DNA of 64,000 nt, taken from NCBI RefSeq assembly GCF_030065545.1, contig NZ_JASJNC010000007.1:1-64000 (forward strand). Direction: 5' to 3'. The position numbers and the translations under genes were made by a program. The stretch comes from Marinicella marina. Lineage in GTDB: Bacteria > Pseudomonadota > Gammaproteobacteria > Xanthomonadales > Marinicellaceae. Below, piece by piece: positions 1 through 64,000 of the stretch (positions within the stretch are counted from its first letter, which is position 1; each line of letters starts with the position of its first letter). A model generated the notes under the pieces. It was not told the origin of the DNA, did not search any database, and saw nothing but the letters and a program-made list of their open reading frames with translations.

Positions 1-846
1 GCTACCGTAACCGACGCTGCTGGCAATACCAGTAATGCCGATGCCTTCTTTACCTTAGATAACACGCCACCAGCTGTGGCTGTGTGTACTGTCACACCTG
101 ATCCAGCCAATGATGGCACCGCCCTGACCGCTACTTGTACTGGCGTTGAAACCGGCGCAACCGTCTCTATCCCAGGTTACGTTTGTGGCGCTGAGGCCGG
201 TAACGAAGTGGTTTGTACCGCAACTGCTGGCCAGAATGGTGTTGATGGCGATGAAGTAGCTACCGTTACTGACGCTGCTGGCAATACCAGTAATGCCGAT
301 GCCTTCTTTACCTTGGATAACACCGCACCTGATGCACCGGTTTGTACAGTCAATCCGAATCCAGCCGCAAGTGGCACAGCAATTACAGCCACTTGTACCG
401 GTGTTGAGACTGGCGCCACTGTGAGCATCCCAGGTTATTCCTGTGGCGCAGAGGCCGGTAATGAGGTGGTCTGTACTGCCACTGCTGGTAGCGAACCAGG
501 TCAAGTCAGTGGTGATGCCACAGCAACAATAACCGATTTGGCAGGTAATGCTTCAACAGCTCCAGTAACGTTTACTTTAGATGATACCGCCCCAGTGGCA
601 CCGGTTTGTGTTGTTACACCAGACCCTGCCATGACGGGTGATACTGTAACTGCACTGTGTACTGGCGTCGAAACTGATGCAACAGTCACCATACCTGGCT
701 ATGTCTGTGGTGTTGAGACAGGCAATGAAGTTACATGTACAGCCACCGTGGGTGTCGATGGTGTGAATGGCGATGAAACTGCAACTGTCGCGGATTTGGC
801 CGGTAACAGTGTCGATACGCCAGTCACATTCACAATCGATGACGAG
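1..846 (+). repeat. Tandem Ig-domain coding repeats, period 258-264 bp
   Basis: Equivalent points of the repeat (codons for A-T-V-T-D and variants) fall at 1, 259, 523 and 781. The first two copies are almost identical over their first 66 bases, which suggests recent duplication or gene conversion. The third unit is 6 bases longer, and the fourth is the most diverged. Confidence 0.85.
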
Positions 847-1563
847 GCGCCAGAGGCACCAACCATCAACTCACCCAGCAACGGCTCTAACGTTTCTGGC
901 ACTGGTGAGGTGGGTGCCACTGTGACTGTTGTGACCGATTCAGGAGCCACCTGTTCTGCTGTGGTTCAGGCTGATTCATCTTGGTCTTGTGACTTATCAC
1001 CAGAGCCAGTTGATGGTGAGACCGCCACAGCCACTCAAAGGGACGATGCGGGTAATGAATCAGGCCAAGCAACAGCTGTCATTGCGTATGTTCCTGACTT
1101 ATCAAGCTTCATAACCAATTGTGTGGCCGGGGTCAAACCCAACCAAACACTGCTTTATGAAGTCAGCATCATGAACTCTGGTAATTTCACCATCAATGGT
1201 GCTCAAGTGACCACGGCCTTTGGTAACTCATTGAGTGAAAGCGCTTGGGTTTGCCAAAGCCTGGGTGGAGCCAGTTGTGACAATGCCGCTGGCAATGGTG
1301 ATTTGAATGAGCTGGTAGATTTACCAGCAGGTTCAGGCTTGGTTTATATGTTTGAAACAACAGTAACTGGTACTTTGTTAGATTTCATTGATGTCAATGC
1401 CACAGTAATGATGCCTAATGGCATCACAGATGTGAATGGTTTTGATAACTCGAGCTTTGACAGTGACTTAATTTACAACTTCATTTTCAAAGATTCATTT
1501 GAGTGTGCTGCACCAGGCACTGTCGAGGAGACCATGAATTTACTTGAGTCATTGTTGCAATGA
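1..1563 (+). CDS. Ig-like repeat secreted/surface protein, 3' part (5' end outside window)
   Basis: The reading frame is open from base 1, so the start lies upstream; the GTG at 76 is internal to a repeat. The visible 520 residues hold tandem bacterial Ig-like repeats of about 86 residues with repeated D-x-A-G-N and N/D-x-A-P motifs and paired cysteines. A Big_6-like Ig domain follows (about residues 280-360), then a DUF11-like domain (about 365-490). Near the C-terminus is the segment NFIFKDSFE (bases 1477-1503), followed by about 20 further residues. Such repeats usually form stalks of adhesins or exported proteins; the substrate cannot be told. A strong hairpin terminator lies just after the stop. 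The domain type is well supported; the role is inferred. Confidence 0.85.
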   Translation, partial: ATVTDAAGNTSNADAFFTLDNTPPAVAVCTVTPDPANDGTALTATCTGVETGATVSIPGYVCGAEAGNEVVCTATAGQNGVDGDEVATVTDAAGNTSNADAFFTLDNTAPDAPVCTVNPNPAASGTAITATCTGVETGATVSIPGYSCGAEAGNEVVCTATAGSEPGQVSGDATATITDLAGNASTAPVTFTLDDTAPVAPVCVVTPDPAMTGDTVTALCTGVETDATVTIPGYVCGVETGNEVTCTATVGVDGVNGDETATVADLAGNSVDTPVTFTIDDEAPEAPTINSPSNGSNVSGTGEVGATVTVVTDSGATCSAVVQADSSWSCDLSPEPVDGETATATQRDDAGNESGQATAVIAYVPDLSSFITNCVAGVKPNQTLLYEVSIMNSGNFTINGAQVTTAFGNSLSESAWVCQSLGGASCDNAAGNGDLNELVDLPAGSGLVYMFETTVTGTLLDFIDVNATVMMPNGITDVNGFDNSSFDSDLIYNFIFKDSFECAAPGTVEETMNLLESLLQ

Positions 1564-1580
1564 AGCCACAGTAAATAGCC

Positions 1581-1613
1581 AAAAAAAAGCCGAGTAATCA
1601 CTCGGCTTTTTTT
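1581..1613. terminator. Bidirectional rho-independent terminator
   Basis: Stem GCCGAG/CTCGGC (1589-1594 and 1601-1606) with a 6-base loop, preceded by an A-run and followed by a T-run. It can end both the Ig-repeat gene on the plus strand and pdxH on the minus strand. Confidence 0.9.
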
Positions 1614-1629
1614 GTGTGTAGTTAATTAA

Positions 1630-2265
1630 TCAAGGCGCCAAACGATTGATGTGCCAATGGCCTTCATTAAGCTCATATTTAAATCGGTCGTGTAACCTGT
1701 TGGCTCTGCCTTGCCAAAATTCAAAAGATTCTGGCATGATGCGGTAACCACCCCAACTATCAGGCAAAGGAATTTTGCCGTCTTTGAATTTCTCTTTGAC
1801 TTGATTCATCAATGTTTTTAACACTGTTCGACTGGATATGACCTGACTTTGTTCAGAAATCCATGCACCTAATTGAGAGCCTTTGGGTCTGGAGGTAAAG
1901 TACTTGAAAGATTCAGCTTTTGATATTTTTTCAACTTGACCGCTGATTCTGACCTGTCTTTCAAGATCTAGCCAAGGAAATAACAAGGATGCTTGTGGGT
2001 TGGCATCAATTTCTTGCGCCTTGGCACTGTTATAATTGGTAAAAAAAACAAAACCCCTTTGATCAAATAATTTCAATAATACGGTTCTTACCTGTGGCAT
2101 ACCATCGGCACGCACCGTGGCAATACTCATGGCATTGACTTCTTTTAATTCAGCCTCCCTGGCCTGTTGAAACCACTTCTCAAATTGAGCAAAAGGGCTG
2201 GCAGCCAAATCCTCTCGATTCAAACCAAATTGTGTGTATTCTTTTCTGATTTCACCAATATCCAA
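1630..2265 (-). CDS. pdxH: Pyridoxamine 5'-phosphate oxidase
   Basis: FMN enzyme that oxidises pyridoxamine or pyridoxine 5'-phosphate to pyridoxal 5'-phosphate in the cytosol. The 211-residue length is typical of the family. Family blocks are visible: RTVLLK (60-65), SLLFPWLDLERQV (93-105), SRPKGSQLGAWIS (125-137), FWQGRANRLHDR (183-194) and the C-terminal NRLAP. The start is TTG at 2265, supported by a GAGGTG ribosome-binding site; this site overlaps the stop codon of the upstream GldG-like gene, so translation is probably coupled. It is the last gene of the ABC operon on this strand. Confidence 0.97.
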   Translation of the reverse strand: MDIGEIRKEYTQFGLNREDLAASPFAQFEKWFQQAREAELKEVNAMSIATVRADGMPQVRTVLLKLFDQRGFVFFTNYNSAKAQEIDANPQASLLFPWLDLERQVRISGQVEKISKAESFKYFTSRPKGSQLGAWISEQSQVISSRTVLKTLMNQVKEKFKDGKIPLPDSWGGYRIMPESFEFWQGRANRLHDRFKYELNEGHWHINRLAP

Positions 2266-2273
2266 AATTCACC

Positions 2274-3431
2274 TCATTTATTTTTACGCCAAAAGATCAC
2301 AGCCAACAGCAAAAACACCGCAGGGAGAAATAACAACATGATGCCAGAAAACCACAATACTTCACCCCGTTCATAGTAAAGCTGGGTGCCATTGTTACCA
2401 ATTGTGGGTAAATCAATTCTGTCATCATACCTGAGTAACCAATCTACCATGCGGTATGACATTTCCAAATTTCCACCGCTGTCAATTTGTGCATTATTAA
2501 GAAAATCACTGTCACCCACTACCATCAAGCGCGCGCCATTAAGTTCTTGTGTTGCTGCCAGAGTTTGACCCTGGGTATTCTGCCACAACACCTGACTGCT
2601 GGTTGAAAATGGTAAAACACCACTCAAATCCAATGGCCTGTCAAAGTTTCTATTGATGTCATGATTCGGAAAGTTTTTTAACACCAGCTGTCCCTGATGA
2701 TAAGCATCGGTTCGCATCACATCAAACATCAAAGCCAGTTGAGGCTGTTGTTGGATGGTTTCAGGATCTACCAACCAAAGCAGGCTGATGCCACGCATCA
2801 CAGTTTGTTCCAACCACGCCATCTGCGCTTCATTCAATGGCTCTTGTGGTGACGCCAGCACCAACAACTTAGTCTGTTTGGGCAACCTTAGTTTGGCATC
2901 AAAAGGCAAAACAATTGATTTGTAGTTGGCTTGAGACAAGGCATTGATCCACATATTGAGTCCACTCAATTGATCTTTAGCAAATGATTTACTGCCCTGA
3001 CCATCTAAAAAAACCAACCAATCATCGTTGTTGTTTTGACTGATACTTTTCAAGCCATTGAAAAAAGCTTCGTATGATAATGTAGCCAATTGGAACTCGC
3101 CTTTTTCATTGGCTATGATCATTTCACCTTGTTTGCGGATGTTGTATTGATCCACCAATGCAGCATGCTGATTCATATCAAGGTAATCAACTTCAACATC
3201 AGCTAAATGTGTGCTCAGGGGTTGTAAGAAATTTTTCACCAACACCGCTGCAGGAGAATCTGGCAAAGCAAAAACAGTGATTTTAAGTGTTTGCTGAGCG
3301 GATAAAACAGTGACAGCCTGAGGTGTTATTAAATCATCGTAGGTAGCAGCATGACGCCAATTGGGAATGTATTTTGCTGCCATCACCATGCTTATCACCC
3401 AAAGTAATATCAACAGCAGACGTTTTATCAT
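2274..3431 (-). CDS. GldG-like ABC-associated membrane protein (ABC_transp_aux type)
   Basis: A 385-residue protein with an N-terminal membrane segment (about 4-19), a large extracytoplasmic region and a C-terminal membrane segment (about 358-381) ending in RKNK. This topology, and its place after an ABC ATPase and an ABC-2 permease, match the GldG/ABC_transp_aux family, which pairs with GldA/GldF-like components. Its start overlaps the permease stop by four bases (ATGA, 3428-3431). In Bacteroidetes such systems assist gliding; in proteobacteria the role is largely unknown. Family assignment is moderately strong; function is not established. Confidence 0.75.
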   Translation of the reverse strand: MIKRLLLILLWVISMVMAAKYIPNWRHAATYDDLITPQAVTVLSAQQTLKITVFALPDSPAAVLVKNFLQPLSTHLADVEVDYLDMNQHAALVDQYNIRKQGEMIIANEKGEFQLATLSYEAFFNGLKSISQNNNDDWLVFLDGQGSKSFAKDQLSGLNMWINALSQANYKSIVLPFDAKLRLPKQTKLLVLASPQEPLNEAQMAWLEQTVMRGISLLWLVDPETIQQQPQLALMFDVMRTDAYHQGQLVLKNFPNHDINRNFDRPLDLSGVLPFSTSSQVLWQNTQGQTLAATQELNGARLMVVGDSDFLNNAQIDSGGNLEMSYRMVDWLLRYDDRIDLPTIGNNGTQLYYERGEVLWFSGIMLLFLPAVFLLLAVIFWRKNK

Positions 3432-4177
3432 GATTTTTTTACCGCATTGAGATTCATAACTGCAAGCTTTAGAAATACAGCTGCACCAGCCAAAAAGTAC
3501 AACAAAGAGCTGACCCCTATTTCACCACTGCATAACCAGCGTAAATGATGAACAGGTGACAACAACAACAACCAATTCAAACCAAAACCCTGGTTATTGG
3601 ATTCATAGCCAATGAGCCAAAACAGTATAAATACCAGTAAATTCAACAAAACTGCTGTTCCCGTGGATTGTAGTGCGGCAGAAATCATCAATCCTAATGC
3701 TGACAACCAAATAACATACAAGGCCATTCCCAACGCAGCACTGAATAACTGCAACAAATTAACATCACCACCATTAATCAATAATAATGCCACAACTAAC
3801 ATCATTAACCACGCAAAAAAAACAATCACCAACTGCGCTTTGAACTTTTGCCAAATCACAGCACCACTGCTGCTGCGGTTAATCAACAAATACCACAGCG
3901 TCTGTTGAGCGCGTTCTTGTGCCAGCGATAAACCTGTGGTTAATGCCACTGGCAACATCATTAATTGTGCCAGAGTAATCACAAATGGCTGCCACAAGGT
4001 GTCTGTTATATTGGGTGGGTTGGGTAAAGCACTGAAACTGCTCTGTAAGCTCACATACCTATCTAACATTTGCCAAACCAGCCATGAAGATATAAAAGTT
4101 ATGATGGCCAAAACCAACCAGATTAATGGGCCTCGCCAAATACTTCTCAAGTCTTTTTGTGTGATACTAAATGACAT
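3428..4177 (-). CDS. ABC-2 type transporter permease (GldF/NosY-like)
   Basis: Integral membrane protein with about six hydrophobic segments starting near residue 18 (GPLIWLVLAIITFI). Starting at the ATG at 4177 (MSFSITQKD) gives 249 residues and an 11-base overlap with the ATPase gene. A longer in-frame start at 4252 would overlap the ATPase by 86 bases and add a hydrophilic N-terminus unusual for the family, so I prefer 4177. It forms the channel partner of the ATPase encoded at 4167-4856 and of the GldG-like protein. Confidence 0.8.
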   Translation of the reverse strand: MSFSITQKDLRSIWRGPLIWLVLAIITFISSWLVWQMLDRYVSLQSSFSALPNPPNITDTLWQPFVITLAQLMMLPVALTTGLSLAQERAQQTLWYLLINRSSSGAVIWQKFKAQLVIVFFAWLMMLVVALLLINGGDVNLLQLFSAALGMALYVIWLSALGLMISAALQSTGTAVLLNLLVFILFWLIGYESNNQGFGLNWLLLLSPVHHLRWLCSGEIGVSSLLYFLAGAAVFLKLAVMNLNAVKKS

Positions 4178-4856
4178 TTGTTGTCTGTTTAATGGTCGAT
4201 GATTGATTAAAATCTTGCAGTAAATTGCGGTACAGTTCATTGAGGTCTTCACCCTTGTAAGCTGCTGAATACAATACTTGCCCTTGGTGCATCACCACCA
4301 CCCAATCAGCCATGGCTTGCGCCTCATGGATGATGTGAGTTGCCATCAAAATCACTTTTGACTTTCGCCATTGATTGATTTGTTGTTGAAAAACATCCAT
4401 CACCGCTGGATCCATGCCATTCATCGGCTCGTCCATGAGTAATAAATCAGCATCAGTGACTGTCAGTTGTGCCAATGACAAGCGTTGCCGATAACCCAAT
4501 GAGAGGTGTTTGGTTAACTTTTTATGCTGCTCATCTAATTGCCACAAATTGATGGCCTGATTCACTTGATTGGCGCTGGCACCAAACAAATCAGCAACAA
4601 AACTCAACTGCTCATTGACGGTTAGCTGAGGGTAAAAGCTCGCTGGTTCTGGCAACAAAAAAACATGCCGCAGGCCTGCAAAATTGATACTCCCGCTGCT
4701 TGCTTGACTCAGGCCAGCCAAAACCCTCAATAAACTCGACTTACCAGCACCATTGGCACCGATCAAAGCAGTCAACCCAGGGTTGGGTAGCGATAAGCTG
4801 AGGTTTGAGAGAATTTTGTGTTTTGAGCGGTTTAAACAAAGCGCTTTTAATTTCAA
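4167..4856 (-). CDS. ABC transporter ATP-binding protein (GldA/NosF/CcmA-like)
   Basis: A 229-residue nucleotide-binding domain. Walker A GANGAGKSS is at 33-41, the signature LSLGYRQR at 118-125, Walker B LLLMDEP at 138-144 and the H-loop His at about 174. The start is TTG at 4856 with a GAGGA ribosome-binding site 7 bases upstream; no better ATG exists nearby. First gene of a four-gene operon ending in pdxH. It should energise the adjacent ABC-2 permease; the transported substrate is unknown. Confidence 0.9.
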   Translation of the reverse strand: MKLKALCLNRSKHKILSNLSLSLPNPGLTALIGANGAGKSSLLRVLAGLSQASSGSINFAGLRHVFLLPEPASFYPQLTVNEQLSFVADLFGASANQVNQAINLWQLDEQHKKLTKHLSLGYRQRLSLAQLTVTDADLLLMDEPMNGMDPAVMDVFQQQINQWRKSKVILMATHIIHEAQAMADWVVVMHQGQVLYSAAYKGEDLNELYRNLLQDFNQSSTIKQTTNVI

Positions 4857-4969
4857 CTGTTTATCCTCATTTAGGGGCTTATACCATACGTTTGGGTATG
4901 CGTTTTTAACTGGCTATTGGAAAACTAATTCATTATAGTAACCAATCCTACGAAAACAAAACAATTATT

Positions 4970-6178
4970 ATGCATGAATTTTTAAACTTCCTCGAAACCG
5001 GTTTATTAAACCTGTCTGCATGGCAGTTGGTGCTGTACACCTTAATCGTGGTTCAGATAACTTTATCCGGTGTCAGCTTGTATTTACACCGAGAACAAAC
5101 CCACCGTGGCATACAAATGCACCCAGTTATACAGCATTTTTACCGCTTTTGGCTGTGGTTCACTACAGGTATGTTGACCAAAGAATGGGTGGCCATTCAC
5201 CGCAAACACCATGCTTACTGTGAAACTGAGGATGACCCGCACAGTCCACAAATCCATGGCATCAAGAAAGTACTGTTTCATGGCGTTACGTTGTACACAG
5301 CGGAAAGAAAAAATACCGAAACCATGGAAAAATATGGCAAAGGAACCCCTGATGACTGGCTTGAGAGAAACATCTACACCCGCTTTCATTATGTCGGTAT
5401 CGTTTTATTGGCATTCTTGAATGTAGCCTTATTCGGTGTGATTGGTTTGCTGATTTACGCCATACAGATGATTTGGATTCCTTTCTTCGCAGCAGGCGTG
5501 ATCAATGGCATCGGACATTTTGTTGGTTACCGCAATTACCGCACCGATGACTCTTCTCGAAACATCACCCGATTTGCTTTTTTTGTGTTTGGCGAAGAAT
5601 TACACAACAACCACCATGCTTTCCCTTCATCCAGTAAGTTTGCCCATAAGAAAGGCGAACATGACATTGGTTGGTATGTGATTTTGGTGTTGAATAAGTT
5701 GCGTTTGTGTAAAATCAAGAAAGTGGTACCTGACCTATATGTAGACGAAGGCCATGCAGAAATTGATGGTGAAAATGTCAAAGCCATATTGACGCATAAA
5801 TTCAACGTATTACAGGTCTATATCAAAGACGTCATCAAACCCTCTTTGACTGATGAGTACCAAAATGCATCCAAATCGTTCAAGAAAAAAATTAAGAAGT
5901 ACACCCACACATTGTCATTGGACCCGCAGTTCTTAAAAACAGATATCAAGTCCAAATTCAATAACTATTTTCACGACAGTAAATCGCTCAACACCTTGCT
6001 TGAGTACAAAGCGGAACTACAAGCCATATGGGACAACAACTCGAAAAGTGTCGAAGAAATGGTTGCTGACTTCAAAGCCTGGTGTGCCAAAGCGGAAGCC
6101 AGTGGCAACAAAATGCTGCAAGATTTTGCCGTTTCTTTACAGCGTTATAAGCTACAAGCCTTTGCGCCAAGCCTTTGA
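4970..6178 (+). CDS. Acyl-CoA/acyl-lipid desaturase (delta-9 type, membrane di-iron)
   Basis: Introduces a double bond into fatty acyl chains at the membrane. The three histidine boxes are visible: HREQTH (40-45), HRKHH (77-81) and HNNHH (212-216), set among hydrophobic segments. The catalytic domain ends near residue 250. The remaining 150 residues are hydrophilic and Lys-rich (for example KSFKKKIKKY), longer than in minimal desaturases. The gene is transcribed divergently from the ABC operon, and a -10-like TATAGT lies at 4934-4939. A terminator follows it. The exact regiospecificity cannot be read from sequence. Confidence 0.9.
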   Translation: MHEFLNFLETGLLNLSAWQLVLYTLIVVQITLSGVSLYLHREQTHRGIQMHPVIQHFYRFWLWFTTGMLTKEWVAIHRKHHAYCETEDDPHSPQIHGIKKVLFHGVTLYTAERKNTETMEKYGKGTPDDWLERNIYTRFHYVGIVLLAFLNVALFGVIGLLIYAIQMIWIPFFAAGVINGIGHFVGYRNYRTDDSSRNITRFAFFVFGEELHNNHHAFPSSSKFAHKKGEHDIGWYVILVLNKLRLCKIKKVVPDLYVDEGHAEIDGENVKAILTHKFNVLQVYIKDVIKPSLTDEYQNASKSFKKKIKKYTHTLSLDPQFLKTDIKSKFNNYFHDSKSLNTLLEYKAELQAIWDNNSKSVEEMVADFKAWCAKAEASGNKMLQDFAVSLQRYKLQAFAPSL

Positions 6179-6207
6179 TAGCTAATAACTGTAGTTCATA
6201 ACAGGCA

Positions 6208-6240
6208 TAAAAAAACCGGGCAAACACCCGGTTTTTTTTG
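6208..6240. terminator. Bidirectional rho-independent terminator
   Basis: Stem AACCGGG/CCCGGTT (6214-6220 and 6227-6233) with a 6-base loop, an A-run before and a T-run after. It separates the convergent desaturase and cadherin-repeat genes. Confidence 0.92.
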
Positions 6241-6256
6241 TATTCAAAGTAATTGA

Positions 6257-9200
6257 TTACTGACAAACAAGCTGTTCAAAATCACTTCTAAAAATATAAT
6301 CCTGAACATTCACAGTGAAACTGTAAGTGGGTGAAGTGTCATCGCCACTGTTAGCCACACCACCATCATCTTGTAATGCAACGGTCACCTCTGCTGCACC
6401 TGCGTTGCCACTGAATGTGTAGCTGACTTGACCGTTGTTATCTATATCGATACTGGATAATACGCCATTGGGATCTGACTGTATACTCACCAACATATCA
6501 GAAACTGACTGTGACGCATCTTCATTATCAGGACCGAAGTCAAACTGACATGCCACTGTCTGGTTCGGTGGATTACCGACTTCACTCAGGGCCACAAATA
6601 CCATGTCTTCAACTGTCATCGATGGTTCGTCGTTCACACAATCTACCGTCACATCAACCGTGGCTTGGGTGCCACCATTCAAATCATAAACAAAGGAATC
6701 ACTGCCACAGAAGTTATCATTGGGGGTGTAATCCACATTGTTACCGCTTTGCACCGCTGAACCGTTACTGGCTGAACCTACAGCTGTTATATTCAATGGG
6801 CCAGCATCGATATCGGTGTCATTACTGGTAACCAAAAGTACATTCAGACCGGAATCTTCATTGATTGTGAAAGCATCATTGACTGCCACTGGGTCATCGT
6901 CAATAGGGTTAACAGTGACTGTGACTGAAGCTGAATCCGAGCCGCCTTCGTTATCGATTATTGTGTATTCAAAAGTGGCCTGACCATTGAAATCTGCAGC
7001 TGGTGTAAAGGTACAAAAGATACCATCCAGCACCACACTGCCATTGCTGGCATTAAAACAAGATGTCGCTTGCAATATATCTCCATCAACATCTGAATCA
7101 CCATTAACAACATCCACAGATACTGATGTATCTTCATCCGTATTCGCTGCATCATCTGCTGCCACTGGGTCGTCATTAACTGCATTGACCGTTACTGTCA
7201 CTGAGGCCGAGGCGGTGCCGCCCTGACCGTCACTGATGGCATAGTCGAATGTACCCTGGCCGTTGAAATCTTGGGCTGGGGTGAATTCACAATTATTGCC
7301 GTTGCGATTGACTGAACCGTTACTGGCATTGCTACACGAGGTCACGCTCAGGGTGTCACCGGTGTCTACATCAGAATCACCATTCAATACACTCACCGCA
7401 ACCAACTCATCTTCATTGGTGCTTGCCGCATCGTTTACGGCCACTGGGTCGTCATTAACTGCAGTGACCGTTACTGTCACTGAGGCCGAGGCGGTGCCGC
7501 CCTGACCGTCACTGATGGCATAGTCGAATGTACCCTGGCCGTTGAAATCTTGGGCTGGGGTGAATTCACAATTATTGCCGTTGCGATTGACTGAACCGTT
7601 ACTGGCATTGCTACATGAGGTCACGCTCAGGGTGTCACCAGCATCCACATCTGAATCACCATTCAATACACTCACCGCGACCAACTCATCTTCATTGGTG
7701 CTTGCCGCATCATTCACGGCCACTGGGTCATCATTGACACAATCAACAGTCATATTGACTGTGGCACCAGAACCACCGTTTAGGGTATAAGTAAATGCAT
7801 CACTGCCACAGTAATCGTCATTGGGGGTGTAATTGATGTTATTACCATTTTGTGCCGCCGTGCCATTACTGGCTGAACCCACAGCTGTGATATTCAAAGG
7901 ACCACCATCAGGATCAGTGTCATTGTCAGTCACATCAAGTGAAGTGGTTCCGCTGTCCTCGTTAACCGTGTATGAATCAGCGACAGCCGTTGGTGGTGAG
8001 TCAGACAATGTGATACTGATGCTGACTTGACTGCTGGTACATTCTTGGGGGCTGCCATCATCACAGGCGTTGTAAGTAAAGGCATCGCTGGCGTTGTTGC
8101 CACCGTCATGGGTATAACTGAATGTACCATTGGCATTGAGATTAAAAGCACTGGCCTCTGTTGGACCACTGGTTAATACAGCGGAGATTGTGTCATCGGC
8201 ATCGGCATCTGAATCATTGTCTAAGACAGAAGTCGCGCCACCAACCAAGGTGGTCACTGTTTGTCCATCATTAACTGCGATGGTCTCAACACCTACTGCT
8301 GGCGGTATATTACAAAACTCGCCAAAAGCCGTTTCATACAGGCCATTTTCACTGGTTGCTCCACTGCTGCGGGTAACAGCATGCTTATTATAAACCCAGA
8401 AACATTCGTCATTAGGATCGACAGCCACAGCTGAATAATCACCCCAGCGGTTGGTGCCACCGAAGGTGCGGTGGTAAAAATCTGTCCCTGGTCTGATAAC
8501 TTGCGAACCTCGCATGGTCCCTGCCGCATCAGCTGGCGAACGCATGGCGAAATACGAACCTGGGAAAATGCTTGGCGATGAGGCGGAGAAACCCACACCA
8601 ATACCGCCATCAGCATTAACCGCTATGGAAGGGAAAAAAGTGAATGTCCCAGCGGCAATATCCTCACCATCAATGATGCCAAAATCATTGGTGACGACGC
8701 CACCACCATTGGCATCAAAAACATACCATGAGGCCGAAGTTTCACCGACCTGACTGCCACTCTCGATGGTTGCGGAAGTAAATAATTGACCATCACGCCA
8801 CACCGCATCCAACGCTCTGGGGTCATTGGTTTGTACCGTCAGTCCTGTGCCTGATTGTGGTGCTGAGGGCAATGCACCTGCTGTGGGTGGTTCTATATCA
8901 CCCACAAAAATAAAACCTTGGGTGAATGAAACAGCTCCTGTGGGGTTGTCCACTCGCACAAACTGCCAGAATTCATTTGTACCATCTGAGAGACGAGAAT
9001 AACCCATCAAATAGGTACCCATACCTGCTGGTGGATTACCATAGGTATGAGCCGGTTGTGAAGTCACTTCAAAACCACCACCGGCAAACGGATCAAGCGG
9101 ACCTATGACTGTGGCACCGCCACCGGCATAAAAGGTGGTTTTATCAATCATCCACATCCTGACACCACCAAAGGTACCGGCATTGCCATAACCAAACATG

Positions 9201-10069
9201 TTGCCAGTCAGGTAAATCACTTCTTCATCAACGGCAAAGCCTGGGTAATCAAACCAACGATCAGCTCCATTAATAAAAACCTCACTGTTAAAAGCAGTCA
9301 TGAACCACGCGCCATTAGGATCTGAAGTGGCTGATACCGCAACCAAAACACGTGATGTGTTATCTGGGTCGCCACCGGCTGTGTCTTGCCTTTCTAGGGT
9401 GACCACCACAAAGCGATCCTCATATTGGTCATAAAGAACTTTGGGGTCAAAGGTAAAATTAAGTGGTGACACCGGAGCAAAAAATGACTCCAGTGAACGG
9501 CTGCTGCCATTGCTACCGTCTTTGTCATAGAATTCGATTGATGTATTGAAGACATTGACCACCTGATTGGGACCGGCTGCCCCATGAGGATCTGCTGGAA
9601 TAAAGATAAAACCACCGTTGTTGGCGGAATTAGTTAACTGTCCACCGGCACTGATGGATGAGACCAGACTTTTATTCTCATTACCACCCGGTTTTAAGGA
9701 CCTGTCTTGTAGCTTGTTTTTTTCATCGTCACTGAGCTCCTCATACCTGAAGCCACCCTTGCGAAATTTAGGCGTGGTATCAATCATCGCCGTCAGACTG
9801 TCTTGCAGTTCTGGGTTCAGCATTTTATAAGTGGCTTGTGGTGTAACCATCCTACCGGGCACTGCAATGCCATAGGCAGTCCCGCTGGATAAAGCATTGA
9901 ATGTGGCTGGCATTTCATCAGCGGGTAAAAAACCAATGTCAGGTTTGTTGGTTGTTTCAATAGCTGTTGAAACGTCAATACCCGACTCAGTTATTTCATC
10001 TTGAATTGAAAACAGATAAACCACTGGTATCACTACCACTAACAATCCAATCAGTAATTTTATTTTCAT
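6257..10069 (-). CDS. Large secreted protein with cadherin-like (Big_9) repeats and C-terminal tail motif
   Basis: A 1270-residue exported protein with an N-terminal hydrophobic segment (about 3-21). Residues of about 80-590 form a region I do not recognise, rich in Gly and aromatic residues and possibly a propeller-like or lectin-like domain. From about 600 to 1150 there are tandem cadherin-like repeats of about 93 residues with V-N-D-D-P-V-A linkers, each carrying a conserved Cys pair. The end, DYIFRSDFEQLVCQ, fits the tail motif seen in other secreted proteins here. A GAGGGG ribosome-binding site precedes the ATG at 10069. Probably an extracellular adhesin or matrix protein; this is inferred from architecture only. 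Confidence 0.85.
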   Translation of the reverse strand: MKIKLLIGLLVVVIPVVYLFSIQDEITESGIDVSTAIETTNKPDIGFLPADEMPATFNALSSGTAYGIAVPGRMVTPQATYKMLNPELQDSLTAMIDTTPKFRKGGFRYEELSDDEKNKLQDRSLKPGGNENKSLVSSISAGGQLTNSANNGGFIFIPADPHGAAGPNQVVNVFNTSIEFYDKDGSNGSSRSLESFFAPVSPLNFTFDPKVLYDQYEDRFVVVTLERQDTAGGDPDNTSRVLVAVSATSDPNGAWFMTAFNSEVFINGADRWFDYPGFAVDEEVIYLTGNMFGYGNAGTFGGVRMWMIDKTTFYAGGGATVIGPLDPFAGGGFEVTSQPAHTYGNPPAGMGTYLMGYSRLSDGTNEFWQFVRVDNPTGAVSFTQGFIFVGDIEPPTAGALPSAPQSGTGLTVQTNDPRALDAVWRDGQLFTSATIESGSQVGETSASWYVFDANGGGVVTNDFGIIDGEDIAAGTFTFFPSIAVNADGGIGVGFSASSPSIFPGSYFAMRSPADAAGTMRGSQVIRPGTDFYHRTFGGTNRWGDYSAVAVDPNDECFWVYNKHAVTRSSGATSENGLYETAFGEFCNIPPAVGVETIAVNDGQTVTTLVGGATSVLDNDSDADADDTISAVLTSGPTEASAFNLNANGTFSYTHDGGNNASDAFTYNACDDGSPQECTSSQVSISITLSDSPPTAVADSYTVNEDSGTTSLDVTDNDTDPDGGPLNITAVGSASNGTAAQNGNNINYTPNDDYCGSDAFTYTLNGGSGATVNMTVDCVNDDPVAVNDAASTNEDELVAVSVLNGDSDVDAGDTLSVTSCSNASNGSVNRNGNNCEFTPAQDFNGQGTFDYAISDGQGGTASASVTVTVTAVNDDPVAVNDAASTNEDELVAVSVLNGDSDVDTGDTLSVTSCSNASNGSVNRNGNNCEFTPAQDFNGQGTFDYAISDGQGGTASASVTVTVNAVNDDPVAADDAANTDEDTSVSVDVVNGDSDVDGDILQATSCFNASNGSVVLDGIFCTFTPAADFNGQATFEYTIIDNEGGSDSASVTVTVNPIDDDPVAVNDAFTINEDSGLNVLLVTSNDTDIDAGPLNITAVGSASNGSAVQSGNNVDYTPNDNFCGSDSFVYDLNGGTQATVDVTVDCVNDEPSMTVEDMVFVALSEVGNPPNQTVACQFDFGPDNEDASQSVSDMLVSIQSDPNGVLSSIDIDNNGQVSYTFSGNAGAAEVTVALQDDGGVANSGDDTSPTYSFTVNVQDYIFRSDFEQLVCQ
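7161..7718 (-). repeat. Two near-identical 279-bp coding repeats
   Basis: Units at 7161-7439 and 7440-7718 encode one 93-residue cadherin-like domain each and differ at only about a dozen bases by eye. Flanking domains of the same protein are much more diverged, so this pair looks like a recent tandem duplication or gene conversion. Confidence 0.9.
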
Positions 10070-10316
10070 CTATACCCCTCGTATTTATCAATTATTTAAT
10101 ATTAAATAGACTATCATCGCAGAAACAGATTTGCACTGGTTTTCAAGCCAACCAAGTATATATTTCAATAAATATACACAAAAAACAGAAAATCAGTTCA
10201 AGCTTCAGAGGTGGGACATAAAAAATGGCCCACAATCATGATCCTGAAAGAAAATTCAGATCGCTCCAGCCAATGGTTGACCGGATCAGCTCCTCAGGTT
10301 CAGCTTTGCTGGTCAA

Positions 10317-12137
10317 TCATTGTTTTGAATCAAATGAAATACCCGCTAATACCACATCATGGTCAGAGGATGAATACGGATTTATTTGGAACAATGATTC
10401 GGGTCTTTCAATGCCTTTGTCCAATGGTTCATTGTTATATCCATATTCATCAACAGACACAGAGTTAATGTGCCATTGGGTTAAGCCAGTTATCAGCTTT
10501 TTACCTGCTTCATTAGCCAAGATATAATCCAAAGAACCCACCTGACCACGGTAGCTACTGGTCCAGTTATTTTTACCCAAAAAGTCATCTGCTAAATTCA
10601 GGTAGCCCATTACTTTTAACTTTCGCATCGGGTCTTCAAGTTGGTAGGAATTAAAATCGCCCACCACAAAGGTCGCAGCAGCACCTTGTTTGGTTGGATC
10701 GGTATCTAACCACCTGGCCAATTGTTCGGCCACTTGTGTTCGGACTGGGTTATAACAACTTTGGCCATCATTTTGATTCATATTCAACCCTTCAGCATCG
10801 CGACAGCTTTTTGATTTAAAGTGGACCGTTGCCACATTGAACAAGTTATCCGACCCAGCATTGAATGTTTGTGCCACGATAATGCGATTACGTCGCTCAA
10901 GAAACTCAGGCTCACTGTCTTTGTTCAACAAGGCATGTGAACCTTGTGGTTGCACCTTGTTGTTTTGGTAAATCAATCCTACTTTGATGACATCACCACC
11001 CAGCGCGCCAGTATCGATGAAACTCCATTGATTAAATCCAGCTGATGTATTCAGTGCTTGAGTCAATGCTTTGATTGACTTGCTGTCGTTGTTTTCTAAT
11101 TCTTGTAAGCCAACCACCGCAGCATCCGCAGTATTGATGACATGAACCAGTTTAGCCAGTTGCCGTTGGTATTCAGCTTTGTTATCCGCTCCTCTACAGC
11201 CAAAGTTTTTGGCTGGGCCGCATTTCTCAGTGCCGTCATCAATCGAGGTGAAAAAGTTTTCAACATTGAAAGCAGCAATTTTTAGTTCACCACCAACTTT
11301 GGGTGGCATGGTTTTTGAACTGATCAATGAGTTGCTGAAGACCAATGGTTCAGTCGGTTGTAGCTTGTATTGTCCAAAAGCGTAATGCATGACACCGGTC
11401 GTCATTACCTGCTGACCTAACTTAATCGGATTGGCACCATCCAAGGGCAAAGCTGAATGTGACTCTGAAGACTGAGCAAAAGCATATTTCAGCATTGAAC
11501 CATCATCAATGATCAAGCGATTCAACCGATTTTTAGCAACCACCTCCTCAACTGACTCGCCTGGGAGAACCACCGATGTCGGGTTCATTAATATTTCAGA
11601 TGAAACCACCAACTCGCCCAAAGCCGCCATTTGGTAATTGTCCGTGATGACTTGGGGTTTTGCCAACGTCACTCGCATCCCCTCCAAGTGTTCAAGATCA
11701 CCTTTTTCTAAAGGCAGTTCGATTGCAACAGCATTTGGCAGCATTTGTTGCTTGGCACAGACACGAGTGCGTTGTGCGTGTTTCAGCTGAGTCACACCAA
11801 ATTGTTCTATCACCTCACCATGGGTGATCACCACATCACCGACCTGAAAAGGGATTTGGCGGTTGTTTTCTTGAATGAATAGCCCTTCTGACGTTTGTTG
11901 GTTCTGATCCGGTGTTAAATTCTGAATAAAATAACCACCCAATCGATCTTTGCCACGAAAATCACCAGTCACAATGCCCTTGACCCAAACTTTTTGTTGG
12001 ATAAAGGTGCTGTTTTGTCCATTTCCTTGTATGACATTGATTGGTGTGGTTGGTTGACTGCAGTCAGTTTTTGCAAAACTCATTGGACTGTACAAACAAA
12101 ATATCAGGGCACTTAAAAATATACGCATTGGGGTCAT
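10317..12137 (-). CDS. Secreted ExeM/NucH-type endonuclease/exonuclease
   Basis: A 606-residue exported nuclease. The signal peptide covers about residues 1-22 (cleaved after MSFA). An OB-fold domain of the YhcR/NucH type follows (about 25-130). The endonuclease/exonuclease/phosphatase domain begins near 285 with AAFNVENFF and carries GLQELEN, VATVHFKSK, VVGDFNSY and SSDHDVVL, which hold the expected metal-binding and catalytic residues. It should degrade extracellular DNA for nutrient use or biofilm turnover. Two ATGs (12137 and 12128) are possible starts and neither has a strong ribosome-binding site. The gene stands alone; the 247 bases between it and the upstream start of the neighbouring gene at 10069 hold nothing I recognise. 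Confidence 0.92.
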   Translation of the reverse strand: MTPMRIFLSALIFCLYSPMSFAKTDCSQPTTPINVIQGNGQNSTFIQQKVWVKGIVTGDFRGKDRLGGYFIQNLTPDQNQQTSEGLFIQENNRQIPFQVGDVVITHGEVIEQFGVTQLKHAQRTRVCAKQQMLPNAVAIELPLEKGDLEHLEGMRVTLAKPQVITDNYQMAALGELVVSSEILMNPTSVVLPGESVEEVVAKNRLNRLIIDDGSMLKYAFAQSSESHSALPLDGANPIKLGQQVMTTGVMHYAFGQYKLQPTEPLVFSNSLISSKTMPPKVGGELKIAAFNVENFFTSIDDGTEKCGPAKNFGCRGADNKAEYQRQLAKLVHVINTADAAVVGLQELENNDSKSIKALTQALNTSAGFNQWSFIDTGALGGDVIKVGLIYQNNKVQPQGSHALLNKDSEPEFLERRNRIIVAQTFNAGSDNLFNVATVHFKSKSCRDAEGLNMNQNDGQSCYNPVRTQVAEQLARWLDTDPTKQGAAATFVVGDFNSYQLEDPMRKLKVMGYLNLADDFLGKNNWTSSYRGQVGSLDYILANEAGKKLITGLTQWHINSVSVDEYGYNNEPLDKGIERPESLFQINPYSSSDHDVVLAGISFDSKQ

Positions 12138-12341
12138 TGTGGCTAAAAAGTGTGCTTATATTATCATGTGTATTCAGCATATCGCGTCAGAAAAAATAAT
12201 AAATAATTAACCGCAACTTTACTCACCGCAGGTTTTAAACTGGCTTTTACACTGACTTCAAGTAAGTCAAATTCTCATTCATAAAAAACCCACCTATATT
12301 GTTTTTAACTATGAAGTTAACATTTTTTTTAACTAAACATC

Positions 12342-12350
12342 TGTTATAGT
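12342..12350 (+). promoter_or_regulatory. Extended -10 promoter element
   Basis: TGTTATAGT (TGn followed by TATAGT) lies 67 bases before the lipoprotein ATG, in an AT-rich stretch with repeated TTAAC words. No good -35 hexamer is at the ideal distance, as expected for extended -10 promoters. Confidence 0.5.
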
Positions 12351-12365
12351 AGCGAATCTTGTAAT

Positions 12366-12379
12366 GGGCAAATTTGCCC
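12366..12379. promoter_or_regulatory. Perfect 14-bp palindrome, possible operator
   Basis: GGGCAAATTTGCCC is its own reverse complement. It sits between the putative -10 element and the ribosome-binding site of the lipoprotein gene, a position suited to a dimeric repressor. The regulator is unknown. Confidence 0.45.
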
Positions 12380-12416
12380 TTACGTGTTCACATATCATTA
12401 ATCGGAGGATAATATT

Positions 12417-12974
12417 ATGAATAAATTGAGAACATTATTATTGAGTACCTTAGTTGTATTTGGTTTAGCCGCTTGTGGCGGAGATGACAGCAAGTCAGAT
12501 CAAAGCGCCATGGAGAAAGCCAAATCAGAAGTCAATAAAGCTGCTGAAAAAACAGCTGATGTTGCCAATGACATGGCTGATGCTGTCAAAGACGGTGCAG
12601 ATTCTGCAGCAGAAACTTTGAATGATGGCTTTGAAGCCACCAAAGAAGCCGCCACCGATGCCGCTGAAGCTACCCAAGAAAAAGCCAGCGAAATGGCAGA
12701 CGGTGCAAAAGCCATGTATGAAGAAGGCAAAGAGGCTGCAGGCGAGATGGCTGAGGAGGCTTCTGAAAAGGCCAAAGACATGTACGAAGAAGGCAAAGAA
12801 GCCGCTTCAGATATGGCCAATGATGCAGCAGATAAAACAGCAGAAATGGTTGAAACTGCCAAAGACAAAGCGGGTGAAGCCGTTGAAGCCAGCAAAGAAA
12901 AAGCCGGCGAAATGAAAGAAGAAGCTAAGAAAAAAGCCGAAGAAGTGATGGAAGATGATGACGGCGGAAGTTGA
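12417..12974 (+). CDS. LEA-like repetitive-helix lipoprotein
   Basis: A 185-residue protein with a lipoprotein signal peptide: the lipobox LAAC puts the modified cysteine at position 20. The rest is Ala/Glu/Lys-rich amphipathic helix with roughly 11-residue periodicity and repeated words such as MYEEGKEAA (twice), AGEM and EKA, ending in an acidic EDDDGGS. This resembles group-3 LEA and YtxH/apolipoprotein-like proteins linked to envelope or desiccation stress. A strong ribosome-binding site (GGAGGA) lies 8 bases before the ATG, and a strong terminator follows. It lies just upstream of the lipoprotein-sorting genes lolC-lolD, but with its own terminator. Function not proven. Confidence 0.85.
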   Translation: MNKLRTLLLSTLVVFGLAACGGDDSKSDQSAMEKAKSEVNKAAEKTADVANDMADAVKDGADSAAETLNDGFEATKEAATDAAEATQEKASEMADGAKAMYEEGKEAAGEMAEEASEKAKDMYEEGKEAASDMANDAADKTAEMVETAKDKAGEAVEASKEKAGEMKEEAKKKAEEVMEDDDGGS

Positions 12975-12992
12975 TTTTCAACTGACTCATGC

Positions 12993-13028
12993 AAAAAACC
13001 GCTTAAGTTAATTAAGCGGTTTTTTTTG
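12993..13028 (+). terminator. Rho-independent terminator
   Basis: A 10-bp stem (12997-13006 with 13012-13021) and 5-base loop flanked by an A-run and a T-run, 20 bases after the lipoprotein stop codon. Confidence 0.93.
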
Positions 13029-13085
13029 TGCTTTAAAATGCCAATAAATGAAGATGAGTTAAAACTTTAATTATTAGATTGTGTC

Positions 13086-13112
13086 TTAACATACTTTAAG
13101 CCACAATATAAT
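13086..13112 (+). promoter_or_regulatory. Putative sigma-70 promoter for lolC-lolD-comEC
   Basis: TTAACA (13086-13091) and a perfect TATAAT (13107-13112) are separated by 15 bases, 20 bases upstream of the lolC ATG. The spacer is short, so the -35 assignment is uncertain. Confidence 0.45.
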
Positions 13113-13132
13113 TTGTACAGCAAAACTGAGCT

Positions 13133-14377
13133 ATGAACTTACCTTTATTTATTGGACTGAGATACACCAAAGCGAAACGGAAAAACCATTTCATCTCATT
13201 TATTTCACTGATATCCATGGCTGGAATTGCTTTGGGTGTGATGACAGTGATCGTAGTGATTTCAGTCATGAACGGTTTTAACAAAGAATTCCAAGAACGC
13301 ATTTTAAGCACTGTTTCTCATGCCACCATCTCTGCTTTTAAGGGCGACCATTTAAACGATTGGCAAAATGCGCTGGAAATCGTTGAACGCAGTCCTCGTG
13401 TTGAGGGCGCGGCACCCTATATCCAAACCGAAGGCATGTTACAAGGTTTTCGCACCGAGGGCGCTTTGATTCAGGGCGTCCTACCTGAGTTTGAACGCAC
13501 TGTAACTGAGTTCCAAAACTCCATGTCTTACGGCAGCTTTGATGACCTCAAAGACGGTGAATTTAATATCATCTTAGGGACAGATCTTGCTGCCCATTTG
13601 GGCGTTGGCCCTGGTGAAACTGTCAATCTGTACGTTCCCGAATTCAGAACCACTGCAGTGGGTGTTACGCCACGATTAAAACGCTTCACTGTGGTGGGTA
13701 TTTTTGAAGTTGGTATGTATGAATATGATTTCAAACTGGCCCTCATTCATATGGAGGATGCCAGAAAATTACTGAGGATTCCCAAAGGTGCTGCTGAAGG
13801 TGTCAGGATTAAAGTAGATGACTTGATGCAGGCACCACAAATTGTGCGTGAACTGGCACCAGACTTGGATGGTTTTTATCGCATCAGAGACTGGACCCAA
13901 GAGCATGTGAACTTTTTCAAAGCCACGCGCACAGAGCGCATGGTGATGTTCATCATCTTATCCATGATTGTGGCGGTTGCTGCATTCAATATTTTATCTA
14001 CACTGGTCATGCTGGTGACAGAAAAACAAGCTGATGTAGCGATTTTGCGTACCTTGGGAATATCAAGCGGTCAAATCATGGGCATATTTATGGTTTCAGG
14101 CACTTTAATCGGCCTCATTGGAACCACTTTGGGTACGATTTTCGGCATCATAACCGCCATCAACATCAACAGCATCATCCAAACATTGGAGGGTTGGTTT
14201 AATACCGAGTTTTTATCTAAAGACGTTTATTACATCACCGAAATTTCTGCCGATTTACAAACCATGGATGTATTAACCATCATTGGCATTGCATTTGGTC
14301 TATCTATATTGGCCACCATCTACCCTGCATGGCGGGCATCTCGAGTTGAACCCGCGGAGGCACTGAGGTATGAATAA
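13133..14377 (+). CDS. lolC: Lipoprotein-releasing ABC transporter permease (LolC/LolE family)
   Basis: Inner-membrane subunit that releases outer-membrane lipoproteins to LolA. The 414 residues have the family layout: an N-terminal RYTKAKRKNHF segment and first membrane span (about 21-48), a large periplasmic domain, then three spans near 270-295, 315-345 and 375-400. The C-terminal [18 protein letters not shown] is diagnostic. The gene overlaps lolD by 8 bases. Only one such permease gene is present here where many gammaproteobacteria have lolC and lolE, so it may work as a homodimer (LolF-like) or a second copy may lie elsewhere. Confidence 0.95.
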   Translation: MNLPLFIGLRYTKAKRKNHFISFISLISMAGIALGVMTVIVVISVMNGFNKEFQERILSTVSHATISAFKGDHLNDWQNALEIVERSPRVEGAAPYIQTEGMLQGFRTEGALIQGVLPEFERTVTEFQNSMSYGSFDDLKDGEFNIILGTDLAAHLGVGPGETVNLYVPEFRTTAVGVTPRLKRFTVVGIFEVGMYEYDFKLALIHMEDARKLLRIPKGAAEGVRIKVDDLMQAPQIVRELAPDLDGFYRIRDWTQEHVNFFKATRTERMVMFIILSMIVAVAAFNILSTLVMLVTEKQADVAILRTLGISSGQIMGIFMVSGTLIGLIGTTLGTIFGIITAININSIIQTLEGWFNTEFLSKDVYYITEISADLQTMDVLTIIGIAFGLSILATIYPAWRASRVEPAEALRYE

Positions 14378-15062
14378 CAATACCGTTTTAAGTTGTCATG
14401 GACTGACTAAATTTTTTGTTGATGGACAACGAAAAATCAGGGTTTTTGAAAACTTGGATTTTTCCGTTGAGAAGGGAGATACCGTTGCCATCATGGGCGC
14501 CTCAGGCTCTGGTAAAAGTACCTTGCTGCACTTATTGGGTGGACTAGATACTGCCAATGCTGGAGTTATCAAAATCCAAGGTCAAAGCATCAATGATTTA
14601 AGTGCCAAACAACGCGGTCAATTAAGAAACAAACATTTGGGTTTTGTTTATCAATTTCATCATTTGCTGCCTGAATTCTCCGCTTTGGAGAATGTCATGA
14701 TGCCTTTGTTGATTGGCAAAACCAATAAATCAGAAGCATCTGATCGAGCTGCAGCCATCTTGTCACAAGTGGGGCTGGCAGAACGCTTAAGCCACCGCCC
14801 AGCACAATTATCTGGTGGTGAACGCCAACGGGCTGCGATTGCCCGTGCCATGGTGACCCAACCAGCTTGTATTCTGGCTGATGAACCCACCGGAAATCTG
14901 GATGAAAAGACCGCTGCCAAAGTAATGGAATTGTTCATCGAATTGAAACAACAATTTAACACCGCCCTGATATTGGTCACACACGACCAAAAAGTGGCAG
15001 ACTCAATGCAGGAGCGTTATTTACTAACAAAAGGAACTTTGCTCAAATCAAACCCAACTTAA
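14370..15062 (+). CDS. lolD: Lipoprotein-releasing system ATP-binding protein LolD
   Basis: ATPase that powers lipoprotein release with the LolC/E permease. The 230 residues carry Walker [10 protein letters not shown] (43-51), the LolD-type [12 protein letters not shown] segment (92-103), the signature LSGGERQR (147-154) and Walker B ILADEP (168-173). The start codon lies inside the end of lolC (8-base overlap). comEC begins 26 bases after its stop, so the three genes probably form one transcript. Confidence 0.96.
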
Positions 15063-15088
15063 CATTCATAAACCCGATTAATGCCACC

Positions 15089-17320
15089 ATGGCATTGATC
15101 GGCGCGGCACTGATACTCTGGCTGCCAGCGCTAAGTGCTGTATTATTCAACACCGGCTTGCTGGCTTTTGTTGTGGTGTTATTGTTGCTGCGAAAAATAC
15201 CTGGCATATCACCGCTGTGTTTTTTATTGGGCGGCTTACTGTACGCCATGTGGCACAGTCAACAGCACCTAGAACAACAGATCAAAACACCACAAAACAT
15301 CAATCTAACGGTCCACATAAAGTCTTTACCGCGCTATTCTGAACACAAAGTGAGTTTCATTGGGCAGGATGCGCTCCATGGCAGTACCTATTTGTTCAAT
15401 TGGTACCAACAAGATGAACCCCAGCTCAAGCTTGAGCCAGATCAAACCTACCACATCAAAGCACGCCTTAAGCCACCCCACGGCTTGGTTAATGGAGTTG
15501 GCTTTGATTTGGAACAGTGGCTGTTCAGGCACAACATCAGTGGCACCGCCACCATAAACTCGATTCAGGCAGCAGCCCACAGTGATTGGCACTTTTGGGG
15601 CTGGTTAAATCAATGGCGTTCGCAATTATCACAACAAATTGATGTTGCCTTTGAAACACCAAAGGTCAGCGCCTTGGTGCATGCCTTATCAATTGGTGAT
15701 AAGTCACATTTTGATCAACAACAAAAAACATTGTTCCAAAGAACCGGCACCGCACACCTCATCGCCATTTCTGGCTTACACATTGGCATGGTGGCACTGA
15801 CGGGGTGGTTTTTTGGGGCTTTGTTGTTCAGACTGCGACCCTCTGAGCGTATTAATAAACAACTTTTACAAGTCATATTTGGCATCTTGTTTGCTGCGTT
15901 TTACGCGGGTTTGGCTGGCTTAGCTATCTCAACCCAAAGGGCATTGATCATGCTGGTGGTCTTTGGCGCATTCAAAGTTATGCGCCGTCACGCATATGCC
16001 TGGGATGTTTGGGCCATGAGTTTGCTGGTAGTAATAGCATTTGACCCACTGCATGTGCTCGACCCAGGTTTTTGGTTATCCTTTGTTGCTGTGGCCATTT
16101 TGATTTTCACTTTCTCAGGGGTTTATAAAAACCTGCAGCCAATGATAGGCTTTTTTAAAATACAAACCGTCTTATTAGTGGGCATGTTACCGCTTGGCTT
16201 TATTATTTTTCAACGCATTAACCTGCTTGCACCTTTGACCAACTTCCTGATGATTCCGATTATGACATTTGTATTGGTTCCGATGTTGATGGTGTTTTTA
16301 CTGCTGCTCCAATTAAGTATACCCATACCCAACATAATGACTGATGTTATTAGTTTTAGTGCCAATCAATTCATGGTTTTGTTAGAGTGGTTTGATCAAT
16401 TCACTTGGCTTTCTGTATCACTTCACATCAATCATTGGTGGCAATATTTGTGGCTGACAGTCGGTGCATTTATATTGATTTTACCGGCTGCTGTACCAGG
16501 TCGATTGTTGGGTTTGGTAATGGTTATTGCAGGCCTGCTTCCAACAGATCAGGGTATCAAAGCAAATCATTTTAAGGCACACTTTTTAGATGTCGGACAG
16601 GGCCTTTCTGTGGTAGTAAATACCCGTAACCACACCTTGGTCTATGATGTTGGCGCTTCCTATGACAGTGGCTTTAATATGGCCGATGCAGTGCTCCTAC
16701 CCTACCTCAACAAACTGTCTGTTGACACAGTGGATGCCTTGGTCTTGTCACACCAAGACAACGACCATTCTGGCGCTGCCGAACAATTGAAAAAGCAAAT
16801 CAAAATCAAACAAGTCTGGGGCACAAAAAACCACCACAAAGCCTGTTTGCGCGATAACAAATGGCAATGGGACGGCATCACATTTGAATTCCTCAGTCCA
16901 TATAACTTGACACCCTATTTGCGCAACAATTCATCTTGCGTATTAAAAATAAGTAATTCAGATCATGCTTTGTTGTTAACTGGAGACATTGAGAGTCCGG
17001 TTGAATTTCGTTTGACAGAAAACAACTTCGAGGCCATCAAAGCCGATGTGCTTTTGATGCCGCATCATGGCAGCAAAACATCATCCACAGCTGCATTTAT
17101 TCAAGCTGTTGATCCCCAATGGGCCATTAATTCATCAGCCAGATTTAATCCGTTTGGGCATCCAGCAAATGAAGTATTGAGGCGCTATCTTCAAGAAGAC
17201 ATCATAATCAAAGACACCCAACAACATGGCCTGATTACCATATCCACTTTTCCAAAATTGAAGATGCAGTCATATGCCGCAGAAAACCCACGAATCTGGC
17301 GCACAAAAAAACCCGAATAA
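15089..17320 (+). CDS. comEC: DNA internalization protein ComEC/Rec2
   Basis: Inner-membrane channel for natural DNA uptake. The 743 residues show N-terminal membrane spans, an OB-like ComEC N-terminal domain (about 60-165), the competence core with RTGTAHLIAISGLHIGM, many further spans, and a metallo-beta-lactamase-like domain from about 495 (HFLDVGQG, LSHQDNDHSG, MPHHGS). No clear ribosome-binding site precedes the ATG at 15089, so the start is uncertain by a few codons. The stop codon lies in the loop of the terminator hairpin. Intact motifs suggest that DNA uptake may be possible if pilus genes exist elsewhere. Confidence 0.95.
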   Translation: MALIGAALILWLPALSAVLFNTGLLAFVVVLLLLRKIPGISPLCFLLGGLLYAMWHSQQHLEQQIKTPQNINLTVHIKSLPRYSEHKVSFIGQDALHGSTYLFNWYQQDEPQLKLEPDQTYHIKARLKPPHGLVNGVGFDLEQWLFRHNISGTATINSIQAAAHSDWHFWGWLNQWRSQLSQQIDVAFETPKVSALVHALSIGDKSHFDQQQKTLFQRTGTAHLIAISGLHIGMVALTGWFFGALLFRLRPSERINKQLLQVIFGILFAAFYAGLAGLAISTQRALIMLVVFGAFKVMRRHAYAWDVWAMSLLVVIAFDPLHVLDPGFWLSFVAVAILIFTFSGVYKNLQPMIGFFKIQTVLLVGMLPLGFIIFQRINLLAPLTNFLMIPIMTFVLVPMLMVFLLLLQLSIPIPNIMTDVISFSANQFMVLLEWFDQFTWLSVSLHINHWWQYLWLTVGAFILILPAAVPGRLLGLVMVIAGLLPTDQGIKANHFKAHFLDVGQGLSVVVNTRNHTLVYDVGASYDSGFNMADAVLLPYLNKLSVDTVDALVLSHQDNDHSGAAEQLKKQIKIKQVWGTKNHHKACLRDNKWQWDGITFEFLSPYNLTPYLRNNSSCVLKISNSDHALLLTGDIESPVEFRLTENNFEAIKADVLLMPHHGSKTSSTAAFIQAVDPQWAINSSARFNPFGHPANEVLRRYLQEDIIIKDTQQHGLITISTFPKLKMQSYAAENPRIWRTKKPE

Positions 17321-17333
17321 ATCGGGTTTTTTT
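17305..17333. terminator. Bidirectional rho-independent terminator overlapping the comEC stop
   Basis: Stem AAACCCGA/TCGGGTTT (17309-17316 and 17322-17329). The comEC TAA (17318-17320) lies in the loop. An A-run and a T-run on either side allow it to serve the convergent OmpA gene too. Confidence 0.9.
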
Positions 17334-17352
17334 GACATTATTGAAGTAAAAA

Positions 17353-18474
17353 TCAGTCTTGGATAACCAATTCAGTTCTTCTGTTTTTGGCTCTGCCTTC
17401 GGCCGTATCATTGGTTGCTATCGGGCTTGACTCACCGTAACCTTTCCAAGTCATGCGATCTGCCGAAACACCTTGCTCAACCAAGTAGTTATAAACCACT
17501 TGAGCACGACGCTCTGAGAGGTCCTGATTATAAGCTTCTGAAGCAGTGGAATCGGTATGGCCCGCCACTTCAACAACAATCGAACCATGCTCACCCATGG
17601 TGGCAACAGCAGCATCTAAAATAGCAATAGACTCATCTTTCAAAGTGGCTTTATCAAGATCAAAGTAAACGCCTTGTAATTCAATGACCACCTGCACTTC
17701 ACAACCATCGGCATCAACCACCGCACCGGCTCTGCTGTTTGGACATTTGTCCATGGAATCCTTAACACCATCATTATCGGCATCGCCATCATGACAACCG
17801 TAAGCATCAACTGCCATTCCAGCTGGGGTGTTAGGGCAACGATCAGTTTGATCACTGACACCATCGCCATCTGAATCTAATTGTGGTGCAGGCTCAACAA
17901 TCTCTGGCGCTGCAGCAGCTTTTGCCGCGGCACCCAATGCGATATTCAAGCCCATGCTGAAAACATAATCATCATAGCTGCTGGCGGTACCGGTGTAGTC
18001 ATCGGTATCCAGGCGGTATTTCACTTCAGACATAAAACCCACTCTGTCTGTAACCATTTTACGCACACCCAAACCCAGGTTGAGCATCATGTCAGATGAA
18101 TCAATCGCCTGTGCAGCAGCACTGCCGCTGCCATCATGATCCAACCAACCGATTCCGGCACTCAAAAATGGGCGCATGCTTGAACCTTCATTAAAGTGGT
18201 AACGTGTTACCAAGCCCAAGCCTGTTTGCGAAACAGAACCCGGAGAAGCATCTAGATCCAAACTGACTTGATCGTATTCAACATCAACTGACCATTTGTC
18301 ATTGATGAATTTACCCAGCCCCAACCCCAAACCAAAATTAGACTCAAGGTTTTTCTCGCTGTCAGTTGCGTTGAAGTTGACCATTGGTGATAACATCCAG
18401 CGATCGTCATACTCTGCTGCCAATGCTGCACCTGCAACACAAGACAACGCCAGACCTAATAAGGTTTTCTTCAT
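17353..18474 (-). CDS. OmpA/OprF-family outer-membrane protein with TSP3 repeats
   Basis: A 373-residue outer-membrane protein. The signal peptide is cleaved after about residue 19 (GAALA). An eight-strand barrel-like region follows (about 20-185). Two Asp-rich thrombospondin type-3 calcium-binding repeats come next (about 200-262, DSDGDGVSD and DADNDGVKD, with paired Cys). The C-terminal OmpA peptidoglycan-binding domain (about 270-370) includes GVYFDLDKATL, VEVAGHTDSTASEAYN and LSERRAQVV. The layout matches OprF-type proteins that tie the outer membrane to the wall. A strong AGGAGA ribosome-binding site and an extended -10 promoter precede it. Confidence 0.95.
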   Translation of the reverse strand: MKKTLLGLALSCVAGAALAAEYDDRWMLSPMVNFNATDSEKNLESNFGLGLGLGKFINDKWSVDVEYDQVSLDLDASPGSVSQTGLGLVTRYHFNEGSSMRPFLSAGIGWLDHDGSGSAAAQAIDSSDMMLNLGLGVRKMVTDRVGFMSEVKYRLDTDDYTGTASSYDDYVFSMGLNIALGAAAKAAAAPEIVEPAPQLDSDGDGVSDQTDRCPNTPAGMAVDAYGCHDGDADNDGVKDSMDKCPNSRAGAVVDADGCEVQVVIELQGVYFDLDKATLKDESIAILDAAVATMGEHGSIVVEVAGHTDSTASEAYNQDLSERRAQVVYNYLVEQGVSADRMTWKGYGESSPIATNDTAEGRAKNRRTELVIQD

Positions 18475-18508
18475 AGTTCTCTCCTAACCAAATTGAATTT
18501 AATTGGAA

Positions 18509-18536
18509 ATTATAACACACACAACTTATCTGTAAT
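18509..18536 (-). promoter_or_regulatory. Sigma-70 promoter of the OmpA-family gene
   Basis: On the minus strand, a perfect TATAAT (18514-18509) is preceded by TGT, giving an extended -10. ATTACA (18536-18531) sits 16 bases upstream as a -35 candidate. The distance to the ATG at 18474 is 35 bases. Confidence 0.65.
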
Positions 18537-18560
18537 CAGTTTGTAAAAGAGTTTAACAAA

Positions 18561-20171
18561 ATGATCATAATCACATTTTTTTTACCACATCATGCTGTGA
18601 CTTCAGCCCATATTCTGCTATCATCATTGCCCCTATATCAACCACACTGGGTAGGCAGAATACTCGTCAATATGACAGCATACATCATCATTGTAGTTTT
18701 ACTTTTGTTTTTGATTGGGCTGACTATTCGCCACATCAAGCTATCCCAAAAGCTCCGTTCATCTGCTGATAAATTGAGCAAGGTAACAGCGCCAATTGAT
18801 GAACAAAAACCTCAGCCTGAAGACTCTGCCAGAAACAAATACCTGTTAGCCATTTCTCATGAATTAAGGACACCTTTGAATGTCATCATGGGCTACGCTC
18901 AAATTCTAGAAAATCAAGCCGTTGAACAAGACCCCAACAAAGAAAAATACACTTTGATGCGTCATAATTGTGAGCACTTGGCTCATTTGATAGAGGGCAT
19001 ACTAGAATTTTCAGCCATTGAATCCGGCAAGCTAAAAGTTCACCAGGAATGGATTGATTTGAGTGAAATGCTGAAACAGTTGAGTTTGATGTTCAGTAAC
19101 CAAGCCACTAAAAAAGGCCTGGCGTTTACCACCCACTTTGATGAAAAACTACCCAAAACAGTTAAGTCAGACCACAAACGCCTGCAACAAATACTGATCA
19201 ACCTGCTATCAAATGCGATTAAATTCACTACCAAGGGGCAGATTGATTTTTCCGTCAAATACCGCAACCAAGTGGCCACATTCAGCGTCAAAGACACCGG
19301 CTGTGGTATTGATCAATCAGACTTAGAAAAAATATTTATCCCTTTTGAAAGACTGGAACAAGGACAACACAAAACACCCGGTACTGGGCTGGGTTTACCC
19401 ATCACCCAAATGCTGGCAGAATTATTGGGTGGTGAACTGACCGTTAACAGTGAATTATCCATTGGTTCGGAATTTACTTACAGAATGATGTTAGCGCCAC
19501 AGACTGCATTCAATCAAATGCCTGAGAGCAACCAAGCTGCGTTAAACAATGAGCCAAGGCTTGCACAAAGGCATGAAATATTGGTGGTAGATGATGAGGC
19601 CAGCCACCGACAATTATTAACCGATGTATTAAAGACTTATGATTTTTCAATCACAACAGCAGTTGACGGCGTAGCCGCTAAGAAAAAATTGCTGGAAGTT
19701 AATTTCGAATTGGCCATAATTGATGTGGCCATGCCAAACATGAATGGCTGGCAATTGGCCAAATGGATCAATGAGTATCAACCAAAGACAAAAATCATCA
19801 TGCTTTCGGGCAACCCCAGAGATCAAGAGAAATCACTGGCTGTTCAGTACCATAACTACTTAAGCAAACCGGTTAATATCAATCAATTGATGAGTCAAAT
19901 CAGTGAAGCATTAAACTTAAACTGGCAAAAACAAACGAACTCTGCCACCACCAATGAGCAACTCAAAACTGTAGGTATTTCTGCCACTGATTATGCTGCT
20001 TTACATAACATGATTGCCATTGGTCACATCAACGGCATCGAAAATTATTTGCAAGGTATGCTCGAAGCCAATAGACTGAATGAGCCTCAACACAAACAAC
20101 TCATAGCACCGGTAAAAAACATGAACTTAACCCAGTTCACCGGTATGATTAAACGACATGACCAGCACTAA
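18561..20171 (+). CDS. Hybrid sensor histidine kinase with receiver domain
   Basis: Membrane-attached signalling kinase of 536 residues. One clear membrane segment (about 40-57) follows a short N-terminus with no recognised sensor domain. HisKA carries the phospho-acceptor His100 in AISHELRTPLN; the HATPase domain has the N-box NLLSNAIKF, the DTGCGI box and GTGLGL. A receiver domain follows (about 335-450, VVDDE, phospho-Asp in AIIDVAMPNMNG, K in LSKPVN). The last 80 residues are unassigned and may be a phosphotransfer-like helix region. The start may instead be Met38. It overlaps the LuxR-type regulator by 14 bases, so the two form a signalling pair. Confidence 0.92.
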   Translation: MIIITFFLPHHAVTSAHILLSSLPLYQPHWVGRILVNMTAYIIIVVLLLFLIGLTIRHIKLSQKLRSSADKLSKVTAPIDEQKPQPEDSARNKYLLAISHELRTPLNVIMGYAQILENQAVEQDPNKEKYTLMRHNCEHLAHLIEGILEFSAIESGKLKVHQEWIDLSEMLKQLSLMFSNQATKKGLAFTTHFDEKLPKTVKSDHKRLQQILINLLSNAIKFTTKGQIDFSVKYRNQVATFSVKDTGCGIDQSDLEKIFIPFERLEQGQHKTPGTGLGLPITQMLAELLGGELTVNSELSIGSEFTYRMMLAPQTAFNQMPESNQAALNNEPRLAQRHEILVVDDEASHRQLLTDVLKTYDFSITTAVDGVAAKKKLLEVNFELAIIDVAMPNMNGWQLAKWINEYQPKTKIIMLSGNPRDQEKSLAVQYHNYLSKPVNINQLMSQISEALNLNWQKQTNSATTNEQLKTVGISATDYAALHNMIAIGHINGIENYLQGMLEANRLNEPQHKQLIAPVKNMNLTQFTGMIKRHDQH

Positions 20172-21024
20172 CCCAATCATACTCGCTGTTGATGACAACA
20201 CCGACAGCTTAAACCTACTCAACACGGCACTCTCCGCTGAGGGTTACACCGTGCTGGTAGCCAGTAGTGGACAGCAGGCCATTGATGTGTTGCAAAAAGC
20301 CACTCCCAACTTGGTTTTACTGGATGCCATGATGCCAGAAATGGATGGCTTTACTGCCTGTAAAATCATCAAACAACAACACCCTGATATACCTGTTATC
20401 TTTATGACTGGGCTTAGCGAAACCGAACATGTGGTTAATGGACTTGGCCTAGGCGCCGTTGATTATTTGGTCAAACCGCTGAATCACACAGAATTGGTGG
20501 CCAGGGTCAAAGTACATATCAGCAATGCTGAAATCAACAACAACACCAAAGCGGCGCTGGATTCTACTGGACAACATCTGGCTGCTATCAATCAACAAGG
20601 CGATGTGATTTGGACCACGGAAAAAGCCCAAGCTTTGGTTGCAGGCTTTAACAGCAAAGTAAAAAGCCATTTATTAAGCTGGCTGGCACAAGCAGAGACA
20701 GATCAGCAATTACAAGTGCAACAAGGACAAAACACCCTGGTCATTAGTTACATCCATGCTCAAAACGATGGTTCTCATCTGATCAGAATCAAAGCCCAAA
20801 ACCTCAAACTCTTGACCCAAACACTGAAACTCAAACTGAAAATCACTCGCCGTGAGGCCGATGTTTTGTACTGGGTAGCACAAGCCAAAACCGACTGGGA
20901 GATCGCCCAAATCTTGGGTATCAGCGAACGCACTGTGAATAAGCATTTGGAACAGGTCTACCGCAAACTCAATGTAAACAACCGCACCGCCGCCAGTGGT
21001 CTGGCGCTGCAAGCAATCAATTAA
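20158..21024 (+). CDS. LuxR/NarL-type response regulator
   Basis: A 288-residue regulator. The N-terminal receiver domain (5-122) has the acidic pair D12-D13, phospho-Asp56 in [11 protein letters not shown] and Lys in YLVKPLN. A middle region of about 100 residues without a recognised fold follows. The C-terminal LuxR helix-turn-helix (about 222-285) includes [21 protein letters not shown] and [15 protein letters not shown]. It probably receives phosphate from the overlapping hybrid kinase. The DUF2256 gene starts 5 bases after its stop and is likely co-transcribed. Confidence 0.93.
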
Positions 21025-21028
21025 AAAC

Positions 21029-21175
21029 ATGCATAAAAAACCACACCTTCCCAGTAAAATTTGTCCTGTTTGTCAATTAACTTTCAACTGGCGAAAAAAA
21101 TGGCAGAAAAGCTGGCCGGATGTTATTTATTGCAGCGAGCGCTGTCGCCGCAATAAAAACAAAGCAACAACCTAA
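21029..21175 (+). CDS. DUF2256 small zinc-ribbon-like protein (48 aa)
   Basis: Found by direct reading; too short for usual ORF cut-offs. It encodes [19 protein letters not shown] and continues with [17 protein letters not shown] and [12 protein letters not shown]. The four cysteines (12, 15, 35, 39) and the WRKKW block are characteristic of DUF2256. The family is often found beside photolyase/cryptochrome genes, which fits the next gene. The last four bases (CTAA) are shared with the convergent cryptochrome gene, whose TAG lies on the opposite strand. The biochemical role is unknown. Confidence 0.88.
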
Positions 21176-22494
21176 CTCAGCACATATGAAGGCCGCACAG
21201 ATTGTGTTGTCACATCATATTCAGCCCATCGCTTGACAAAATGACCTTTTGGATCGTGGGTTTTTTGTTGTTTTTCAATATTAAAATGCCGTCCACCACG
21301 AGGGTCTGCACCGACACCAGCAATGTATTGCCAGTTGCCCCAATTGGAGGCCACATCATAATCTATTAGCTGCTGTTCGAAATATGCCGCGCCCAAACGC
21401 CAGTCCACTCCAGCATCATTAATCAAATAACTGGCCGCTATTTGCCGCCCTCGATTGGACATGTATCCGCTTTGATTGAGTTGCCTCATGCAGGCATCAA
21501 TCAAAGGTACGCCAGTGTGGCCCTTCGACCAATCAATGAATTTTTCGCAAGCCTTTGGTGTCTTCGAAGTCGCAACATCAGAACCTTTAGAATGAAATAA
21601 ACGGCTGCCTTGTTTCAGTCCATTCCAGTGAAAGAACTCACGCCAGAGCAATTCAAAAAAGATCCAATAAGTTGATTCATTGGCACCACGCTCAGCTTCG
21701 TATTGACGCAGTTGCTGCATGATTTGTCGGGGTGATACACAGCCCCATGCCAGCCATGGAGAAAATTTAGTTGAATGTGACCAGCCCATCAGTTCATTCC
21801 TGACTTTTTTATAACTACTGGGTAAATCACTGGCCATATATTGATTCAAATGGGCCAAGCCAGCAGTCTCACCACCCTTGAATTGACTGCCCTCTACACT
21901 TGCATGTGCAGACAACTCAGACCAGCGATCAATGCATGACCGCTGTGAGTCGGGCCACCTTTGGGGCGTCGCTGAAACAGCTGGCAAATCAGTTTTTTCT
22001 ACCCGCTTGCGAAATGGGGTGAAGTGCTTAGGTAATTCATTCAAAGTCATGGGCAACTCAGAGAGCACATATAAGCTTTGGTTGTCATGAGTTTTTACCG
22101 GGTATTTTTGACTGATGGTCTCAATTGCTTGGCGTTCATAAAAACCTGCTGTGGCACTCACATGGATGGATTTGATGGTGAATTCATCTGCCGCCGCCTC
22201 GATGGCATCAACCCAACCTAAGGTGCTGACAGTCAAGTCCATCTGCTGGTTATTCAAATTGTTTTTGAGGTCTGATACAGACGCCATCAGGAATTGCCAA
22301 CGGGCAGCACCCATGGCTGGACTTTGGTTTCCTGTGCGGTTGAACAAATGCGGTTCCAGAGCATACAAACACAACAATGCGTTGTTGTTCTCATGGGCAT
22401 CATCAATGGCAGCTTGTAAGGCGCTGTTGTCTGATAGGCGCAAATCATTGGAAAATAAATATAAGGTTATTTCTGGCATATTGGCTGTTTTCAC
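21172..22494 (-). CDS. Cryptochrome/photolyase, DASH type
   Basis: FAD-dependent blue-light photolyase-family protein of 440 residues. The N-terminal alpha/beta domain opens with [18 protein letters not shown]. The helical FAD domain includes [68 protein letters not shown] and GRHFNIEKQ, the block order typical of DASH cryptochromes, which repair cyclobutane dimers mainly in single-stranded DNA. The start is GTG at 22494 with GGTGAAG upstream; an ATG at 22479 is the alternative. The DUF2805 gene lies 32 bases upstream on the same strand. Confidence 0.92.
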
Positions 22495-22526
22495 TGTGTC
22501 TTCACCGGCAACATAAAATAATGTGG

Positions 22527-22793
22527 CTATTTGTGCTTGTATTGCGTTGGGCAGTAAGCTCGACTGACGCCCTCAGGCCGCATTTTTAAATGCTTGGTAT
22601 TGCGACCCGTGACCCTTTTTCGCCACATTCGAAAACTCGAAGCTCGCATGTTCGAGCGCATGAGCTTAATCACTTCAGGCTCTGCAAGGTGGTATTGGCT
22701 TTCAATGGCTTCAAAAGGCGTCCGATCTTCCCAAGCCATTTCTATGATTCGAGAAATGTCAGCAGGATTCAGTTTTTTGTATTGTTTGCTCAT
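22527..22793 (-). CDS. TIGR03643/DUF2805 family protein
   Basis: An 88-residue basic protein that reads as the TIGR03643/DUF2805 family: IIEMAWEDRTPFEAIESQY, a helix-turn-helix-like region with LAEPEVIKLMR, and a C-terminal SSFRMWRKRVTGRNTKH. The family is commonly encoded with photolyases and DUF2256. Its function is unknown; the basic helical character suggests nucleic-acid contact, which is inference. It is upstream of and co-directional with the DASH-type gene, and divergent from the second photolyase, so the 66 bases at 22794-22859 should hold both promoters. Confidence 0.85.
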   Translation of the reverse strand: MSKQYKKLNPADISRIIEMAWEDRTPFEAIESQYHLAEPEVIKLMRSNMRASSFRMWRKRVTGRNTKHLKMRPEGVSRAYCPTQYKHK

Positions 22794-22859
22794 ATTCGCA
22801 AGTTGCTAAACTAAAAAGCCAGATTATTAAACTCACAGTGAAATTGGAATGAAGAAAAC

Positions 22860-24368
22860 ATGAACAGCGTAAATATAATATGGCCGCATCAACTGTATAA
22901 GAAAAACCCTTTGGTTACCTCTGATGCCGATTGCATATTGGTGGAGGTTGATTTATTTTTCACTCAATACAAATTTCACCAACAAAAAATAGCGTTTCAC
23001 CGAGCATCCATGCAAGCCTATGCAAAACTTATTGAATCCAAAGTCAATTCATTGCGTTATGTTGATGCCTATAAACCAACCAGTCAGGTTGACAAATTGA
23101 TGGCTCAATTGGCAGATGATGGCATCACCAAAATCAACACCATTGACAGTACCGATGATTGGTTGGAAAGAAAAATTGACGCGGCTTGCAAACAACATGG
23201 AATTGAAAGGGCTTGCAGAGACAGTCGTTTATTCCTATCACCTTTAGGGAAAATAAAAGATTTTTTTCGAGAGGATAAAAACACCTATTTTCATCATCAA
23301 TTTTACCAACAACAACGCAAACGCTTGCATATATTGATGACTGCTGAAAACAAGCCGGTTGGTGGTCAGTGGAGTTTTGATGAGGATAACCGCAAAAAGT
23401 ACCCCAAAGATAAAACCCCACCTGAAATCAGTTGGCCTGAAGACAATGCAACCTACCAACAAGCCAATGAATATGTGAAAACACATTTCAATGATTATTT
23501 GGGTGAGCTTAACACAACAGCTGATTCATCATTCAGGTACCCCATCACCCACGAGGCAGCCGAGGCATGGTTTGATGAGTTTCTGAAAACCAGGTTTCAT
23601 GCTTTTGGCGACTTTGAGGATGCAATGGTAAAAAAACAACTGATACTGCACCACAGCGTCATCACCCCGATGTTGAACGTGGGTTTGCTCTCGCCTCAGT
23701 GGGTGGTAGAAAGGGCTTTGTCTTATGCCGATGCCAATGATGTGCCGCTCAACTCACTGGAAGGCTTTATCAGACAAATCATCGGCTGGCGTGAATTCAT
23801 GCGCGGACTGTATGAAACCCATGGCAGCACCGAACGTACCACCAATTACTGGAAGTTCAACCGCCCCATCCCCAAAGCTTTTTACACCGGCGAGACCGGT
23901 ATTGAGCCGATTGATGTCACCATCAAAAAAGTCTTGGAGACCGGTTATTGTCATCACATTGAACGTTTGATGGTGCTGGGCAACTTCATGCTGCTGTGCG
24001 AATTTGACCCTGATGGCGTTTACCAGTGGTTCATGGAATTATTCATTGATGCTTACGACTGGGTCATGGTGCCTAATGTGTATGGCATGAGTCAATTTGC
24101 TGACGGTGGACTGATGGCGACCAAACCATACATCAGTTCCAGTAATTATGTCTTGAAGATGAGTGATTATCCCGGTGGCAAAAAGTCCGAAGCTTGGCGT
24201 TCAATCTGGGACGGCCTGTTTTGGCGCTTCATGCACAAACAACGTGCATTCTTCGAGTCCAACCCACGCATTGGTATGTTACTAAAAACATGGGATCGCA
24301 TGGATGACGAAAAACAAAAGAAACACCTCAATTGCGCCGAACAATACCTCAGTCAATTAGACAATTAG
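22860..24368 (+). CDS. (6-4)/FeS-BCP-class photolyase lacking the Fe-S cysteine motif
   Basis: A 502-residue protein of the bacterial (6-4) photolyase/FeS-BCP class (PhrB/CryB-like). It has the N-terminal WPHQL domain and class blocks such as GGQWSFDEDNRKKYP, FRYPITHEAAEAWFDEFL, IIGWREFMRGLY, HHIERLMVLGNFML and PNVYGMSQFADGG. In typical members MSDY is followed by C-x-x-C and a later Cys that hold a 4Fe-4S cluster. Here it reads MSDYPGGKKSEAWRSIWDGL, with no cysteines and a shorter loop. The enzyme probably repairs (6-4) photoproducts or acts as a photoreceptor without the cluster. Confidence 0.88.
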   Translation: MNSVNIIWPHQLYKKNPLVTSDADCILVEVDLFFTQYKFHQQKIAFHRASMQAYAKLIESKVNSLRYVDAYKPTSQVDKLMAQLADDGITKINTIDSTDDWLERKIDAACKQHGIERACRDSRLFLSPLGKIKDFFREDKNTYFHHQFYQQQRKRLHILMTAENKPVGGQWSFDEDNRKKYPKDKTPPEISWPEDNATYQQANEYVKTHFNDYLGELNTTADSSFRYPITHEAAEAWFDEFLKTRFHAFGDFEDAMVKKQLILHHSVITPMLNVGLLSPQWVVERALSYADANDVPLNSLEGFIRQIIGWREFMRGLYETHGSTERTTNYWKFNRPIPKAFYTGETGIEPIDVTIKKVLETGYCHHIERLMVLGNFMLLCEFDPDGVYQWFMELFIDAYDWVMVPNVYGMSQFADGGLMATKPYISSSNYVLKMSDYPGGKKSEAWRSIWDGLFWRFMHKQRAFFESNPRIGMLLKTWDRMDDEKQKKHLNCAEQYLSQLDN

Positions 24369-24694
24369 AGACGTAACTTCGGAAGGCTGGTGATAAGCCT
24401 GACCGTCACTCTTGGTTGGTGAGCAAAGCGAATCAGAAAGAGCAAGTCCGAAGTTGCTAGATATGTTCGCCGCACTCGCTTTTTATTTTTGTCGGGAACA
24501 AAAATGAATGAAGCCCCAAAGGTATTCTTTTTGCCCTGAAAACAGTGAACAATGCCACAGCTTGTGGTTTGTATCTGAATAAGTATTTCATATTTCTTCA
24601 ATGAAATTTAATCTTGTTTTCATGATGACGTCATGATTAAAGTTCGCCACAAAGCTATGTTATTCCTCTTAACTTCAATCAAACTGGAATCAAC
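24369..24694. other. Intergenic region after the photolyase
   Basis: 326 bases with no convincing gene. A 9-bp inverted repeat, AACTTCGGA (24375-24383) and TCCGAAGTT (24447-24455), spans 81 bases and could form a hairpin or mark a degenerate repetitive element. A minus-strand 78-codon frame here shows no domain features and is treated as spurious. Confidence 0.4.
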
Positions 24695-26173
24695 ATGAAA
24701 AACAAAACTTTTACACAACCCATAAAATTGCTTGCATGTGTTTTGATGTTTCTCAGCGGAATAAGCCAAGCTGCTGAATTCATTGTACAAACAGATTTAG
24801 ACACAGGAGGTGGCCAAGTGATCAGCGAAATCAGTCCCGATGTATTCACCATTGACACCTTGCGCTCGGCCGTTGAGCAGGCCAACGATGAAAACAATTT
24901 TTCTGGCCCTGATTTGATCAGGTTTGATGAAAACATCACCACAACCAATCCAGGTAGCTCCACCGTTATTATCCTCAACTTGGTCGGTGATCAATTCGAA
25001 TACCAAACCCAAACCAGTGATTCTGCATTGGCCATCGACAGTGCCATAACCATTCAAGGCACACTGCCAGATTCTCAAGTGCCTGCTATCAAGTTAGAAG
25101 CCGATGGCTTGCGTCACTTTCAAATCAATCAGGGTGGTAGACTCAGGCTTTATGACTTGACTTTAAGTGATGGTGAAACACCACTGAACAGCTCAGGAAG
25201 AGGTGGTGCAGTGGTGGTTGATTCCAACGGCAAATTAGAAACCAAAAACACCGCTTTCAGTTTCAATGATGCAGTCAATGGTGGCGCCCTGGCCTTTCAG
25301 TCAGGCGCATTGGACAGCCTGATTCAAAACAGCACTTTTTCCTTCAACCAAGCCAGTGATGATAACCCAGGTACTTCAGACTTGGGCCAAGGTGGGGCCA
25401 TATTTGCCGACACTGGAACCCATATTGTGACCATTGAGAACACTGTCTTCAGTTTCAATATTGCGGATGCCCACGGTGGCGCCTTATATATGGACCGACC
25501 TTTCGAAGTGCTCAGCAGTGAGTTAGACCGTAACCAAGCAGACCGCAATGGTGGTGCGGTGTATGCCAGCGAACAATCAAATTTTACCCTCAGAAATACG
25601 CTGTTTTTTGATAACTTATGCCAGTGGAGAGGAGGTGCTCTTTATACCCGCAGTAATACCATGGATGCCAGCCTGATATTTAATTCAACAGTGGCTGAAA
25701 ATAATGCCGGTTTCGACTTGTTGCGTGAATCATTCGATAACCCATTACGCGGCATATCTTCCGCTGGCGGCGGCATCTACTCATCCATTGGTGATAACTT
25801 AATCATGCACAACAGTATTGTCGCTAAAAATCGAGAAGTTGGCGTGCCTGATGACATTTCAGCTGAGCTTTTAGAAAGCAGTAGTTTTAACCTGTTTGGT
25901 GTCGATGGGACTGTTTTTGGTGTCAGCGACAACACCAATGGCAACATCATAGGTACGGTTTCTGAACCAATCGATCCTCGCTTAAAAATTAACGTGCTGT
26001 TGCAACCCACAGGGCTGCTCTCAGACAGCCCTGCCATCAACAGCGGCAGTAATGCACAAGTCACCATCGCTGGACTGGATACTGACATCAATGGTGTTGA
26101 CCGCATCATTGGCACAGCAGTTGATCGCGGAGCATTTGAAACTGATGTATTGTTTTACAACGGATTTAACTGA
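24695..26173 (+). CDS. Secreted right-handed beta-helix protein with C-terminal tail motif
   Basis: A 492-residue exported protein with a signal peptide of about 26 residues (ending SQAA). The body is a parallel beta-helix with repeated GGA(L/V)Y/F turns and N-x-T/S-x-F-S-F-N rungs. The end, AINSGSNAQVTIAGLDTD followed by GAFE, matches the choice-of-anchor Q domain, a domain usually followed by a sorting signal. The last residues are DVLFYNGFN, one of the tail motifs in this window. Likely a cell-surface or secreted carbohydrate-binding or adhesive protein; no catalytic residues were identified. Confidence 0.85.
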   Translation: MKNKTFTQPIKLLACVLMFLSGISQAAEFIVQTDLDTGGGQVISEISPDVFTIDTLRSAVEQANDENNFSGPDLIRFDENITTTNPGSSTVIILNLVGDQFEYQTQTSDSALAIDSAITIQGTLPDSQVPAIKLEADGLRHFQINQGGRLRLYDLTLSDGETPLNSSGRGGAVVVDSNGKLETKNTAFSFNDAVNGGALAFQSGALDSLIQNSTFSFNQASDDNPGTSDLGQGGAIFADTGTHIVTIENTVFSFNIADAHGGALYMDRPFEVLSSELDRNQADRNGGAVYASEQSNFTLRNTLFFDNLCQWRGGALYTRSNTMDASLIFNSTVAENNAGFDLLRESFDNPLRGISSAGGGIYSSIGDNLIMHNSIVAKNREVGVPDDISAELLESSSFNLFGVDGTVFGVSDNTNGNIIGTVSEPIDPRLKINVLLQPTGLLSDSPAINSGSNAQVTIAGLDTDINGVDRIIGTAVDRGAFETDVLFYNGFN

Positions 26174-26505
26174 ATCGAAATAAAGCTCAGACCAGCCAAA
26201 GCAAAGGTGAGTTGCTTCGCCTTTGCTCTGGCCAATCAAGTTCAATAAACAGACGCAAAAAAATCCAGTTATGAGCTGAAAGACTTTTGATCTGTCTCTA
26301 TCTTGAATTTGTAAACATGTGATTGAATTTTATTAAACAATTCATTACAGCCTATTCCCTACAGCGGCGTAACAGGCTGTTTTTAAATATTTTTCATAAA
26401 TAAAAAAGATTTAAAAACAAAATTAAGAATCTATTCATTGTTTCATCATGATTTAAGCCAGCGCATTTCATACACTCAAATCACTCTTATAACCGTGAGC
26501 TGAAC
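26174..26505. other. Intergenic region with two hairpins
   Basis: 332 bases without a gene. A stem GCAAAGG/CCTTTGC (26201-26207 and 26220-26226), extendable by CCAG/CTGG, has no T-run. A second stem ACAGCCT/AGGCTGT (26347-26353 and 26374-26380) is followed by TTTTT and may terminate the upstream gene. The AT-rich stretch 26385-26490 may contain the promoter of the next gene. Confidence 0.5.
26347..26384 (+). terminator. Possible rho-independent terminator
   Basis: A 7-bp stem with a 20-base loop followed by five T residues, 174 bases after the upstream stop. The large loop makes it weak. Confidence 0.4.
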
Positions 26506-28623
26506 ATGTTGAAATTATTTAAAACCATCACCTTTGCACATGCTGTGATTTTGTCATTGACCTGGGCACTGCCCGGCCAAACAGCAACTATTACCATCAA
26601 CTCATCTGCTTTGATTGCAGCCTCTGCTGATGATGGTTTGTGTACATTAGGTGAGGCAGTTGACGCAGCCAACAACAACACCCCATCGGGTGCAGTGCTG
26701 GGTGAATGTGCTGCTGGTGAAGCTCACCCAATCATTGACGTCATCACTTTTGATACCGCCATACTTCCAACCACATTCAACACCGTCACTGAGTTGGTCT
26801 TAGCCGAATCTGTCATCATCAACGGCCCCAGCAAGGAACTGGTTACTTTTACTGGTATTGCACAGAACAGGGTTTTTAAAGTGTTTAATAATTTGGCAGA
26901 CCAAACTTTCATCATAAGAGATGTGTCGTTTGACAGTTCTTCCATTCGCGCCACATCCGAATTCTACGGCGCGGCTATATGGGGACAACATTACAACGGT
27001 TCTTCTTTGCGGATCAATCGGGTTAACTTCATAGGCAATAATGCTGAATTAGGCGGTGGCGCATTGGCTTTGTTTGGAGGCTTTGATAATTCCACAGTGA
27101 TCAATAACAGTTATTTTGCTGATAATTTTGTATATGCAGAAAGCAGCGGTAACGCTGGTGGCGGAGCCATCTTTATTGGTGCCAACCAACAAGTTGATAT
27201 TAAGAACAGTACTTTTGAGAGGAACACAGCAACAAACCTTCCTGGTTTACAAAACCCACTGGATGATGCTGCCGGCGGTGCCATCTTGATTCGTGCCAAT
27301 GGCGTGGGCTTTGAATCAGTCGTCAACATTGAACAAAGCACTTTCTCAGACAACATTGCAGACGGTGTAGGTGGCGCTTTGGCCATGGGCGGACCTGGTT
27401 ATCCCAACGAAATTTCAGAAGTTACAGTGAAACACAGCACGATAGTTTCAAATGAATCAGACTTTAACAGCGATCAAACCGGCAATGATTCCGGTGGCGG
27501 CGGCATTTATTCATCTTCTTCCATACCAGTCAATTTGTTTAATACCATCGTCGCTGCCAACAGCGATAATTCTCAAGACCCTGCACCTGATTTGGCTGGC
27601 GCCATCATCTCCACTGGTTATAACTTGATAGGTAACAACGAAAGCAGTGCCAATGCCTTCCCTGTTGGACAGCCAAACATCAATGATGATTGGGTCGGTG
27701 GAATTCCCATACTCATCATTCCCCTGTTATCGCCACTCGCTGACAATGGCGGCATCACCCCCACTCGCTTACCGCTGAACAACAGCCTGGCGATAGATAA
27801 CGGTAAATGCAACATCATAGAATCAGATCAACGACAACAACATAACCCAGAAACCAATTTACGAACCATCGATCAACCGGATGTTCCCAATGCGCTCACA
27901 GGATGTGACATTGGTGCTGTAGAGCTGGGGACATCGCCAGCCAATGAAGCGCCTAATGCCATTGATGATGATTATGATTTACTTGAGGGTGAAGTTTTAC
28001 TGCAAACACCTCAATCAGGCTTGCTGGCCAATGACGTTGATGGCGACACTTTGTGGGTCATATCTGCCGGCAGTTTCAACAGCAGCGGTGATGTGGGCGT
28101 GGTTGAATTGTTGGCAGATGGTGCCTTTGAATTCACTCCATTCGATACAGATGCCAACGGCCTGACGACATTTGAATACAGCATAAGCGATCGCATCAAT
28201 GATGCCAGTGCAGTGGTGACTTTAAATATTGAACCGGTCAATGATGCACCCCAATTTGATGTGAACTCAAATGTTTTGGTTGGCACACCGAGCCAATATG
28301 TGACCTTATCTTGGGCCAGTAATTTAACCCCTGGCCCAAGCAATGAAAGCGATCAAACATTGGTTTTTGTCACGCAAATCTTATCAGCACCAACAGGCTT
28401 CTTTGCTGGTTTTCCAAGTATTGATTCAGCCACCGGTGAAATCAGCTTTGAGTTAGCAGCAGATGCCAGTGGCCAGGCAGAATTATCAATCAGTTTGCGC
28501 GACAACGGCGGTACCAGCAACGGTGGCCAAGACACCAGCCCACCGGTGTTATTGACCATAGCTACATCAGACATCATCTTTGCTGATGGTTTTGATACGC
28601 AAGCCAACAGGAATATACGATGA
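26506..28623 (+). CDS. Secreted beta-helix protein with cadherin-like domain and C-terminal tail motif
   Basis: A 705-residue exported protein with a signal peptide of about 25 residues. The beta-helix core (about 60-400) has GGGAL, GGGAIF and GGALA turns and Asn-rich rungs. A choice-of-anchor Q-like end (LAIDNGKCN and CDIGAVELG) follows near 425-470. A cadherin-like Big_9 domain comes next (about 480-575, NDDYDLLEGE to EPVNDAP), then a second Ig-like module. It ends SDIIFADGFDTQANRNIR, so the tail motif here has nine extra residues. Its stop overlaps the next start (ATGA), implying coupled translation with the beta-propeller gene. Confidence 0.87.
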   Translation: MLKLFKTITFAHAVILSLTWALPGQTATITINSSALIAASADDGLCTLGEAVDAANNNTPSGAVLGECAAGEAHPIIDVITFDTAILPTTFNTVTELVLAESVIINGPSKELVTFTGIAQNRVFKVFNNLADQTFIIRDVSFDSSSIRATSEFYGAAIWGQHYNGSSLRINRVNFIGNNAELGGGALALFGGFDNSTVINNSYFADNFVYAESSGNAGGGAIFIGANQQVDIKNSTFERNTATNLPGLQNPLDDAAGGAILIRANGVGFESVVNIEQSTFSDNIADGVGGALAMGGPGYPNEISEVTVKHSTIVSNESDFNSDQTGNDSGGGGIYSSSSIPVNLFNTIVAANSDNSQDPAPDLAGAIISTGYNLIGNNESSANAFPVGQPNINDDWVGGIPILIIPLLSPLADNGGITPTRLPLNNSLAIDNGKCNIIESDQRQQHNPETNLRTIDQPDVPNALTGCDIGAVELGTSPANEAPNAIDDDYDLLEGEVLLQTPQSGLLANDVDGDTLWVISAGSFNSSGDVGVVELLADGAFEFTPFDTDANGLTTFEYSISDRINDASAVVTLNIEPVNDAPQFDVNSNVLVGTPSQYVTLSWASNLTPGPSNESDQTLVFVTQILSAPTGFFAGFPSIDSATGEISFELAADASGQAELSISLRDNGGTSNGGQDTSPPVLLTIATSDIIFADGFDTQANRNIR

Positions 28624-31415
28624 AATTCACCACAACAATCTTACTTTTAACGTTATCATCTGGTATCCAAGCAAATGTTTTACATTGGTTATCACAACCC
28701 GAATCTACTGCTGGTACTGTTATCAATGGCGACATTGTTAATGCCAAAATATCAGCCAACGGTCGTTATGTCAGTTTCCTGAGTGTTGCCACCAACCTGG
28801 TCTTTGATGACACCAATAAATTAGCCGATTTATTTATCAAAGACTTGCAAACAGGCGTTACTACCCTTGTCTCCACCGACAATGAGGGCAACCAGATCAC
28901 CGATTATGGCATTGATGCATTCAGTGCACCCACTTCTGATGGTCAATGGATTGCATTCAGCTCAAGGTCAGCGCAATTACCAGATGGTGTGGGTTTTTCC
29001 AATGAGTCACTGTATGTTAAGAACTTACAAACAGGAGTCGTAAACAACCACAGTGACATCGGCTTACCCACTTACTTTTCAGTGCGTAGTGATGATATTT
29101 ACCTATCTGATGATGCACAAAACGTTACTTTCACAACTTCTAATTTGATTCACCCAGATGCCGGCTCTGGCGTCCAAATTTATAGAAAAAATTTGATCAC
29201 CAGCCAGTATGAGTTGATTTCCGTTTCTATAGATGGCATCACCGGTGCCAATGATTTCGTTTTGAATTTTGGCGACGTCAGTGATAACAACCGATACGTG
29301 GTCTTTTCAACTGATGATCAAAACATGATAGACGAGATTTTGAATAACAACGGAGACAATGTCTACCTCAGAGACACCCTGAATGGCACCACTACTTTGA
29401 TTAATCGTACACCCAATGGCGATTCCTCAGCAGCATTTGATTCATCAATCAGCAAAATGAGTGTGAGCAATGCTGGCCAGGTGGTTTTTGTCACCTCTCA
29501 AGATGATTTGGTGCCAGGTGATAACAATGGAGTCAAAGACTTGTTTTTATACGATGGTGGTGTAATCAGTCGCATTAACCTGTCCCCACAGGGTAATGAA
29601 TTGACCGACACAGTGCCTTTTGAACCCACCATCAATGGTGATGGTACAGTGGTGTTCTTCAGGGACAACACCACAGGTCTGATATCACCCTTGGTTGATG
29701 ACCCCTATTTCGATCAATTCCGTTATGATTTGGACACTGAAGAAATCACACAAATCACAATCGGCCCTAATGATGAACCAGCAAACAATGAGACTTTCAG
29801 CAAAGCCAATATTTCTACCAATGGTTCTCGGGTAGTATTTTCATCAAGAGCCACTAACTTAACTACAGCTGCAGTCTCACCATTTCATCAATCACTCTAT
29901 GCCTTAAACAATAACAGTGGTCAGTTGCTGCACTTGAGCAATGCGGCATATGACCCAATGACCGCTAATAATGGCTCCTATCTACCTTCCATCAGCAGTG
30001 ATCAAATGTCAGTGGTCTATGCTTCTGACGCCACCAATTTGACTAACGAAGTGGTTCCAGCTGAGAGGAATTTATACCTATTTGACCGTCACACCAACAG
30101 CCACCAAATCATTGGTCGCAAAGTGTTCTCCGTCAACCAAATTTCAGCATCAGGGCGTTATGTGGTGTATGCCTCTGAATACTTTCAACCTTCTGGAGAA
30201 ATAGATTTAAGCTCTGATTATTTGTTTTTATACGATCGCCTTAATGACAGCTACACACAAATCGCGATTGGTTTGTATGCACAAGTCAATAACAATGGCC
30301 AAGTGGTATTCGCTACCTATGAGTCATTTGATGTAAACGACCAAAATAACAACAGTGATGTTTATGTTTATTCTCCATTAACCCAAGCAATCACTTTAGT
30401 CAGTAAAAACAGCACTGGTGAAGCTGTTGGTGGGTTTTTTCCTGACATCAGTGGCAGCGGCAGCAATGTTTGGATCACATTCAATTCAAACAGCGCAGAA
30501 TTGGTTCCCGCTGATACCAATGGACTGGGTGATGTATTCATGCAGCGATGGCCCGATGGTTCTATCATCAGAGCATCAGCCACAGTCGCAGGCTTGGAAG
30601 CTGATGGTGATTCTTATGCGCCATATATTTCTGAGAATGGCAACCGCGTGGTGTTCAAAAGCACCGCACAAAATCTCACGCCTGAAGATTACACCGAAGC
30701 CGATAATGAACAACTCATCATGTACGATCGCATCAGCCAATCGCATTACTTAGTAACGCGTAACGATGATGGCTTACCAGTAGCAACCAACAGTCCACAA
30801 ATATATTTCTATGCCATTTCTGATTCCGGTCGTTATGTCAGCTACGAATTTGAAGATGGTGGCTCTATTTTTGATGTGGATTTTATAAGCGATGATGACA
30901 ATCGCAAAGATGTGCTGCTTTATGATGTTGAGAATCAGAGCACCCAAATCATCTCACAATACATCAACGGCAACAACAGTGACGACCCCTCAGAACGCCC
31001 AAAAGTGGTTGAAGATTTGAATCAAGACCCACCCTTAGTGGGAGTGGTTTTTGAGTCCAAAGGAGGCGACCTAACCGGCCGAACTGACCACCCTGGCAGG
31101 TTCACAGAAATCATCTTATACCAACAAGGCGGTGATGATTTGAACTTGACTGTTGATGTCATCGGACCGGGCTCAATCAGTGGCAATGCGGGTATCAATT
31201 GTTTCACCACATGTGAATATGGTTTTGCTTTGGGGGTAAATTTATCATTGGTGGCAACGGCAGATAACGGCATGGTTTTCGATCGATGGGAAGTTGATTT
31301 TGGTGATTGTAATGATGACAGCAACCCATGTGCATTGGTCATGGACCGCAACAAAACCATCACAGCGTATTTTTCTGATCCCAATGAAATCATTTTCAGT
31401 AATGGCTTTGAATAA
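28620..31415 (+). CDS. Secreted TolB/PD40-like beta-propeller protein with C-terminal tail motif
   Basis: A 931-residue exported protein with a signal peptide of about 19 residues. Repeated blocks such as SANGRYVSF, SDGQWIAFSS, SDNNRYVVFS, GNRVVFKS and SDSGRYVSY, each followed by a D-x-x-D strand, are WD40-like PD40 propeller blades as in TolB. A C-terminal InlB/Bacterial-repeat-like domain (GPGSISGNAGINC to NKTITAYFSDP) follows. The last residues are NEIIFSNGFE, the clearest form of the shared tail. It starts on the ATGA overlap with the preceding beta-helix gene and has its own AGGAA site. Confidence 0.87.
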   Translation: MKFTTTILLLTLSSGIQANVLHWLSQPESTAGTVINGDIVNAKISANGRYVSFLSVATNLVFDDTNKLADLFIKDLQTGVTTLVSTDNEGNQITDYGIDAFSAPTSDGQWIAFSSRSAQLPDGVGFSNESLYVKNLQTGVVNNHSDIGLPTYFSVRSDDIYLSDDAQNVTFTTSNLIHPDAGSGVQIYRKNLITSQYELISVSIDGITGANDFVLNFGDVSDNNRYVVFSTDDQNMIDEILNNNGDNVYLRDTLNGTTTLINRTPNGDSSAAFDSSISKMSVSNAGQVVFVTSQDDLVPGDNNGVKDLFLYDGGVISRINLSPQGNELTDTVPFEPTINGDGTVVFFRDNTTGLISPLVDDPYFDQFRYDLDTEEITQITIGPNDEPANNETFSKANISTNGSRVVFSSRATNLTTAAVSPFHQSLYALNNNSGQLLHLSNAAYDPMTANNGSYLPSISSDQMSVVYASDATNLTNEVVPAERNLYLFDRHTNSHQIIGRKVFSVNQISASGRYVVYASEYFQPSGEIDLSSDYLFLYDRLNDSYTQIAIGLYAQVNNNGQVVFATYESFDVNDQNNNSDVYVYSPLTQAITLVSKNSTGEAVGGFFPDISGSGSNVWITFNSNSAELVPADTNGLGDVFMQRWPDGSIIRASATVAGLEADGDSYAPYISENGNRVVFKSTAQNLTPEDYTEADNEQLIMYDRISQSHYLVTRNDDGLPVATNSPQIYFYAISDSGRYVSYEFEDGGSIFDVDFISDDDNRKDVLLYDVENQSTQIISQYINGNNSDDPSERPKVVEDLNQDPPLVGVVFESKGGDLTGRTDHPGRFTEIILYQQGGDDLNLTVDVIGPGSISGNAGINCFTTCEYGFALGVNLSLVATADNGMVFDRWEVDFGDCNDDSNPCALVMDRNKTITAYFSDPNEIIFSNGFE

Positions 31416-31470
31416 GCCATTCAACACAACAGACACCAAGCAGATAAACTCAGTGTGTAGGAGAGAAACC

Positions 31471-34400
31471 ATGAAAGCGCAATTCAATATGACCTTAATT
31501 TTTTTATTAATCATTACCAGCTGTAGCTGGGCCAGCGCCCCGCCTAAAGGTGTGAGCTCGGAACAATGGCAAAGCATTCAAAAACAGATAGCGGCATCTA
31601 AATACCACCCCCAACCCCTCGAAAATGGGTTTTATACTGCTTTGAATGCAGCTCAAGGCTGGCAGGTCAAACATGCGCCTGATGGCATGACCACCATTAA
31701 AAACAAGCACATTCGCATTGGCATGAAATTAAATTCGATTGGTTCACAGCAGATAAATGGCAAACCAGAAATTGAGATTAAAGACAATAATTTGTATTAC
31801 CACCACAGTCCAACCATCAAGGAATGGTGGGTTAACTCTGCGGATAAAACCGAACAGTGGTTTGGCCTCAAAACTCGACCCATCACCGGCAGTCACGAAA
31901 TAAAAGTGGGCATCGAAATCGATACCAACACCCAAGTTTCTCAGGAGGACAACCAGTTGGTGTTCACTGCTGAGAACGGCCAAAAAATCAACTATGACAG
32001 ACTGAAGGTCTGGGATGCCCATGGCACGGTGCTGCCCAGTCGCATGCAATTGGCCGATGGCAGTGACCACTTTAACCTGATCATAGATGACCGCTTGGCC
32101 ACTTATCCAATCACCATTGATCCGAGTTTTAGCTACGAGCATTACTTGAAGCCAACGGTTATTGATGAGTCTGATTTTTTTGGAACATCAGTGGCCATAT
32201 CTGGAAATTACATGGTGATTGGCGCACCTTATGAGGACAGTACATCAGGATTAATCAATGGTGACAGCAGCGATAACAGCGCTTCTGCCACAGGTGCGGC
32301 CTATATCTTTAGTTTTGATGGTTTCAACTGGGCACAAGAAGCCTATCTAAAAGCCAGTAATGCTGAAGCAGGCGTCTTATTCGGCAATGCTGTAGCCATC
32401 TCAGGTTCGACAGTTGTAGTCGGGGCCTACCGAGAAAATGGTGACAGCCACAGCACAGCATCAACACCAAATAGCAATGCAATTCAGGCCGGAGCAGCGT
32501 ATGTTTTCACCCGCAGCGGAGGAACCTGGGATCAAGCAGCCTACCTAAAGGCCAGTAATGCAGAAAGTTTTGATAATTTTGGTGCAGCCGTTGCTATAGA
32601 TGGCGGTACCATTGTGGTTGGGAGTATTTATGAAGATGGTGATACCAATAGTACAGCTGAAAATGCTAACAATAATACCACCAGAGCCGGAGCTGTTTAC
32701 GTTTACAGAGGATTTGGCGAGAATTGGAACCTTGACGCTTACCTCAAGGCCAGCAATGCTGAATCCAATGATTACTTTGGCAATGCAGTTGCTATTAGTG
32801 GCAATACCATTGTCGTTGGTGCTATTGAAGAAGATGGTGATGCCAACAGCATGGTTAATGCACCCAACAATGCCGCGACTGAGGCAGGTGCAGCTTACGT
32901 ATTCACGCGAGATGGATCGATTTGGAGTCAACAAGCTTATTTAAAAGCGCACAATGCCGGAGCTGGAGATGAATTTGGCAACTCGGTTGCGATCGATGAT
33001 GAAACTGTAGTTGTGGGTGCGCACTTGGAAGATGGCGATGTCAATAGCACCATAAATTCATCCAATAATAATGCCATAGATGCCGGTGCTGTTTACGTCT
33101 ATATTCGCGAAAAAAACACTTGGACACAGCAAGCCTATACTAAAGCTGAGAATACAGATTCGGAAGATGAATTCGGTTATGCTGTGGACATTGCTGGAAA
33201 TACGATGATTATTGGAGCACCTGAGGAAGATGGTAATGAATTAAGCACCATGGCATCGCCTAATAATTTTGCACGCGACGCTGGTGTAAGCTATGTGTTT
33301 GCTCGAAATGGTTCACAATGGCAACAAAAGCAGTACCTAAAAGCAGCGAGAACTGGTCCTGGTGACAATCTTGGAGAATCGGTTGCGATAAACCTTAATC
33401 ACATTGTGATTAGCGCTACTTCAGAAGATGGTGATGCCAACAGCACAATCACCTCACCCAATAATGATGCATTAAATGCAGGTGCAGTATATGTCTATGA
33501 AGGGAGTTATTTGATTGGCGGTCAATTGATTGGTTTACCTTTTAATGGATCATTAGATTTAGCCCTCAATGGTTCAAATTTATTGACCTTAACCAGTAAC
33601 GGTGAATATGAGTTTCCAAATGATGTCAGTGGAACCAGTTCATATACGGTGAGTATTTCCAACACACCAGCTGGCTACACCTGTTCCATTGTCAATTCAG
33701 CTGGTACATTAAGTTACGATGACATTACCGATGTCGATGTGTTTTGCTCAACCAACTCCTACAGTGTTGGAGGTTCAGTCAGTGGATTGACTGGGACTGG
33801 TCTGGTCTTGCGTAATAATGGTATTTTTGACGTAATCATTAACAACAATGGCAATTTTACATTTGCCTCAGAATTAGCCGATGGTACGCCTTATGAAGTG
33901 ATGGTGTTGACTCAACCAAATGATGGTTCAACCTGCACAGTGAATAATGGTATTGGCATCATTTCTGGCAGTGACACCAGCATCAGTGTGGTTTGTTCAG
34001 GCGGCAGCTATGACATCGGTGGCACGGTCAATGGTTTATCCGGAACGTTGGTGCTACAAAACAACGGCGGTGATGACCTAACCCTCACCAACAACGGTGG
34101 TTTTACTTTCGATATGCCTATCGACGATGGCAGCGCCTATTCAGTTGATGTCAGTTCACAACCCAACGATCAAATCTGTAACATCAGCAATGGCAGTGGC
34201 ACTGTATCGGGCGCAGATGTAACGGATGTAGCCGTAGTATGTGTTGATAACACTTTCTTCATTGGCGGCTCAGTCATTGGCTTAAGTGCAGCTGGTTTGG
34301 TGCTGCAAAACAACGGCGGCGATGATTTGAACATCATGGCCAATGGTGCTTTTACTTTTGCTGAGCCAATCATCGATGGCAGCACCTACTCGGTTGAGGT

Positions 34401-35031
34401 CAGTTCACAACCCAACGACCAAATCTGCACCATCAGCAATGGCAGCGGTACTGTATCTGGAGCAGATGTAACGGATGTAGCCGTTGTGTGTGTTGATAAC
34501 ACTTACTTTATTGGTGGCTCAGTCAATGGCTTAAGCGCACCAGGTTTGGTGCTGCAGAATAACGGCGGTGATGACTTGAATATCATGAGCAATGGTGGTT
34601 TTGTGTTTGATGAACCCTTAACCAATGGCAGCAATTATGCGGTTAGCATCAGTGCAGAACCGAATGGTCAGGCTTGTTCTGTCAGCAATGGTGCTGGCAT
34701 AGTTGCTGGTGATGATGTGATTGACGTGATGGTTAGCTGTGCAGACAACACCTATCTGTTAGGTGTTAATGTCAGTGGACTGACTGGTCCAGGGCTGGTC
34801 CTACAAAATAACGGCGGCGATAATTTGACCATCACCCAAAATGGCATCACACCATTTGCTACCGAATTATCTGATGGTGACAATTACAACGTTACCATCG
34901 CCACACAACCCAATAACCCTGGAAATACTTGTGAAACAGTTGGCGTCAGCAGCGGCGTTATAGCCGGCACCAATAGGTTGGTTATTGTGCAATGCGGCAA
35001 TGATTTGATATACAACAATGGTTTTGAATGA
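31471..35031 (+). CDS. Secreted FG-GAP/integrin-like propeller protein with repeat stalk and tail motif
   Basis: The true start is taken as ATG at 31471 (MKAQFNMTLIF), which has a GGAGAG ribosome-binding site and a signal peptide; an in-frame ATG at 31294 lies within the preceding gene. The 1186 residues hold an N-terminal domain (about 25-225), then seven FG-GAP-type blades of about 66 residues with EDGD-x-N-S calcium-loop-like motifs and repeated YLKASNAE words. Next come five to six repeats of about 80 residues with LVLQNNGGDDL and PNDQ-x-C-x-ISNGSG. The protein ends DLIYNNGFE. Likely an extracellular adhesive or binding protein. Confidence 0.88.
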   Translation: MKAQFNMTLIFLLIITSCSWASAPPKGVSSEQWQSIQKQIAASKYHPQPLENGFYTALNAAQGWQVKHAPDGMTTIKNKHIRIGMKLNSIGSQQINGKPEIEIKDNNLYYHHSPTIKEWWVNSADKTEQWFGLKTRPITGSHEIKVGIEIDTNTQVSQEDNQLVFTAENGQKINYDRLKVWDAHGTVLPSRMQLADGSDHFNLIIDDRLATYPITIDPSFSYEHYLKPTVIDESDFFGTSVAISGNYMVIGAPYEDSTSGLINGDSSDNSASATGAAYIFSFDGFNWAQEAYLKASNAEAGVLFGNAVAISGSTVVVGAYRENGDSHSTASTPNSNAIQAGAAYVFTRSGGTWDQAAYLKASNAESFDNFGAAVAIDGGTIVVGSIYEDGDTNSTAENANNNTTRAGAVYVYRGFGENWNLDAYLKASNAESNDYFGNAVAISGNTIVVGAIEEDGDANSMVNAPNNAATEAGAAYVFTRDGSIWSQQAYLKAHNAGAGDEFGNSVAIDDETVVVGAHLEDGDVNSTINSSNNNAIDAGAVYVYIREKNTWTQQAYTKAENTDSEDEFGYAVDIAGNTMIIGAPEEDGNELSTMASPNNFARDAGVSYVFARNGSQWQQKQYLKAARTGPGDNLGESVAINLNHIVISATSEDGDANSTITSPNNDALNAGAVYVYEGSYLIGGQLIGLPFNGSLDLALNGSNLLTLTSNGEYEFPNDVSGTSSYTVSISNTPAGYTCSIVNSAGTLSYDDITDVDVFCSTNSYSVGGSVSGLTGTGLVLRNNGIFDVIINNNGNFTFASELADGTPYEVMVLTQPNDGSTCTVNNGIGIISGSDTSISVVCSGGSYDIGGTVNGLSGTLVLQNNGGDDLTLTNNGGFTFDMPIDDGSAYSVDVSSQPNDQICNISNGSGTVSGADVTDVAVVCVDNTFFIGGSVIGLSAAGLVLQNNGGDDLNIMANGAFTFAEPIIDGSTYSVEVSSQPNDQICTISNGSGTVSGADVTDVAVVCVDNTYFIGGSVNGLSAPGLVLQNNGGDDLNIMSNGGFVFDEPLTNGSNYAVSISAEPNGQACSVSNGAGIVAGDDVIDVMVSCADNTYLLGVNVSGLTGPGLVLQNNGGDNLTITQNGITPFATELSDGDNYNVTIATQPNNPGNTCETVGVSSGVIAGTNRLVIVQCGNDLIYNNGFE

Positions 35032-35618
35032 CACCCATGCGCCAAGTATTTGAAGCAGCGGGCTGGCAACCATTTGTTGACCATTGGCCGCCACATTCTG
35101 GCTACCACAGAACACACAATGGTTCAGTATGGGAGCTGGATTGGCGGCTGCTGTCCAAGCACCAATACATTGGAGTAAACAGCGAATCGGCTGTTCGCAT
35201 CCGCCAGTCATCTGGCATGCGACTGGGCTTTCATTGCGTCGTTGAGAAACCAAGCCGCTTATTGATCACGACTGTCTCAAGCGTTACTTTTATCGCCTGG
35301 TTGTTTGACAAAATCCTGAAACTCAAAGGATTCAGGCGCAGCAAGAAAACCATTGGCATCAATCGCGTTTATCATCAAGATAGCCAAATGGCTAATAAAT
35401 TATTAAGTCACTCAGATTTTTTAGTCAGCGCACAACAGTTAAGTAACTGCGACACATTGGTCAGTTGGGAGTTGGAACTGTTACCAGGTCATCTATCCAT
35501 TAACCTGACTACCAAACCCAATATAAACCCTGATGCTGAGATGCTCTCATGCTTATTTCAAATGGTTTTAAGTTTGCGCCAACAATTGGAAAAGATACCC
35601 TGCTTTGAGACCCATTAA
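35028..35618 (+). CDS. Hypothetical protein coupled to the FG-GAP gene
   Basis: A 196-residue protein I do not recognise. It begins on an ATGA overlap with the preceding secreted-protein gene, which supports real, coupled translation. There is no signal peptide. The first half is rich in Trp, His and Arg (GWQPFVDHWPPHSGYHR); a short hydrophobic stretch (SVTFIAWLFDKIL) lies near 85; the C-terminal part looks helical (LFQMVLSLRQQLEKI). The same frame stays open for 47 codons after the TAA and encodes a hydrophobic segment, so a longer ancestral gene is possible. Confidence 0.55.
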   Translation: MTPMRQVFEAAGWQPFVDHWPPHSGYHRTHNGSVWELDWRLLSKHQYIGVNSESAVRIRQSSGMRLGFHCVVEKPSRLLITTVSSVTFIAWLFDKILKLKGFRRSKKTIGINRVYHQDSQMANKLLSHSDFLVSAQQLSNCDTLVSWELELLPGHLSINLTTKPNINPDAEMLSCLFQMVLSLRQQLEKIPCFETH

Positions 35619-35696
35619 CTCAGTTCAGTCGAAAAAAAACGCATCCAAAACCGGGGCAAAAAGCCTGAAACAGCTCAATTGGTTCAGGGTGGAATC

Positions 35697-35762
35697 ATGG
35701 TATTGACATTTTTGTTGCTGCCGACTTTATTGATTCTGGGCTTGCTCTTTATTCTGAGTTAA
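35697..35762 (+). other. Possible 21-residue membrane micro-ORF
   Basis: ATG at 35697 preceded by GGGTGGA encodes MVLTFLLLPTLLILGLLFIL plus S, almost entirely one membrane segment. It is in frame with the preceding gene's open continuation and overlaps the end of the convergent DUF3592 gene by 36 bases. Expression is unproven. Confidence 0.2.
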
Positions 35763-36251
35763 AACTTTAAGATTCAGCCAAAAGCACATCCAAGTCAAAA
35801 CACCACAACACAATGCCATGATCATAGGAACCCAAGTGGACCACAAAATGCCAGTTTTCAATACCGAACTTTGTGGGTTATCTGGATCAAAATAAACCGT
35901 CACTGGTTGATCGGCTGTAAAGGGTGATTTAAGTAGCCATACTCTGGCCGAATATTTATCATCAAATCCATCCTTAACTGTTGTTCCTGTGCCTAAAGAA
36001 TAACGCTCTGAAAAATACAATTCTCCCTGGTAGAAATAGGAATACTTCACTTCAACCACATAATCAATGTAACGCCTGAGGGTATCCCCCGCTTGATTGA
36101 TGCGGCCAACGACTTTGGATTCAACCACCTTGCCATCAACAGATGGCCAAGTCATGCTCTGGGCAGCAGTAAACAACAACCAAGCCCCAACGACAAAAAA
36201 CAAAACAGTTAAAGCCCCAAAACCCCAGCCAATTTTTTTCATTCTACTCAC
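35727..36251 (-). CDS. DUF3592 domain membrane protein
   Basis: A 174-residue protein with membrane segments at about 7-29 and 137-163 flanking an extracytoplasmic beta-rich domain. The order W-P-x-x-x-G-K-V, YSYFYQGELYFSERYSLG and VYFDPDNPQSSVL is the DUF3592 pattern. The family is widespread and uncharacterised. It is transcribed divergently from the CadC-like regulator; the 193 bases between them hold at least one promoter. Confidence 0.85.
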   Translation of the reverse strand: MSRMKKIGWGFGALTVLFFVVGAWLLFTAAQSMTWPSVDGKVVESKVVGRINQAGDTLRRYIDYVVEVKYSYFYQGELYFSERYSLGTGTTVKDGFDDKYSARVWLLKSPFTADQPVTVYFDPDNPQSSVLKTGILWSTWVPMIMALCCGVLTWMCFWLNLKVLTQNKEQAQNQ

Positions 36252-36382
36252 CTATACTACTTGTTTATTACTTGCCATAAATATAACAAGCTGTATTAAA
36301 TAAATGATGAGCAGAACCTGATTTTATCTTGAATTTTTCAATTCAATGCACTTAAATTAATTTTATCCCAGATGCGGCTCAA

Positions 36383-36391
36383 TGCTATAGT
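36383..36391 (+). promoter_or_regulatory. Extended -10 element for the CadC-like gene
   Basis: TGCTATAGT (TGn plus TATAGT), 54 bases before the ATG at 36445. It has the same form as the element upstream of the LEA-like lipoprotein gene. Confidence 0.45.
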
Positions 36392-36444
36392 GTGATTGAA
36401 CACAGCCCATTAAACTATGTATTAAAAGGAAGACCTCTACTCGA

Positions 36445-38730
36445 ATGAATTACCACTTTGAGGCGTTCAGATACGACGCCAAACAAAAACAATTAGAGCA
36501 TGAAGGTATACCCGTTGAATTGACCAAAAAATGTCACGATTTACTGGTGTACCTTTTAGAAAACCCCAGCCAACTGATTGATCGAGACGCTCTGATCGAA
36601 CATGTGTGGGGTGGTCGCGTGGTAACTCATAACACCATCGATCAATGTATCTTAAAACTACGTAAAGCGCTTAATACAGCACAACCAGGTGATTATATTG
36701 AATCCGTTTATGGCCAAGGCATCAGATTTTTGCCAGCCATTGAACAACAACACACAACACAAACTCCATCGAAAAAACAAAAACACAACAAAATATGGCT
36801 GTTCTTGCTGTTGATAACTCTGACAATTCCTTTGGGCTATTGGCTGAGTGCTGATAAGGAAACTAACGAAATAGCCTCGTGGCAAAGTTCAAGCACAGCA
36901 CACAATGCATCTAAATCTGCTGTGCCACAAAAAGCAGCGAAAGATGATTGGTTGCTTGATGGTGGCAGCACTTACTTGGGCTATTTATTGCATTTATACC
37001 CGCAGATAGAACTACAAAAGATACAAAGAATCAGAACCACAGATACTCAAAAACCCCGATTAACTATAGATTTGATAGTCGCCAAGCAAACTGATTGGGT
37101 GGTTCATATAGATTTGTACCAACAGCCCAACGATGAGGGTAGCATCAATAATTACCATGCTGATTTGAGCCTTTCAAAAAGTGGCATCGAGGTTGAACAA
37201 ACTCAGTTAATTAGCGCCAGATTATCCATGTTATTCCCGCAAATCGCTGATTGGGTAGCACAACAAGATGGACTGGAGTCGCCACAACAAATCATTGATG
37301 CCAATGTATTCACCCAAAATGAATCCGCTTTGCTGAGTTTTTTTCAAGGCTTGACTGAACAAATCAAAGGCAACAGTGAACAGGCTTTGGTTTATTATAC
37401 GCAAGCCACTGAGGCTGACCCTAGGTTCAAATTGGCTTGGTACGAAACGGCCATAGCCTTGAGAAAACAGGGTGACACCAAAAAAGCCATCAGCGTTCTC
37501 AATGCCATCAATAGCAACGACCAGTGGCTGACATTTCGCGTTGCTGTTGCCAAAGGCATTACCCTCAACATACTCGATGAACCTGAAGCCGCAAACCAAG
37601 CTTATGAAGCTGCACTTGAGAGCGCCGAGGCCACCAATAACACCGATGGTATGGCCGCCATTTATATCAACCAAGCCATTTTGTACAGTGACATGAATCA
37701 ATATGATGAAGCTGAACAACGCTTGTTGTTGGCGCTGGATTTACCCGATATGTCTATGCAGCATCGCAGGTATGGGTCTATCATGAACACCTATGCAAAA
37801 GTGGCTGCCAACATGAATAATTTACCGCTGGCAATTGAACAATCTAAAGCCGCCATTCAAGCCTATCAACACTCAGGTAATCTGCGTTATGAGATGCTAG
37901 CCAAATCACGATTGGCCGGTTGGTTAATTGATGCCAACCAATTTCAAACAGCAGAAAAATTGGTCAAAGAATCTTTATCTTATGCCAAGCAACTCAATAA
38001 CCCCCGTTCAATCAGCAGTAATCGCAGTAAATTGGCGATGATTTATCAACAAACAGGCAGGTTCAATCTCGCCCTTGAACAATGGCAAGATGTGCTCGAA
38101 CTTAATACCAAGCTTGACCTCCTGGCTTACAAAATTGATGCCTACCACTGGATGATGAAGCTCCATCTGGCCGACAATAATTTAATCCAAGCCAAAACAG
38201 TCATAGACCTGGTTGAGCAAATGACAGCTGAGAACCCTGATGCGAATTGGCAGGTTGAATTGGCATCGCTTAAACTCATGTTGGCCATTCATCAAGAGGA
38301 TCAAAACCAAGCCACAAAACTATCACAACAGTTACTGCCATCATTCCCTGATAGGATGCTGGTTTATCTGGGTGATTCAGCCAGATTGGCAGGCAATGAT
38401 TCGGAAGCCGAAAAGCACTATCTGACTGCTGTACAGGCATTTTCACAACCAGTCAAACCGTTGCCATTAAGTGAATCCCTCAATCGCTTGAATGATTTGT
38501 ACCTCAATTACAAACCACATTTATTGATTGCCAACATTGAACAAACACGGGCACTCGAACCATTTATCTACCCACTTCAAAAATACCAAGCAGTGGCAGC
38601 TTTCAATAACGACGATCAGATTAAGGCAATGAGCTTGATGCAAGAACTTAAGTTAAAAGCCGGTGATTATTGGCAAGCAACAGATCAACAGTTATTAACC
38701 GCCATGCACAACACACAAGAAGTGCCTTAA
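36445..38730 (+). CDS. CadC/ToxR-like membrane transcriptional regulator with TPR repeats
   Basis: A 761-residue one-component regulator. The N-terminal OmpR-type winged helix (1-97) has VELTKKCHDLLVYLLEN, IEHVWGGRVVTHNTIDQCI and YGQGIRFLP. A Lys-rich linker and a single membrane segment (about 117-134) follow. The periplasmic part has a region of about 150 residues and then TPR-like helical repeats (about 290-620). Such proteins sense an envelope signal and bind DNA directly from the membrane. The ribosome-binding site AAGGAAG is 12 bases from the ATG. A four-span membrane protein gene follows after 9 bases and may be part of the response. Confidence 0.9.
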   Translation: MNYHFEAFRYDAKQKQLEHEGIPVELTKKCHDLLVYLLENPSQLIDRDALIEHVWGGRVVTHNTIDQCILKLRKALNTAQPGDYIESVYGQGIRFLPAIEQQHTTQTPSKKQKHNKIWLFLLLITLTIPLGYWLSADKETNEIASWQSSSTAHNASKSAVPQKAAKDDWLLDGGSTYLGYLLHLYPQIELQKIQRIRTTDTQKPRLTIDLIVAKQTDWVVHIDLYQQPNDEGSINNYHADLSLSKSGIEVEQTQLISARLSMLFPQIADWVAQQDGLESPQQIIDANVFTQNESALLSFFQGLTEQIKGNSEQALVYYTQATEADPRFKLAWYETAIALRKQGDTKKAISVLNAINSNDQWLTFRVAVAKGITLNILDEPEAANQAYEAALESAEATNNTDGMAAIYINQAILYSDMNQYDEAEQRLLLALDLPDMSMQHRRYGSIMNTYAKVAANMNNLPLAIEQSKAAIQAYQHSGNLRYEMLAKSRLAGWLIDANQFQTAEKLVKESLSYAKQLNNPRSISSNRSKLAMIYQQTGRFNLALEQWQDVLELNTKLDLLAYKIDAYHWMMKLHLADNNLIQAKTVIDLVEQMTAENPDANWQVELASLKLMLAIHQEDQNQATKLSQQLLPSFPDRMLVYLGDSARLAGNDSEAEKHYLTAVQAFSQPVKPLPLSESLNRLNDLYLNYKPHLLIANIEQTRALEPFIYPLQKYQAVAAFNNDDQIKAMSLMQELKLKAGDYWQATDQQLLTAMHNTQEVP

Positions 38731-38739
38731 CACATTATT

Positions 38740-39144
38740 ATGAATATGAATGAAACCAGTATCATCCTCAAACTCAATGGTTTAATCAATTTAATCATTG
38801 GCGCTTTACTGGTTTTCATGCCCAGTCAAGTGATTGATTTCCTCAGCACCACCAAGCAAGTGCCTGAGGTAGTGGTTTTATTATTGGGTATGGCTTTGAA
38901 TTTGATTGGCATGTTGTTACTTTGGTGTGGCAATCGCGACCACCTCAGCCCAAGCTTAATCAAGGCCTTCATATTGCTTGATTTAATCTGGGTCATATTT
39001 GTTTTTGCTTTGATTTTCAGTCAAACTTGGATCACTTCAACAGTAGGCACCACCACCACAGGCTTGATAGCCATCGTGGTTGGTAGACTTGGCTGGCTGT
39101 TGTGGCATAACCACAAAGCACCAGCGAAAAGTGTGTCTCAATAA
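38740..39144 (+). CDS. Small four-span membrane protein of unknown function
   Basis: A 134-residue, very hydrophobic protein with four predicted membrane segments (about 9-32, 44-64, 76-95 and 100-120) and a polar C-terminus. No family motif recognised. It starts 9 bases after the CadC-like gene, so the two are probably co-transcribed. No clear ribosome-binding site is visible, consistent with coupling. Confidence 0.65.
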   Translation: MNMNETSIILKLNGLINLIIGALLVFMPSQVIDFLSTTKQVPEVVVLLLGMALNLIGMLLLWCGNRDHLSPSLIKAFILLDLIWVIFVFALIFSQTWITSTVGTTTTGLIAIVVGRLGWLLWHNHKAPAKSVSQ

Positions 39145-39280
39145 GCACCAACTGGCTTGATTTGTCTGTCAGCCAAGATGACATGACTTGCTTGGTTGAA
39201 TTACTTGGTTAAAACAATCCCAAAATAATTCAAATATGGTATATTTATCAATGATTTGAATAACAAAAAGAGGCATATCA

Positions 39281-39808
39281 ATGAAAGACACAACAGCAGC
39301 TTACGGCACAATCACAAAGGTATTACACTGGGGCATGGCCCTGCTGCTATTGTGGCAGTTTCTCAGCGCTGGCGCACGCTACTTTTTTGAGGACACGGCA
39401 ATTGAGGCGTTTTTCTGGCCGTCGCACAAGCCCTTGGGTGTGGTGTTGTTGGTGTTAATCGTGTTGCGTTTGGTGTGGGCTTTGATGAATCGGAACAACC
39501 GACCGCCCTCAGTAGGCATGGCAGCGAAACTGGGACATTTGTCGTTGTATGCTCTGGTTTTACTTACGCCCATTGTGGCATTGATCAGACAGTACGGTTC
39601 TGGACGGTCTTTTGAGGTGTTTGGGATTCCAGTTTTTTCAGGTTTTGAAGGCGAACGCATCGAATGGATGATGGATTTGGGTGGTAACTTTCACGGTGAA
39701 ATGGGCTGGGTGCTTTTGTTGTTTGTCACCGGCCATATTTTCATGGCTTACCACCACCGCAAGAACCCCAACAAAACCGATGTGTTGCCTCGCATGTGGA
39801 AAAAATAG
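39281..39808 (+). CDS. Cytochrome b561 family protein
   Basis: Di-heme inner-membrane cytochrome of 175 residues with four membrane segments. Heme-ligand candidates are His16 (KVLHWG), His49 (PSHKPLG), His138 (NFHGEMGW) and His152 (GHIFMAYHH), in the order known for CybB-type proteins, which oxidise quinol or move electrons to superoxide and other acceptors. A ribosome-binding site (AGAGG) precedes the ATG. It stands alone between the CadC cluster and the lipoxygenase-like gene. The downstream 295 bases have no gene but hold a good promoter. Confidence 0.93.
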   Translation: MKDTTAAYGTITKVLHWGMALLLLWQFLSAGARYFFEDTAIEAFFWPSHKPLGVVLLVLIVLRLVWALMNRNNRPPSVGMAAKLGHLSLYALVLLTPIVALIRQYGSGRSFEVFGIPVFSGFEGERIEWMMDLGGNFHGEMGWVLLLFVTGHIFMAYHHRKNPNKTDVLPRMWKK

Positions 39809-39983
39809 CCCAACACATCTTTTAAGTCATCATTAATTGATAAAGACATAGCTGGTGTGGCTGATTTGTTTTCAGTCACAGCCAATAACCATTTTATATA
39901 ACTTGGCCAGAGTAGCACTTGTCCCTAATGACCATACCCAAAGATTATCAAACAGCCTCAACCACCCTTTTTTAATTATAGCT

Positions 39984-40013
39984 TGTTCAATGAGAACTAT
40001 TAACGCTATACTA
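39984..40013 (+). promoter_or_regulatory. Sigma-70 promoter for the lipoxygenase-like gene
   Basis: TTGTTC (39984-39989) and TATACT (40008-40013) with an 18-base spacer, about 90 bases upstream of the ATG at 40104. This is one of the better consensus matches in the window. Confidence 0.6.
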
Positions 40014-40103
40014 ATATGTATAACTAAAATCAAATCTCATTCATCACCTCATCATGTTCTTTGATCGGGGTGCAACATGTATATAACTGTATAAGGGGGA
40101 GTT

Positions 40104-42677
40104 ATGACAACAAAAAGTAATGCACAACAGGGTAATACACCGATAAGCTACGCGATTGAGGCACGCTTCAAAAAGCCGGCTGAAATCAGCTATTCAATAC
40201 CAGGCTCATTGTTATCAATTTTAAGCCTGCTGTTCATGGCAGTGCTGTCAACACTGATGTATGTGCAATTGACCGAGCCACAACAGGCTTTCTTGCCTTG
40301 GCTCAGTGACTTGTTACCATTTTTAAAACCACCAAAGACTGATTCGGCTTTGGCGACTTGGGCTTGGCTGCCATTTGCTTTTACCATTTTCGGTAGTGCG
40401 CTGGGCATGATCTTTGAGCTTTGGTTACTGCTCACTGGTCAAGCGTTCCAACAAACCAACACACCTTTTCATCGGTTCATTCGTAACATCAGGTTATTGA
40501 ACCTTGGGCCAGTGGTGGCTACTATTTTATTTTTCTTCATCTGTATATTGATTACCGATCCAAGCATGCGCCTGGTACTATTATACCTGTCAGGAGCCAT
40601 AGCTTTTGGTTTGGGCTTTGCTTTGTTTTTTAATGGCGCCCCTGGTTTTGTCTTTATAATGTTGGCTGGCCTACAAGTCACCCAAATCATTTTGGTCTTG
40701 ACCCACAGCATACCTTTTGGTGGCTCAGCGGTGGCCTATTTATTGGTGGCCCAATCGGTGCTGCAGTTAACGGCTTTACTGATTACCACAGCCACACCAT
40801 TAAAAAGTACTGGGTTTCATACTTTGAGTACCATTTCGGGTGTTTGTTTGTATGTGGCATTGGTGAAGATAACCAATGCCAGCCCAAACTTTTCACACGA
40901 TGTGGCAGTGTCCTTGCCACAGTGGTCAGTGCTTTGGTGGGGTTTTATTGTGGTTTGTTTGGCCGCTATGGTGGCCGTAGGCTATGCCTTTCCCAAAGTG
41001 TTTCAGGCTTTCAGAACGGTGTTCAGTCATGCCATTTGGACTTTACAGTACTTTGTTTTGGTCAGCGCCAAGCGCTTTCCTAAACCGTTCAACTTGAGTC
41101 AAGTTTATAACAACACCAATGACAGACCAGTTGCATCCAGACTGAAACCATATTATCAGGTCCACTCCCAGTACTTAATGAAAGATTTGAGCATCCCTGC
41201 CGATGAGGACATTGAGCGCAATGTAACGATTTTCAAAAAACTGCTGAATAAAGCGACGAAAGGCTTTAAGGCCATCGCCATGTTAGACCATGTGATTCCA
41301 CAGTCTAATGTCAATACACCGCTGGCTGATAAACAAAGGATGGCCATCTGGAGTGATGGCCGTGACTTTTGGCCGAAGTTTTTTTCCAGGAAACTTTTTG
41401 GTTACACCCTGCCCGATCGAGGCCATTTTGAAACCACACCTGAACCTGTGATCAAGGCATTTAAGGAGGGCCAATTATTGGCTTACCTGGTTGAATCAGG
41501 CGTGGGTTCGCCGTTTTTGACAGCGCGTGAAGGTGGCGGCCTCGAAGTCGACTTCAGTTATCTGGAACACTTTGAAACCAAGGCTGATTTTGAAGCCTAC
41601 GGTGGCGGGGCCCACTTTGCCATCAACAATGATCTGAAAAAGCTACAGCTAACCGCTGTGGTAGCACCTTCATCAGGCAAAGTCATATCAGCCAATCCAC
41701 ATGACCCAGAATTCAGGGCAGTTGAAGCCCAAGTGCTGGCATCCTTGTATTATGAAGTAATTAGCGGTAAACACTTGGCTGAAATCCACATGACTTATAA
41801 CTTGGTTGAAGTGACCATGCACAACGCTTTCGATGTCCAAGGCCAATGGCAACACCCGTTCCGCACTTTCATGTATTTACACTTGTTCTCGCATGAGCTG
41901 GCCGAGGAAATCACCACCGAGCATTTGGTCCAGGACGGTGCTGTGTTCTCGCAGATTTTTGCCACCACCCACGATGGCATGATTGATCATTTGAATCATA
42001 CTTATGCCAATTTTGAGTACGGTACCGATGAGAACTTTGAATACAGAAAACAGCTGATGTTGGATGATGACAATGACGTGTTACCCAACTCTGCCATCAA
42101 TTGGGAACTGAAATACGCCGAGATATGGCACAAATACACCAGCAACTTGATTGACGTCATTTATGCCGATGATGAAGCGGTGGTTAACGATAAGTACCTA
42201 CAAGATTTTCATGATGGCTTGAATCTGGTGATGCTGAAAGGCTTACCTGAACGTTATGATGACTTTAAAACCAAATCAGGTGTGGCTCGGTTTGCCTCAG
42301 ACACCATTCATCACCTGGTTATCAGACACCAGGTTTATGGCACCACCGGCATCCGAGCGGCGCTGGATCCCAGAATCAGTAAAACACAGGTACCTAAAGA
42401 CGGTTCGACCTATGCGGTTGATGACTGGCGTTCTTTGGCTTATGTGGCTTTGGCCACGGGTAAAGCCCGCTTTACTTTGTTGTTGGATGACTTCACTTAC
42501 TTGCTTGAAGGCGTTGATGAAAAGTTTGCAAAACCCATGCACCAAATCTTTAATCAGTTACAAGAAGATTTGCGCATTTTAGAGGCTGAGTGGAACACCA
42601 CTGAGGAGGAAAAGACATTCAATTATAATTATTTCAGAGCCGTACCATCGGGTTTACATACTGGCCCGGGCTACTGA
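40104..42677 (+). CDS. Multi-pass membrane protein fused to a lipoxygenase-like domain
   Basis: An 857-residue protein. Residues 1-325 contain about eight membrane segments of unknown family. Residues of about 400-857 align by eye with lipoxygenases: KKLQLTAVVAPSSGK (512-526), GKHLAEIH (555-562), HPFRTFMYLH (584-593), EHLVQDGAVF (606-615), WHKYTSNLIDVIYADDEAVV (675-694), a helix with RHQVYG (741-746), and a C-terminal YNYFRAVPSGLHTGPGY. The histidine at the second helix of the metal site is present, but the Asn-type ligand aligns with Gly and the terminal Ile is replaced by Thr plus GPGY, so iron binding may be altered or lost. A cPLA2-like phospholipase gene converges on it. Strong GGGGGAG ribosome-binding site. 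Confidence 0.6.
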   Translation: MTTKSNAQQGNTPISYAIEARFKKPAEISYSIPGSLLSILSLLFMAVLSTLMYVQLTEPQQAFLPWLSDLLPFLKPPKTDSALATWAWLPFAFTIFGSALGMIFELWLLLTGQAFQQTNTPFHRFIRNIRLLNLGPVVATILFFFICILITDPSMRLVLLYLSGAIAFGLGFALFFNGAPGFVFIMLAGLQVTQIILVLTHSIPFGGSAVAYLLVAQSVLQLTALLITTATPLKSTGFHTLSTISGVCLYVALVKITNASPNFSHDVAVSLPQWSVLWWGFIVVCLAAMVAVGYAFPKVFQAFRTVFSHAIWTLQYFVLVSAKRFPKPFNLSQVYNNTNDRPVASRLKPYYQVHSQYLMKDLSIPADEDIERNVTIFKKLLNKATKGFKAIAMLDHVIPQSNVNTPLADKQRMAIWSDGRDFWPKFFSRKLFGYTLPDRGHFETTPEPVIKAFKEGQLLAYLVESGVGSPFLTAREGGGLEVDFSYLEHFETKADFEAYGGGAHFAINNDLKKLQLTAVVAPSSGKVISANPHDPEFRAVEAQVLASLYYEVISGKHLAEIHMTYNLVEVTMHNAFDVQGQWQHPFRTFMYLHLFSHELAEEITTEHLVQDGAVFSQIFATTHDGMIDHLNHTYANFEYGTDENFEYRKQLMLDDDNDVLPNSAINWELKYAEIWHKYTSNLIDVIYADDEAVVNDKYLQDFHDGLNLVMLKGLPERYDDFKTKSGVARFASDTIHHLVIRHQVYGTTGIRAALDPRISKTQVPKDGSTYAVDDWRSLAYVALATGKARFTLLLDDFTYLLEGVDEKFAKPMHQIFNQLQEDLRILEAEWNTTEEEKTFNYNYFRAVPSGLHTGPGY

Positions 42678-42700
42678 TTCAATAGTACTTTCTATAACTA

Positions 42701-42731
42701 AAAAGCCAGCGTATCAGCTGGCTTTTTTTTG
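42701..42731. terminator. Bidirectional rho-independent terminator
   Basis: Ten-base-pair stem AAAAGCCAGC/GCTGGCTTTT (42701-42710 and 42717-42726), 6-base loop and T-run, between the convergent lipoxygenase-like and phospholipase genes. Confidence 0.93.
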
Positions 42732-42760
42732 TGATTGAACCCAAAGATTAAACAATCTTT

Positions 42761-44440
42761 TTATTTTTTCTGATACATCCACTCAAACATGGCGCGGTTG
42801 GTTATGCCATCGGGGTTGCCTTGGGTATTTTTCGATGCCACATTCCAACACGACAGGTGGGCCAACAAATTGACCTGCCTGGGGGTCAAACCCAAATCAA
42901 TCGTTTGGTAATTGGGAAAATCATTGAACAGCCAAAACTTCAGCTTCATGCCCAGCCGCACGGTGAATTTTAATTGCTTGCACCACGCTTTGACTGGGTT
43001 GTTATAAACCCACAGCATGTTGACTGCGCCAGCTTCAACGGCGTATTTCTGATTGGCCAGAACCTTCAAGCCTGGCTGATAACACAAAGCTGTACCACCG
43101 GCTTGTGCAGCTTGCCAAAGTTGCGTCAAGTAGTCATCAAAGTCTTGTTCAAGAAACACTTGGTTCGCTCTGAACACCTCATACCCTGGCTTAAGTGACT
43201 TGTGGTTTTTGTAGGGTACATAGCCATGACCTTCGGTGTAGGGTTGGTAGCCGAACAGCGGAGGCACTTGGTCATCCACTTTCACCAAGCCCAAGGCTTT
43301 GTCATAACCCAGTGCTACTTCGGTGTTTAAAAACGAGATGATGTTTTGTGTGCCCTGACGCAGCATGCTGGCCACTCCAGAGTTATCCAAATCACCACCA
43401 TCAGCAAAAGCATATTTTTTGGCTTTGTTTTGTTGTGGTTGATTGACTGGCCAATAATTGTAAACTGGCAACAGGCCATCTAACTCGGCATGTTGGGCAC
43501 TGATCACTTCGGCATAAAATGAACTGCTGATACCGGCCATGTCATGCAGCGCAAAGTGATGTTTTGGCACAGCCACTGTCTGCAGATCATCACCAGCTGC
43601 TTGTTGTTCGGTTGAATTCAAAGCAAATGAATCAACGCCACCGCCTCCAATATCTGGTGATGAAGGGTCTTGAGTTTTAAAATCAGCCATGACACCTGAA
43701 TAAAATGGCGAAAACATAAATGGCAACAGATTAAAGTCACCTTGAACCTCGTGTGGAATCATGCTGCCTAGAATGATTAAATCGGGCCGGTAGCGATCGG
43801 ATGGGAAGGTATGAAATTCATCAACAATCATCTCAGGGTTATTGGTTTTGATGTGTTGATTGAACCAATCCTCATCATAGGTGAAGTACTTGGAATCATT
43901 CCAGCCGGTGAACAGGCCATAAGGTTTGAACACATGCCTACCGATTAACCTGACCCACAGTTCATGCGCTGGCACGCCATCGGCCAACATATCCAGAGAT
44001 TCAGCCGTAAATTTCGCCACCCCCAGTCGCCCGGGTATGCGCCCCATGTTATTCGCTGGCAGGTAATCCAATGCGGTATTTTTATCACTGCCGCGGTGCT
44101 GATTCCAGGTCAATTCATTGGGTGCCAATGTGGTGACTCCCAACAATTCATCATCACTGATGTGCTCTGGGATGTATGCATACACCGTACTGGCCCAAGC
44201 CCCACCAGAAACACCCGAAATCACCGCAGTCTTATCAATCAAACCCAAATGCCGCAAGCCCCTGAGCTGACCCATGGCCGCTGATAAAGCCCTCGATCCA
44301 CCCCCAGAAAAACAAACCGCAACGGATTCGCCCTGTGGACTGACTGCTGATTTAGTTGCTGATTTGGGCCTTTGATTGGTCAGTTGATTGGTTTTATACG
44401 GAAACAGATTTACCGTATAACTGTCTTTAGATGCTGCCAT
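42761..44440 (-). CDS. cPLA2-like (patatin-superfamily) phospholipase
   Basis: A 559-residue enzyme likely to hydrolyse phospholipid acyl esters. The oxyanion element SGGGSRAL is at 45-52. The nucleophile Ser78 lies in SGVSGGAWAS, which closely matches the G-L-S-G-S-T-W context of cytosolic phospholipase A2 rather than the plain patatin G-x-S-x-G. The probable catalytic Asp347 is in FADGGDLDNSG. There is no signal peptide, so it is probably cytosolic or membrane-peripheral. A GGGGGA ribosome-binding site supports the ATG at 44440. It converges on the membrane lipoxygenase-like gene, suggesting a lipid-release and oxygenation pair; this link is inferred. Confidence 0.85.
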   Translation of the reverse strand: MAASKDSYTVNLFPYKTNQLTNQRPKSATKSAVSPQGESVAVCFSGGGSRALSAAMGQLRGLRHLGLIDKTAVISGVSGGAWASTVYAYIPEHISDDELLGVTTLAPNELTWNQHRGSDKNTALDYLPANNMGRIPGRLGVAKFTAESLDMLADGVPAHELWVRLIGRHVFKPYGLFTGWNDSKYFTYDEDWFNQHIKTNNPEMIVDEFHTFPSDRYRPDLIILGSMIPHEVQGDFNLLPFMFSPFYSGVMADFKTQDPSSPDIGGGGVDSFALNSTEQQAAGDDLQTVAVPKHHFALHDMAGISSSFYAEVISAQHAELDGLLPVYNYWPVNQPQQNKAKKYAFADGGDLDNSGVASMLRQGTQNIISFLNTEVALGYDKALGLVKVDDQVPPLFGYQPYTEGHGYVPYKNHKSLKPGYEVFRANQVFLEQDFDDYLTQLWQAAQAGGTALCYQPGLKVLANQKYAVEAGAVNMLWVYNNPVKAWCKQLKFTVRLGMKLKFWLFNDFPNYQTIDLGLTPRQVNLLAHLSCWNVASKNTQGNPDGITNRAMFEWMYQKK

Positions 44441-44541
44441 GAATCCCCCATACTGGTTTATTTATTTATCCAATGATTATACATTGATGTAAATGCCCAA
44501 TGTGATTTTAGGGAAACATTTAGACGTTTTATATACCGTGT

Positions 44542-44771
44542 CTCGTTCCTCAGTGCGCAGTCCAAACTGACAAACCACCGACATCCTGGGCACTGACACG
44601 TGAAATTAACAGAGAATCGTCTGTTTCTGGTTCCTATGCGCCAGGGTGGGAGGCCATAGGCTCAATATCAAGGACTGACTGGAATTCAAAGTCATTACCT
44701 GTGAATCATACTAAAAAACTGGGACTTGCTGATCTTAAATATGCATTCCCACGCTGGAGCGTGGGAACGAG
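44542..44771. mobile_element. Possible small non-autonomous element with terminal inverted repeats
   Basis: CTCGTTCC at 44542-44549 is the reverse complement of GGAACGAG at 44764-44771. The interior has no ORF and includes the REP-like hairpin at its right end. The 230-bp size and structure suit a MITE or a REP pair, but no target-site duplication was confirmed. Confidence 0.3.
44742..44771. repeat. REP-like extragenic palindrome
   Basis: Stem TTCCCACGCT/AGCGTGGGAA (44746-44755 and 44758-44767) with a GG loop, followed by CGAG. This word is a familiar extragenic palindrome in many proteobacteria and is often mobilised by RAYT (TnpA-REP) transposases. No RAYT gene is in the window. Confidence 0.75.
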
Positions 44772-44842
44772 AAGAAAATGATGTACAGAGAAATTTTAAC
44801 TGGGCCGCTTTGAGTGCAGGGTGGGCTGGCTAATAGATACAT

Positions 44843-45364
44843 TCACCCCGCTTGCCAAAATACCTCATCGCCACCATTTAAAATACGGGCCAAAACAAAT
44901 AGATAATCTGATAAGCGATTGAGGTATTGCATCACCTCGGGTTCGATTTCATGGTTGTTGGCGGCTTGCCAGGCGCCCCGCTCGGCGCGGCGGCAAATAC
45001 TTCTGGCCAGGTGAGCGGCACTGCCGGCCTGGTTGCCGGCGGGCAGAATGAACTGTTTCAATGGCTCGAGTTGGTCTTGCCAAGTATCGATCCACGCCTC
45101 CAGTTGTGTCACATCGCCTTGGGTGATGTTGTTGTCTTTGTATTGGGCCACTTGGGCACCGACATCGAAAAGCTTGTGTTGGATTTTTGACAGTTGTTGG
45201 TCAATGTTCTTATCATGGCTCAAAGCACGCATCATACCCAGTTGTGCATTGAGTTCATCGACATCGCCCATGACTGCAAAAAGTTGATCAGTTTTGTTGA
45301 TTCTTTCGCCGTTGGCTAGGCCACTTTCACCGCCATCGCCGCTGCGGGTGTATATTCTTGTCAT
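44843..45364 (-). CDS. Cob(I)alamin adenosyltransferase, PduO type
   Basis: Transfers the adenosyl group of ATP to cob(I)alamin to make coenzyme B12. The 173 residues include the ATP-binding N-terminus RIYTRSGDGGESGLANGERI, the GDVDELNAQLGMMRA block and the C-terminal RSICRRAERGAW and YLNRLSDYLFVLAR blocks, all diagnostic of the PduO/MMAB fold. It acts in the cytosol and implies use of B12-dependent isomerases or ribonucleotide reductase. It is divergent from gcvT. Confidence 0.95.
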   Translation of the reverse strand: MTRIYTRSGDGGESGLANGERINKTDQLFAVMGDVDELNAQLGMMRALSHDKNIDQQLSKIQHKLFDVGAQVAQYKDNNITQGDVTQLEAWIDTWQDQLEPLKQFILPAGNQAGSAAHLARSICRRAERGAWQAANNHEIEPEVMQYLNRLSDYLFVLARILNGGDEVFWQAG

Positions 45365-45455
45365 ATAATCTTTATATTCCTTATTCTTTGGTTGAAAATA
45401 GTGAGTTCTTTAGCGTATAGTTCGTCAGAATTTTTTGCAATCTTTAATAGGTTAG

Positions 45456-46526
45456 ATGAAGCAAACAGTATTGAATCAAGCGCACCGTGATGCGGGCGCG
45501 AAAATGGTCGATTTTGGTGGCTGGGACATGCCCATTAACTACGGTTCTCAAATCGTAGAACACCATGCCGTCAGACAAAATGTCGGTATGTTTGATGTGT
45601 CACACATGACCGTCATCGACATCCAAGGACCAGAGGCCACCGCTTTCCTGTATCAGTTACTGGCCAATGACATCACCAAACTCAACCTCAACCAAGCCCT
45701 TTACAGCACCATGCTGAACCATGAGGGTGGTGTGATTGATGACTTAATCACTTACAAACTGGCTGATGATGATTACCGTGTGGTGGTCAATGCGGCAACC
45801 CGTGAGAAAGATTTGGCTTGGATTGAGTCACAAATCATCGAATTCGATGCCAACATGATCGAACAGGCTGATACCGCCATGATTGCGGTTCAAGGTCCCA
45901 AAGCGATTGAAACATTACAACCCTTGATCACAGTTGATTTAAGTGAAACCAAACGTTTTTATGCCGCCTACAACGATGACATGTTTGTTGGACGAACCGG
46001 TTATACCGGCGAGGACGGCGTTGAGATTATCGTTCCCAGTGACCAAGCCGAAGCTTTGTGGCAACAGTTAATCGATGCGGGTGTTCAGCCTTGTGGTTTG
46101 GGCGCACGCGATACTTTGCGTTTGGAAGCTGGCATGCATTTGTATGGCCAAGACATGGATGAGCATATCACACCTTTGGAGTGTGGTTTAGGCTGGACGC
46201 TGCGTAAAGACAATCAAGCGTTCAATGGTGCCGAAGCTTTGGCTGCCAAGCGAGAGGCTGGCGTTGAGAAAAAATTAATTGGTTTGGTTTTGGAGGGTCG
46301 CGGCATCCTGCGACACGACCAAGTATTGGTTGATGACGAGGGCCATGAAGGCATCATCACCAGTGGTGGTTACTCACCATCAACAGAAAAAGCCATTGCG
46401 ATGGCGGTTGTTGACAAAAAAATGAACCCAGATGCGGTAAAAGTACAAATCAGAAACAAAACACTGCCTTGTCGCGTTGTTAAATTACCTTTTGTCAGAA
46501 ATGGCAAATCATTAATTGAGGCCTGA
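45456..46526 (+). CDS. gcvT: Glycine cleavage system T protein (aminomethyltransferase)
   Basis: Transfers the methylene group from aminomethyl-lipoyl-GcvH to tetrahydrofolate, releasing ammonia. The 356 residues show the expected FGGWDMPINYGSQIVEHHAV N-terminus, MFDVSHM, GRTGYTGEDGVEI and the C-terminal GGYSPSTEKAIAMA. First gene of gcvT-gcvH-gcvPA. I looked for a glycine riboswitch in the 91-base upstream region and saw none. Confidence 0.96.
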   Translation: MKQTVLNQAHRDAGAKMVDFGGWDMPINYGSQIVEHHAVRQNVGMFDVSHMTVIDIQGPEATAFLYQLLANDITKLNLNQALYSTMLNHEGGVIDDLITYKLADDDYRVVVNAATREKDLAWIESQIIEFDANMIEQADTAMIAVQGPKAIETLQPLITVDLSETKRFYAAYNDDMFVGRTGYTGEDGVEIIVPSDQAEALWQQLIDAGVQPCGLGARDTLRLEAGMHLYGQDMDEHITPLECGLGWTLRKDNQAFNGAEALAAKREAGVEKKLIGLVLEGRGILRHDQVLVDDEGHEGIITSGGYSPSTEKAIAMAVVDKKMNPDAVKVQIRNKTLPCRVVKLPFVRNGKSLIEA

Positions 46527-46556
46527 TTTAGGGGCCAGAAGAAAGAGGATTGAATC

Positions 46557-46949
46557 ATGAGTTATGTACCAGATAATTTAAAATACACCGCCAGTCACGA
46601 ATGGTTGGAAGATTTAGGTGATGGTAAGTACCGTGTTGGTATCACTGAGTTTGCACAAGAACAATTAGGCGACATTGTATTTGTTGAATTACCCGAAGTT
46701 GACGAATCATATGCCCAAGAGGATGAATGTGGCGTGGTTGAATCGGTGAAAACCGCATCTGACATATACTGCCCATTGGTAGGCACCGTAACGGCTGCCA
46801 ACGATGCGTTGGAGGACACCCCTGAATTGATCAATGATTCACCCTATGATGACGGTTGGATTTTTGAGTTAGAGCTGGGTGAAGATGCTGATTTGGGTTC
46901 TTTACTGAGTGCTGAAGATTACCGCAACTCAATTGTTGATGACGAGTAA
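46557..46949 (+). CDS. gcvH: Glycine cleavage system H protein
   Basis: Lipoyl-carrier protein of 130 residues. The lipoylated lysine is Lys65 in VVESVKTASDIYCP, and the N-terminal TASHEWLE and C-terminal DDGWIFELEL are typical. It starts 30 bases after gcvT, with a GAAAGAGGA ribosome-binding region. It shuttles the aminomethyl group between the P and T proteins. Confidence 0.97.
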   Translation: MSYVPDNLKYTASHEWLEDLGDGKYRVGITEFAQEQLGDIVFVELPEVDESYAQEDECGVVESVKTASDIYCPLVGTVTAANDALEDTPELINDSPYDDGWIFELELGEDADLGSLLSAEDYRNSIVDDE

Positions 46950-46992
46950 CTCACTGACCTTTTAACTGTTTTTAGTACACACATAAACCACT

Positions 46993-48351
46993 ATGCCTTT
47001 TATCCCACACACAGAACAAGAAATCAAAGAAATGCTGGACACCATTGGTGTTGAAAGCATCAACCAATTGTTTGATGAAATCCCACCAGAATTGATTTCG
47101 TCTAAATTGGACGAAATCCCTGACAGCATGAGTGAAATGCAAGTCACTCGACACATCAACCAATTGGCCAAGAAAGATGGCACACCGATGTGTTTTGCAG
47201 GAGCGGGTGCCTATGAGCACCACATACCCGCAGCCGTTTGGCAGTTGACCACCCGTGGTGAATACTACACTGCATACACCCCTTATCAGCCTGAAGCGGC
47301 CCAAGGCACACTGCAAGTGATTTATGAATACCAAAGCATGATGGCTCATTTGACGGGCATGGATGTATCCAATGCGTCTTTGTACGACGGATCCTCGGGT
47401 TTGGCAGAGGCTATTTTAATGGCTGTTCGCGCCAACCGCAAAAGCAAAGGTAAGAACATCCTTATCCCAAAAAACATCAACCCAGTCTACATTCAAGTGG
47501 TCAATAACATTGTTAAAAACCAGGAAATTAACATCATTGAAATTGATTTTGATGCCAAGACAGGATTGGTCGATCATGATCATTTGAAGTCATTTGTTGA
47601 TCAAGACATCACTGCAGTGGTGGTACCACAACCCAATTACTTTGGCTTGTATGAGGACGTGCACGGCATGACCAATTGGGCCCATGAGCAAAACGCTCTG
47701 GTTATTGGTTTGGTTAATCCCATGTCATTGGCCCTATTATCTGCCCCTGGCAACTGGGGTGAAAAAGGCGCTGACATCTGTTGTGGTGAAGGCCAGTCAA
47801 TGGGTGTTCCAATGTCATCAGGTGGTCCTTATTATGGTTTTCTGACCTGCAAAGAATCTTTTGTCAGAAACATGCCCGGACGCATCGTCGGCATGACCAC
47901 TGATTTAGAAGGCAAGGAAGGTTTTGTTTTGACCTACCAAGCCCGTGAGCAGCACATCCGGCGCGCCAAGGCGACCTCAAACATCTGTACCAACCAAGGC
48001 CTTATGGTCACTGCATCAACCATTTACATGTCATTATTGGGCTCAACAGGCCTGCGCAATGTGGCAGCCAACTGCATCAACAACACCGACAAACTGAAAC
48101 AAAAAATCAACGCTACCGATGGTTTAGCGGTGTTGTTTGATGGCGCTGGCTTTCATGAATTTGTGGTTAAGTTAGACCAAGCCAAAGCGGCGGAGGTGAT
48201 TGAAAAAATGGCAGCAAGAGACATCGTCGCTGGCGTGGACATTTCAAATCACTACCCAGAACTGGGAGAAGTTTTGTTGTTGTGTGTCACTGAAACCAAA
48301 ACCGACGAGGATTTGGATTATTTCATTGAAAACTTAAAAGCCTGCCTGTGA
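46993..48351 (+). CDS. gcvPA: Glycine dehydrogenase (decarboxylating) subunit 1
   Basis: Alpha subunit of the two-subunit glycine decarboxylase. The 452 residues match GcvPA (FAGAGAYEHHIPAAV, YTPYQPEAAQGTLQ, YDGSSGLAEA, GKEGFVLTYQAREQHIRR). This half lacks the PLP-binding lysine, which is on GcvPB. No gcvPB is next to it: a terminator and an unrelated gene follow directly, so the partner must be encoded elsewhere for the pathway to work. Confidence 0.95.
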   Translation: MPFIPHTEQEIKEMLDTIGVESINQLFDEIPPELISSKLDEIPDSMSEMQVTRHINQLAKKDGTPMCFAGAGAYEHHIPAAVWQLTTRGEYYTAYTPYQPEAAQGTLQVIYEYQSMMAHLTGMDVSNASLYDGSSGLAEAILMAVRANRKSKGKNILIPKNINPVYIQVVNNIVKNQEINIIEIDFDAKTGLVDHDHLKSFVDQDITAVVVPQPNYFGLYEDVHGMTNWAHEQNALVIGLVNPMSLALLSAPGNWGEKGADICCGEGQSMGVPMSSGGPYYGFLTCKESFVRNMPGRIVGMTTDLEGKEGFVLTYQAREQHIRRAKATSNICTNQGLMVTASTIYMSLLGSTGLRNVAANCINNTDKLKQKINATDGLAVLFDGAGFHEFVVKLDQAKAAEVIEKMAARDIVAGVDISNHYPELGEVLLLCVTETKTDEDLDYFIENLKACL

Positions 48352-48375
48352 TTTAAAACAAATAATCACACTCTC

Positions 48376-48405
48376 AAGCCGGTTCCTTGTGACCGGCTTT
48401 TTTGA
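48376..48405 (+). terminator. Rho-independent terminator of the gcv operon
   Basis: Stem AAGCCGGT/ACCGGCTT (48376-48383 and 48392-48399), 8-base loop, then a T-run, 25 bases after the gcvPA stop. Confidence 0.92.
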
Positions 48406-48420
48406 TGCTAGAATAAACCC

Positions 48421-48921
48421 ATGATTAAAAGCCTGATTGATAAAATATGCTTCACCTTGGGTGCCATTGTGTTTTTGCAATTGCCGCATTTTATTGAACA
48501 ATACACCCAGCGCATGGGCGGTTATGCCAGTTCACAAAGCGAGCAGATTAAAGAATACCAAGAAACCGCAGACTTACATTTTGCTGGTGACTTAGAGGCA
48601 TACATCGAACGTTTGCAACAAAATGCCGACCCAGCTGTTGCCGCATCGGCGCAACAAATCAGCCAACGGGTGGAAAAAACCCAAGACATCCAACGCGAAC
48701 TGGCAGTGTTTGAAGCCGAACCTTTGTGGTATCAAGTGCCCTATTTCATTACCCACATGCGCCTTGACCTAGTCAATGGCACCGCGAAAAACTTTTCGCC
48801 TGGCTTACCAATTAATTTATGGGCCTGGGGATATGGTTTGGTGGGCGGCGTCCTATTCAGTTTGATTTTTAATGGTTTCATGCTCATTCCCAAGAAAATA
48901 AGTAAAAAAAAACAACTTTGA
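48421..48921 (+). CDS. DUF2937 family membrane protein
   Basis: A 166-residue protein with an N-terminal hydrophobic segment (about 9-25), a helical middle region rich in Gln and Glu, and a C-terminal membrane segment (about 133-155) followed by a Lys-rich end (KKISKKKQL). The length, the QLPHFIEQYTQRMGG block and topology fit DUF2937. Function unknown. It starts 22 bases after the gcv terminator and seems to be a separate unit. Confidence 0.78.
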   Translation: MIKSLIDKICFTLGAIVFLQLPHFIEQYTQRMGGYASSQSEQIKEYQETADLHFAGDLEAYIERLQQNADPAVAASAQQISQRVEKTQDIQRELAVFEAEPLWYQVPYFITHMRLDLVNGTAKNFSPGLPINLWAWGYGLVGGVLFSLIFNGFMLIPKKISKKKQL

Positions 48922-49023
48922 AATCGATTTAATCTAAATCTAACAACCCATGTGTTTAAATAATTTCTTCAGACTAATCCAATTACTCTGAAACATTCAT
49001 TCAATATAAAAAGGGATTAAATC

Positions 49024-50397
49024 ATGAAATGTATATTGTTCGTACTAACACTATTTAGTTTTTATTTACCAACTCAATCTCAAGCCGTTTCTCTGAGTGA
49101 AAATCATCAGGGAGAAGTGCTCATATTTCCTTATTACACCGTAAACAACAACTTAAATACACTGTATTATGTGGTCAATTTAACGGCCAATCCTAAAGCC
49201 ATTAAAGTGAGGTTTGTTGAGGGTGATAATGGGGCTGAGGCGCTTATTTTTAACGTTTACTTAGACCAATTTGATGTTTGGTCAGGTGCGTTGGTGCCAA
49301 CCACCTCATCAATCATGGGTCATATTGGAGAGCAAAGCGTATTGCACGTCAGTGCTGATCAATCATGCACGCCATTTTTAAATAAGTCTGGTCAAGAATT
49401 TTTACCATTTGTGATAGACAACGACCCCAATAACAATGATTTATCAAGAACCACAACTGGTCACATTGAGATTATTGAATTAGGTGTATTAACTAATGAA
49501 GAATTCGGCTCTGCCGCCGCTGTATCACATGGCACCAGCGGTGTGCCAGCCAACTGCCAACTTTTGCTAGACGCTTGGTCTAACGGTTATTGGATCAATG
49601 ACTCCACGACCGATCTTTCCAACCCAAATGGTGGCCTGATGGGTTCAGCATCAGTGGTTGATGTTGCCAATGGTGCTTCCTATGGTTTCAATGCGGTGGC
49701 TTTAAATAGTTTCTGGCAAAGTGCAGCGGAACATACAGAACCAGGTAGCATGCTGCCTGATTTATCCAGCGGCACCACAGAATCAAATGTCACAATTAAC
49801 GGCCAAGTTGTCACTCAAAATTGGCCAAATGGGTATGAAGCCGTTTCAGCGACTTTGATGCAAAGTAAATTGTTCAATGAATACTCCATCGAACCAGACT
49901 TTAATGCAGCGACTGAGTGGGTAATTAGCTTCCCAACTAAAAATTTTCATGTCAACGACTTGACGCCCATCCCTCCATTCACTGAAACCTGGAACCAGAT
50001 TGACGCTTGTGAAGAATTCAGTTACCGAGTTTTTGACAGAGAAACTAACAACAACCAAAACACTATCGGCTCACCACCTCCACAAGGAGCCACCCCCTCT
50101 TTGTGCTATCAGACCAATGTGATTCAATTCATCAAAAGTTTCTCAGAGCCTGCCATCAATACTGAAATTTTGGGCGCCATAAATCGACTTTTATTAGAAA
50201 CAGAGGGATTTGATAACGAATTCAACTCTTTGAGTGGCTGGGCTGAAGTTGATTTCACAGCGAATTCAATGGGAACCTATCAAGGCCTACCAGCGATTGG
50301 CTTTCAAGTCCAAAAATTCAGCAACACCACAGTTGATGATTTAATCGCAACTTACAGCAGTTTAAATGGACACAAGGGCATACTTGAGGAGTTATGA
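49024..50397 (+). CDS. Secreted protein of unrecognised family (tandem paralogue 1, no tail motif)
   Basis: A 457-residue exported protein with a signal peptide of about 21 residues (ending SQA). It shares with the next gene the blocks GEVL(I/L)FPYYTVNN, KVRF(V/L)EGDN, FNVYL, HIGE-x-SVLH, GLMGSA, TEWV-SFPTK and GLPA-GF. Four conserved cysteines suggest disulfides. Function unknown. Unlike its paralogue it ends GHKGILEEL without the tail motif. It overlaps the next gene by four bases (ATGA). Confidence 0.8.
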   Translation: MKCILFVLTLFSFYLPTQSQAVSLSENHQGEVLIFPYYTVNNNLNTLYYVVNLTANPKAIKVRFVEGDNGAEALIFNVYLDQFDVWSGALVPTTSSIMGHIGEQSVLHVSADQSCTPFLNKSGQEFLPFVIDNDPNNNDLSRTTTGHIEIIELGVLTNEEFGSAAAVSHGTSGVPANCQLLLDAWSNGYWINDSTTDLSNPNGGLMGSASVVDVANGASYGFNAVALNSFWQSAAEHTEPGSMLPDLSSGTTESNVTINGQVVTQNWPNGYEAVSATLMQSKLFNEYSIEPDFNAATEWVISFPTKNFHVNDLTPIPPFTETWNQIDACEEFSYRVFDRETNNNQNTIGSPPPQGATPSLCYQTNVIQFIKSFSEPAINTEILGAINRLLLETEGFDNEFNSLSGWAEVDFTANSMGTYQGLPAIGFQVQKFSNTTVDDLIATYSSLNGHKGILEEL

Positions 50398-51863
50398 TTA
50401 TGACGAAAACTGATAAAACAACAGAGCAAAATAAAAAGATTTTGAGTTTAAAAATGATTTGGCTGGCTGTCATTCTGATACTTGGCCTTAACAACATCCA
50501 AGCGGCAAGCGTTGACACCAAGGGAGTTGGAGAAGTTTTGCTCTTTCCTTATTATACGGTAAACAATGACATCAACACTTCATACGCCTTGGTCAATACC
50601 AGCAACCAAGCCAAAAGCATAAAAGTCAGATTCCTCGAAGGCGATAACAACATTGAAGTCTTAGTATTCAACGTTTACTTATCGCCTTTTGATGTTTGGG
50701 TGGGTACATTATCACCCACCATTTCAACCATTGCTGGTCACATTGGCGAACCCTCTGTTTTACACAGTACTGATGATAATTCATGTGCACCTTACCTCAA
50801 TAAAGCAGCCCAAGAATTTCTGCCTTTTGCTATAGACAACCAAGACTTACTGAGTGTTTCACAGGGCAATAACAGCATGGAGAGAAGCACAGAAGGACAC
50901 ATAGAGGTCATTGAAATGGGTGTGGTCGTTGGCGATTCTGCAGATGCTATAAGCCATGATGCCAATGGCATACCCAACAATTGCTCACAGTTAGAAGACG
51001 CTTGGGGTTCTGGAAAACCTTATTGGAGTATTGATCCAATGCAAGACTTGGAGCCAGCATCTGGTGGTTTGATGGGCAGTGCCACCCTACTCAACATCAA
51101 TCAAGGCACTGCTGTGTCATATGATGCTTTAGCAATCGATGACTTTTGGGCAACTGATGCAGAAACACACACTGAACCCGGCACTTTAGTGCCAAACTTG
51201 GCACAGATTGATACCGAAACGAATGTCATATTCGGTGATCAAACAATCAATTCGAGTTGGCTAAGTGGCCATGAATCAATTTCTGCCCTATTGATGCAAA
51301 AAAGTTTGTTCAATCAATATGATTTATTCAGTTTTATCAACGCAAGTACAGAATGGGTTGTTAGTTTCCCAACAAAAATCTTTCACACCAATAATCAAAT
51401 AATAGGTACCTTTATACCTCCGTTCAGTAGTTCTTGGAACGGGCTAGAGGCTTGTGAAACAGTTTCAACCACAGTTTGGGACAACTCTCAACTCAGCAAT
51501 GCCCCTGCACCTTTGGATTTATGCCAAGCTGTGAATGTCATAGAGTTCAAAAATCCCAGTGAGCCGGCGAACACCACATCGGCTATATTAGGCTCAACCA
51601 ACCTAGTGACCAGTAATTCAGTCAACTTAAATCAAGCTGGTCAATCTGGTTGGATGAAACTTGACTTATCTGCCAACAATCAAAGGATGGTTGACGATAA
51701 TGCCTTCACATATAACGGCTTACCAGCAATGGGCTTTATGGTAAATAGGTACACCAATGCAGGTGCACCGGTAGGCGTTTTGGCTCAATATTCAGGCTTG
51801 TATATGCACACAACACAAAAAAGTATTCAACCAGACATCATTTTCAAGAGCACGTTTGAATAG
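50394..51863 (+). CDS. Secreted protein of unrecognised family (tandem paralogue 2, with tail motif)
   Basis: A 489-residue paralogue of the preceding protein with the same block order. An N-terminal hydrophobic export segment (about 22-40, WLAVILILGLNNIQA) follows a polar lead. It ends PDIIFKSTFE, fitting the tail motif of other secreted proteins here. Translation begins on the ATGA overlap and is probably coupled. A strong terminator follows. The pair is a natural test for what the tail does, because only one copy has it. Confidence 0.82.
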   Translation: MIMTKTDKTTEQNKKILSLKMIWLAVILILGLNNIQAASVDTKGVGEVLLFPYYTVNNDINTSYALVNTSNQAKSIKVRFLEGDNNIEVLVFNVYLSPFDVWVGTLSPTISTIAGHIGEPSVLHSTDDNSCAPYLNKAAQEFLPFAIDNQDLLSVSQGNNSMERSTEGHIEVIEMGVVVGDSADAISHDANGIPNNCSQLEDAWGSGKPYWSIDPMQDLEPASGGLMGSATLLNINQGTAVSYDALAIDDFWATDAETHTEPGTLVPNLAQIDTETNVIFGDQTINSSWLSGHESISALLMQKSLFNQYDLFSFINASTEWVVSFPTKIFHTNNQIIGTFIPPFSSSWNGLEACETVSTTVWDNSQLSNAPAPLDLCQAVNVIEFKNPSEPANTTSAILGSTNLVTSNSVNLNQAGQSGWMKLDLSANNQRMVDDNAFTYNGLPAMGFMVNRYTNAGAPVGVLAQYSGLYMHTTQKSIQPDIIFKSTFE

Positions 51864-51883
51864 CAGCATAGTTTTTCAGTGAA

Positions 51884-51918
51884 AAATAAACCAGCCAGTA
51901 ACCTCGGCTGGTTTATTT
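51884..51918 (+). terminator. Rho-independent terminator
   Basis: A 13-bp stem (51884-51896 with 51906-51918) with a 9-base loop. The stem ends in T-rich sequence. It lies 20 bases after the second paralogue. Confidence 0.85.
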
Positions 51919-52118
51919 GAAAAAAGCCACCCTTCTACAGCACCACCCGAACCTATCCGTTCAGCCACCAACCAACAGTCTTGGTTCTTTGTACAAGTTA
52001 AATAGACTCAGATAAAAACAAAAATAACACTTTAAATAGACTGATTAGACTCAATATCACCTAACATGATTCCACTCAGCAAAACGATCAGGTTTTTCTG
52101 TAAACTCTGAAGATAACT

Positions 52119-52448
52119 ATGACTGAACTCACTGTTTTAATCATCTTTATTGCCATAGGCTATTATTGGTACAACCAAGTCAATGCCTTGGACGCTTCAC
52201 GCCTGGCTGGCAAAAAAGTGACCAACCACAAAGGTTGGGCTTTTTTAGATGACTCAATTTCACAAAAGGCCATCAGAATAAAACCACGTTTTGGCAAATT
52301 GGCATTGTTGCGGATATTCGAATTTGAGTTTTCTGACATCAACGCCCAACGTTTCAACGGCATCATCACCCACCATGGTGGTGTGGTGACTGAAATAAAG
52401 TATTTTCACGCCAATGAAATTGAGACCGTGGCTTTGACACAACAATGA
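52119..52448 (+). CDS. DUF3301 family protein
   Basis: A 109-residue protein with an N-terminal membrane segment (about 4-18) and a soluble beta-rich part, including FEFEFSDINAQRFNGIITHH, which matches DUF3301. Function unknown. Its stop overlaps the start of the MsbA-like exporter gene by four bases (ATGA), so the two are likely translated together. Confidence 0.82.
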   Translation: MTELTVLIIFIAIGYYWYNQVNALDASRLAGKKVTNHKGWAFLDDSISQKAIRIKPRFGKLALLRIFEFEFSDINAQRFNGIITHHGGVVTEIKYFHANEIETVALTQQ

Positions 52449-54199
52449 TTCTCGGCAGGGTACTCACTTACGGCAAAGGTTTTAGAGCACAAGCCATATG
52501 GGCCAGCATTTGTTCTGTGGTAAATAAATTATTTGATATCGCACCTGAAATTCTGATTGGCATTGCGATAGATGTGGTGATTAATCAAGAAGATTCTTTT
52601 GTTGCCAATTTAGGCGTGGTCGATCCGAAACATCAGCTTTACCTGTTGGGCTTTTTGACTTTCTTGATCTGGGCTGGCGAATCCATTTTCCAGTATTTAT
52701 ACCTGCGTAATTGGCGTGAGTTGGCACAAAAGATTCAACACCGCTTTCGGGTTGATTGTTATGCCCACATCCAACAAATGGACATGCGTTTTTTTGAGAA
52801 CCAGTCCACCGGAAGACTCACCTCCATCCTCAATGATGATGTGAACCAACTGGAACGGTTTTTAAACATTGGCGCCAATGACATCCTTCAAGTGGTCACC
52901 TCAGTGCTGGCAGTCGGTGCGGTGTTCTTTCTGCTTTCTCCCAAATTGGCGCTGTTGGCATTCACCCCGATACCGGTAATTATCTTTGGCGCTTTTTATT
53001 TTCAACGCAAAGCCGAACCTCGCTATGCTGAAGTGCGCGAGAAAGCCGGTGAGATTGCCAGTGCCATCAACACCAACATCGCCGGTGTAGCCACCATAAA
53101 AAGTTTCACCAAAGAGCAACACGAAAAACAACGCATTTCAGTCATCAGTGATGAATACGTGCGCGCCAATGAGGCTGCGATTAAAATTTCATCGGCTTTT
53201 ACCCCGGTCATTCGCATGGCCATACTGACTGGATTTTTAGCCACGTTCATCGTCGGTGGATTGGATACTTTGAATGGTGACCTGGCAGTGGGTGCGTATG
53301 GTGTGTTGGTATTCTTAACTCAACGCTTGCTGTGGCCTTTTCGGGACTTGGCCAACACGATGGACTTGTATGAACGCGGCATGGCTTCAGCGAGGCGTAT
53401 TTTGGGCCTGCTGGATGAACCTATACACATCAAAAACCATGAAGATGCCCAAGACATCAAGCTGCAAGGCTCCATCAGCATCAAGGATTTAACCTTCAGC
53501 TATGATGCGCAGTCATCGCCCGCCTTGAAAGACATCAACCTTGAAATAAAAGCGGGACAAACCCATGCTTTTGTTGGTCAAACCGGTTCCGGTAAAAGCA
53601 CCATCATTAAATTACTGATGCGTTATTACCATGCCCAGCAAGGTCGCATAGAGTTAGACTCAGAGCCTATTTCCAACATCAACATCAGTGCTTTGCGTTC
53701 ACAAATAGGCCTGGTATCACAAGCCACTTTCCTGTTCAATGCCAGCATTTTCGAAAATATCAAATACGGCAATGAATCAGCCACAGATGAGGCAGTTTTT
53801 GAAGCTGCCAAGCAAGCCGAAGCGCACGAATTTATCAACAAACTGGATCAAGGCTACGATACCACTGTCGGCGAGGCTGGGGTGAAATTATCCGGCGGTC
53901 AAATCCAAAGGATTGCACTGGCTCGGGCGTTGTTAAAAAACCCACAGATTTTAATTTTGGATGAAGCCACTTCTGCGGTTGATAACGAGACTGAAGCAGC
54001 GATTCAAAAGTCTTTGAAAATAATAGCCGAGGGCAGGACCATCATTTTGATTGCTCACCGTTTATCAACGGTGGTGCAAGCTGACCAAATCCATGTACTT
54101 GAAGGCGGTTCAATCTGCGAATCTGGAAGCCATGAGGAATTATTGAAAAAGCACGGTCGCTATGCTCAATTGTGGCAGATTCAAACCGGCGGAGGCTGA
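52445..54199 (+). CDS. ABC exporter with fused membrane and ATPase domains (MsbA-like)
   Basis: A 584-residue half-transporter. The membrane domain (about 15-310) includes the coupling-helix region FFENQSTGRLTSILNDDVNQ. The ATPase has Walker A GQTGSGKST, signature LSGGQIQR, Walker B ILILDEATSA and the H-loop IAHRLS. It should work as a dimer exporting lipid, drug or peptide. The substrate cannot be told. It is coupled to the DUF3301 gene. Confidence 0.92.
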   Translation: MILGRVLTYGKGFRAQAIWASICSVVNKLFDIAPEILIGIAIDVVINQEDSFVANLGVVDPKHQLYLLGFLTFLIWAGESIFQYLYLRNWRELAQKIQHRFRVDCYAHIQQMDMRFFENQSTGRLTSILNDDVNQLERFLNIGANDILQVVTSVLAVGAVFFLLSPKLALLAFTPIPVIIFGAFYFQRKAEPRYAEVREKAGEIASAINTNIAGVATIKSFTKEQHEKQRISVISDEYVRANEAAIKISSAFTPVIRMAILTGFLATFIVGGLDTLNGDLAVGAYGVLVFLTQRLLWPFRDLANTMDLYERGMASARRILGLLDEPIHIKNHEDAQDIKLQGSISIKDLTFSYDAQSSPALKDINLEIKAGQTHAFVGQTGSGKSTIIKLLMRYYHAQQGRIELDSEPISNINISALRSQIGLVSQATFLFNASIFENIKYGNESATDEAVFEAAKQAEAHEFINKLDQGYDTTVGEAGVKLSGGQIQRIALARALLKNPQILILDEATSAVDNETEAAIQKSLKIIAEGRTIILIAHRLSTVVQADQIHVLEGGSICESGSHEELLKKHGRYAQLWQIQTGGG

Positions 54200-54204
54200 T
54201 ACAC

Positions 54205-54768
54205 TCACCAATCTCGTTCAGCATAATCTTGCAGGGTAATGGTGCCATCACCATCGATATCGGCATGTTTACCATCTAAGGACTCCAAATATTCAATTTC
54301 ATGCTGTGGTGCGCCAATTTTCTAAGCCACCCTGACTTGATAACTGATGGCTAACCGCTCTGCTTTGAAGTCTGCCCAATAGCGATCAGGGGTTCTGCTG
54401 CCATTCTTAGGTCGGAACTTTTTGTACAGATAGGAGTGGTAAGCATCATGGGCAATTGAGCTGGCGCACCATGACAACGAATAAGAGGCTGTTTTGTTGC
54501 TCATTTGATACATGGGCGGTCGGTGCCATGCCACCATACCACTGGAAGACGCCTGAGCAATCACACCGACATGCTTGTTAACGAACTTATAGGATTCACG
54601 GTATTTTTCAAACAACAAATCCAAACAGGCCGCAGTTCTGAGTTGAAAAGATTCACTGCCTGTAACCAACATGCGGTGTTTTCTTTGCTGCGCATCGACG
54701 TTCATGGTCAGCATCAAAAACACCAGCACAATGGATAATAAAAACTTGCATTCACTGTATTTTTTCAT
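54205..54768 (-). pseudogene. EF-hand-tailed secreted protein, interrupted by an in-frame amber codon
   Basis: Paralogue of the gene at 54809-55408. Translation from 54768 gives 148 residues with a signal peptide and the shared YSLSWCASSIAHDAYHSYLY block, then stops at TAG (54322-54324). Reading on in the same frame gives KIGAPQHEIEYLESLDG and an EF-hand (DIDGDGTITLQDY) to a TGA at 54205-54207, matching the paralogue. The TAG aligns with a Lys codon of the paralogue, so one base change (AAG to TAG) explains it. It may be a pseudogene, a shortened product without the calcium loop, or a sequencing error. Confidence 0.8.
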
Positions 54769-54808
54769 GCTATTTTTTTCGAAAATCTAAATGCCATTAA
54801 TGCAGGTT

Positions 54809-55408
54809 TTACCAATCTCTTTTCTTATAATCTTTGAGGGTAATGTGTCCATCACCATCAATATCAGAGTGAGTCCCTTTGATATTGTACAAGTAATTGA
54901 TTTCATTTTCTGGGGCTCCGATTGCTTTGGCTGTCTGACGCTGATAAGTAATGGCCTTTCCTTCCGCTTTGAATCCCATCCACAATCTGGCTGGTGTTTT
55001 GCGTTTGTCTTTTGGTTGATGGTATTGATAGAGGTATGAATGGTAGGCATCGTGAGCCATGCTACTGGCACACCAAGTCAATGAATAAAAAGCTGTTCTG
55101 GCACTCATTTCATACCGTGGCGGATCAGCTGTTGCTACCATGCCACTTTTTTTATGCAATTTAATTTCACCCACATATTGTTTAACAAACTGGTACCTTT
55201 CTGGCGCTTTTTCGGCCAGTAAATCCAAGCACTTTTCTACTCGCTGGGTGAACCTCACAGTTCCTGTTATCAGCAACCCGTCTTTTTTGGTTTGTTGGTA
55301 TGCAAATGGATTGAGTTGATTATTCGCCAAACCATGCTGCGTAAACACCAACATCAATGCAAAAATCCATCCTGATTTAATGCCATTCAAAATATTTTTT
55401 TTACTCAA
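54809..55408 (-). CDS. Secreted protein with C-terminal EF-hand, unrecognised family
   Basis: A 199-residue exported protein with a signal peptide of about 28 residues. The core carries LDLLAEKAPERYQFVKQYVG, SGMVA and YSLTWCASSMAHDAYHSYLY, a His/Tyr-rich block that could be a metal-binding or catalytic site. The C-terminal DIDGDGHITLKDY is a canonical EF-hand/dockerin-like calcium loop. The family is unknown to me. It overlaps the LysE-type gene by 8 bases and lies upstream of a broken paralogue. Confidence 0.8.
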   Translation of the reverse strand: MSKKNILNGIKSGWIFALMLVFTQHGLANNQLNPFAYQQTKKDGLLITGTVRFTQRVEKCLDLLAEKAPERYQFVKQYVGEIKLHKKSGMVATADPPRYEMSARTAFYSLTWCASSMAHDAYHSYLYQYHQPKDKRKTPARLWMGFKAEGKAITYQRQTAKAIGAPENEINYLYNIKGTHSDIDGDGHITLKDYKKRDW

Positions 55409-56027
55409 TTACTGTATACATCAACAAACCGGCTAAGAGCACAAATAACAGCACAGTTAATAGGTCCATGACTTGTTTGAAGGTATTGTTCTGCATAAAA
55501 CCAGCTGTGAACTTGGCTGTCATGTAGGCCAATCCACCGAAAACAAAGATGGTAACAAAAATAAAGATCAAGCCCAGTATAATTATGCGCAACTGGTAGC
55601 CAGGCTCGTCCAATTGGGCAAACTGTGGGAACAAAGCCAAAAAGAACAACAACACTTTGGGGTTGGAAATATTCATGATTACACCACGCAAGTAGTAGGA
55701 ACCCTGTAGTTTTTTGACTTGATCGGCTGGCGCAGTGCCTATTTTTTCATTGCGGTGAACCCAAGTGAGCCAAGCCAAATACAATAAATAGACAGCCCCA
55801 AATAAGGCAATAACATTCATAGCCATTGGACTGGCGCTGATAAAGGCAGAAAAGCCCAATAAGATTAAGGTCGTGTGAACCACCACCCCACTGGCTAGAC
55901 CCAGCGTCAGTTGTAGGGCTTTGTTGAAGCCTTCTTTCGCGGCTATGGCCACCACCAAGAGGACATCGGGGCCGGGGGTTAATGCCAGAATGACTGCAGT
56001 GAAGGCAAAACTCAGGTACAAAGACAT
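55401..56027 (-). CDS. LysE/RhtB family amino-acid exporter
   Basis: A 208-residue membrane protein with about six spans. Family hallmarks are ALTPGPDVLLVVAIAAKEG near the N-terminus, GLASGVVVH and the MNISNPKVLLFFLALFPQF block. It exports an amino acid such as threonine, homoserine or lysine; the substrate cannot be assigned. It overlaps the EF-hand gene by 8 bases and lies downstream of the PilZ gene. Confidence 0.93.
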   Translation of the reverse strand: MSLYLSFAFTAVILALTPGPDVLLVVAIAAKEGFNKALQLTLGLASGVVVHTTLILLGFSAFISASPMAMNVIALFGAVYLLYLAWLTWVHRNEKIGTAPADQVKKLQGSYYLRGVIMNISNPKVLLFFLALFPQFAQLDEPGYQLRIIILGLIFIFVTIFVFGGLAYMTAKFTAGFMQNNTFKQVMDLLTVLLFVLLAGLLMYTVIE

Positions 56028-56061
56028 CGTCCTGAATCAGTCGGTTGAAGAGTGAACCGTA

Positions 56062-56409
56062 TCAAGTGCCGTAGGTTTCAACTTCGTGCACATGGTCACC
56101 CAGCAATTGCCACAAGGCCACCTGTTTTTCTTCAGGAATTGAGATGTAATGCAAGGCTATTTCGCGGTCGTTGATGCGAGTCACCTTGGATGAGACATGC
56201 AGATTAAAAACATCATTAACCACAATCTCAAGGATGCAAACTGAGTTGAGTTCAATCTCATTGATGCTTTCGTCCTCAATCGGTTCAATCAAGATACCAG
56301 ATGCAGAAATATTTTTAACTTGGCAAACGCAAGAACTGCCTCTGAATAACAACAGACAGGACGCATCAACTGCTTTTCTGGCGTATCTAATACCTTGATC
56401 TTCACTCAT
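56062..56409 (-). CDS. PilZ domain protein (c-di-GMP effector)
   Basis: A 115-residue single-domain protein. The R8-Y-A-R11 and N33-I-S-A-S-G38 elements correspond to the RxxxR-like and N/D-x-S-x-x-G cyclic-di-GMP-binding motifs, with the Arg spacing short by one residue. A predicted beta-barrel follows. It starts 8 bases after the lysS stop and is likely in the prfB-lysS transcript. Probable role in motility or surface regulation, by family knowledge. Confidence 0.82.
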   Translation of the reverse strand: MSEDQGIRYARKAVDASCLLLFRGSSCVCQVKNISASGILIEPIEDESINEIELNSVCILEIVVNDVFNLHVSSKVTRINDREIALHYISIPEEKQVALWQLLGDHVHEVETYGT

Positions 56410-56416
56410 CTTTTTA

Positions 56417-57895
56417 TCACTCGGGTTTCATATATGGAAACAATAATACATCTCGAATCGAAGCAGAGTCTGTGAACAACATCACCAATCGATCAATACC
56501 TATGCCTTCTCCAGCTGCCGGTGGCATGCCGTATTCTAAAGCGCGGATGTAATCATCATCGTAGTGCATGGCTTCATCATCGCCAGCTTCTAGATTTTCC
56601 ACCTGCTGTTTGAAACGCTCAGCTTGGTCTTCAGGGTCATTTAATTCCGAGAAGCCATTGGCAATTTCGTTACCACAAATAAACAATTCAAATCGGTCTG
56701 TAATCTCCGGATCATCATCGTTTCTGCGCGACAGCGGTGATATCTCTATAGGATATTCTGTCACAAATGTAGGTTGGATGAGGTTGTGTTCAACGTTCAA
56801 ATCGAATAACTCAGCCAATAATTCGCCTTTTTGCCACTTTTTGTTGTATGAAATACCTTTGTCATCACAGTACTTTTGCAAAAGTGACAAATTATTACAG
56901 TCATCCAGCGACAAATCATCACTGTATTCTGCCACTAACGAAGCCATTGACTGGCGTTTGAATGGCTGCCCAAAATCCAGTTCATTGCCTTGGTAACTGA
57001 ACTGAGTTGTGCCTTTGACCTGTTCAGCCAATGAACGGAATAACTGTTCAGTCAAATCCATCAAGTCATTGTAATCAGCATATGCCCAGTAAAACTCCAT
57101 CATGGTGAATTCTGGGTTGTGTTTGGTTGAGACGCCCTCGTTTCTGAAGTTGCGGTTGATTTCAAATACTTTTTCAAAACCACCCACCGTTAATCTTTTC
57201 AAGAACAACTCAGGTGCCACCCGCAAATACAATTCTAAATCCAAAGCATTGTGGTGGGTTGTGAAAGGCTTGGCAGTGGCACCGCCTGGAATCATGTGCA
57301 TCATCGGTGTTTCCACCTCTAAGAAATCAAGGTCTTCCATGAAGCGCCTGATGTGTGAAACCATTTTTGAGCGGACTTTGAACACATCGGCTGATTCATT
57401 GTTTACAATCAAATCGACATAACGCTGACGGTAACGAGTTTCTTGGTCAGATAAACCATGAAATTTTTCCGGTAATGGTCGCAATGATTTAGTCACTAAA
57501 TTCAACTCAGTTACATTGACAGATAATTCATTGGTATTGGTTTTGAAAAGTTTGCCTTTGCCATAAACAATGTCACCCATGTCCCAGGTTTTAAAATCAG
57601 TGAAAACCTCTTCGCCAATGCCTTTTAATTGCACAAAAAGTTGAATATCACCTGATACATCTTTCAGTACCGCAAAACCACCTTTACCAAATAACCTTTG
57701 GCTCATCATGCGTCCAACAACTGCCACTTCGATGCCTTGTGGATCGAGTTCTTCTTTCTCCATGGCGTCGTATTTGGCATGTAAGTCTGCCGCCAAATGC
57801 GAGCGTCTGAACTGGTTAGGGTACGCATTTCGCTGGGTTCTGATGGCGTCTAATTTGCCACGTCTTTCGGCAATGAGTTTGTTGTCTTCTGTCAT
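56417..57895 (-). CDS. lysS: Lysyl-tRNA synthetase, class II
   Basis: Charges tRNA-Lys. The 492 residues carry the N-terminal anticodon-binding OB-fold (about 55-150) and class II motifs: motif 1 region [16 protein letters not shown], motif 2 [19 protein letters not shown] and motif 3 [19 protein letters not shown]. It lies 71 bases downstream of prfB on the same strand, the conserved prfB-lysS order. Confidence 0.97.
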
Positions 57896-57966
57896 GATCT
57901 TCGGTGTTATTTAATTGCGGTTGATTTTACTTTTCAGTCTGTGATGATTGGGTCACAAAACTTGGG

Positions 57967-59062
57967 TTACAGCCCTTGTTTTAGGCTCGCTTCAATGAAT
58001 TTATCTAAATTACCATCCAATACAGATTGGGTATTGGTGTTTTCAACGCCAGTGCGCAAATCCTTAATGCGAGATTGATCCAGAACGTAAGAACGTATTT
58101 GACTGCCCCATCCGATGTCAGATTTGGTCTCTTCTAAGGATTGCGATTCCTCACTGCGTTTTTGCATTTCCAACTCATACAACTTGGCTTTGAGCTGTTG
58201 CATGGCGGTGGCTTTGTTCTGGTGCTGAGACCGACCATTTTGACACTGCACAACTGTATTGGTGGGAACATGGGTGATACGCACAGCAGATTCGGTTTTG
58301 TTGACGTGCTGACCACCGGCACCAGATGAACGGTACACATCAATCCTTAAGTCTGCTGGGTTGATATCAATTTCAAAACTGTCATCTATTTCTGGTGAAA
58401 CAAAAACAGCAGCGAAACTGGTGTGGCGCTTGTTACTCGAGTCAAAGGGTGACTTACGCACTAAGCGATGCACTCCTATTTCTGTACGCAACCAACCATA
58501 GGCATATTCACCATCGACCTTAATGGTGGCTGATTTGATGCCAGCCACATCACCGGCTGAAACTTCAATCAGCTCGCCTTTCCAACCTCTGGATTCAATC
58601 CAACGCAGGTACATGCGCAATAACATTTCAGCCCAGTCTTGGGCTTCTGTACCACCAGAACCGGCCTGGATATCGACAAAGGCATTGTTGGCGTCCATGC
58701 GCCCTGAAAACATTTTTTGGAATTCTAGTTTTTCAATCTTGCTTTCCAGCTCAGCTATCATCCCCAAAACTTCATCCAAACTATCCTGATCTTCTTCTTC
58801 ATCAGCCATTTGCAAAAATTCTGAAGCATCAACGATACCAGATTTGAGGTCATCTAAGGTGGATACAATGTGATCCAAAGAGGCACGCTCCTTACTCAGC
58901 GCTTGGGCTTTGTCCTGATCATTCCAAATATCAGGGTCTTCCATTTCGAGGTTGACTTCTTCTAGACGTTCTTTCTTGTTTTCGTAGTCAAAGGTACCTC
59001 CACAGCGCATCAGTACGCTGTTGGAAGTCATCCAATTGGGCAACTTGTGGTGCAATTTCCAT
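57967..59062 (-). CDS. prfB: Peptide chain release factor 2, with programmed +1 frameshift
   Basis: Recognises UGA and UAA stop codons. The true start is ATG at 59062: the zero frame reads 24 codons ending W-R-Y-L, then CTT TGA C (58993-58987). A +1 shift at CTT-U continues as [13 protein letters not shown]. Total is about 364 residues, near the E. coli length of 365. The stop-recognition motif SPF and the catalytic [13 protein letters not shown] are intact. A GGAGG element just before the slip site stimulates shifting. This autoregulates RF2: low RF2 lets ribosomes pause at UGA and shift. Confidence 0.96.
58987..59001 (-). promoter_or_regulatory. RF2 programmed +1 frameshift site
   Basis: On the minus strand the order is GGAGG, TAC, CTT, TGA, C. 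The CTT TGA slip site and the internal Shine-Dalgarno-like GGAGG match the classic prfB element. Confidence 0.95.
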
Positions 59063-59304
59063 AGTAAATGGTATTCCTGCTAAAAATAATTTGTATTATC
59101 GGTGTATGCCCGGATCAGGGCTTGCCTAATAAAAGGTGTTGCTTCGCTGTTGAAGCCAATGCACAGAGCGCACTCAGATCATCGATTCGATGCCGTATTG
59201 CTCTCTGCGCATCATGATTGTAAGGTACTGCGATTGTCATTACAATCTTTCCTCATGGTCTTGCGCTACATGACAGACCAAAGTATCAAATTGTTTGCTT
59301 CGCG

Positions 59305-59763
59305 TTAACCTTCTTTGGTGATTTTTTGTTTCAATTCCCAACGTTCTTGCGCATCGATACATAAGGTGGCTATGGGCCTGGCAATCAAACGAGGCAAACC
59401 AATCTCTTCATCAGTCTCCTCACAGTAACCATAATCACCGGTCTTGAACCGATCCAATGCCTTATTGATTTTCTTCAACAATTTACGGTAACGATCGCGT
59501 GTTCTGAGTTCGAAAGTATTTTCAGTCTCACGAGAGGCACGTTCTGCTTCATCGCTGACATCGCGGGCTTCAGACCTTAAGTTAGCAATGGTTTCATTGG
59601 ACTCTTTCAATAGGTCTTCTTTCCACTGTAAGATGCGGCGCCTGAAATATTCAAGCTGCTCATCACACATGTATTCTTCTTTATCTGATGGTACGTATCC
59701 CTCGGGTAAATCCATGTTTGGAACATAATCCTCAGGCAAATCATTGATGCTTCTTTCCGCCAT
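59305..59763 (-). CDS. dksA: RNA polymerase-binding transcription factor DksA (two-cysteine variant)
   Basis: Secondary-channel factor that works with ppGpp. The 152 residues show the GYVPSDKEEYM lead, a coiled coil with the tip motif DVSDEA (D-x-x-D-x-A) and the globular C-terminal domain YGYCEETDEEIGLPRLIARP to LCIDAQERWELKQ. Usual DksA has C-x-x-C twice for zinc; here it is C-x-x-T and C-x-x-A, as in the zinc-independent DksA2 type. The N-terminus is extended and contains two similar LPE(D/G)YVP words. It probably serves as the main DksA, but a second gene elsewhere cannot be excluded. Confidence 0.93.
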   Translation of the reverse strand: MAERSINDLPEDYVPNMDLPEGYVPSDKEEYMCDEQLEYFRRRILQWKEDLLKESNETIANLRSEARDVSDEAERASRETENTFELRTRDRYRKLLKKINKALDRFKTGDYGYCEETDEEIGLPRLIARPIATLCIDAQERWELKQKITKEG

Positions 59764-59917
59764 TTATATCTCCGTTAGTGCGTCGCACTGTTTAAGCGCG
59801 TGCTAAAATATGGACTGTTTTAAGTTTTTCAATGGCAATCATAATTTGTGCTGCCAACAACTTAAAATTTAAGGCGAACTTTATACCTGAAACTGACCCA
59901 ATGAGCAACCATTTTCG

Positions 59918-60166
59918 ATGATTAGAAGCATATTCATTTCAATTCTGAGAGGCTACCAATATTTAATCAGCCCAATGCTCGGTAATCGGTGTCGTTTTTA
60001 CCCCTCTTGTTCTGAATACATGATTCAAGCAGTGCGGCGTTTTGGTGTGTTTAAGGGGGTTTATTTGGGCCTGAAAAGATTAAGTAGATGCCAACCGATG
60101 TGTGAGGGTGGAGTCGACCCAGTACCTGAAGAGTACCCTGGAAAGAAGGCTAAAAAGTCTCAGTGA
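59918..60166 (+). CDS. yidD: Membrane protein insertion efficiency factor YidD
   Basis: An 82-residue protein with the family core [20 protein letters not shown], the conserved CSEYM and the later [14 protein letters not shown]. It assists YidC-dependent membrane insertion. It is usually found in the rpmH-rnpA-yidD-yidC cluster; here it stands alone next to dksA, although other yidD neighbours may lie outside the window. Its stop codon falls in the first copy of a 22-bp tandem repeat. Confidence 0.94.
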
Positions 60167-60226
60167 TTCATGGCTCACTTGTCAGTGATTCATGGCTCAC
60201 TTGTCAGTGATTCATGGCTCACTTGA
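60161..60226. repeat. Three tandem copies of a 22-bp unit
   Basis: The 22-base unit CAGTGATTCATGGCTCACTT plus GT is repeated at 60161, 60183 and 60205; the third copy ends GA instead of GT. The array contains the yidD stop (first copy) and the stop of the convergent DUF3224 gene (60219-60221, third copy). There are no spacers, so it is not CRISPR. It looks like replication slippage. Confidence 0.95.
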
Positions 60227-60614
60227 ATGTGAATTCAAAGTCATAGAAATGCACTCCATTCTCAATTTTGATATCCATTTGACCCTGCAGTCCATGTAAC
60301 TCACCGCTGCCCGAATCTGGAATCACCACCAAAGTTAATTCACTTTTCCCTTGTTGCATGATACCTGAATGCTGCAAAACAAACCCACCTGACTTGCCTA
60401 CCAAAACACCACTGACTTGTTCAATGGCGACATAACCAGCTGAACCCTCGGTTGCGGTTACAGCACTGAGCATTTCACCTTGGCTGGTGGCATTGAGCTC
60501 ACCTTGGTAATTTTTGTTCAGTACCATTCGTCCGATTTTGACACCATTGGTGCCAATAAATGAACTGGCTTCAGGCTGCATTTTGACTTCAAAAACCCCA
60601 CTGATTTTTTTCAT
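60219..60614 (-). CDS. DUF3224 family protein
   Basis: A 131-residue beta-rich protein. ISGVFEVKM, GRMVLNKNYQGELNATSQGEM, YVAIEQVSGVLVGKSGGFVLQHSG and GSGELHGLQGQMDI are DUF3224 blocks, forming a small barrel related to allene oxide cyclase-like folds. No signal peptide. Ribosome-binding site AGGAGG before the ATG at 60614. It lies 14 bases downstream of the acyl-CoA synthetase gene, so they are probably co-transcribed. Its function is unknown; its stop is in the 22-bp repeat array. Confidence 0.9.
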   Translation of the reverse strand: MKKISGVFEVKMQPEASSFIGTNGVKIGRMVLNKNYQGELNATSQGEMLSAVTATEGSAGYVAIEQVSGVLVGKSGGFVLQHSGIMQQGKSELTLVVIPDSGSGELHGLQGQMDIKIENGVHFYDFEFTFK

Positions 60615-60628
60615 TTATCCTCCTGTGG

Positions 60629-62293
60629 TTATAATACAATGACCTGACTTGAATGTTTTGACATCAATTCTTTAGCCTTACCTTGGTATTGTTGTTCGAT
60701 TTGTGGGCGTTTCATTTTAAGTGTTGGCGTGAGCATGCCATTTTCTATACCCCACAAGTCTTCGGTAATGAATACGTGACTGATGCGCTCTTGGACTTCT
60801 AATGACTGATTTATTTCTGCTAAATGCTCCTCACATAAGGCCACCAGAGCGCTGATATCATCATCGAAACGGGTTTCGAAAGTGGTGATGACCAAAAAGG
60901 GTTGAGTGAAACCGTCACCCATTACTATCATGTGTTCCAATCCCAGTGCCGACTGAAACTTTTGTTCAATGGGAGATGGGGCAATGTACTTGCCCTTGGC
61001 TGTTTTAAAAATATCTTTTACGCGACCAGTAATGTACAGGAAACCTGATTCATCAATCCGGCCTTGATCGCCGGTATGCAACCAACCCGCTGAGTCAATC
61101 ACCTCGGCAGTCAGTTCAGGCTGTTTATAGTAGCCAGTCATCATCGCAGGATTGCGCAACAATACCTCGCCTGATGCTGAAATTTGACATTCACAACCAT
61201 CAATCACACGGCCCACGCTACCAGTTTTGGTGTCACTTTGTTTGGTCATGTGTGACAATCCACAAGTTTCTGACATGCCATAGGCTTCATTTAATTTAAC
61301 ACCCAATTGATCGAACCATTCAAGCACATCCTTATTCACTGCTGCAGCCGCGCATAATGCGTATCTCACATGCTGAAAACCCAGCTTTTTGACCAGCGCT
61401 TTTTTCAACAAACCACCCAGCAGCGGTAGTCGCAACAGCGTACCCAATACCTTTGGCCCACCCAGCTTGCTTTCTATGGCTGATTTGATTTTGGTCCAAA
61501 TTCGCGGCACCCCAAAAAAGATGGTTGGGGCTGCTGTTTTTACATCTTCACTGAACGTTTCCAATGAACGAATGAAAGAGACATGCGCACCGTTAAAGAG
61601 GGCACCGAATTCAACTGCCATCCTTTCAGCCACGTGGGCCAAAGGAAGATAGGATACAAAGCGGTCTTGCGGCTTAATAACAATGATGCTTTTGACCAAG
61701 CTCATTGAGGCTTGAACTGCACGATAGGGCACCATCACGCCTTTGGGGTCACCAGTGGTGCCTGAGGTATAAATAATACTCATTAAATCATCAGGCTGAT
61801 GAGTCGCAGCAACATTAATTGGCTTGTTTTCATTGACCAATGTTTGCCAATCAAACATACCTGGGTATGACTGATAAATGGCCATAAGATCAATCTCGGC
61901 ATCGCCGATGGCGGTTGTAACACTTTTCAGCCCTTCATTCGGCTCAAACATTTTCCCAATGAACACTGCTTTGGCCTCAGAATGTTTGAGGATTTTTCTC
62001 ATGGTATCTACCGAAGCAGTTGGGTAGATGGGTATCGAAACGTGCCCTGCCATTTGAATCGCCAAATCAGCCAAAATCCAATGGGCACAGTTAAGTGAGA
62101 CAATGGCAATGTGACTGCCAGGAGGGTATTTGCTCAAATAAGCAGCTACCCGCGAAACCTCATCCAGGGCCTGTGACCAGGTATAGGTAAAAGTTTCAGC
62201 ACCAATAGGCTGAGTCAAATAGGTGTTATCTGAGCTGGTTTTAGCCCAGTAACGCAATCGATCAATTGGCGTTTTAAATTCTGTTGCACACAT
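60629..62293 (-). CDS. Long-chain acyl-CoA synthetase (AMP-binding, FadD15/FAA1-like)
   Basis: Activates long-chain fatty acids with ATP and CoA. The 554 residues carry the AMP-binding motif IIYTSGTTGDPKG, the YLPLAHVAER block, NEAYGMSETCG, GWLHTGDQGRID and the C-terminal lysine region MLTPTLKMKR. Membrane-peripheral as a rule. First gene of a pair with the DUF3224 gene; the BaiN-like flavoprotein gene lies upstream on the same strand. Confidence 0.95.
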   Translation of the reverse strand: MCATEFKTPIDRLRYWAKTSSDNTYLTQPIGAETFTYTWSQALDEVSRVAAYLSKYPPGSHIAIVSLNCAHWILADLAIQMAGHVSIPIYPTASVDTMRKILKHSEAKAVFIGKMFEPNEGLKSVTTAIGDAEIDLMAIYQSYPGMFDWQTLVNENKPINVAATHQPDDLMSIIYTSGTTGDPKGVMVPYRAVQASMSLVKSIIVIKPQDRFVSYLPLAHVAERMAVEFGALFNGAHVSFIRSLETFSEDVKTAAPTIFFGVPRIWTKIKSAIESKLGGPKVLGTLLRLPLLGGLLKKALVKKLGFQHVRYALCAAAAVNKDVLEWFDQLGVKLNEAYGMSETCGLSHMTKQSDTKTGSVGRVIDGCECQISASGEVLLRNPAMMTGYYKQPELTAEVIDSAGWLHTGDQGRIDESGFLYITGRVKDIFKTAKGKYIAPSPIEQKFQSALGLEHMIVMGDGFTQPFLVITTFETRFDDDISALVALCEEHLAEINQSLEVQERISHVFITEDLWGIENGMLTPTLKMKRPQIEQQYQGKAKELMSKHSSQVIVL

Positions 62294-62338
62294 ATCTTTG
62301 ATAATAACATATTTATTTGTCAGTCTTGCAAAGGCCGA

Positions 62339-63556
62339 TTATTTTGCTATCAAGTCTTGCGCAGCAGCATAGCCAGAAGCCCAAGCCCATTGAAAGTTAT
62401 GACCACCTAAGTGGCCTGTCACATCAACAACCTCACCAATAAAATAAAGGTGTGGATGACCAATTAAAGACAGATTTTTAGAGGAAAGATGTTGGGTATC
62501 AACACCACCCAAAGTTACTTCTGCGGTGCGATAGCCTTCGGTACCAGAGGGTTTGAGCTGCCAACAACTCAAACTGTTGGCGATTTTTTTGATTTCTTCC
62601 TTTGATAGATCCTGTAGGGTTTTTTCTTTAAATTCAGCCAACAGGTATTCGATAAAGGCCACTGCTACTTTATTCGGCCAATATTGACATAGCCATTGCG
62701 CCAATTTTTTTTGCGGTGATGATAATTTGTAATTGGTCAAATCCAACGTCACATCGTCCACTTCAGGCATCAGATTAATCTTCAGGGTTTGGCCTAAATC
62801 CCAGTAACTTGAAATTTGTAACATGCTAGGCCCAGATAAGCCTCGATGCGTAAACAACATTTGATGTCGAAAACTGGGGGCTTGTGATGTTTCCGGAGAA
62901 CAGACCTCAACTTCTATTGATGCACCTGATAAGGCACTGAATAACGCTTTGTGTGCGTCAGTAAAAACAAAAGGCACCAAACCCGCTCTTTGGGCCCGAA
63001 TCTGTAAACCCAAACGTTCAGCCAATTCATAGCCAAAACCAGAGCCGCCCATTTTGGGGATAGACAAACCGCCCGTTGCAATCACCAAATTCTCGGCGCT
63101 GAAGGTGCCTTGGCTGGTTTTGACTTGAACCGGTAAATCAAGCGTTGAATCAAGCACTTCAACATCGAGCCGAATGCTTACATGTGCATCCGCACATTCA
63201 TCCAATAACATGTTCACAATGTCTTTGGATGAACGATCACAAAATAACTGACCCAGCTCTTTTTCATGGTAGGGAATGTCATGCTGGTTGACCATTTCTA
63301 TAAAATGCCATGGCGTGTAACGTTTCAATGCCGACTTACAGAAATGAGGGTTGGCCGAGAGGAAGTTTTCAGCTGATGTATGGATATTGGTGAAATTACA
63401 ACGACCACCGCCTGACATGAGGATTTTTTTGCCCGGTTTATTGGATTTTTCTAAAACCAACACCCGCTTACCGCCATGGCCAGCAGTCAAAGCACACAAC
63501 AAACCAGCAGCACCTGCACCCAGAACAATCACATCATAATGATTGGCTTGATTCAT
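62339..63556 (-). CDS. BaiN/HI0933 (YhiN)-family FAD-dependent oxidoreductase
   Basis: A 405-residue flavoprotein. N-terminal dinucleotide fold VIVLGAGAAGLLCALTA; the family signature GKKILMSGGGRCNFTN; LVIATGGLSIPKMGGSGFGY; C-terminal GEVVDVTGHLGGHNFQWAWA. Members such as YhiN and BaiN are NAD(P)/FAD enzymes, and few are characterised. The start ATG at 63556 lies 15 bases after the GNAT gene stop. Confidence 0.93.
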   Translation of the reverse strand: MNQANHYDVIVLGAGAAGLLCALTAGHGGKRVLVLEKSNKPGKKILMSGGGRCNFTNIHTSAENFLSANPHFCKSALKRYTPWHFIEMVNQHDIPYHEKELGQLFCDRSSKDIVNMLLDECADAHVSIRLDVEVLDSTLDLPVQVKTSQGTFSAENLVIATGGLSIPKMGGSGFGYELAERLGLQIRAQRAGLVPFVFTDAHKALFSALSGASIEVEVCSPETSQAPSFRHQMLFTHRGLSGPSMLQISSYWDLGQTLKINLMPEVDDVTLDLTNYKLSSPQKKLAQWLCQYWPNKVAVAFIEYLLAEFKEKTLQDLSKEEIKKIANSLSCWQLKPSGTEGYRTAEVTLGGVDTQHLSSKNLSLIGHPHLYFIGEVVDVTGHLGGHNFQWAWASGYAAAQDLIAK

Positions 63557-63571
63557 GAACAGCGTATCACC

Positions 63572-64000
63572 TCAGAATAAGTGCCATTCCCAGACCGGAC
63601 CATCCTCTGGGTGCTCAACCACATCTATAAAAGTGAAGCCCAGCTTTTGCAAGATGTGGTTGGATGCATTTTTCTCAGGCAATGTCTGTGCCACTATAGT
63701 TAACTCCTCATCCGTTTGTATCGCCAAATCTATCAACGCCTGCGCGGTTGCTGTGGCAAAACCTTGGCCTTCTAATTCTGGCACGGTATAGTAGGCAACC
63801 TCAACTTGTTGTTGGTGAGGTGCTGATTTAAAAGTACCACCACCAACCACCTCATCATCAACCACTGATACATAAGCAATCCAAGGTGACTGAAAACCAG
63901 CTTGGGCATAGTAATCAATCATTTGGCGATTGATTTGTTGAACCATTTCGGGCAACCCTGACAGCTCATCTAAACCTTCGGCTTCGCCCTCAGCGCTGAC
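63572..64000 (-). CDS. GNAT family N-acetyltransferase, 3' part (5' end outside window)
   Basis: The frame is open through the window edge, so the TTG at 63955 is probably internal. About 142 residues are visible. FQSPWIAYVSVVDDEVVGGG, VEVAYYTVPELEGQGFAT (acetyl-CoA-binding motif A, Q/G-x-x-G-x-A-like) and the A-S-N-H-I-L-Q-K-L-G-F block are typical of GNAT enzymes. Substrate unknown. It lies upstream of the BaiN-like gene on the same strand. Confidence 0.88.
   Translation of the reverse strand, partial: VSAEGEAEGLDELSGLPEMVQQINRQMIDYYAQAGFQSPWIAYVSVVDDEVVGGGTFKSAPHQQQVEVAYYTVPELEGQGFATATAQALIDLAIQTDEELTIVAQTLPEKNASNHILQKLGFTFIDVVEHPEDGPVWEWHLF

Follow-up and report, generated by a model that had tools for sequence, protein, structure and literature searches.

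In animals, cPLA2, a phospholipase A2, feeds 5-lipoxygenase, and the two enzymes work one after the other together with a membrane platform. The platform is FLAP, which an excerpt of PMC11011848 describes as the membrane helper of animal 5-lipoxygenase. Bacterial lipoxygenases are rare and were put at <0.5% of sequenced species (PMC6612559, excerpt). One of them, LoxA of P. aeruginosa, is periplasmic or secreted and oxidises free and membrane-bound polyunsaturated acids, according to the same excerpt of PMC11011848. Bacterial fatty-acid oxygenation is likewise carried out by the 10S-DOX/7,10-DS oleate-diol synthases of P. aeruginosa, which do not have the lipoxygenase fold; an excerpt of PMC4496055 assigns them two heme-binding motifs and membership of the di-heme cytochrome c peroxidase subfamily. 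On two Rhodococcus plasmids, an annotated acyl-ACP thioesterase gene, whose product is a fatty-acid-releasing hydrolase, was followed by a canonical lipoxygenase gene. Among the matches listed in open-access literature searches, there was no report of a bacterial lipoxygenase fused to a membrane domain, of a lipoxygenase gene paired with a lipase gene or of a lipoxygenase from Moritella.

The locus described here lies in a 64,000-nucleotide stretch of Marinicella marina contig NZ_JASJNC010000007.1, referred to as the window. A sequence-only reading had described a membrane-fused, lipoxygenase-like protein (P0001) facing a cPLA2-like phospholipase (P0002). The ORF positions that it gave were exact, the genes were convergent as claimed (83 bp apart), and each had its own ribosome-binding site, also as claimed (Table 1). 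Because the genes converge and a terminator-like stem lies between them, they do not form an operon in the window.

Table 1. Features of the P0001-P0002 locus (positions in the window)
Feature	Position	Strand	Basis
P0001 ribosome-binding site, GGGGGAG	40095..40101	+	purine-rich, few bases 5' of ATG
P0001 ORF, 857 aa, putative membrane-fused lipoxygenase-fold protein	40104..42677	+	ORF call and relatives
P0001 membrane domain at the N-terminus (residues 1-330) with 8 predicted TM helices	40104..41093	+	helices in model, hydropathy, loop charges
P0001 predicted lipoxygenase-fold domain, residues 331-857	41094..42677	+	profile comparison, domain model, structure searches
P0001 H557-x4-H562	41772..41789	+	both His invariant, 12/12 members
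P0001 H584-P...H593, spacing of lipoxygenase HP-x7-H motif	41853..41882	+	both His invariant, 12/12
P0001 H737-x4-H742, region of second lipoxygenase ligand cluster	42312..42329	+	both His invariant, 12/12
P0001 C-terminal octapeptide ending GPGY	42651..42674	+	last residue identical in 12/12
Terminator-like stem, 11 pairs, between P0001 and P0002	42700..42727	.	A run before, T run after
P0002 ORF, 559 aa, cPLA2/patatin-like hydrolase	42761..44440	-	ORF call
P0002 DGG motif with Asp347	43394..43402	-	alignment
P0002 GVSGG nucleophile elbow with Ser78	44201..44215	-	alignment
P0002 SGGGSRAL glycine-rich oxyanion motif, residues 45-52	44285..44308	-	alignment
P0002 ribosome-binding site, GGGGGA	44444..44449	-	purine-rich, few bases 5' of ATG

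Direct searches did not place P0001 among the lipoxygenases. The check proposed for its C-terminal half, a search against PF00305, gave no match; none of eight family members matched this model even at E 10, and the genome that carries P0001 contained no PF00305 match. Searches with P0001 itself were nonsignificant (none in Pfam, best 0.16 in NCBIfam, best 1.4 in PDB), as was the best PDB match of the family profile, a lipoxygenase at E 1.3. When family members were compared to Pfam, four DUF models were listed at E 0.18-7.4, each by one member.

Profile-profile comparison was more sensitive. An hhalign comparison of the P0001 family with four PF00305 proteins gave 96.6% and E 6.7e-10, a result that leans on the bridging relative L062, and a comparison with five canonical sequences plus L062 gave 95.9% and E 6.4e-9. 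Without L062 the scores were weaker, at 31.6% and E 5e-4 in one run and at 3.8% and E 0.011 in a separate run for which global mode produced no alignment. L062 is a stand-alone relative that the P0001 family profile picked up at E 1.4e-4; it belongs to PF00305 at 3.6e-18 and matches the bacterial lipoxygenase 8x8f at 1.3e-13. Structure searches were made with an AlphaFold domain model of moderate confidence (pLDDT 63, pTM 0.64). Lipoxygenases made up the best 50 of 295 PDB rows in Foldseek at E 10 (top match 12-LOX, 1.6e-9), and all 50 rows among the matches listed by a VIA structure search (best Z 21.3 over 360 residues, rmsd 4.5). By profile and predicted structure, the C-terminal half of P0001 resembles lipoxygenases beyond chance, the PF00305 miss notwithstanding, and the earlier description of this half was borne out.

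P0001 invites comparison with the PF00305 lipoxygenases of bacteria (LoxA of P. aeruginosa and those of Myxococcus, Cyanothece and Enhygromyxa). The predicted fold is common to both over ~360 residues, profile homology is detectable, and the HP-x7-H motif is retained in P0001. Unlike these proteins, P0001 is missed by the Pfam model and carries a predicted 8-helix N-terminal anchor; its ligand residues are partly replaced, and a lipase-type gene adjoins most loci of its family. A candidate ninth helix (residues 297-321) was weak, with a best hydropathy of 1.11, and was left out of the TM count. A positive-inside count (K+R 13 vs 3) put both ends of the membrane domain in the cytoplasm, and this charge distribution predicts a cytoplasmic lipoxygenase-fold domain, whereas LoxA is found outside the cytoplasm. 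The membrane domain had no significant PDB fold match. The whole-chain model was poor (pLDDT 53.6), and a PDB search with it returned nothing below E 0.1, the best row being Mn-lipoxygenase at 0.13. Rhodopsin-like bundles in the rows that followed, all at E > 0.1, were not read as a relation to rhodopsins.

P0002 had been called cPLA2-like on the basis of its active-site motifs. All three motifs were found, and in an alignment of P0002 with eight relatives the residues S45, G46-48, R50, S78, G79, G80, W82, D347 and G348 were invariant in 9/9 rows. The profile of these nine sequences matched cPLA2-delta (5ixc) at E 2.9e-11 over ~100 residues, a better score than that of any bacterial patatin among the matches listed, which upholds the proposed identity. 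P0002 shares with group IV cPLA2 (cPLA2-delta) and the patatin clan the oxyanion loop, the GXSGX elbow followed by W, and DGG. Unlike group IV cPLA2, it had no C2 domain match in Pfam, and its catalytic motif begins at residue 45. The suggested search against PF01735 (PLA2_B) stayed under the cut-off, at 15 vs 23 bits (best relative L098, 19.9), and the score against PF01734 (patatin) was 26.1 bits for a cut-off of 27.7. A relative, L095, exceeded the patatin cut-off at 32.9 bits, so the P0002 family lies at the edge of that model. Hydropathy indicated no signal-peptide-like or TM stretch in P0002.

The P0001 family has 12 known members in scattered proteobacteria, the 11 relatives of the window protein being 54-61% identical. 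A (phospho)lipase-type gene adjoined the P0001-family gene in 10 of the 12 loci (9/11 outside the window), and none was adjacent in L017 and L061. The partners were of four kinds from two superfamilies (cPLA2-like, patatin and two class 3 lipases), and the use of two unrelated folds argues for a hydrolase-plus-oxygenase module. The lipase background was low, with 1 to 11 patatin and class 3 lipase matches per genome in 11 genomes. ORF lists of five Moritella-type genomes showed the gene pair kept together while the outer genes mostly differed. None of six lipase partners checked by hydropathy had an N-terminal signal-like stretch. The exact pairing of P0001-type and P0002-type genes occurred only in the window among the 12 loci. 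Thus, the conserved neighborhood anticipated by the sequence-only reading was found at the level of a lipase-type neighbor; the same phospholipase was not kept, and other lipase families stood in its place. On sequence and model grounds, the P0001 family is a divergent, membrane-fused branch of the known lipoxygenase fold with recurrent lipase partners.

Among 17 congeners, some with incomplete genomes, P0001 was not found in 17 and P0002 was not found in 16, a patchy distribution that possibly reflects a shared history. Two viral-contig scans found no relative, and PLSDB held no P0001 match, so a viral source and plasmid spread of P0001 were unsupported. An explanation by mere insertion of the two genes into an unoccupied site was rejected: the flanking genes, b561 and cobalamin adenosyltransferase, are adjacent in congener G118 in another order and orientation, which implies that rearrangement was involved. 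PADLOC defence models gave no match for P0001 or P0002 at E 0.1 and none for two class 3 lipases tested; its phospholipase-effector models matched the partner patatins of L020 (3.3e-12) and L023 (3.1e-10). A signalling, defence or remodelling role for the pair is a guess.

We put at about even the chance that P0001 and P0002 work as a lipid-oxidation module of two enzymes on the cytoplasmic side of the inner membrane. The first enzyme, a cytosolic (phospho)lipase (P0002 in the window, with its Ser78/Asp347 dyad), would release a fatty acid from membrane lipid or from lipid reserves. The 8-helix anchor would hold the lipoxygenase-fold domain on the same membrane, a role that may be likened to that of FLAP plus the PLAT domain in animal lipoxygenases, and the domain would accept the acyl chain and oxygenate it to a hydroperoxide. 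The substrates would probably be polyunsaturated acids, synthesised by the cell itself if it has PfaA and otherwise imported; no PfaA synthase scored above the cut-off in 4/7 genomes, including that of P0001. Sequence and prediction supply homology to lipoxygenases and their fold, a membrane anchor in P0001, a dyad conserved in P0002 and a lipase neighborhood that recurs; iron binding and oxygenation by P0001, the order of the steps, the substrate and the role of the product are inferred. Of the lipid-oxidation pairing first proposed, the cPLA2-like identity, the lipoxygenase fold and the kind of neighborhood stood; the PF00305 miss, the exchange of the phospholipase for other lipases, the replaced ligands, the lack of a PfaA match, the convergent arrangement and the lack of defence-model matches did not favor it.

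The steps may also run in reverse, with the anchored oxygenase acting on intact membrane phospholipid and the lipase excising the oxidised chain for editing or remodelling. The oxygenase is predicted to be built into the membrane, so esterified lipid would be its nearest substrate; LoxA also oxidises membrane-bound polyunsaturated acids (PMC11011848, excerpt), and Lipase_3, patatin and cPLA2-like enzymes would all be usable for excision. The sequence gives no order for the steps, however, and the evidence also fits the lipase-first explanation; we consider the reverse order rather unlikely.

The metal-ligand positions bear on a further alternative, that the P0001 domain lost dioxygenase chemistry and serves as a hydroperoxide isomerase, a lyase or a metal-free lipid binder, in lipid processing without lipoxygenation. 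In lipoxygenases, the carboxylate of the C-terminal Ile binds iron, and the second-cluster Asn may be His or Ser in some enzymes. In all 12 members of the P0001 family, the chain stops at the same end point with Tyr in place of Ile. The first iron-ligand cluster of lipoxygenases has the form His-x3/4-His; at the invariant H557-x4-H562, H557 aligned with the second canonical His and Val552 (12/12) probably with the first, in a register that is uncertain here. His-x3-Asn is the second iron-ligand cluster criterion (PMC6612559, excerpt); the Asn position was taken by G746 (H742-x3-G746) or R741 (H737-x3-R741) in 12/12, with Asn in neither register. A conserved HELAEEITTEH (597-607) had no counterpart in four aligned lipoxygenases. 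These replacements favor lost chemistry, but the invariant 557/562 and 737/742 H-x4-H pairs and the exact C-terminus, all in stretches of uncertain register, would be expected of a kept metal site, and we judge the loss rather unlikely. As a lipoxygenase metal site, the shifted pattern would be of a new type.

An accidental pairing in the window, with a separate job for the phospholipase, is very unlikely. In its favor, the genes converge across a terminator-like stem, congener G123 has a distant P0002 relative and no P0001 gene, and 9/10 P0002-relative loci had no lipoxygenase in the fetched flanks. Against it, lipase-type neighbors recur in the other P0001-family loci, neither gene was found in most congeners, and in G003 a P0002 relative and a canonical lipoxygenase are separated by 6 kb in a cluster that also contains cytochrome c-like and GMC oxidoreductase genes.

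The lipase-first module resembles the animal 5-lipoxygenase/FLAP/cPLA2 system in a works-like analogy only. Pfam and PDB searches brought up no match to FLAP, and the animal platform is separate, whereas P0001 would hold platform and oxygenase in one chain. More tentatively, and with the balance against it, the pair might be a bacterial analogue of the arachidonate cascade, in which an intracellular phospholipase feeds a lipoxygenase with a built-in FLAP and a shifted two-H-x4-H metal site, giving intracellular oxylipins; such a system would have spread horizontally in Proteobacteria, taking on a different lipase on two or more occasions, perhaps on four.

The P0001 branch escapes the standard Pfam lipoxygenase model. 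Its predicted position in the membrane, facing the cytoplasm, and the hydrolase that adjoins it in 10/12 loci point to endogenous lipids, and not those of a host, as its target. The family and its lipase neighbors make a bacterial lipase-lipoxygenase pathway directly testable, and the recurring pairing suggests an overlooked bacterial route to oxidised fats.

The genes for P0001, an oxygenase-like protein with a membrane domain and a lipoxygenase-fold domain, and P0002, a cPLA2-like hydrolase, were convergent in the window and separated by 83 bp. As the sequence-only reading had proposed, each gene of this convergent pair had its own strong ribosome-binding site, which was of the GGGGGA type in both cases, and a terminator-like stem of 11 pairs was present in the gap. 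The flanks of the pair looked ordinary. One carried a gene that we take from its sequence to be cytochrome b561-like, and the other carried a cobalamin adenosyltransferase gene (PF01923 match) and what are presumably glycine-cleavage genes. A 33-nt direct repeat (73% identical) bracketed the P0001 gene alone, with one copy just upstream of the start and the other across the stop; it may reflect chance or be the trace of an old insertion. The two flanking genes, b561-like and cobalamin adenosyltransferase, were directly adjacent in congener G118, in a changed order and with the pair absent from between them. In congener G123, no more than about 1 kb separated a distant P0002 relative from a homologue (44%) of a nearby window gene, and P0001 was not found in that genome.

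Locations of the gene pair and of related features in other genomes and plasmids
Feature	Location	Strand	Description
P0001 gene	window 40104-42677	+	857 aa ORF
P0002 gene	window 42761-44440	-	559 aa ORF
HELAEEITTEH stretch	window 41892-41924		P0001 residues 597-607
33-nt direct repeat	window 39997-40029 and 42671-42703
Nearby window gene	window 38740-39144		homologue in G123
Congener G123 region	L098:1167-4264		distant P0002 relative and homologue
Congener G118 region	L101:1636-4126		b561-like and cobalamin adenosyltransferase genes
Moritella JT01 lipase fragment	L019:8768-9097
G1001 bridging protein	L062:5970-7529		520 aa, no membrane part
G310 divergent PF00305 protein	L043:4124-7269
G223 divergent PF00305 protein	L044:4222-7291
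G003 P0002 relative	L100:6698-8815
G003 canonical lipoxygenase	L102:8874-10871		PF00305, 4.1e-68
G003 cluster	L102:8874-10871, L100:1-8815		candidate
Rhodococcus qingshengii plasmid regions	L109:961-3993 and L110:1259-4287		thioesterase and lipoxygenase genes

The neighbours of the oxygenase gene were surveyed in 12 loci (the window plus 7 and 4 others), counting ORFs of at least 100-120 aa. A lipase-type gene adjoined the oxygenase gene in 10 of the 12, with L020, L021, and L022 lying at contig ends so that one side was partly or wholly unseen, and L022 itself being cut. The partner was P0002 in the window and, in the five Moritella-type loci (L018, L019, L058, L059, and L060), one class 3 lipase that was always downstream and in the same direction (L018 partner versus Lipase_3, 5.9e-16). 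According to ORF lists, the outer genes mostly differed among these five loci, and L058 and L059 had some in common. A patatin gene was downstream in L020, L022, and L023 (2.5e-33, 1.4e-28, and 1.5e-29; 53-63% mutual identity), and in L021 the class 3 lipase gene was upstream (7.8e-11) and had no BLAST similarity to the Moritella one. In all nine loci outside the window that had a lipase partner, it was co-directional with the oxygenase gene. No lipase was adjacent in L017 and L061, where the tested neighbours belonged to other families; these were sister loci in the tree (support 1.00), and L061 had a GDSL lipase about 5 kb from the oxygenase gene. Across 11 genomes, each had between 1 and 11 patatin plus class 3 lipase matches, and rough arithmetic with estimated gene numbers placed a random gene beside such a lipase in <1% of cases. 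The idea of a conserved pair held for the presence of a lipase-type neighbour but not for its family, which was cPLA2-like, patatin, or class 3 lipase. Because the partners came from two superfamilies, lipases were recruited at least twice, and we read the data as up to four times. In Moritella JT01, a fragment 44% identical to the partner lipase flanked the oxygenase gene on the side opposite that lipase, near transposase-like ORFs; it is possibly an old duplicate or scar.

The proposed lipoxygenase-like C-terminal half of P0001 gained support from profile-profile homology, a bridging relative, and predicted fold, but not from a direct PF00305 match, which was found in none of 8 family members (residues 331-857). 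In hhalign, these 8 members matched four PF00305 bacterial proteins at 96.6% (E 6.7e-10). When L062, a stand-alone relative, was left out, the values were 31.6% (E 5e-4) with three divergent lipoxygenases and 3.8% (E 0.011, collinear over 330 columns) with five canonical lipoxygenases, two of them from one Rhodococcus species; global mode gave no alignment with these five, and adding L062 to them gave 95.9% (E 6.4e-9). The family profile retrieved L062 (E 1.4e-4), which itself matched PF00305 (3.6e-18). At the profile level, the link leans on this bridging protein. The full-chain model of P0001 was poor, and the model of the lipoxygenase-fold domain had pLDDT 63 and pTM 0.64. With this domain model, the 50 rows that Foldseek listed (best 1.6e-9) and the 50 that VIA-align listed (human 12-LOX: Z 21.3, 360 residues, rmsd 4.5) were lipoxygenases without exception. 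The divergent PF00305 proteins of G310 and G223 had an SPWN C-terminus, and downstream of each gene were genes for a protein of approximately 110 aa, the start of which was Tat-like, and an approximately 215-aa lipoprotein-like product; the two small proteins in G310 had no Pfam match.

H557, H562, H584, H593, H737, and H742 were invariant in the 12 family members, all of which ended in GPGY. In alignments, the first canonical His corresponded to Val552 and the second to H557; the first canonical His was missing by alignment in L062 too. The Asn position of the second ligand cluster, held essential in true lipoxygenases according to PMC6612559, was Gly746 or Arg741, the register there being ambiguous. 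Judged from these alignments, the metal site is not canonical, and given the ligand positions we treat the family as a branch that has diverged within the lipoxygenase fold rather than as proven lipoxygenases. Adjoining the HP motif was a conserved HELAEEITTEH stretch, in which all 12 members kept H597, E598, E601, E606, and H607 and one had Gly for E602. No counterpart was present in four lipoxygenases aligned with the family, and the stretch is possibly part of an altered metal site.

The cPLA2-style active site proposed for P0002 was upheld, as Ser78, Asp347, and the glycine loop were invariant in 9 of 9 rows (P0002 and eight relatives). The single sequence fell below the Pfam cut-offs for PLA2_B (PF01735; 15 versus 23 bits) and, just, patatin (26.1 versus 27.7 bits), but the profile of the nine matched cPLA2-delta (E 2.9e-11, over a stretch of about 100 residues that includes the nucleophile) and cPLA2 1cjy (E 4e-4); the best bacterial patatin among the matches listed had an E of 0.072. 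By its profile, P0002 is a cPLA2-like hydrolase. Relatives with about 25-39% BLAST identity were found in five order genomes (G031, G021, G011, G026, and G003), 1 of 17 congeners (G123), G364, and a Ruegeria pomeroyi megaplasmid, and two Sulfitobacter plasmids had matches that were shorter, covering 61% of the query at 26% identity. In G003, some 6 kb separated the relative from a canonical lipoxygenase, with genes for a cytochrome c-like protein (841 aa), a GMC oxidoreductase, and, on the opposite strand, a DUF4331 protein between them, which makes this region a candidate oxylipin-processing cluster. Nine other loci with P0002 relatives had no lipoxygenase within the flanks covered, which differed in size. 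The canonical lipoxygenases of the two Rhodococcus plasmids were likewise beside a fatty-acid-releasing hydrolase, being immediately preceded by a gene annotated as acyl-ACP thioesterase, and the Nostoc and Pantoea plasmid lipoxygenases had no annotated lipase nearby.

Beyond its own genome, P0001 had no relatives in 200 order genomes (17 other congeners included) or in the overlapping sets of 369 class and 398 phylum genomes. A contig scan with a short-pattern method that may miss members found 7 relatives, in Moritella PE36, Moritella JT01, Oceanospirillaceae, Oceanospirillales, and Saccharospirillaceae, as well as in two MAGs labelled as Betaproteobacteria and Moraxellaceae; searches of genomes close to Moritella (79) and to the Oceanospirillales MAG (94) yielded 4 more. 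This patchy spread suggests that horizontal transfer distributed the family.

P0001 residues 1-330 contained eight hydrophobic helices, with 13 versus 3 positive charges on the two sides; with approximate helix limits, the asymmetry recurred in every one of the 8 rows of the alignment (5-13 versus 0-2). This distribution predicts that both ends, and hence the C-terminal domain, are cytoplasmic. A ninth model helix (297-321) was weakly hydrophobic (1.11); if it spanned the membrane, the domain would be outside. Hydropathy indicated no signal-peptide-like or membrane stretch in P0002 and no N-terminal signal-like stretch in six partner lipases, and the L018 partner had one internal hydrophobic stretch. 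Of the 7 genomes searched for PfaA (TIGR02813), 3 (both Moritella and G569) had it above the cut-off and the M. marina genome did not; several genomes were drafts, and that of L023 was outside the set. For the remaining genomes, one has to suppose a supply of polyunsaturated acids from outside or a different substrate.

Among the matches listed in a search of open-access papers, there was no membrane-fused bacterial lipoxygenase and no lipase-lipoxygenase gene pair. In our favoured reading, in which we infer the order of steps and the chemistry, the lipase would release an acyl chain, and the membrane-anchored oxygenase would pick it up from the same leaflet and peroxidise it. PMC11011848 describes LoxA as a secreted enzyme that presumably draws on host lipids which a secreted phospholipase has released. 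In contrast, the predicted cytoplasmic location of the P0001 domain, together with the six partner lipases lacking a signal-like stretch, argues for a module that would act on the cell's own lipids.
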